24,751 nucleotides of DNA from a virus: the IMG/VR virus record IMGVR_UViG_3300030101_001995, positions 1 through 24,751 of that record; one strand, given 5' to 3'. Below, one piece after another: positions 1 through 24,751 of this stretch. The first letter of the stretch is position 1. Every line of letters starts with the position of its first letter. Both the position numbers and the translations under genes were made by a program. The notes beneath the pieces were generated by a model, which was given only the letters and a program-made list of their open reading frames with translations, searched no databases and had not been told where the DNA came from.

Positions 1-18
1 ATAAGGACAACTAAAAAA

Positions 19-945
19 ATGAAACAGAATTTTAAAACAGAATTTAAACCATACCTAGACACACTCAAAAAAGATAACACAGAATTAAAGAATAGATTTA
101 ATCAAGACAAGTTTATATTGCGACTACGCAAAAAGGCCCGAAAGAAAATACTTGCAGCAATAAACAAAAAGACCGGGCTTTTAGATTGGAATAAACTTCC
201 AAAAATAATTACAAGAAATACTAAACTTATTAAATCGGACAAGTATGAAATATTCACAGCTGGAATTATGATGGCCCCGTCTAGTTGGTCCGGTTATAAT
301 GTTTGCAGCAATGCTAGTTTTGGATGTGGTGTTTTTTGTCTTACTGTTTCCGGTCATGGGGAAAGACATATGCAAGATAAAAACGGCAATCATAACGTGC
401 ATATAGCCCGGATAATTAGAGCAATATTATACTATGAATACCGGGAACAATTCCTATCCAGGTTAACTTTAGAACTAGCAGCACATGAAAGAAAAGCTAA
501 AAAGCTTGGGGCCTTGTGTGGTTTTAGACCTAATACTACATCGGACCTATCATGGGAAAAAATAAAAGTAAAAGACAATAAAACATTATTTGAATTGTTT
601 CCAGATATTCAGTTTTACGACTACACCAAAGTTATAACAAGAGATATAACCGGAATTAAAAACTATCATCTAACATTTTCATTAAATGAAAGAAATAGTT
701 TATTAGTTGGCCTGGCATTTAAAAAGAATATGAATGTTACAGTAGTAATAAGAAACAAAAAGATTGGTAATAAATGGGCCCCTAAACCAAAAACCTATAC
801 TTTAAATGGTATAACTAAAAAGGCCATTGACGGGGACCTACACGACGCAAGATTTATTGATGATAAAGATTGTTTTATATTGTTGGACCCTAAAGGCAAA
901 GACACATTAAAAGATACTACGGGCTTTGTCCGGGAATTAAATTAA
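19..945 (+). CDS. GP88-family (mycobacteriophage gene product 88-like) protein
   Basis: This 308-residue protein matches my memory of the phage GP88 family, whose biochemical role is not known to me. Landmarks are a cysteine motif (C96, C103, C107, spacing C-x6-C-x3-C) followed by a Gly/His segment, NTTSDLSWE at 172-180, FYDYTK at 199-204, and DGDLHDARF at 271-279. The three close cysteines and conserved Asp/His residues suggest metal or cofactor binding, but that is inference. The first 70 residues are Lys-rich and basic. The ATG is preceded by AAGGA at about positions 3-7. The gene is visibly more AT-rich than the replication genes downstream, yet it holds many CCGG, GGCC and GGACC words (see findings). 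It is followed by a short gap and a tiny membrane gene. Confidence 0.75.
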   Translation: MKQNFKTEFKPYLDTLKKDNTELKNRFNQDKFILRLRKKARKKILAAINKKTGLLDWNKLPKIITRNTKLIKSDKYEIFTAGIMMAPSSWSGYNVCSNASFGCGVFCLTVSGHGERHMQDKNGNHNVHIARIIRAILYYEYREQFLSRLTLELAAHERKAKKLGALCGFRPNTTSDLSWEKIKVKDNKTLFELFPDIQFYDYTKVITRDITGIKNYHLTFSLNERNSLLVGLAFKKNMNVTVVIRNKKIGNKWAPKPKTYTLNGITKKAIDGDLHDARFIDDKDCFILLDPKGKDTLKDTTGFVRELN

Positions 946-962
946 AATTGGAGGGAATAAAC

Positions 963-1088
963 ATGTTAGGTTTTATGATAGCAACAGCAATACTTTTTAT
1001 TTTGTCGGTCCCGGTTATGGTTTACCTGGCAATACTAGACTATAAGATAGGGACAAAAGATTTTAATAAAAAAAGTATTGACAAGTAA
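963..1088 (+). CDS. Small single-helix membrane protein (41 aa)
   Basis: A 41-residue reading frame with one strongly hydrophobic segment covering roughly residues 2-25 (Leu, Ile, Val, Phe, Met) and a Lys/Asp-rich tail. This fits one membrane helix with a cytoplasmic basic tail. A strong GGAGG (951-955) lies 7 bases before the ATG, the main reason to accept so short a gene. Function unknown; I recognise no family. Confidence 0.65.
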   Translation: MLGFMIATAILFILSVPVMVYLAILDYKIGTKDFNKKSIDK

Positions 1089-1137
1089 TAAAATATAATG
1101 CTAAGGAAAAGTATAAACAAAAAAAGGACAACAAAAA

Positions 1138-1269
1138 ATGACAAGAATGAAAATAGATTTTGAAAAGGCCAAGCAGCTTTTAGAAGATAAACCAAACATA
1201 ACCCAGGAAGAATATAATGAAAGATTTTGGAACCTATGGGAAGAAACAGAAGAGGAGATAGAACGATGA
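1138..1269 (+). CDS. Small acidic hypothetical protein (43 aa)
   Basis: A 43-residue, Glu-rich, apparently helical protein. An AAAGGA sequence precedes the ATG. Its stop overlaps the start of the deoxyribonucleotidase gene (ATGA, 1266-1269), the usual sign of translational coupling in this array. The C-terminal third, about residues 34-42, is a run of Glu residues. That same stretch of DNA carries the GAGGAG ribosome site of the next gene. No family recognised. Confidence 0.6.
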   Translation: MTRMKIDFEKAKQLLEDKPNITQEEYNERFWNLWEETEEEIER

Positions 1270-1847
1270 CTGTCAAAAAACCGACACCTTACTGGACCTA
1301 TGTCGACATGGATGGCGTAATTGCTGATTTTTTCGGGGCCCTGGCTAAAGAATTTGGGGTGCAGCATTGGAAAGATATTCCGACACAACAAGAAGTGATC
1401 GACAAAATATCCGGGACAGATTTTTTCTATAGGATTCGAATCTTCCCAACTACTGTTATGTTCTTACGCATGGTGGAACGATACACCCAGGGCCGTTGGT
1501 CCATACTTAGCACACCTCTAAAAGGGGACGAAGAGAACAGCAGCAAGCAAAAAGATAGATGGCTTGATGGAGTTTTTAGCTATGCTTTTGATAATGATTT
1601 TAACAAGGAAAGAACATATACACATGAGAAATGGAGGTACGCAACAAGGCCCGTCTTTCCTAGTGGTAGAGCAAGGACCCTGTTAATAGATGATAGGCCC
1701 CAAAACTTAGAACTATTTCGCAACCCACCAAAAGAAAATTTAAAGATTGATGGATGGGCCGGGCATACAATTAGATACCAGGCCAACGAAAGTAATATAG
1801 GTAAGTTTGAAAACAAATTAAAAGAATTGTTTACAAGTAATGATTGA
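1266..1847 (+). CDS. 5'(3')-deoxyribonucleotidase-like HAD phosphatase
   Basis: A 193-residue haloacid dehalogenase-superfamily protein of the NT5C/5'(3')-deoxyribonucleotidase type, expected to remove phosphate from deoxynucleoside monophosphates. Motif I is V-D14-M-D16-G-V, with the nucleophile Asp14 and acid/base Asp16. Motif II is the ILSTP segment with Ser82. Motif IV is LIDDRPQN with Asp142/Asp143. GWAGHTIRY at about 162-170 resembles the family C-terminus. I chose the ATG at 1266 because it overlaps the upstream stop (ATGA) and has GAGGAG before it; an upstream in-frame GTG at 1227 would lie inside the previous gene. It probably acts in phage nucleotide-pool control together with the class II reductase further downstream. 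Confidence in the HAD fold is high; substrate preference is inferred. Confidence 0.82.
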   Translation: MTVKKPTPYWTYVDMDGVIADFFGALAKEFGVQHWKDIPTQQEVIDKISGTDFFYRIRIFPTTVMFLRMVERYTQGRWSILSTPLKGDEENSSKQKDRWLDGVFSYAFDNDFNKERTYTHEKWRYATRPVFPSGRARTLLIDDRPQNLELFRNPPKENLKIDGWAGHTIRYQANESNIGKFENKLKELFTSND

Positions 1848-1898
1848 TGGGGTACAACTAAAATATAAAAACAAACAGCCAAAAAGGAGGACAACCAC

Positions 1899-2126
1899 AT
1901 GGCAAAAATAACAACAAGAAAACAACGAGATAGAATAGTTAACAAGCTACAGAACAAGGAAACTGTTTGGCTCCTAACACCAAGAACCACAACCCGTTGG
2001 GGTGGTAAGATAGGCGAGGACATTTACAACCCCGGCTACACATCCCGAATCTATGCCGGGAATGGTGTGGTCCCCAGGTTTAAGGGGATGTTTAGCACAG
2101 TAGAAAAGGCTGATAATTTAAAATGA
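1899..2126 (+). CDS. Hypothetical basic protein (75 aa)
   Basis: A 75-residue protein with a Lys/Arg-rich N-terminus (residues 1-25) followed by a Trp, Gly, Tyr and Arg-containing middle. A strong AGGAGG (1885-1890) precedes the ATG. Its TGA overlaps the ATG of the following tiny membrane gene. No family recognised; the charge would suit nucleic-acid binding, but nothing specific supports that. Confidence 0.7.
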   Translation: MAKITTRKQRDRIVNKLQNKETVWLLTPRTTTRWGGKIGEDIYNPGYTSRIYAGNGVVPRFKGMFSTVEKADNLK

Positions 2127-2233
2127 GGATTGTGGCCTGTACAATAGCTGCTTACACGCTACGCCTTGATGAGTGGCTATTATTTTTCCTGGTGTATGCT
2201 CACTATATTTATAACATTAATTACGGAGGTTAA
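2123..2233 (+). CDS. Tiny membrane protein (36 aa)
   Basis: A 36-residue frame starting in a 4-base ATGA overlap with the gene before it. Residues about 17-31 form an aromatic-rich hydrophobic stretch (WLLFFLVYAHYIY). The last codons contain GGAGG, which also serves as the ribosome site of the next gene. The coupling and the arrangement argue for a real gene, but at this length chance cannot be excluded. Confidence 0.5.
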   Translation: MRIVACTIAAYTLRLDEWLLFFLVYAHYIYNINYGG

Positions 2234-2236
2234 CAT

Positions 2237-2422
2237 ATGACAAGTTTAATAGATAAAAGATTATATAAAGATTTTACGGATGACAAAGAAAAGATGGTTG
2301 ATTTTATGATATTATCAAAAGAGGATTTCTTAAATTCGTACAGCTATTTATCTGAGGAGGAATGGGTCTTGACCCACAATAAGATAATGCAGATTACAGA
2401 CAGGAGAAAGAAAGATGTATAA
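2237..2422 (+). CDS. Hypothetical protein (61 aa)
   Basis: A 61-residue, mixed-charge, probably helical protein preceded by a strong GGAGG (2225-2229). It ends 8 bases inside the next tiny gene. No family or motif recognised. Confidence 0.65.
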   Translation: MTSLIDKRLYKDFTDDKEKMVDFMILSKEDFLNSYSYLSEEEWVLTHNKIMQITDRRKKDV

Positions 2423-2507
2423 AGAACCTGCACATGGATTGAGTATATTTATATTGTTGGTTGGGGCGTGTTACCTCCTGGACCAACTCGTAAGATGGTA
2501 CTTTTAA
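2415..2507 (+). CDS. Tiny membrane protein (30 aa)
   Basis: A 30-residue frame with a hydrophobic stretch at about residues 9-26. It overlaps the preceding gene by 8 bases, and its stop overlaps the ATG of the next gene (TAATG). GGAG in the preceding gene's tail (about 2402-2405) can act as ribosome site. Function unknown. Confidence 0.5.
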   Translation: MYKEPAHGLSIFILLVGACYLLDQLVRWYF

Positions 2508-2671
2508 TGAGTAAGAAAGTTAAACAACCTAAGCCCCGGAACCCGGTGTTTATTCGCAAGGCTACCATGACTATTAACGACAAGCGAGAAAAGGCAGCTA
2601 AGCGTAGGCACGAGCACGAGATATTCCAGGCTAAACTTTTAAGGAAGGAACTAAAGAATGAAGATAGGTGA
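2507..2671 (+). CDS. Small, very basic protein (54 aa)
   Basis: A 54-residue protein very rich in Lys and Arg, helical in its second half (about residues 22-50). I chose the ATG at 2507, coupled to the upstream gene through TAATG; an in-frame GTG at 2468 would add 13 residues but overlaps the membrane gene deeply. The charge is compatible with DNA or RNA binding, but no family is recognised. It overlaps the next gene by 14 bases. Confidence 0.6.
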   Translation: MSKKVKQPKPRNPVFIRKATMTINDKREKAAKRRHEHEIFQAKLLRKELKNEDR

Positions 2672-2840
2672 TAGAATAAAAGTGAAGGACCAAGAAATAT
2701 TTGGTAAGATAGTTAACTTATATCCAACGGAGGTTGTAATAGCTGATGAGGATTGTCAAACCTGGGATGATGTTGCAAAAGTTTGGGATAATAGATTGTG
2801 TTTTAAATTAACAGAAGTGGAGGAACTAAAAGATGAGTAA
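2658..2840 (+). CDS. Hypothetical small beta-rich protein (60 aa)
   Basis: A 60-residue acidic protein. The N-terminal pattern (GDRIKV, IFGKIV, TEVVIAD) looks like alternating beta strands of a small barrel or SH3-like fold; this is a visual impression only. AAGGAAGGA precedes the ATG. It overlaps its neighbours on both sides. Confidence 0.65.
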   Translation: MKIGDRIKVKDQEIFGKIVNLYPTEVVIADEDCQTWDDVAKVWDNRLCFKLTEVEELKDE

Positions 2841-2979
2841 GCATAAAGATTGGTTTGATGAGCACGTTATCATAGACTTTGGAGACTTTAACAATAAAGA
2901 GGACAAAAAGAAAGCTGATGACTTGAAAGAGAAACTAAAAGAGAAACTTGCAGAGGAGTTGAAGAGCGATGACAACTAG
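2833..2979 (+). CDS. Small charged helical protein (48 aa)
   Basis: A 48-residue protein. Its second half (about residues 20-48) is an almost uninterrupted Lys/Glu/Asp/Leu helix. It starts 8 bases before the upstream stop, with a GGAGG-type site in the upstream tail, and overlaps the next gene by 11 bases. No function can be assigned. Confidence 0.55.
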   Translation: MSKHKDWFDEHVIIDFGDFNNKEDKKKADDLKEKLKEKLAEELKSDDN

Positions 2980-3154
2980 AGATTTAGTAAAGCTGTTATT
3001 GGATACCGGGGACCTGGATAAAAAGATTGTGTTTCATTCTTTAGAGAGTGACACAATTGGGGCCCGGATAACAACGATGAATTACCTGGCAACTTATACG
3101 GGTAGTGCAAGTCAAGTATCAATAGGATTCCTGGAGGATAAGATAGATGACTAA
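2969..3154 (+). CDS. Hypothetical protein (61 aa)
   Basis: A 61-residue protein with a short N-terminal helix and a beta-like second half. GAGGAG lies about 10 bases upstream within the previous gene. It overlaps both neighbours. Such small proteins with an N-terminal TTRDLVKLLL-type helix occur in other phages as uncharacterised products. Function unknown. Confidence 0.65.
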   Translation: MTTRDLVKLLLDTGDLDKKIVFHSLESDTIGARITTMNYLATYTGSASQVSIGFLEDKIDD

Positions 3155-3323
3155 ATACGCAGTAATGTTTACACCTTTTGACCTGGAGGATACGGAGTAT
3201 GTCAAGCAAGGATGTGGCTCCATGTGGGATGACAAGAGCCCGGTCAAAGTATTTGATACAAGAGAAGAGGCCGAACAAGAGGCAGCTAAATGGAACACCG
3301 GGGAGGTGGTGCAGTATGGATAA
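3147..3323 (+). CDS. Hypothetical acidic protein (58 aa)
   Basis: A 58-residue acidic protein that starts inside the end of the upstream gene and ends inside the start of the next. An upstream GGAGG (about 3133-3137) serves as its ribosome site. It has one Cys and no recognisable family. Confidence 0.6.
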   Translation: MTKYAVMFTPFDLEDTEYVKQGCGSMWDDKSPVKVFDTREEAEQEAAKWNTGEVVQYG

Positions 3324-3705
3324 TCAAACAATGAGTATAAGGCAGTTAATAAAATCTTTACTTTATGTTGATTCAAGTAGGAATTTACTAGCTGTCCCTA
3401 GTAGTGAAGTTGGTAAAGAGCATCTAAATAAAAAGGTTATCTTTAAATGGAAAGTAGATAGGCCCCTACTTGAAAAGATAGATGATGCAGCATTTTCTGA
3501 GTCATGGTCCGATGAAGATGATGAAAATGCCACCTTTCATTATAATACTTTGTTCTTTGAGTTTGAGTGTACGGATAATTACGGCCCGTTAAATGATATG
3601 ACTATTGAATTAAAACTTAAAGATTTATCGGTAGATGATTTTCCATATAATTCAAAGTACACGGAGGATAGAGTAAAGAAAGTAGTTGAAGAGGTAAGGA
3701 CATGA
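3316..3705 (+). CDS. Hypothetical acidic protein (129 aa)
   Basis: A 129-residue strongly acidic protein, with Asp/Glu clusters at about residues 57-75 and 95-128. The start was placed at the ATG at 3316 because GGGGAGG (3300-3306) sits 9 bases before it; the frame is open further upstream, but that region already codes for another protein. Acidic small early proteins sometimes mimic DNA or inhibit host enzymes, but there is no direct evidence here. The stop overlaps the next ATG (ATGA). Confidence 0.75.
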   Translation: MDNQTMSIRQLIKSLLYVDSSRNLLAVPSSEVGKEHLNKKVIFKWKVDRPLLEKIDDAAFSESWSDEDDENATFHYNTLFFEFECTDNYGPLNDMTIELKLKDLSVDDFPYNSKYTEDRVKKVVEEVRT

Positions 3706-3920
3706 ATGATAAAGTAAAAGAGGAGGCACTAAAGCAATCACAAGAGGCTTACATAATATTCCATAAATTTCTAAAATACTTTGGTTATACTATGTTGTTT
3801 CTGATATTCTTGCTGTACCTAAACGACTTCTTCAATGACCCTACAGCGAGTAGGCATTTACCTGAAGAGATAGCAGATCAATATGACCCAAAAGGTCTTA
3901 ACAAAAGGAAGGGAATATAA
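3702..3920 (+). CDS. Small membrane protein (72 aa), single helix
   Basis: A 72-residue protein with a short charged N-terminus, one hydrophobic helix at about residues 27-46 (Leu, Phe, Ile, Tyr), and a polar tail. It starts through an ATGA overlap. It is one of five tiny membrane proteins lying within 2 kb of the lysin gene and is therefore a candidate for a holin, antiholin or spanin-related role; this rests on context only. Confidence 0.7.
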   Translation: MNDKVKEEALKQSQEAYIIFHKFLKYFGYTMLFLIFLLYLNDFFNDPTASRHLPEEIADQYDPKGLNKRKGI

Positions 3921-4070
3921 ATGAATGAAAAAGAAAATAATGATTTAACCAAAGATCAACAAGACGATTGGATTAAGAATTGGAGTAGGCATTATATAAA
4001 AAGCCTTTGGAGTGACTCTGATGGTGATTACACTTGGAAAAAGGAAAAAGAAGATGAAAGCATATCATAA
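3921..4070 (+). CDS. Small Trp/Asp-rich protein (49 aa)
   Basis: A 49-residue protein with four Trp residues and many Asp/Lys residues. Its ATG directly follows the previous stop and is preceded by AAGGAAGGGA. It overlaps the next gene by 17 bases. No family recognised. Confidence 0.6.
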   Translation: MNEKENNDLTKDQQDDWIKNWSRHYIKSLWSDSDGDYTWKKEKEDESIS

Positions 4071-4293
4071 TAAAGGCTTTGGCATGGCATTTTTCGTAGT
4101 GTTCTTGCTGTTGATACCTCTTCCAATACTAGGACTGTGGGCAGTCGATGGTCAAGATTGGGTGGATAGGTTTACTACAAAGTATTTCTCTCCGTGGCAG
4201 TCCGAATGTTGGGAGAATGCCAAGCATGAACGAGTCTGCAAGGGGGATAACAATTGTAAATTTTGGAGGAACTTTTGCCATGAAGAAGAATAA
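4054..4293 (+). CDS. Small membrane protein with a four-cysteine tail (79 aa)
   Basis: A 79-residue protein. A hydrophobic helix covers about residues 8-29 (FGMAFFVVFLLLIPLPI region), followed by a polar domain with four cysteines in the last 35 residues (SEC, RVC, NNC and NFC contexts). One membrane anchor plus a compact Cys-rich domain suggests an outward-facing, disulfide-bonded domain. The start was chosen at ATG 4054, preceded by AAGGAAAAAG; an upstream in-frame start at 4012 would fully overlap the preceding gene's end. Its position next to the lysin makes it a lysis or superinfection-exclusion candidate. Confidence 0.65.
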   Translation: MKAYHNKGFGMAFFVVFLLLIPLPILGLWAVDGQDWVDRFTTKYFSPWQSECWENAKHERVCKGDNNCKFWRNFCHEEE

Positions 4294-4387
4294 CAATGAT
4301 GAAGAGGGTGTGGCTTTACTGCTTACCATACTATTACTTGTGACAATAACAGTAGGGTTGAACGCTATAGTTTGGACTATCTTATGA
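4280..4387 (+). CDS. Tiny membrane protein (35 aa)
   Basis: A 35-residue frame: about nine polar or acidic residues (KKNNNDEEG) followed by one hydrophobic helix to the C-terminus. A good GGAGGA (4265-4270) lies about 9 bases before the ATG, and the stop is coupled to the next start by ATGA. The shape, a short charged end plus one helix, is common for pinholin-like or regulatory phage peptides, but no family is recognised. Confidence 0.6.
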   Translation: MKKNNNDEEGVALLLTILLLVTITVGLNAIVWTIL

Positions 4388-4551
4388 GTAAATGGGCATA
4401 TATAATAATAAAGGTTGAGCACGATGCACCAACTACAGAGATTATTGCTAGAGATTGTTCCTGGGATATAGACCATCACGATATCATTGACGCTAAGATA
4501 GTGGGCTATGTGGAGCATGACCCGGAGTTTGATTATGAAGTATTACATTAG
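4384..4551 (+). CDS. Hypothetical acidic protein (55 aa)
   Basis: A 55-residue acidic protein with a beta-like N-terminus and several His/Asp residues (WDIDHHDIID at about 27-36). It starts in an ATGA overlap and is the last gene before the largest intergenic gap of the window. Function unknown. Confidence 0.6.
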   Translation: MSKWAYIIIKVEHDAPTTEIIARDCSWDIDHHDIIDAKIVGYVEHDPEFDYEVLH

Positions 4552-4640
4552 AGAGATACGAGGGGTGTTCAGTCGCATAGACCCACCTAGTGTTCAGTCG
4601 TGTAGACCCACCCCTTGTTGCAGCATTAACGGAGGAGGAT
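4552..4640 (+). other. Largest intergenic gap of the window
   Basis: Eighty-nine bases without a gene between the 55-residue and 43-residue protein genes. It contains a 23-bp direct repeat pair enclosed by a 7-bp inverted repeat and ends in the strong GGAGGAGG ribosome site (4631-4638) of the next gene. I see no convincing -35/-10 pair and no terminator with a T-run. Confidence 0.8.
4565..4612. repeat. Tandem direct repeat, 23 bp, 25-bp period
   Basis: Copy 1 (4565-4587) and copy 2 (4590-4612) both begin GTGTTCAGTCG and end TAGACCCACC, differing at two adjacent bases (CA against TG). AGGGGTG at 4561-4567 and CACCCCT at 4609-4615 form an inverted pair around the whole array. The position, in the only true gap and about 0.9 kb before the integrase gene, would fit a regulatory or integrase-arm site; function not shown. 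Confidence 0.8.
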
Positions 4641-4772
4641 ATGAGTGAGAAAGATAACGCCTTATTAGATAAAGATTTTGACGATACAGAAGAGGACGAC
4701 AAACAAATAATACAAGAGTATAAGGAGGTAGCTGATGCTATTAGAAACAGCATTGATGTGCATGGCAGCTAA
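4641..4772 (+). CDS. Small acidic hypothetical protein (43 aa)
   Basis: A 43-residue, Asp/Glu-rich protein. The ATG at 4641 is chosen because GGAGGAGG sits immediately upstream (4631-4638); an in-frame GTG at 4590 would run through the direct repeat. It overlaps the lysin start by 38 bases and carries the lysin's ribosome site, so it may mainly serve to couple lysin translation. Confidence 0.6.
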   Translation: MSEKDNALLDKDFDDTEEDDKQIIQEYKEVADAIRNSIDVHGS

Positions 4773-5163
4773 CATATATCACGAGGCCGGGAATCAATCT
4801 ATGATAGGACAAATGGCAGTGGGTCAGGTAGTTCTTAACAGAGTCGAAGATACCCGGTTCCCGGATACAGTTTGTGAGGTGGTCAAACAAGCTGTGACAT
4901 ATAAAGGGACCAACAAGCCCGTCTTACACAAGTGTCAGTTTTCTTGGTATTGTGATGGTAAGAAGGATGAGCCCAACATGGATAGTAGAACCTGGCGATT
5001 TGCACTAGAATACGCATCTATTTTACTTACAAAAACAATAGTGCTTGACATTACGGAAGGAGCCACGCACTATCATGCAACCTATGTACGTCCGGCATGG
5101 GCCAAGACTAAGACCCGGACAACAAGAATCGACAGACATATTTTTTACAGATGGGAGAAGTAA
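4735..5163 (+). CDS. SleB/Hydrolase_2-family cell-wall hydrolase (probable endolysin)
   Basis: A 142-residue protein of the SleB catalytic family, known for cleaving peptidoglycan glycan strands. Visible family features are AANIYHEAG at about residues 11-19 with the expected catalytic Glu17, GQMAVGQVVLNRV at about 25-37, a CQFSWYCDG segment in the middle, and ATHYHATYVRPAWA near the C-terminus. There is no signal peptide and no membrane anchor, so release from the cytoplasm would need a holin; several tiny membrane proteins lie close by. The start at ATG 4735 is supported by AAGGAGG about 7 bases upstream. Placement among early-type + strand genes rather than with the late - strand genes is noteworthy. 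Confidence 0.88.
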   Translation: MLLETALMCMAANIYHEAGNQSMIGQMAVGQVVLNRVEDTRFPDTVCEVVKQAVTYKGTNKPVLHKCQFSWYCDGKKDEPNMDSRTWRFALEYASILLTKTIVLDITEGATHYHATYVRPAWAKTKTRTTRIDRHIFYRWEK

Positions 5164-5164
5164 T

Positions 5165-5398
5165 ATGACAGAACTATTTTTAGGATTCGCAGCGTTAGTA
5201 TTTGTAGAACAGAACAAAGAGTTTATACACCAGGCTAGGCAGAATAGTAAGGCCGGGTATGTATGGGACTGGGATCCCGGATACATAAGTAAGAACGCAT
5301 TAGCGATAGCTTTTGAGGGCAACGACAAAAGAACAGTCTTGTTTAAACAAAAGAAAACTGTTAGACTACCTTTGAGAAAACCAGAAGGGATGAAATAA
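5165..5398 (+). CDS. Hypothetical protein with hydrophobic N-terminus (77 aa)
   Basis: A 77-residue protein. Residues about 4-14 are hydrophobic (LFLGFAALVFV) but short for a membrane span. The rest is polar, with a Trp-rich middle (YVWDWDPGY at about 32-40) and a basic C-terminus. I chose the ATG at 5165, preceded by GGGAGAAG in the lysin tail; the longer upstream frame is a shadow of the lysin gene. Lying directly after the lysin, it might be lysis-related, but no family is recognised. Confidence 0.65.
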   Translation: MTELFLGFAALVFVEQNKEFIHQARQNSKAGYVWDWDPGYISKNALAIAFEGNDKRTVLFKQKKTVRLPLRKPEGMK

Positions 5399-5399
5399 A

Positions 5400-5504
5400 A
5401 TGTACGGATATACTTTATTATTAATATGCTACATCATTATTATTTTTATTATTGGTAAGCACACTATGGCAAAAGTAAAAGAAGATTTCCATAATGAAAA
5501 GTAG
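5400..5504 (+). CDS. Tiny membrane protein (34 aa)
   Basis: A 34-residue frame with an Ile/Leu-rich helix at about residues 5-19 and a basic-acidic tail. It starts two bases after the previous stop codon begins its overlap region and ends 11 bases inside the integrase gene. GAAGGGA at about 5385-5391 can serve as ribosome site. Likely a single-span inner-membrane peptide; function unknown. Confidence 0.55.
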   Translation: MYGYTLLLICYIIIIFIIGKHTMAKVKEDFHNEK

Positions 5505-6405
5505 TGACATAAATACCTTACGGGACCTGGTGGATTATTATTTACATAGTCCACAGTTCCTGGCTCTTAGAGGGAGGACACAAAAAGATTACGAGTATGC
5601 CTTGAATCGGGTTATGCTTACCCCTATCACAACGGACCGGGCCCTGGGGGATACAGAGTTAGAGAGCCTGGGTGTTGCTGACTGTAAGATAGCCTATCAG
5701 CAATGGGTAAAGAGAGGCGTTAGAATGGCTAATGTTATGTCTATGGTAACGTCTTTAGTTCTCAGCGTAGGAGAGGAGTTGGAGATAGTTATGCGTAACC
5801 CCATGAGGAATGTCAAGAAAATGACGGAGGGGCAGCGTAAAGTAATGTGGACACCGGACCAGGTAAAAACATTTTTAGATGTTGCTTACGGGGAATACAA
5901 GTGGCGTAGTATAGGATTGATAGTACACATGGCATATGCTTTTGCTCAGAGGGTTGGTGATATGCGATGTTTAAAATGGGATAACATAAACTTTGACACC
6001 CAAAGATTAGACCTGGAGCAATCAAAGAGAAGGGCAGAGGTACATTTGCCTATTGAGGACAGTTTGTTTGCGATGCTTAAAGAACAGCATAATGATTTTG
6101 ATTTTCAAGAGTTTGTAGCACCACACCCGTACCCCAGGAGTGGAGAGTATAAAGTATATCACCTAAACGAGGTGAGCCGTATGGTTAATCATGTAAAAGA
6201 TAGGGCCGGACTACCCAAGAACCTAACAGCAATGGACATGAGAAGAACAGCTATAACAGAAATGGTTGAGGCCGGGGTAGACACGACACAAATAATGGCA
6301 GTATCCGGGCACAGTAGTCCTGGGTCCATGAGGCCATATATAAAACACACATTTAATTCAGCGAATAACGCATTGACAAGAAGGGAGAGTTATAAAAATG
6401 CCTAG
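5494..6405 (+). CDS. int: Tyrosine recombinase / phage integrase
   Basis: A 303-residue tyrosine-family site-specific recombinase, expected to integrate phage DNA into the host chromosome. The N-terminal core-binding (SAM-like) domain covers about residues 1-105, and the catalytic domain about 115-300. Catalytic residues by pattern are Arg153 (AQRVGDMR), Lys178 (EQSKRR beta-hairpin), Arg250 (MDMRRT), His273 (SGHSS) and the nucleophile Tyr282 (MRPYIKH). In the usual HxxR box the His is replaced by Met247. The length is typical for a simple integrase without a long arm-binding domain. It starts inside the previous tiny gene and overlaps the primase gene by 8 bases, so it is co-transcribed with the replication genes rather than sitting at a prophage edge. 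No excisionase or repressor gene is recognisable nearby. Confidence 0.92.
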   Translation: MKSSDINTLRDLVDYYLHSPQFLALRGRTQKDYEYALNRVMLTPITTDRALGDTELESLGVADCKIAYQQWVKRGVRMANVMSMVTSLVLSVGEELEIVMRNPMRNVKKMTEGQRKVMWTPDQVKTFLDVAYGEYKWRSIGLIVHMAYAFAQRVGDMRCLKWDNINFDTQRLDLEQSKRRAEVHLPIEDSLFAMLKEQHNDFDFQEFVAPHPYPRSGEYKVYHLNEVSRMVNHVKDRAGLPKNLTAMDMRRTAITEMVEAGVDTTQIMAVSGHSSPGSMRPYIKHTFNSANNALTRRESYKNA

Positions 6406-7186
6406 TATACCATCACGAGATTTTTTAGAGGGTATAAATGTAAAAGAGGGAGAGTCACTTACATTAGATTGTCCCAAGTGTAATGGAGTAAAGAAGTTTT
6501 CAATCAGTAACCAGGACGGGTTGCTGCTATACAATTGTTATCGGGCCTCTTGTGATGTTAAGGGTTCCTACATAACAAATATGTTGGCCGATACAATTAA
6601 GAAGAAACTACAAGGGGCTACAGAGAGTAAGACCCCGGAGAAGTTTGTTATGCCGGAGCGTATCACGGACGGGGACAATGCTTATGTTCAAAGGTTTAGA
6701 AGGAGGTGGAACCTATCTATGGAACTATTCTATGATTGTAAGGATAGTAGAGCTGTGTTTCCTATATACAACAATGGTAGGCTAGTAGATGCGATAGGGA
6801 GGGCTCTATATAGTGCACATCCTAAGTGGTACAGATACGGGGGAGAGGCCAAGTATTACGCACACAAAGTTTCTGCTTGTAAAAGTGTGGCAGTAGTGGT
6901 AGAGGATTGCATATCAGCTACAGTTGTAGGGGAATCTATGTTAGGTATAACCGGGGTGGCTTTACTTGGTACAAACTTAATGCGAGAGCACAAGGAATAC
7001 CTGGACAGATTCGACAAAGTAATAGTGGCTCTTGACCCGGATGTTATAGGCAAGACCATTGAGTATACGAAAGAGTTAAAGAGTTATTGTGATCCATCAG
7101 AAGTGTACGCTTTGCACATTGAGGATGACCTAAAGTACAAAAGACCTAATGATTTCAACAAGTTAAGGGAGCTAATTGATGTCTAA
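6398..7186 (+). CDS. DNA primase (zinc-binding and TOPRIM domains, T7 gp4 N-terminal type)
   Basis: A 262-residue primase that makes RNA primers for lagging-strand synthesis. The N-terminal zinc-binding domain has C25/C28 and C47/C52. The TOPRIM catalytic core shows VVVEDCISA with Glu169 and VALDPD with Asp213 and Asp215 at about 165-217. The size and content match the primase half of T7 gene 4; the helicase half is encoded separately downstream. GGGAGAG precedes the ATG, which lies 8 bases before the integrase stop. The end overlaps the nuclease gene start. Confidence 0.88.
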   Translation: MPSIPSRDFLEGINVKEGESLTLDCPKCNGVKKFSISNQDGLLLYNCYRASCDVKGSYITNMLADTIKKKLQGATESKTPEKFVMPERITDGDNAYVQRFRRRWNLSMELFYDCKDSRAVFPIYNNGRLVDAIGRALYSAHPKWYRYGGEAKYYAHKVSACKSVAVVVEDCISATVVGESMLGITGVALLGTNLMREHKEYLDRFDKVIVALDPDVIGKTIEYTKELKSYCDPSEVYALHIEDDLKYKRPNDFNKLRELIDV

Positions 7187-7703
7187 TAAGGATGAAAAAA
7201 GAAAGGCCGTGTTGGAGTATTACAGAAAATACAACGCAAAGAGGCCAGAAAGGAACGCAGATAGAATGTTTGTTAATGGTAAATTCATACCCAAATCACA
7301 CCCCCTTTGGAAGAGAGGAAGGTACAAGTCGTTTAACGATGCAGCTTTTTCTTCCCTGGCTAATTACATATTATCAACAGAGGGGGAAGTGTACATTTTA
7401 CAGAACCCGGCCTGGGATAACTGGTATAAAATAGGGAAGGCCATTGACTCTGAGGATAGATGTAACGGGTATCAGACGGGCAGTCCACACCGGGACTATA
7501 AGATTGTAACATCTAAAAAGTTTAGCCATAGAGGAATAGCTGAAAAGATGGCACACTCTTTAGCTGAGGGGCTCAGTCGTAAGAGAGCTAATGAATGGTT
7601 CTATATAAAGCACCTGGGTAAAGAAGACTTTGATAAGATGTTAAACTTAATTGATGGATTGATAGAGGAGAAGAAACAGAATGATAGAACTAGCACTAAT
7701 TAG
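7179..7703 (+). CDS. GIY-YIG-like nuclease, T5orf172 type
   Basis: A 174-residue protein with a basic N-terminus (residues 1-50) and a T5orf172/GIY-YIG-like domain. The domain shows EVYIL at about 70-74, WYKIGKA at 82-88, Arg94, a central helix with Glu122 and Glu130, and NEWF at 138-141. Proteins of this fold include phage homing endonucleases and DNA-repair-like nucleases. The start is the ATG at 7179 (AAGGGAG upstream); a TTG one codon earlier is less likely. The gene sits between the primase and helicase genes, overlapping both (8 and 23 bases), so it is fully built into the replication operon. Fold assignment is moderately sure; the function (homing, host DNA breakdown or recombination) is open. 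Confidence 0.72.
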   Translation: MSNKDEKRKAVLEYYRKYNAKRPERNADRMFVNGKFIPKSHPLWKRGRYKSFNDAAFSSLANYILSTEGEVYILQNPAWDNWYKIGKAIDSEDRCNGYQTGSPHRDYKIVTSKKFSHRGIAEKMAHSLAEGLSRKRANEWFYIKHLGKEDFDKMLNLIDGLIEEKKQNDRTSTN

Positions 7704-8904
7704 AAGCCTCATGCAGCGTGACTTCTACGAGGATCACAAAGGCAGTAAGTGTCCGGACAAACTTTTTAGTAAAGATGTTCGTAAAATAAAGAATACCCTG
7801 GATGAAACGATGGGTAAGTATGAGAGGGATGTAACGCTTACAGAATTACAGGCTCTGTTCTTTGCAAATAACGCCACGCTAACATCAGCAAACAAATCTT
7901 CTTTTGAGATATTGTTTAGTAAGATAGCCAAAGAAGAGGCCATGAATAATGAGATAGCCAAAGAGGTTTTGTCTAAACTGTTTCAACAGATGGTGGGTGA
8001 AGAGGTAGCTAACCTGGGATTTGACTATGTGAATGGTACAAAGAATAACCTAGAGCCATTAAGAAACATCTTGGATAACTATCAAGATGACTTCACACCT
8101 AGCTTTAGATTTGAGGGAGATGACATCAGTTTTAATACTTTGGTGGATCACCTTAACTTGAAGTTCCAATGGAAGTTTAACATCCCATCTCTACGCAGAC
8201 GGGTTGAGGGGCTCAGTGGTGGGCACTTTGTAATCGTAGGGGCTAGGCCGAATACTGGTAAGACCTCGTTCCACGCCAGTATTTTAGCGTCTGAGGGGGG
8301 ATTCATAGACCAGGGGGCAAAGTGTGTTGTTTTGTGCAATGAGGAGGCGTACAAAAGGGTAGGTTTAAGATATCTGTACTGCAAATCGAATATGTCTAGC
8401 GATCAGGTCCTGGAGAATAGGAACCTGGCGTTGAAGAGGTACGATCCTATCAAGCAACTTCTATCTATTAAGGATGCAACAGATAAGAATATGGATTACG
8501 TTGAGCAACTTGCGAAAAGTGTCAACCCTGACATAATTATTCTTGATATGGGTGATAAATTTGCAACAGCCGGGTCAGAAAGATCAGATATTTATCTCAA
8601 AGAAGCAGCAATTCACGCAAGAAATATTGCCAAGAAGTATAATTGCGTTATAATTTGGATGTCCCAACTTTCAGCAGAGGCTGAGGGTAAGATAAATGTT
8701 AACCAATCTATGCTTGAGGGCAGTAAAACAGGGAAGGCAGCAGAGGCAGACTTGATGTTACTAATTAGTAAGAACCCTGACATTGAAGGACAAGACAGTA
8801 ATGACCCTCAGCGTCACATAAGACTAGCTAAGAATAAACTGACCGGGTGGCACGGTACTGTTCATGTTGAACTAGATGTAGAAACAGGTAGGTATTCAGC
8901 ATGA
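7681..8904 (+). CDS. Replicative DNA helicase (DnaB / T7 gp4 C-terminal type)
   Basis: A 407-residue RecA-fold hexameric helicase expected to unwind DNA at the phage fork. The N-terminal part (about 1-140) is helical. Walker A is GARPNTGKT at 187-195 with Lys194, the catalytic Glu is at about 221 (CNEEAYKR), Walker B is IIILDM with Asp289, and the sensor glutamine is Gln329 (WMSQLS). RLAKNKLTG at 381-389 resembles the family's C-terminal arginine-finger/DNA-loop region. GAGGAG precedes the ATG at 7681, 23 bases inside the nuclease gene. Primase and helicase are separate polypeptides here, unlike T7 gp4. The stop overlaps the zinc-ribbon gene (ATGA). Confidence 0.9.
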   Translation: MIELALIRSLMQRDFYEDHKGSKCPDKLFSKDVRKIKNTLDETMGKYERDVTLTELQALFFANNATLTSANKSSFEILFSKIAKEEAMNNEIAKEVLSKLFQQMVGEEVANLGFDYVNGTKNNLEPLRNILDNYQDDFTPSFRFEGDDISFNTLVDHLNLKFQWKFNIPSLRRRVEGLSGGHFVIVGARPNTGKTSFHASILASEGGFIDQGAKCVVLCNEEAYKRVGLRYLYCKSNMSSDQVLENRNLALKRYDPIKQLLSIKDATDKNMDYVEQLAKSVNPDIIILDMGDKFATAGSERSDIYLKEAAIHARNIAKKYNCVIIWMSQLSAEAEGKINVNQSMLEGSKTGKAAEADLMLLISKNPDIEGQDSNDPQRHIRLAKNKLTGWHGTVHVELDVETGRYSA

Positions 8905-9074
8905 ACTGTTGGCATTGCACCACTGAATTAATATGGGGGGCAGACTTTGATGGAGATGACTACGGGTGTGGTGAAACATATTCTATAGTATCTACATTAA
9001 CCTGCCCTAAATGTGAAAGTTACGTTGAGGTATACTACCCCAAGGAGAAAAAGAAGAATGAAGATAATACTTGA
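8901..9074 (+). CDS. Small zinc-ribbon-like protein (57 aa)
   Basis: A 57-residue protein with two CxxC pairs: C3/C6 (NCWHC) and C35/C38 (TCPKC), plus an extra Cys at 23. This spacing looks like a small zinc ribbon. It starts in an ATGA overlap with the helicase gene, overlaps the DNA polymerase start by 17 bases and supplies the polymerase's AGGAG site. It may be a small accessory of the replisome, inferred from position only. Confidence 0.7.
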   Translation: MNCWHCTTELIWGADFDGDDYGCGETYSIVSTLTCPKCESYVEVYYPKEKKKNEDNT

Positions 9075-11106
9075 TGTTGAGAACACAACGACTAAACGGA
9101 ACGGGAAGTTACACCTAGACCCGTTTGAGCCCGGCAACTCTCTAACTTTAGTGGGGGTGCTAGAGTGTTTGAAGGATGATAGCCAGATATTTGTATTCGA
9201 TCATACGGAAAGAAAGATAACGGATGATGATTCTGACACTAAACTACAAGCCATACTGGATAAGACAGAACTTCTAATAGGACACAACCTACAGTATGAT
9301 CTTCAATGGTTGTGGTCCTGTGGATTTAAGTATGATGGTCCCATATTTGATACCATGCTTGGTGATTATGTGCTGCAGCGTGGACAAAAGGGCTCCGTCA
9401 GTTTGGAAAACTGTGCCATACGATACAACCTGGACATGAAAAAGTCGGACACACTAAAAGATTATTTCAGACGAGGATATCAAACGGATGAGATACCTCT
9501 TGATGATTTATCAAAGTACCTACACCAGGATCTTATCGTTACCAAAGGGCTATACTGGAGATTGATTGAAGAGTATGCTAAACCAGAGGCACAGTCACTG
9601 GTGAATGTAAGAGGTATAACTAACGATGTGTGCAAGACTTTAACAAGAATGTATATGAATGGTTTTAAGATAGATAAGTCTGCACTACAGCAAGTGCGTG
9701 AGGACTTTGAGAAAGAACTAACAGATATCGAAAGGCGTTTACAGGCCCAGGTAAGAGAGCTTATGGGGGACACGCCAATAAATCTCAACTCCCCGGAGCA
9801 AGTTAGTCAGGTTATATACTCCCGGATATTGTATGATAAGAAGAAATGGGGTGTCGTGTTTGACAATGTGGAAAGCAAAGACGAATTTAAGCAAGTTGTT
9901 AAAGACAACAGTGCCATAATGGTTAAGACGAAAGCACACGTTTGCCGGACCTGTAACGGGAAGGGCAAGATACTTAAGACTAAGAAAGATGGCACACCTT
10001 TTGCTAAACCAAACAGATGTCCCGACTGTGACACCAGGGGATATCAACTAACAAAGCTAAGACAAATGGCAGGACTAGGTTTCTTCCCACCATCAAAGGC
10101 CTGGGTTAGTGCCAATGGTTTCTCTACAAGCAAGGGTAGTCTGGATAATCTTATTAACATTGCTAAAGCAAAAGATATGACAACAGCAGAAACTTTTTTG
10201 ACAGACCTTAAAAGGCAGAGTGCTGTGTCTAGTTATCTCTCTGCGTTTGTTGATGGCATAGAACACTACACAAAAGACGATGGGTTCCTACATGTCAGTC
10301 TTACACAACACGTTACGGCTACCGGACGTTTTAGTGGACGCAATCCTAACATGCAGAATATGCCTAGAGGTGGTACGTTTCCCGTTAAGAAAGTGTTTAT
10401 ATCTCGTTGGAACGGAGGAAAAATAATTGAAGCCGATTTTGCACAACTAGAGTTTAGGGTAGCAGCATTATTATCTCAGGATAAAGTTGCCATGAAAGAA
10501 GTGTCCACAGGATTTGATGTGCACTCCTACACGGCAAAGATTATCACTGAGGCCGGGCAACCAACGTCTAGACAAGAAGCTAAGGCACACACCTTTGCAC
10601 CTCTCTACGGGGCTACAGGCTTTGGCAGAACGAAAGCTGAGGCTCAGTATTACACACACTTTATGGATAAATACAAAGGTGTAGCAAGGTGGCACAAAAA
10701 GTTAGGTGATGAGGCTATCAATCTTGGTAGAATAAAGATACCATCGGGTAGGCAGTATGCTTTCCCTGATGTAGAGAGAAGGGCAAGTGGAACTCCAACC
10801 CACTTTACCATGATTAAGAACTATCCAGTCCAGGGCTTTGCCACTGGGGATATAGTTCCTATTGTGTTGTTGGAGATAGAGCACAGATTAGATGGTTATA
10901 AGAGTATGTTAGTAAATAGTGTTCACGACTCTGTGGTATTAGACGTTCACCCTCTGGAGGAGGAGGATGTTTTAACTATCATAGATGGTGTAAATAGTAG
11001 TTTAAAAAGTATAGTAGAATCGTACTATGATATTGATGTTAATGTTCCGTTATTACTTGAATCAAAAATAGGTGATAATTGGCTTGACGTTAAAGATGTA
11101 GTCTGA
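9058..11106 (+). CDS. DNA polymerase, family A, with internal DnaJ-type zinc finger
   Basis: A 682-residue replicative DNA polymerase. The 3'-5' exonuclease domain (about 1-190) shows D6-V-E8, IGHNLQYD at 74-81 and Y154-x3-D158. Between it and the palm lies an inserted module with C296-R-T-C299-N-G-K-G and C321-P-D-C324-x3-G, which is the DnaJ CxxCxGxG pattern. Polymerase motif A is EADFAQLEFR with Asp460. Motif B (O helix) has R505, K509, F513 and Y517. Motif C is VHDSVV with His623-Asp624. F513 aligns with E. coli Pol I Phe762. The start at ATG 9058 follows AGGAG; an upstream in-frame start at 9013 lies within the zinc-ribbon gene. The partial DnaJ domain resembles what I recall for phage HMO-2011. 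Confidence 0.95.
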   Translation: MKIILDVENTTTKRNGKLHLDPFEPGNSLTLVGVLECLKDDSQIFVFDHTERKITDDDSDTKLQAILDKTELLIGHNLQYDLQWLWSCGFKYDGPIFDTMLGDYVLQRGQKGSVSLENCAIRYNLDMKKSDTLKDYFRRGYQTDEIPLDDLSKYLHQDLIVTKGLYWRLIEEYAKPEAQSLVNVRGITNDVCKTLTRMYMNGFKIDKSALQQVREDFEKELTDIERRLQAQVRELMGDTPINLNSPEQVSQVIYSRILYDKKKWGVVFDNVESKDEFKQVVKDNSAIMVKTKAHVCRTCNGKGKILKTKKDGTPFAKPNRCPDCDTRGYQLTKLRQMAGLGFFPPSKAWVSANGFSTSKGSLDNLINIAKAKDMTTAETFLTDLKRQSAVSSYLSAFVDGIEHYTKDDGFLHVSLTQHVTATGRFSGRNPNMQNMPRGGTFPVKKVFISRWNGGKIIEADFAQLEFRVAALLSQDKVAMKEVSTGFDVHSYTAKIITEAGQPTSRQEAKAHTFAPLYGATGFGRTKAEAQYYTHFMDKYKGVARWHKKLGDEAINLGRIKIPSGRQYAFPDVERRASGTPTHFTMIKNYPVQGFATGDIVPIVLLEIEHRLDGYKSMLVNSVHDSVVLDVHPLEEEDVLTIIDGVNSSLKSIVESYYDIDVNVPLLLESKIGDNWLDVKDVV

Positions 11107-11112
11107 TAAAAT
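11084..11112 (+). promoter_or_regulatory. Candidate internal sigma70 promoter
   Basis: TTGACG (11084-11089), a 17-base spacer and TAAAAT (11107-11112), with TG one base before the -10 box (extended -10). Each box matches the consensus at five of six positions. It lies at the end of the polymerase gene and would start transcripts about 22 bases before the GTG of the following gene. In AT-rich DNA such matches also occur by chance. Confidence 0.5.
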
Positions 11113-11140
11113 TCATTTCATAATTTAGGAGTAAACAAAC

Positions 11141-12022
11141 GTGGAAAATAATTTAGCTATAATAGGAAAGTCCCCGTCAGATCTAGCCGAACTGATGGGT
11201 ATGTCAAACGTACCTGCTAAAAGCACATCAGCTTTGGCAGAGATTAAACAGGTCCATCAAAACGTGATGGGCACAAAGGAAGTAGAAGGTGAGGCTATGG
11301 AAGTTGCTATAGTAAAAGCCGGGGCTTTCTCTGTTACGTTTCCGGACGATACAATATATTACAGTGACAAGGTAACAATCAGACCTTTCATGCAACGCTT
11401 TCAGTTTCAGCGATACGATAAAAACTATCAAAGACCTGATGGTGGTGAAGGCCGAATGTTACGAACAGTAATGGCAACATCTTTGAATGGTGACTTGAAG
11501 GATAACTATGGGGGCTTCAACTGTGGCAGACCCTCTGGTTATGTCAAGGACTTCAATGCGTTGCCACAAGAAACACAAGAACTGATGAGAGCAACGGATA
11601 GGTTTAAAGTTCTCTTTGGTCTGTGTACACTCGACAAAGCTAAGGATGCTAATGGTAAACCTGTGAATGTTAAAGAGTTTCCTTTCCTGATGCGAATAAA
11701 GAACAGAGATAGCTTCAAAGCTACCACTGATATCTTTAATCAGATTCAGAGAAAGAATAAGCTGCCCATTCAACATCTGTTGCATCTTGGTTCAGAAGTA
11801 AAGAGTATACCTAGTGGGGCTACTTACGCTGTCCTTAAGCCTAAGCTAGGTAAAGAAGTAGAGATTACCACTGACGATCAAGAGGTGTTGAATAACTTTG
11901 TTGAGTGGGTTGAGTCTATGAACTCCATAACTCTCAGTAAATGGGAGGAGCATAAAAGACCTGATGAGTTGTCCGATCAGGAATCTGATATTGCTCTGAA
12001 GATTGTTGAGATAGAGGAGTAG
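11141..12022 (+). CDS. Probable ssDNA-binding protein (293 aa)
   Basis: A 293-residue protein that I do not recognise by a specific motif. It has an apparently beta-rich central region with many aromatic residues (about 65-135, FQFQRYD and YGGFNCGRPSGY segments) and an acidic C-terminus with Glu/Asp clusters over the last 20 residues, ending IVEIEE. An acidic tail is a hallmark of phage and bacterial SSBs (T7 gp2.5, T4 gp32). Together with placement between polymerase and exonuclease, this suggests an SSB. The start is GTG, supported by TAGGAG (11126-11131). It is the first gene after the candidate internal promoter, which would suit a product needed in large amounts. Gene reality is near certain; the function is inferred. 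Confidence 0.5.
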   Translation: MENNLAIIGKSPSDLAELMGMSNVPAKSTSALAEIKQVHQNVMGTKEVEGEAMEVAIVKAGAFSVTFPDDTIYYSDKVTIRPFMQRFQFQRYDKNYQRPDGGEGRMLRTVMATSLNGDLKDNYGGFNCGRPSGYVKDFNALPQETQELMRATDRFKVLFGLCTLDKAKDANGKPVNVKEFPFLMRIKNRDSFKATTDIFNQIQRKNKLPIQHLLHLGSEVKSIPSGATYAVLKPKLGKEVEITTDDQEVLNNFVEWVESMNSITLSKWEEHKRPDELSDQESDIALKIVEIEE

Positions 12023-12025
12023 TAG

Positions 12026-12883
12026 ATGAACCATCCTGCAGAACTGGCGATCCATTCTTTCTTACAAAGAGCAGCACAGGGTAAGTCTTTTGTTGATGGG
12101 GACATACTCGACACTGTTGCAAAAGATGTAAGGGAGTCACTGGCCCGTCAGTTCTCTGGGGAGAAAAGGTCTTTCAGACTTCGTATGTCAAACATCGGAC
12201 GTAAGAAGTGTCAGCTTTGGTTTGAAAAGAACCATCCTAATGAAAAGATTTCTGACTCCCCTTACTTCCTTATCAACATGATATTGGGGGATATCATTGA
12301 GGCCGTTTTCAAGGGGCTTTTGAGAGCGTCTAAAGTAGAATTTGGGGATAGTGAACAGGTGTCACTAAAACTAAAGGATATGTCAGTTGATGGGACGTAT
12401 GACCTTGTATTAAATGGGAGAGTCGATGACGTTAAGTCGGCTTCTCCTTGGGCGTACGAGAATAAGTTTACTGATCTAGACACACTACAGGGTAAAGACA
12501 GCTTTGGATATGTATCACAGCTTGTGGGATACGCTAAAGCTAAGGGGGTCCCTGTTGGTGGATGGTGGGTAGTAAATAAAGCAAACGGAAACTTTAAATA
12601 CATTAGTGCTAATAGTGTTGATGTGGATAAGGAGATGGAGAAAATACAGAGCACTGTAGACTACATTAATAATGACGATCCTTTTGAAAGATGCTACGAG
12701 CCCGTAGAAGAAACTTACTATGGAAAACCTAGTGGTAATCTTAAGTTAGGTATTGAGTGTAGTCTATGTTCCTATCGGGAAAAGTGTTGGGATCTCCAGG
12801 TCCTGCCCTCTAAAGTTTCTAGGTCTGCTAACCCACCTCTTGTCAATTATGTAAAGTTAGTCGATGCCCAAGATACAATTTAG
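12026..12883 (+). CDS. Cas4/RecB-like PD-(D/E)xK exonuclease with iron-sulfur cysteines
   Basis: A 285-residue nuclease. Conserved parts are the LGDIIEAVF segment at about 87-95, VDGTYD at 121-126, DDVKSA at 134-139 with the motif Asp135-x-Lys137, and Q165-x3-Y169. Four cysteines, C62 near the N-terminus and C245, C248, C254 at the C-terminus, have the one-plus-three arrangement of the 4Fe-4S staple in Cas4, AddB and Dna2-type nucleases. A probable role is 5'-end resection for recombination or host DNA breakdown, the place T7 gp6 exonuclease takes. No other Cas gene is present, so it is not part of a CRISPR system. It overlaps the endonuclease I gene by 20 bases. Confidence 0.82.
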   Translation: MNHPAELAIHSFLQRAAQGKSFVDGDILDTVAKDVRESLARQFSGEKRSFRLRMSNIGRKKCQLWFEKNHPNEKISDSPYFLINMILGDIIEAVFKGLLRASKVEFGDSEQVSLKLKDMSVDGTYDLVLNGRVDDVKSASPWAYENKFTDLDTLQGKDSFGYVSQLVGYAKAKGVPVGGWWVVNKANGNFKYISANSVDVDKEMEKIQSTVDYINNDDPFERCYEPVEETYYGKPSGNLKLGIECSLCSYREKCWDLQVLPSKVSRSANPPLVNYVKLVDAQDTI

Positions 12884-13274
12884 GAGCAAGTTTGAGGAGA
12901 GCGTAGCTAAAGAGTTACGCCTCCTTAAGCAAAGGATTCGATATGAAAAGATGTCAATCAAATACGCAGTGCAAATGTTCAGGGTCTACAAGCCTGATTT
13001 TGTTCTTAACAATGGTATTATTATTGAAGCGAAAGGGTGGTTCCGGCCAAGAGATAGAGTTAAACATCTCTTAATACAAGAACAGTATCCCGAACTAGAT
13101 ATACGCTTTTTATTTCAAAACGCATACAATATTATTAACAAAGGATCAACGACTAGGTATTGTGATTGGTGTGATAAATATGGATTTAAATGGACAGATA
13201 AGGAGATACCTAAAAAATGGTTGACAGAGAAGAAGAAAAGAATACAACTAGGTACACTGAGCAAGTGGAAGTAG
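12864..13274 (+). CDS. T7 endonuclease I-type Holliday junction resolvase
   Basis: A 136-residue protein closely following T7 gene 3 endonuclease, which cleaves branched DNA and helps break down host DNA. Catalytic residues by pattern are Glu11 or Glu12, Asp45 (YKPDF), Glu55 and Lys57 (IIEAKGW); the 10-residue spacing between Asp45 and Glu55 equals that of Asp55 and Glu65 in T7. HLLIQEQYPELDIRF at 68-82 and the C-terminal WCDKYGFKWTDKEIP segment are also characteristic. Length is slightly below the T7 enzyme (149). TAGGAGCAAG lies downstream of the start, so initiation probably depends on coupling with the exonuclease gene. It overlaps the DUF3310 gene by 58 bases. Confidence 0.93.
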   Translation: MPKIQFRSKFEESVAKELRLLKQRIRYEKMSIKYAVQMFRVYKPDFVLNNGIIIEAKGWFRPRDRVKHLLIQEQYPELDIRFLFQNAYNIINKGSTTRYCDWCDKYGFKWTDKEIPKKWLTEKKKRIQLGTLSKWK

Positions 13275-13513
13275 ATAAGGTTAATAATCCACCACACTAT
13301 ACAACAGGGCGTATAGAGTGTATTGACGCTATGGAAGCTATGATGGAAGGTTCTACTGTTGCACCAATCGTGGGTAATTGGTGGGGAAATGTATTTAAAT
13401 ATGTATGGCGATGGGACAAAAAAGGTATACCTTTAGAGCAACTATATAAAGCTAGATACTATTTAGATAAGATGATAGAATGGGTAGAGAAAGAGGAGAA
13501 AGATGAAGTTTAA
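13217..13513 (+). CDS. DUF3310 family protein (98 aa)
   Basis: A 98-residue protein of the DUF3310 (SaV-like) family, common in phages near nucleotide or replication genes and of unknown function. The signature is V-N-N-P-P-H-Y at about 22-28, ECIDAMEAM at 34-42 and GNVFKYVWRW at 57-66, followed by KARYYLDKMI. The ATG is 58 bases inside the endonuclease gene; an internal in-frame start is not apparent before the family's conserved part. Its N-terminal 20 residues are charged and probably flexible. Confidence 0.88.
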   Translation: MVDREEEKNTTRYTEQVEVDKVNNPPHYTTGRIECIDAMEAMMEGSTVAPIVGNWWGNVFKYVWRWDKKGIPLEQLYKARYYLDKMIEWVEKEEKDEV

Positions 13514-13682
13514 GATTACAGCAGAGGTTGAGATAGACGATGAGTCTAGCCATCTACCTGTGACCTGCGATGCAGCATCTAAGAAAAAAGAAGGCGAAAA
13601 AGTTATATCTGATATAGTTAAAGATCTTCTCTACGATATTGACGATATTGAAATTAACAGCATAAAGGTGACAAAGGTATGA
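13503..13682 (+). CDS. Hypothetical protein (59 aa)
   Basis: A 59-residue protein with an N-terminal beta strand (KFKITAEVEI) and an acidic helical second half ending in another strand-like segment. GAGGAG precedes the ATG. It overlaps the DUF3310 gene by 11 bases and the reductase gene by 4 (ATGA). No family recognised. Confidence 0.65.
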   Translation: MKFKITAEVEIDDESSHLPVTCDAASKKKEGEKVISDIVKDLLYDIDDIEINSIKVTKV

Positions 13683-15562
13683 ACGATTATCAAAAATTTA
13701 TTGCAGTATCTAGATATGCTAGGTGGTTGCCAAACGAAAACAGAAGAGAAACATGGGAAGAAACTGTCAACAGATACGTTGACTTTATGTCGTTAAAGGT
13801 GAAGGGACATTTGCCTGTGCAGCAGATTAAAGATGCTATAACTAAACTAGAAGTTATGCCCTCTATGAGAGCCCTGATGACAGCCGGGCTTGCGTTGGAG
13901 AGAGATAATACTGCCGGGTACAACTGCAGCTATCTACCCGTAGATGATCCTAAGTCTTTTGACGAGGCTATGTATATATTATTATGTGGGACAGGCGTTG
14001 GTTTTTCTGTTGAGCGTCAGTATGTTAGTCAGCTACCAGAAATACCTCAGGTAATAGAACAGGTTGATACTGTTATAAAAGTACAGGACAGTAAAGAAGG
14101 TTGGGCGAGATCACTACGCAAGCTAATAGGACACCTATATATGGGAGAGTCGCCTCATTGGGATGTGTCTGATATAAGACCTGCCGGGTCTAGACTAAAG
14201 ATATTTGGAGGTAGAGCATCAGGACCAGGACCCCTGGTAGATCTATTTAACTTCACAACGTCATTATTTAAACACAATGCCGGACGTAAACTATCTAGTT
14301 ACGATTGTCACAATCTAATGTGTAAGGTTGGAGAGGTTGTTGTATCAGGGGGCGTTAGACGTTCTGCTATGATTAGTTTGTCTAATCTTTCGGACCAACG
14401 TATGCGTCACGCTAAGTCGGGACAGTGGTGGGAAACAGCACCACAGATGGCTTTATCTAACAACTCCGTATGCTACACTGATAAACCTGATGGTGAAACA
14501 TTCTTGAGAGAGTGGACAGCCCTGGTAGAATCAAAGTCAGGGGAGCGTGGAATATTTAACAGGCTATCTGCAAAGGAACAGGCTAATAAGTTTGGCAGAA
14601 GAGATCCTAACTACGAGTTTGGAACGAACCCTTGTAGTGAAATAATACTTAGACCTTATCAGTTCTGTAACTTAACAGAGGTAGTAATACGAGAAAAAGA
14701 TAAGTTTGAAGACCTGAAAAGAAAAGTTATGCTTGCGACTATACTTGGCACAGCACAAGCTACATTAACTAAGTTTCCTTATTTGCGTAAGGTATGGAAG
14801 AATAACACTGAAGAGGAAAGACTACTGGGTGTTAGCCTTACAGGAATAATGGATAACGAACTAACCAGTGGAAAGAAACATGGACTTGATAAAACACTTG
14901 AAGCACTACGGCAGGTCGCTGTTGAAACGAACAAAGAATGGTCAGCGATCTTTGGGATCCCACAAAGCACGGCTATCACCTGTGTCAAACCAAGTGGGAC
15001 AGTATCACAGCTTGTTGACTCAAGCAGTGGTATCCACCCTCGTCATAGCAGTTATTATATCCGTACTGTTAGGGGCGATAATAAAGATCCTCTTACTAAC
15101 TTCATGGTAGATAGTGGCATACCTAACGAGCCAGACGTAATGAAGCCAGATACACAGACGGTGTTTAGTTTTCCTATGAGATCTCCTAGAAAGTCTGTTA
15201 TGAGGGACGATATGACGGCCATAGAGCAGCTGCAAACCTGGCTTACATATCAGAGGCACTGGTGTGAACACAAGCCCTCAGTGACCATCTCTGTGAGGGA
15301 TAATGAATGGATGGAAGTAGGAGCGTTTGTTTTTAAACACTTTGACGAAATGTCAGGTGTATCATTCTTACCACACTCCGATCATACTTATCAACAGGCC
15401 CCCTATCAGGAGTGCACAGAAGATGTATACAATAATTTTAGCAGTGAGTTCGGACATATAGACTGGGATAAATTTAAGAGTTATGAGAAAGAAGACAATA
15501 CACAGTCTTCGCAAACATTTGCATGTTCAGGGGACGCTTGTGAGATTGTTGATATAACATGA
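13679..15562 (+). CDS. nrdJ: Class II (adenosylcobalamin-dependent) ribonucleotide reductase
   Basis: A 627-residue monomeric-type class II reductase that makes deoxyribonucleotides using adenosylcobalamin and needs no oxygen. Active-site pattern: Cys83 (YNCSY) and Cys330 (FCNLTE) as the redox pair, Cys319 as thiyl radical site within N317-P-C-S-E321. The finger-loop region NCSYLPVDD and CGTGVGFS, SGGVRRSAM at 223-231, CVKPSGTVSQLVDSSSGIHPRH at about 435-456, and the C-terminal redox pair Cys616/Cys621 (C-x4-C) are all present. It is shorter than the Lactobacillus enzyme (739). The ATG lies in an ATGA overlap with AAGGTGA upstream. No thioredoxin or glutaredoxin gene is visible nearby, so the reductant is presumably from the host. 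The host, or its surroundings, must supply B12. Confidence 0.94.
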   Translation: MNDYQKFIAVSRYARWLPNENRRETWEETVNRYVDFMSLKVKGHLPVQQIKDAITKLEVMPSMRALMTAGLALERDNTAGYNCSYLPVDDPKSFDEAMYILLCGTGVGFSVERQYVSQLPEIPQVIEQVDTVIKVQDSKEGWARSLRKLIGHLYMGESPHWDVSDIRPAGSRLKIFGGRASGPGPLVDLFNFTTSLFKHNAGRKLSSYDCHNLMCKVGEVVVSGGVRRSAMISLSNLSDQRMRHAKSGQWWETAPQMALSNNSVCYTDKPDGETFLREWTALVESKSGERGIFNRLSAKEQANKFGRRDPNYEFGTNPCSEIILRPYQFCNLTEVVIREKDKFEDLKRKVMLATILGTAQATLTKFPYLRKVWKNNTEEERLLGVSLTGIMDNELTSGKKHGLDKTLEALRQVAVETNKEWSAIFGIPQSTAITCVKPSGTVSQLVDSSSGIHPRHSSYYIRTVRGDNKDPLTNFMVDSGIPNEPDVMKPDTQTVFSFPMRSPRKSVMRDDMTAIEQLQTWLTYQRHWCEHKPSVTISVRDNEWMEVGAFVFKHFDEMSGVSFLPHSDHTYQQAPYQECTEDVYNNFSSEFGHIDWDKFKSYEKEDNTQSSQTFACSGDACEIVDIT

Positions 15563-15795
15563 AAACAATAATTATATTTGCAACTATATTGTTTAACGGT
15601 TTTGTAGAAAACTTAGAGTATAAAGGAGGGGTGTTCTCTAGTCAAAAGGAGTGTACAGATTACATTTACAATAATAAGGATCTTATTAGTAGCACTCTTA
15701 AAGAACACTTAGATAAAGTATATCCGAACAGTGAGGTTTTAATAATATCTTGTTCAGATAGAGTAAATTTTGTGAGAGATGATGAAACCGTTTGA
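15559..15795 (+). CDS. Small exported or membrane-anchored protein (78 aa)
   Basis: A 78-residue protein with a signal-like N-terminus (MKT then IIIFATILF, followed by polar residues from about 16). Two cysteines, C32 and C65, could form a disulfide outside the cytoplasm. It starts in an ATGA overlap with the reductase gene. No clear lipobox is visible. Function unknown; overlapping with the next gene by 14 bases. Confidence 0.65.
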   Translation: MKTIIIFATILFNGFVENLEYKGGVFSSQKECTDYIYNNKDLISSTLKEHLDKVYPNSEVLIISCSDRVNFVRDDETV

Positions 15796-16006
15796 ACAAG
15801 GATACAGCACCTTTGTAAGAGGTAAGCTCTCTGAGGGAACAAAGATGCTGCGAGGTAATCCCTTTCACCTGGGAAGCGTTGCTTCTAAAGAATGGGAGCG
15901 TGGCTTTAACGCTGCGTATTATCGCAACTTGGGGAGGCGACATGACTTCAGCGAGGAGAGAAGCAGAAAAAGCTTTCAAAAAAACGGAGGTAAAAATGGA
16001 AAGTGA
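15782..16006 (+). CDS. Ribosome modulation factor (RMF/CrpP)-like protein
   Basis: A 74-residue basic protein. The block GYSTFVRGKLSEG, then NPFHLGSVASKEWERGFNAA at about 26-45, follows the RMF/CrpP pattern (Gly-rich helix, N-P-F/Y, then W-x2-G-F/W). In bacteria RMF dimerises 100S ribosomes in stationary phase. In phages such proteins are mostly uncharacterised. The C-terminal 25 residues are basic, with Lys, Arg and Gln. Two ATGs in tandem (15779 and 15782) are possible starts. The fold assignment is by pattern only. Confidence 0.6.
   Translation: MKPFEQGYSTFVRGKLSEGTKMLRGNPFHLGSVASKEWERGFNAAYYRNLGRRHDFSEERSRKSFQKNGGKNGK
15931..16000 (+). promoter_or_regulatory. Two ribosome sites for one frame (alternative starts)
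   Basis: GGGGAGG at 15931-15937 stands 4 bases before ATG 15942, and GGAGG at 15986-15990 stands 5 bases before ATG 15996; both ATGs are in the same frame. The second gives an 11-base overlap with the RMF-like gene and is preferred. The first would yield an 18-residue longer form overlapping by 65 bases. Confidence 0.5.
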
Positions 16007-16226
16007 AATAAGTCTTGAAGATATGGCAAAAGAAATCAAAGAGTTGGAAACACAACTTTATGATATGAAAAAAGCTTATCGTGAAAAAAAGATGGCAGGT
16101 CTTAAATCTGCTATGGAAGCACGTAAGTCTGCCGATGAAGCTGTACGAGAAGAGTTAAAAGCTCTTGGAGTTACATCATCTTCATGGACATCAGATCCAT
16201 TTAAATTATATACCAAATGGTATTAA
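15996..16226 (+). CDS. Small coiled-coil protein (76 aa)
   Basis: A 76-residue protein. Residues about 5-56 form a long charged helix with heptad-like Leu/Met/Ala spacing, followed by a short C-terminal segment with Trp, Phe and Tyr (DPFKLYTKWY). It is the last gene of the + strand array, 5 bases before a terminator hairpin. GGAGG precedes this start; the longer form from 15942 would have 94 residues. No family recognised. Confidence 0.7.
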   Translation: MESEISLEDMAKEIKELETQLYDMKKAYREKKMAGLKSAMEARKSADEAVREELKALGVTSSSWTSDPFKLYTKWY

Positions 16227-16230
16227 ACTT

Positions 16231-16256
16231 AGGGGGAGCTTAGACTCCCCTTTTTT
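16231..16256 (+). terminator. Rho-independent terminator at the convergence point
   Basis: Stem GGGGAG (16233-16238) with CTCCCC (16245-16250), a 6-base loop CTTAGA, and a following run of six T (16251-16256). It ends the + strand array. For - strand transcripts the same stem is present, but the sequence after it lacks a strong T-run, so termination in that direction should be weaker. Confidence 0.88.
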
Positions 16257-19200
16257 ATTCCTCGTCAGTGGCCTGTATGTACTGTACAGCAGCCTCCAGT
16301 TCAGACACCTGACTAGCTGATAGATCTCTAATACCAACATCCGGTGTCCCAACTATTCTTTTAGCTCTCGTTAATACGAGCTTAGGTGTATTTAGTAGCT
16401 TTGTCTTTCTGTACTCAATACCTTGTTCTGTATTTGGTGTTGCTGAAAGATAAGATCGAACACTTCTTTTAACTTCGTTTAGCATATCATTAACTTTTTG
16501 TTTCTTATATTCAGCGTTCCCCCGAACAAACTTTTCATTCTTTAATAACTGCTCTGCTTCCATCTCTATCATGGGGGATATTACTTTGTTTGCAAACCTG
16601 TCAAACTCAGGCACACCTGTATACATACCTGCTTTCCACTCCGGTTGATTAACCATACCAAACACTATGTTAGCAAAAGTTCTTGGTTGCTGTATTCGTG
16701 TACCTATCGCTGTCCTGTATGGGCTAGGATCATAGACATTACCCTCTCTTGATGCCACCCTCAGTTCGTCCCCAAGCAATGTTGTTTCTCCATTAACAAC
16801 ACTGGCGATCCCCTCTATAATATTATCTACATATTTAGCAGAGTTCATACCTAGCTTTTGTAAACCACCCTTAGCGAGTCTTCTATCAACTTGAGGAGTA
16901 ACATCATATGGTGTCCACTCTGATAGAGCATAACCTGCTAACTTGTTTATAGGATCAAGAGGTCGTGTTATACCTGACACAATATTACCCGACATGTGCC
17001 CTAATGTTTCTTGGACCTGACCTATTGGACTTTTAAACTCTCCTCCAAGGTTTAATGTGAGCTGTATCAAGCGTGTGATATCGTTACCAAACTGTAAGTC
17101 TGTGGCTGCCTGGCCTATAGCAATCTGCTTCCCAAACTCTGCAGCTAAATCTTTATCAACAAACTCTCCATTTGACATCTTATTCGCCACCCTTCCTGTT
17201 ATCATAAGCAAAGATAATGGGAAGGTGTTTGTTATGTTTGTTGTTTCTCCTGATCCTGTTTGCAGCTCATACCACTGATAGCCTCTCTTTTCCTGCTCTC
17301 TCTGGAAGTCCATTGCATAGAATATAGATGTTGTTCCTATTGTTGCTCTTGCTATGGCCTCTGTAGCGTCAATCTTTTTACCTTTTGCAATAGCAACTGC
17401 CCCGTCTAGGTATGCTCCCGGTCCGTATCTATATGCTGTAGCTACCACGTTATTCATAAACCTACCAAAGGGTAATATAAAACCTATCCCCGGTGCGTTA
17501 GAAGCGTTCTCTACCAACTTGGCTAAGTCACCAACAACTTTACCGGACCTAGTGTAGTCCTCAGCAAACACAGCTTTGAGTGTTTCACTCATTGCCTTTT
17601 CCATAACACCTTCGTCAATATCTATTAAGTTACCTTTTTCTAATATGGCGTTTAGTGTTGTGTCTTTCTGGAGCCGTAACTGTTTGTCTATACCTGCCAT
17701 GAACGCTTGACTTTTTGTTAGCGTGTCCTGGAGGTCCACCATAGAAAATGTTTGGGCTGTTCGGGTAAGACCTTCTACTGTTCTTAACATGGCGTTCTTT
17801 TCATCAACACCTAATCTTTTAGCTGATCTTTCTATACCTCCTGATATAGTTTCTTTAAGAAGCTTGTGTAGATTACTATCTGTTTTTAGTAAAGTTTCGT
17901 AGTTGTCTAGTGTGGTGTAAGGGTCTACCAGGTTCTTAATTTTTTCAACCTGTAGCTGAAACAATGCTTTTGCTTTTTTGGTATCCCCAGTAAGTCCTAA
18001 CAGTGTTCCTTGTAATAACTCTTGAGCAGTATTGGCTATGTATATTTGACCAAAGCCAAAGACGTTGGCTGCTGTTGTCTGAGGTGCAGAAACCAACATT
18101 CTCTTCCACACGTTTTGGGCGTATCCGGAGTATCTTGCTACAGCACTCTGAGGAATACCAAGTGTCTTTGTTCTTTTTTGGAAGTCTGAGAGCCCCTCAG
18201 CCACCTCTATCATGCCTTGAACCAAAGACTCATCTGTTTTTAATCTATCTAGTTGTGTAGCTTGCATAACTTTGGCTGCTTCACTAACTGTTGCTGCAAC
18301 TTTTTTTCCTAGATCAGCAGCAAAACCTAATCCCTCGTCTATCACTTCTCCCAGGTATACACCAAACTTCTGTTTAGTAAGATCAGATATTTCTTGTAGT
18401 GTTTCTTTATCTAGATATTGAAAAGCTCTGGCATACTTCTGTGTAGGGTTCATATTAGACCTAAATACTGCACCCTCAGCTTCTGCCATACGCACTATAT
18501 TAGCTGTTGGAGAATCCTCTGCTTTACCAAATATAAATCGCATAACGTCTGAGTTTATATTCTCTGCTACAGCTAGTTTGGGATCTTCTATTTTACCTTG
18601 AGCTAATTCAGGAAAACCACTGTAGTCGTATGGCCTGGTAATCTTTGCCACAAAGTTTTTATCATCTGATAATTTAGCAGCCTCTTTTCTTATCATATCT
18701 AAGTATTTTTTATTTAATCTTTTCTTAGCTGCCTCGTCTGTTATCTCTTTTTGCTTTACCTGATTAGCCTTTATAATCTTTTGTGCTGTGCTTCCTGTCA
18801 ATCCTCTTTTGTCAGCACCCGTTACCTTAGGCACACCATATATGGATAGCCCTGTCCCTATACCTGAGCCAAAAACAGAGAGCCCGGTTTGTAATATGCT
18901 GTAGTCCTCTATCGCTCCCGTTTCTCCCAGGATACCTGCTTGTAGCCCATAGTCTTGCCACCCTGCTACACCACCGTCAATAGCTCCAGACACTGTTACG
19001 TTTCTAAGAGAACGGCCTCGTATAGCTTTCTTTATAACATCATCTTTAGCTTTGTTCTTTATCTCTCTGGCAGCAGCAAGTGTTAAACCTTTTTTAGCAC
19101 TATCCTTCACGGCTTTTAGTCCTGCTTCTTTAGCAGCTTTCTTAACAGCTTCAACACCTAGCTTACCTGCACCAACGGACAAAGCTTTACCTACGCCTAG

Positions 19201-19689
19201 CCCAATGTAGGTAGACGGAGAAGTGGCTATAGCAATAAGATAATCTGCTACGCCTCCAACAGCCCCACCAAAACCATCGTTGACAAATACATTACCCAAC
19301 ATGTCGTATACTTTGTAGGCTTCTCCGGCTCTGTTCTTGGAGTCCTCATCAGCCATAGAAACATAACGGGCCTCATCAAGCGTGAAAGCCTCGTTAGTGT
19401 TAAAGTATCTCATGTGGGTTACAAATTTATCGACAAGCTCTTCTTTGTCCATAGACAAAAACTGCTTGCCTTTTCTGTCCACCATGTAGTCCCGTATCTT
19501 ATCAACGTACTTCGTGGTGTTGACAATATCATCTACCTTTAACGATCTATCTTTTATCGTTGATAGAGGCTCATCCTTTTCTTCGTCTTTATCGTCTTCA
19601 TCAAAAAATGAACTTACTGTATCTCTATCCGTAGAGGGCTTTTTAACGGTTTTTACATCAGCAAAAAAATCTTCAACAGCGTCTGTCAT
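16255..19689 (-). CDS. Large internal virion / DNA-ejection-like protein (1144 aa)
   Basis: An 1144-residue protein, the last gene of the - strand array. Residues 1-45 are acidic and disordered-looking. Hydrophobic Gly/Ala-rich stretches at about 138-175 (DGFGGAVGGVADYLIAIA) and 263-285 (GSGIGTGLSIYG) look able to enter membranes. A further segment, GIGFILPFGRFMNNV, lies in the middle-to-C-terminal third. Long amphipathic helices fill much of the rest. Its size, position after other virion-type genes and Gly-rich membrane-like parts recall T7 gp16-type ejection proteins, but I see no lytic transglycosylase motif. AAGAGG precedes the ATG, 4 bases from the previous stop. Function is inferred from context. 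Confidence 0.6.
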   Translation of the reverse strand: MTDAVEDFFADVKTVKKPSTDRDTVSSFFDEDDKDEEKDEPLSTIKDRSLKVDDIVNTTKYVDKIRDYMVDRKGKQFLSMDKEELVDKFVTHMRYFNTNEAFTLDEARYVSMADEDSKNRAGEAYKVYDMLGNVFVNDGFGGAVGGVADYLIAIATSPSTYIGLGVGKALSVGAGKLGVEAVKKAAKEAGLKAVKDSAKKGLTLAAAREIKNKAKDDVIKKAIRGRSLRNVTVSGAIDGGVAGWQDYGLQAGILGETGAIEDYSILQTGLSVFGSGIGTGLSIYGVPKVTGADKRGLTGSTAQKIIKANQVKQKEITDEAAKKRLNKKYLDMIRKEAAKLSDDKNFVAKITRPYDYSGFPELAQGKIEDPKLAVAENINSDVMRFIFGKAEDSPTANIVRMAEAEGAVFRSNMNPTQKYARAFQYLDKETLQEISDLTKQKFGVYLGEVIDEGLGFAADLGKKVAATVSEAAKVMQATQLDRLKTDESLVQGMIEVAEGLSDFQKRTKTLGIPQSAVARYSGYAQNVWKRMLVSAPQTTAANVFGFGQIYIANTAQELLQGTLLGLTGDTKKAKALFQLQVEKIKNLVDPYTTLDNYETLLKTDSNLHKLLKETISGGIERSAKRLGVDEKNAMLRTVEGLTRTAQTFSMVDLQDTLTKSQAFMAGIDKQLRLQKDTTLNAILEKGNLIDIDEGVMEKAMSETLKAVFAEDYTRSGKVVGDLAKLVENASNAPGIGFILPFGRFMNNVVATAYRYGPGAYLDGAVAIAKGKKIDATEAIARATIGTTSIFYAMDFQREQEKRGYQWYELQTGSGETTNITNTFPLSLLMITGRVANKMSNGEFVDKDLAAEFGKQIAIGQAATDLQFGNDITRLIQLTLNLGGEFKSPIGQVQETLGHMSGNIVSGITRPLDPINKLAGYALSEWTPYDVTPQVDRRLAKGGLQKLGMNSAKYVDNIIEGIASVVNGETTLLGDELRVASREGNVYDPSPYRTAIGTRIQQPRTFANIVFGMVNQPEWKAGMYTGVPEFDRFANKVISPMIEMEAEQLLKNEKFVRGNAEYKKQKVNDMLNEVKRSVRSYLSATPNTEQGIEYRKTKLLNTPKLVLTRAKRIVGTPDVGIRDLSASQVSELEAAVQYIQATDEE

Positions 19690-19693
19690 TTAA

Positions 19694-21214
19694 CTAACCT
19701 CTTATGTTTGACACATCTACGTCAGCGTAGGGGTCAGGAGTAGGAACTATTTTATTGTTTTCATCTAGCGTCATACCTTTGCTACTTAAGTAAACGCTGT
19801 ATGGTTTTTTCTTTCCTGAGGCATAGTGTGTATCTCCAAACTTAGCAAACCACGCATTTCTCTCGTCTCTTGTTTTTCCTGAGGGTGTTAGCATAGTTCC
19901 TGGTGCTCCATCGTTGTCTGGTATACTATCATATTCTGCTTGTGATAAAATTCCTGTTGCTTGAGAGGATGATACGTTAGTGCTTGATGCGTCTGTTTTT
20001 CCATAATGAGTATCTAATTCACTCTGAGTAAATGACTTTGACTTTATTTCTCCCCCTTCAATATAAGTATACTCTTTGTCTGCAACTATTCTTTTCTCGT
20101 CTTTAGCTCTCTTAAACTCTGCTTTACTAGCAAAGTCTGCAGTCGTTGTGCCTTGCCCGGTATCTGTCCCAACAGTGCTTCTGCCCTCTTGTGTTTCAAA
20201 CTTAGCAAACAATTCCTGTATTCTTGGTTCAAAGAACTTAACAGTTTCACCACTTACTCTGCCCCCTGCAGCGTCTTTGAATGTGTCGAACTGTGCCTTA
20301 TCACGAACTTCGTTGTATATCTGTTCCTCCATCTCTGAAAGACCGGATACACTTTCATTATACAAAGCGTTGGCTATTTTACTTTGTATAACTTCAAAGG
20401 CTTCATCATCTGCTGCCCCTAATTTTTCAGCAGTTATGCCTTGAGAACTAAGATAACTTCTTAACAAAGTTGTTGTTTTCTTAACAGTCCCAATAGCTGC
20501 TTGAAATTTAGTTGTAGCACTATTTTCTATGCTTACTTGTGTGTCATAGTCTATAATTACTGGACCTGTTGTAAGATCAAGAACAGGCATGTCCTGTCCT
20601 CCATATGGGTCCATAAAGTCTTGTTGTGCAGCCACTCTGTTTATCTGCTCAACACTTAGGTCCCCAAGAAACTTTTCTGTGCGTAGTTTTTGTTTAATTC
20701 TATCTTTAGCTCCGATGCCTAACATACCCTTGAGTAGATTACCTGTTGATATTTCTTCTGTAACAGGGGCTTCAAACTCATCATTCTCTCCAGATAGTCT
20801 ATATGCTTTATCTAAAAACTCCTCAAAGCCTTGCTCCTCTATAGTGCCCTCAAACTCCTCAGGCATCTTCATCATATTGCTAACAGCCTCTTTGCTAAGT
20901 TCTGTTCCATTTGTAGCCTTTTTAAAATCTGCAGCTTTTTTAACTATGTGTTTGTGTAATGATTGAAACGCACTAGGACCTAATCGCATATAGTACATTA
21001 TATCCTCAGGTTTAGCTCCCATCTTTTCTAGTGTCCGGGCATAACCCAAAAGCACACCTTTTTGTTGCTTTCTTTTTTGGAAGATAGGAAGATTACGTTG
21101 TGCTAACTCCTCTTGCTTTTCTTTATACGCTTTCGCTGCTGCTGTTCTTTCCTTTATGCCTCCTGCTATCTCTGTAGCAAAGGCTGCAGCAAATGCTTTT
21201 GCATCAAACCCCAT
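19694..21214 (-). CDS. Probable internal virion protein (506 aa)
   Basis: A 506-residue protein. The N-terminal 120 residues are Ala/Lys-rich and helical, and the middle (about 130-330) is acidic and helical. The C-terminal 170 residues are rich in Thr, Ser, Gly and Asp and look flexible, ending in a stretch with several Asp/Pro residues. There is no signal peptide and no enzyme motif. It overlaps the preceding gene by 11 bases. Position between two other large putative ejection proteins suggests an internal virion component, like T7 gp14-gp15, but only by arrangement. Confidence 0.5.
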   Translation of the reverse strand: MGFDAKAFAAAFATEIAGGIKERTAAAKAYKEKQEELAQRNLPIFQKRKQQKGVLLGYARTLEKMGAKPEDIMYYMRLGPSAFQSLHKHIVKKAADFKKATNGTELSKEAVSNMMKMPEEFEGTIEEQGFEEFLDKAYRLSGENDEFEAPVTEEISTGNLLKGMLGIGAKDRIKQKLRTEKFLGDLSVEQINRVAAQQDFMDPYGGQDMPVLDLTTGPVIIDYDTQVSIENSATTKFQAAIGTVKKTTTLLRSYLSSQGITAEKLGAADDEAFEVIQSKIANALYNESVSGLSEMEEQIYNEVRDKAQFDTFKDAAGGRVSGETVKFFEPRIQELFAKFETQEGRSTVGTDTGQGTTTADFASKAEFKRAKDEKRIVADKEYTYIEGGEIKSKSFTQSELDTHYGKTDASSTNVSSSQATGILSQAEYDSIPDNDGAPGTMLTPSGKTRDERNAWFAKFGDTHYASGKKKPYSVYLSSKGMTLDENNKIVPTPDPYADVDVSNIRG

Positions 21215-21779
21215 CTTCAGTACCCCTTCTACTCATCAATCCCATTGGCTTTTCCTCAGGCATAGCCTCCTCTTCCATTGGCATATCTTCTTGCTCTGGC
21301 TCCTCTGCTCCTCCTTGTACAAAAGATAAAGCCTCTTCTAATATCTCTCTACCCATATCCTCTTTGGGTGACTTCTCTAGTCCTCTCTCTATAGAGGCAG
21401 CCAGTGTAGCCTTTTCTTTTGCTGATAGTTCTTCGTCTTTTGTTGTTGGTCTTTCTTTAACCTTCACGCCTTGTATCTTTGCTGCACCTAATATGTATTC
21501 ATGCAGAACAGGAGCAACAATCATGCTAACATCTATAGAGTGTACACCCTCCATAACACCCGTGGTCAGTATACTTTTTACCAGTATGTTGAGTGGGAAC
21601 TCTTCATCCAGTGCTATAAACAAATCGTCCATCACTTCTTGTGACGACAGCTTGTCTATATAAAACTTTATAACATCTTCAACCTTGTCCAACTCTGGTG
21701 GTGACTCCCAGGGATATTGTTTAGGTTCTCCTGTTAGAGATTGTCCGGGAATAGGGGCTTCAAATCGTGCTTCTATCAT
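21204..21779 (-). CDS. Hypothetical acidic virion-associated protein (191 aa)
   Basis: A 191-residue acidic protein: a Pro-rich start (about 1-30), a helical core (about 30-115), then a Glu/Met/Pro-rich low-complexity tail (about 150-185) that is probably disordered. The start overlaps the previous stop by 4 bases (ATGA). No family recognised. Its place within the late array suggests a structural or assembly role. Confidence 0.55.
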   Translation of the reverse strand: MIEARFEAPIPGQSLTGEPKQYPWESPPELDKVEDVIKFYIDKLSSQEVMDDLFIALDEEFPLNILVKSILTTGVMEGVHSIDVSMIVAPVLHEYILGAAKIQGVKVKERPTTKDEELSAKEKATLAASIERGLEKSPKEDMGREILEEALSFVQGGAEEPEQEDMPMEEEAMPEEKPMGLMSRRGTEDGV

Positions 21780-22201
21780 TCTTCTTCTACCTCACGTTGT
21801 ACTACTCGTATTGTATCACCTGAATCTAAATCTGTCACGCCTTCATTTAATGCAGAAAACTCAGCAAAGGACATACCTGTTCTCTCTATAACATCTGTTA
21901 TGGTATCCCCTGGTCTAACAGTGTAGTCTGTGACACTCTCATCAGCTAAGTCTTGTTCAGCCTTTTGTAGTTCGTATATCTTATTAAGAGCTTTTATTTC
22001 CTCACCAAGCTCCATAGACTCTTGGATCTTTTTTGTATCCCCAACAGTAGGAGAACGTGCCATTATAGCATCTGTTGCTTGTCGCCTTTCCCCTGTTTCA
22101 GGGTTTATATTCTTGCCGGATAGCGTACCTGCAACGTACCCTCCACCAAGTATGAAGTTTCTCATGTTTGTTAATGCTTTTTTATAATCTGAAGTAGCCA
22201 T
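21776..22201 (-). CDS. LysM-domain protein (141 aa)
   Basis: A 141-residue protein. Residues about 92-134 form a LysM domain (DYTVRPGDTI, then VIERTGMSFAEFSALNE, then SGDTIRVV), a module known to bind N-acetylglucosamine in peptidoglycan. The N-terminal 90 residues are helical, with no catalytic motif and no signal peptide. Within the ejection-protein cluster it may position the DNA-delivery apparatus or a virion hydrolase at the cell wall. The ATG overlaps the previous stop (TAATG). Confidence 0.85.
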   Translation of the reverse strand: MATSDYKKALTNMRNFILGGGYVAGTLSGKNINPETGERRQATDAIMARSPTVGDTKKIQESMELGEEIKALNKIYELQKAEQDLADESVTDYTVRPGDTITDVIERTGMSFAEFSALNEGVTDLDSGDTIRVVQREVEEE

Positions 22202-24543
22202 TAAAATAATCCAAATATACCATCAATTAACGCTCCACCAAGAGTTCCTAGAGCACTAGAAAAAGCAGAGTCACCCTTACCTTCTGCGTCTAGTTCTTGA
22301 AGTAGCAATGCGTTTCGCCTTTCTGCAGCACTCTCTGCCGTAGCAAAAGCGTATGCCATAAGATCTCTTTCTTTCTGCCATATCTCATCAAGACCTTTTT
22401 GTGTCAGCCCGTTAGCTTGTAATGCGTTCTGTCTGTTTGCATCATTAAGAGCTGCGTTGTTTATTGTGGACAATTGCTGTCGCCACTGAGCGTTAGCTTG
22501 GGCTATAACAAGAGCGTTCTGAGCGTTAAACTGATCTCTTTGATTCTTAACTTGCTGTTTAAACTGCTCTAAAGCGTTAACCTGCCCTACGTTATACTGC
22601 TCCATAGAGTTAGCTTGTGTAGCATTAAACTGCCCTACTTGATTTCTTAGACTTGCAAAGAACTGATTAGTTTGGTTTTCACTCGTTGCGTTAAACTGAC
22701 GTGATGCGTTTTCTGCTGCAGCATCAGTAAATAAACTCTGCATTACAGATTGTGTTTTGAACATATCATTTTGCTGTTTTACATCTAGGTTACGGAAGTC
22801 CATCTGTAAAAAGCTTTGAGCGTTTTGCACGGCTGCTTGTTGTCTGTTGCTCAGGTTAGCCATGTCAGCCTGTGCTATAGCAGAAGCCTGGGCCATTGTT
22901 ACAGCCTGTCTGTTACTCAGGTTTGTAAGATCTACTGTCTGTGCAAGCTGTGCATTTTCCAAAGCTATCTGTTGTTCAGCAGAAAAGTTTATGTTTGCGA
23001 TATCTGATATCTTAGATGCGTTCTGCACTCTAGCTTGGAACGTCTGGTCAAACTCCATGCCAAGGAATGTTGCTCTCTGTTGAGCTGCAAGCATAGCACG
23101 GGCCTGTCTGTTACTAAGATTTTGTGCCTCAAAGCTTGCCACAGTCTGTGCATCCTGCATAGCAATAGGCAAAGAACTTTCCATTGCAGCCTGTACAATC
23201 GCTTGTCCTGCCATAGAACTCGCTGCAAGCCCTCTTTGGGCCATTATCGCTGTAGCTTGTCGCATTGCCCCTGCAGCCCACGGAGGAGGCGTGTCACCCT
23301 CGAATTGCGTCATTAAGGTAGTCAACTGCCCCTGAACTGTAGCAGCCGATGATGGGGCTCCTGTGGCTGCCTCAATGCCTTCTAAGAATTGTGCTGATTG
23401 CTCTGCATTAGCTGCCCCCGATACAAGCTCTCCTTGTTGTAGGGCTCTCTTAGAGGGAGATACAATCTGCTGCCCGGTCCCTTGAGCAGCTTGAACATCT
23501 CTTATGTTAAGGTCCTGTGTTGCTGTTTCTTGTGCTTTAACAATAGCGTCTTGGGTGATTTGTCCAAAGCGTTCTTGTGGTTGCACAGCTCTAACAGCAT
23601 CAGCAGTTCTCTCTATACCTGTTCGTGCCGGACCTGTGGGTGTAACATCAGCTGTGCCTGTTGTTCTGCCTGTTGCAACCGTGGGTGTTATGTCCCCTGT
23701 GAGTTGTCCTGTTGTTGGATCTATTGTTTGGCCTGTTGTTGCTACTATCTGATCTACAGGCTGCCGGGTTATAACATCTGCAGGTGTTGTTACTGTTGCG
23801 CCTACAGCTTCTGCAGCTGTTGGTACAGCCACTGTTTGAAACTGTTGTGATGCACTTGCAAGGGCTGACTGTGCTGAAGTAATCTTTGGCTGTTGTTTAT
23901 TTATCTTTTCAACAATAGCGTTTCTAGCAGCCTCATCCTCAATGGGAGTGGAGGCAAGTTGTTGTTGCAGTCTGCTAAGTTCTTGTTGTGCTGCAGCTAA
24001 GTTAGCTTGTGATGTATCTAGTCGTGTCTTTTGTTCTACCTGTGTGCCTGTTGTTGGCAGTGGATCTCTTCTGTTACCAAACGGAGGTATGCCAATAAAT
24101 TCGTTTGGATCACTACGTGCAGGACCTCCTGTAACAATATCGCTCTTCTCAGTCTTGGTAAGTCCACCTTCTTGATACCCTTGCAATGGATCAGCAGTGC
24201 CAGGGAATACCATTGTAGGTCTACCACGAGTGTCTATCACATTGTCAAGATAGCGTTGTACCTCAGGTGACTTTGGGTCTGTCCCTGCTGAACGCTTTAT
24301 AGCTGCATCAAATAGTTTCTTTGATCTGCCGTCAAAGCCTCCCACACTAGCACCTTGATAGGCTTTCATAGGCTTCATTTTCTGTAGCATCTCTTCTGCT
24401 CTCTCAGCCATTGCGCCAAGATATTCTGCAGCCTCTCTGCTGTTAGGCTTGAAACCTTTACCTGCTAAAAGCTTTTCTACTTGTTGTGGTGTAAAACCTT
24501 TAAAGCGTCTTACGTTTCTGTCTTGTAAATTCTCAGGTATCAT
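22201..24543 (-). CDS. Gln/Asn/Ala-rich internal virion protein with NLSNRQ repeats (780 aa)
   Basis: A 780-residue protein with unusual composition. Residues 1-150 are mixed. About 165-235 is a Gln/Ala-rich coiled coil. About 240-310 is a Thr/Gly/Pro-rich linker. About 320-750 is dominated by Gln, Asn and Ala with NLSNRQ at 475-480, 541-546 and 563-568 and QFNA at about 616, 638 and 671. The last residues (GTLGGALIDGIFGLF) are hydrophobic and Gly-rich and could insert into membranes. Such helical, repetitive, Cys-free proteins are typical of podovirus ejection proteins that assemble a channel through the periplasm. Coupled by ATGA to the gene before it and by TAATG to the LysM gene after it. 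Role inferred. Confidence 0.6.
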   Translation of the reverse strand: MIPENLQDRNVRRFKGFTPQQVEKLLAGKGFKPNSREAAEYLGAMAERAEEMLQKMKPMKAYQGASVGGFDGRSKKLFDAAIKRSAGTDPKSPEVQRYLDNVIDTRGRPTMVFPGTADPLQGYQEGGLTKTEKSDIVTGGPARSDPNEFIGIPPFGNRRDPLPTTGTQVEQKTRLDTSQANLAAAQQELSRLQQQLASTPIEDEAARNAIVEKINKQQPKITSAQSALASASQQFQTVAVPTAAEAVGATVTTPADVITRQPVDQIVATTGQTIDPTTGQLTGDITPTVATGRTTGTADVTPTGPARTGIERTADAVRAVQPQERFGQITQDAIVKAQETATQDLNIRDVQAAQGTGQQIVSPSKRALQQGELVSGAANAEQSAQFLEGIEAATGAPSSAATVQGQLTTLMTQFEGDTPPPWAAGAMRQATAIMAQRGLAASSMAGQAIVQAAMESSLPIAMQDAQTVASFEAQNLSNRQARAMLAAQQRATFLGMEFDQTFQARVQNASKISDIANINFSAEQQIALENAQLAQTVDLTNLSNRQAVTMAQASAIAQADMANLSNRQQAAVQNAQSFLQMDFRNLDVKQQNDMFKTQSVMQSLFTDAAAENASRQFNATSENQTNQFFASLRNQVGQFNATQANSMEQYNVGQVNALEQFKQQVKNQRDQFNAQNALVIAQANAQWRQQLSTINNAALNDANRQNALQANGLTQKGLDEIWQKERDLMAYAFATAESAAERRNALLLQELDAEGKGDSAFSSALGTLGGALIDGIFGLF
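22840..23121 (-). repeat. NLSNRQ-coding repeats inside the 780-residue protein gene
   Basis: Three 18-base copies at 22840-22857, 22906-22923 and 23104-23121 encode the same six residues; neighbouring copies differ by two to three bases. The first two are 66 bases apart. They belong to a region of Gln/Asn-rich helical repeats. Confidence 0.85.
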
Positions 24544-24751
24544 TTAATATCCCTACTCAACACTCTGTCTAATTTATCTTCTAGCCTATGTAGTGCATCC
24601 ATAACATGTTGCATCTCGTCTTTAACTTCGGCTCTTGATGCGTAGTCCTCTCGTGTTCTATTTAGCAGTATGTCAATACGTTTCATCTCTGCCATCATGT
24701 TACGAAAAGCCCACACTGCAGGGGCTATGATGAGTGTCAGCACTACGTTCC
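24540..24751 (-). CDS. Membrane plus coiled-coil protein, cut at window edge
   Basis: The frame is open to the right edge of the window, so the true start probably lies outside. A GTG at 24741-24743 would give 67 residues, but the hydrophobic stretch (LTLIIAPAVWAF) begins right there and is preceded by further hydrophobic codons, so a longer membrane helix is likely. The rest is a charged coiled coil ending HRLEDKLDRVLSRDIK, similar in shape to XhlA-type or other small holin-associated proteins. The TGA overlaps the ATG of the 780-residue protein gene. It could be a lysis accessory or a structural protein. Confidence 0.6.
   Translation of the reverse strand, partial: NVVLTLIIAPAVWAFRNMMAEMKRIDILLNRTREDYASRAEVKDEMQHVMDALHRLEDKLDRVLSRDIK

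Follow-up and report, generated by a model that had tools for sequence, protein, structure and literature searches.

We show that the family A DNA polymerase encoded in the window, by which we mean the whole analysed stretch of 24,751 bases, an IMG/VR virus contig, carries an insert at what alignment places as the tip of its thumb, and that this insert holds a predicted zinc finger resembling one half of the DnaJ zinc domain. The finger as such is already known, since a partial DnaJ domain has been published as the hallmark of HMO-2011-type polymerases; what we add is its location at the thumb tip, its likeness to DnaJ motifs II and III, and the conservation of its basic loop. We infer, with about an even chance of being right, that this zinc-tipped thumb arm gives a firmer hold on the primer-template duplex, and thereby higher processivity, to a polymerase with no thioredoxin domain of the T7 type. 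The relevant features are the following, with the evidence for each in brackets.

7681-8904, plus strand: DnaB-like replicative helicase (Pfam DnaB_C, E=9e-14).
9058-11106, plus strand: family A DNA polymerase, HMO-2011 type, 682 aa (Pfam DNA_pol_A, E=2e-51; DNA_pol_A_exo1, E=3e-7).
9058-9582, plus strand: 3'-5' exonuclease domain, about aa 1-175 (Pfam match at aa 40-169; motifs DVEN, GHNLQYD and YLHQD).
9676-9819, plus strand: thumb helices H (aa 207-236) and H1 (aa 246-254) (AlphaFold2, pLDDT at least 91; H1 aligned with Klenow 583-591).
9832-10113, plus strand: complete H1-H2 loop insert of the thumb, about aa 259-352 (alignment with polymerases lacking it: E. coli Pol I, StenR_269 and L199).
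9922-9942, plus strand: predicted ascending stem strand, aa 289-295, including K290 (AlphaFold2 secondary structure).
9943-10041, plus strand: predicted zinc finger, aa 296-328, CRTCNGKG ... CPDCDTRG (conserved cysteines; DnaJ profile and structure matches).
9943-9945, 9952-9954, 10018-10020 and 10027-10029, plus strand: C296, C299, C321 and C324 (translation).
9955-10017, plus strand: basic loop between the cysteine pairs, aa 300-320 (charge, K/R conservation).
10042-10068, plus strand: predicted descending stem strand, aa 329-337 (AlphaFold2 secondary structure).
10132-10269, plus strand: thumb helices H2 and I, aa 359-404 (AlphaFold2; alignment with Klenow from about residue 611 on).
10270-11103, plus strand: palm and fingers subdomains, aa 405-682 (Pfam DNA_pol_A; motifs TATGRFS, ADFAQLE and VHDSV).
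11141-12022, plus strand: neighbouring gene for a 293-aa protein with an acidic C-terminal tail, putative partner of the finger (profile family, tail charge).

The Met at 9058 aligns with the first residue of related polymerases and was taken as the start, although the list of open reading frames opens a longer frame at 9013. Catalytic motifs, together with a whole-model Foldseek search whose best matches were Bacillus and E. coli Pol I, place the protein in family A, and because the exonuclease and polymerase motifs are all found, the polymerase is otherwise complete, in agreement with a first-pass annotation made from the sequence of the window. According to the pertinent passages of PMC9038755, PMC6918029 and PMC8528129, a partial DnaJ central domain in which the CXXCXGXG motif occurs twice is common to all reported HMO-2011-type polymerases, and the presence of this domain between the exonuclease and polymerase domains is used to define the group; within what those passages of PMC9038755 and PMC6918029 describe, the domain is not mapped to the thumb tip. 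The window polymerase likewise combines exonuclease, partial DnaJ and family A polymerase domains in one protein (PF01612, PF00684 below its cutoff, and PF00476, in that order), the same three Pfam domains with which the HMO-2011 record is annotated. In tblastn comparisons with phage genomes, its full-length identity is 64% to CRP-603 and CRP-2, 58.7% to HMO-2011, 41% to HTVC033P, and 35% to CRP-212 and CRP-738, which bears out the first-pass annotation in treating the finger as a feature of HMO-2011-type phages. Members of the group (HMO-2011, CRP-1/2/3, HTVC033P) share with it the architecture, the gene neighbourhood and the four cysteines at 35-64% identity, and the order primase, helicase, polymerase is that of HMO-2011. 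Between the primase and helicase genes of the window we also observed a T5orf172 (GIY-YIG-like) gene (7176-7703, plus strand), possibly encoding a homing endonuclease, which is absent between these genes in HMO-2011.

Four of the eight cysteines of the polymerase form the pairs C296-x2-C299 and C321-x2-C324, and translation of 9058-11106 places them exactly where the first-pass annotation had put C296-x2-C-x-G-x-G and C321-x2-C-x3-G. The first motif, CRTCNGKG, has the form CxxCxGxG, whereas the second, CPDCDTRG, is CxxCxxxG and departs from the full CXXCXGXG published for the second motif of the group. The pattern C..C.G.G.{10,30}C..C occurred 0 times in 20,000 shuffles of the polymerase protein. 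Relatives were gathered from five scans of viral contigs, one scan of genome contigs and phage records, a sample dominated by marine contigs in which 276 sequences span the region; L067 and L210, two truncated contigs, entered just one of the cysteine counts. Both CxxC pairs are kept in all 276, down to about 35% identity, which rules out chance or variable cysteines and disposes of the concern, raised at the outset, that they might vary in close relatives. The pairs are separated by 21 residues in 259 of these sequences and by 33 in the other 17, a group around CRP-738 that appeared fingerless under a narrow pattern and that a wider pattern shows to have intact cysteines and a loop 12 residues longer. 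An alignment of 61 diverse sequences has C296, C299, G301, G312, C321, C324 and G328 invariant, while position 326 is glycine in just 35 of the 61, so that a literal requirement for two CXXCXGXG motifs is too strict. Literal motif counts also miss members, since the cysteines are retained where a glycine of the first motif is lost (L046-L059, L224, L281) or where the loop is 12 residues longer (CRP-738 group, L092). By column entropy the finger (1.68 bits) is more conserved than the remainder of the insert (2.1-2.3 bits). As an aside on the sample, polymerase contigs of the same name and length (L279/L280 and L284/L285) occur in the unrelated bins Flavobacteriales TMED123 and Neomarinimicrobiota MED589, and are probably mis-binned phage contigs.

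The insertion point was set by alignment to E. coli Pol I and to the polymerases StenR_269 and L199, both of which lack the insert. Some 90 residues occupy the H1-H2 loop at the thumb tip in place of Klenow residues about 595-602, immediately preceded by helix H1 (INLNSPEQVSQVIYS; Klenow FNLSSTKQLQTILFE) and immediately followed by the H2 region (NGFSTSKGSLDNL; Klenow GGAPSTSEEVLEEL). On this alignment the zinc-finger insert belongs inside the thumb subdomain, at its tip; this refines the first-pass annotation, which placed the finger between exonuclease and palm: the finger sits in the H1-H2 loop of the thumb and does not form a separate domain. The same annotation correctly noted that T7 polymerase has no such zinc site. 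The thioredoxin-binding domain of T7 polymerase is likewise inserted in the thumb of a phage replicase of family A, and it too has basic residues; it has no zinc motif, however, and it sits before the H1 motif, whereas the insert of the window polymerase comes after that motif (INLNSPEQVSQVIY), between H1 and H2. The two therefore use different thumb insertion points, which rules out their equivalence. The insert of the G20c polymerase was also rejected as a parallel, as it is located at the end of the exonuclease domain and not in the thumb. Thumb inserts of plant organellar polymerases (of which insert 1 is lysine-rich) and of DNA polymerase theta are comparable as extra segments that alter DNA handling, but no zinc motif is described for them and our searches found no relationship. 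The MEP401 and QDWS535 polymerases have a longer H1-H2 loop with no cysteines in it, indicating that this loop tolerates growth. In a tree of the polymerases, the fingerless StenR_269 and L199 branch among those with fingers, on a long branch with weak support, a placement compatible with a single origin of the finger and with more than one. As a separate observation, a polymerase divided between two genes is seen in MEP401, in an ICP2-like Vibrio phage and in Alcaligenes phage QDWS535 (L087 2992-5102; L089 2953-5046; L091 2983-4898), with a small open reading frame between the two halves in MEP401.

The full polymerase was modelled with AlphaFold2 using 61 relatives as input, with a mean pLDDT of 91.2 and values of 84-91 for the blocks of the finger. 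The insert is predicted to consist of two short helices (261-266 and 274-283) and then a pair of strands, 289-295 and 329-337, with the finger between them, so that in this confident model the finger caps a two-stranded stem growing from the thumb tip. Modelled alone (pLDDT 89.4), the insert has as its top PDB matches three human DnaJA2 chains (probability 1.00; an rmsd of about 2.6 A across 39 columns), and BSD2, a DnaJ-like chaperone, ranks lower; the E-values are weak (0.14), owing to the small size of the finger. Structure prediction, which had been put forward as a check, thus returned a confident compact finger with the DnaJ zinc domain as its best match, an outcome that concerns the fold and not the distances between cysteines. 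Sequence profiles agree with the earlier description of the cysteine pairs as DnaJ-type. Pfam DnaJ_CXXCXGXG (PF00684) matches residues 290-331 of the window polymerase with E = 4e-4, its score of 20.9 bits falling short of the curated gathering cutoff of 32.7, and it recognises 57 of 61 diverse relatives with E-values of 0.01 or lower, the lowest being 2.5e-6. Conversely, a profile of the finger selects motifs II and III of E. coli DnaJ (C161 to C186) with 23.7 bits, where shuffled DnaJ reaches 7.4 at most, and finds 1exk in the PDB with E = 2e-5.

Sequence and model together suggest that the finger resembles half of the DnaJ/Hsp40 zinc domain (PF00684; 1exk, DnaJA2 7zhs), with motifs II and III aligned and a similar predicted local fold. 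A DnaJ central domain has four motifs and two zinc sites; the polymerase holds two motifs and has a longer, basic loop, and because only motifs II and III are resembled, a single zinc site is expected. Given the invariant four cysteines and the fold match, these residues very probably bind zinc at one site. The apparent likeness to DnaJ is compatible with common descent and with convergence alike. A search of 50,697 phage records for the same finger gave matches at E < 0.05 to HMO-2011-type polymerases alone, Q antiterminators and DnaJ-like proteins of Bacteroides phages matching non-significantly. Phage antitermination protein Q (7ubj) has half-DnaJ-like cysteine pairs and a match to the finger that is weak or non-significant, but it is a different protein in a different context.

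This resemblance to DnaJ zinc centre 2, in sequence and fold, raises the possibility that the finger does no more than stabilise the thumb, or that it is a DnaJ-like element serving to recruit host DnaK or to assist folding, and a passage of PMC9038755 points to the role of DnaJ in lambda replication. We consider such functions improbable. Unlike DnaJ, the polymerase has two of the four motifs and no Pfam match to a J domain; moreover, the conserved lysines of the loop exceed the needs of a plain structural plug, and in StenR_269 and L199 the thumb exists without the finger.

The charge of the loop bears on how the finger might act. Among 242 relatives, the segment between the cysteine pairs has a mean net charge of +6 (range +2 to +10), while the polymerase outside it is near neutral. 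Lysine or arginine is kept in at least 92% of relatives at positions 290, 307, 309 and 320, of which K290 is K or R in 61 of 61, and K307, K309 and R320 (as K/R) are the conserved residues inside the loop. The finger is nevertheless not the most basic part of the polymerase, since a median of 14% of equal-length polymerase windows equal or exceed it in basicity, and conserved K/R columns are marginally enriched (P = 0.04).

In the proposed grip, zinc would stiffen the loop between the cysteine pairs, and the loop lysines would lie along the backbone of the new duplex as it exits the polymerase; such a stiff, basic arm would have a favourable position at the thumb tip for holding the duplex that leaves the active site. 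The thumb tip would then hold DNA more tightly and dissociate less often, giving a phage replicase that lacks the T7 thioredoxin-binding domain a built-in processivity. We count in favour of this mechanism the position of the insert, the charge of the loop, the constraint on the finger and the predicted fold. Against it, the DnaJ zinc domain acts on proteins and not on DNA, and the basic surface would suit an acidic protein partner equally well. Studies of other polymerases connect the thumb to DNA retention: T7 and human mitochondrial polymerases bind processivity factors through thumb inserts, and the lysine-rich thumb insert of plant organellar polymerases has been modelled beside duplex DNA (PMC7699545), while the title of Minnick 1996, cited through PMC10061031, reports reduced DNA affinity, processivity and frameshift fidelity for a Klenow thumb-subdomain mutant. 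The broader proposal, that HMO-2011-type phages possess in this half-DnaJ-like arm an intrinsic processivity element separate from the borrowed thioredoxin of T7, we hold more tentatively, at somewhat below an even chance.

The main rival to the DNA-grip model is that the finger serves as a docking site for another replication protein; the likeliest candidate is the acidic tail at the C-terminus of the 293-aa neighbour, which could be a single-strand-binding protein. The tail averages about -6 over its last 28 residues and is acidic in most relatives, even where the body of the protein diverges to about 36% identity, and the family is present in 240 loci by profile search; BLAST detected it in 192 loci, in 117 of which it is found no more than 250 nt from the polymerase. 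There are precedents in T7, where gp4 and gp2.5 dock through their acidic tails on basic patches of the thioredoxin-binding domain (PMC12593628, PMC7699545), and in a mobile-element polymerase predicted to bind its own SSB at the thumb tip (PMC10061031). However, Pfam, PHROGs and PDB profiles yielded neither an identification of the neighbour as an SSB nor any family name for it, so that we refer to it as a candidate single-strand-binding or replisome protein. Coevolution of finger charge with the acidic tail proved unconvincing once redundancy was reduced: the correlation falls from rho -0.42 in the raw set to a weak rho -0.25 in a less redundant set, in which 13% of polymerase windows correlate with tail charge at least as strongly. 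We regard partner docking as rather unlikely, although less so than the structural or chaperone-like functions considered above.

Contact with the replicative helicase, or some other coupling of polymerase and helicase at the fork, would fit the closeness of the two genes in the isolates examined, and appears to us the least probable of these explanations. From family A structures, an arm at the thumb tip is expected beside the exiting duplex and not at the fork ahead; in addition, no acidic tail comparable to the one on T7 gp4 is present in the helicase, whose C-terminal end is GTVHVELDVETGRYSA. The first-pass annotation had also suggested as a contact the 57-aa protein with two CxxC motifs encoded just upstream. 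This candidate found no support, since homologs were detected in 9 loci, mostly away from the polymerase and adjoining it only in close relatives, a count from which short flanks may hide copies. The gene itself (8901-9074, plus strand), whose product has a weak zinc-ribbon match, overlaps the helicase stop with its start (ATGA) and the polymerase start with its end, by 17 nt.

HMO-2011-type phages rank with the most widespread viruses of the ocean, and in one marine virome dataset their polymerases account for as much as 19.7% of those of family A (PMC9038755). The hallmark domain has so far served as a marker, and we found no functional test of it in the open-access literature, outside of which an earlier structural or biochemical account may exist; the thumb-tip location, the predicted zinc site and the conserved lysines make its mechanism directly testable. 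If the grip model is true, a phage replicase would hold DNA by a zinc arm that replaces a processivity factor, and the finger would be a small module that could be grafted onto other family A polymerases.

Other genes of the window include a cell wall hydrolase (PF07486; 4735-5163, plus strand), a B12-type ribonucleotide reductase (13679-15562, plus strand) and a tyrosine integrase (5494-6405, plus strand), the last of which suggests a temperate phage.
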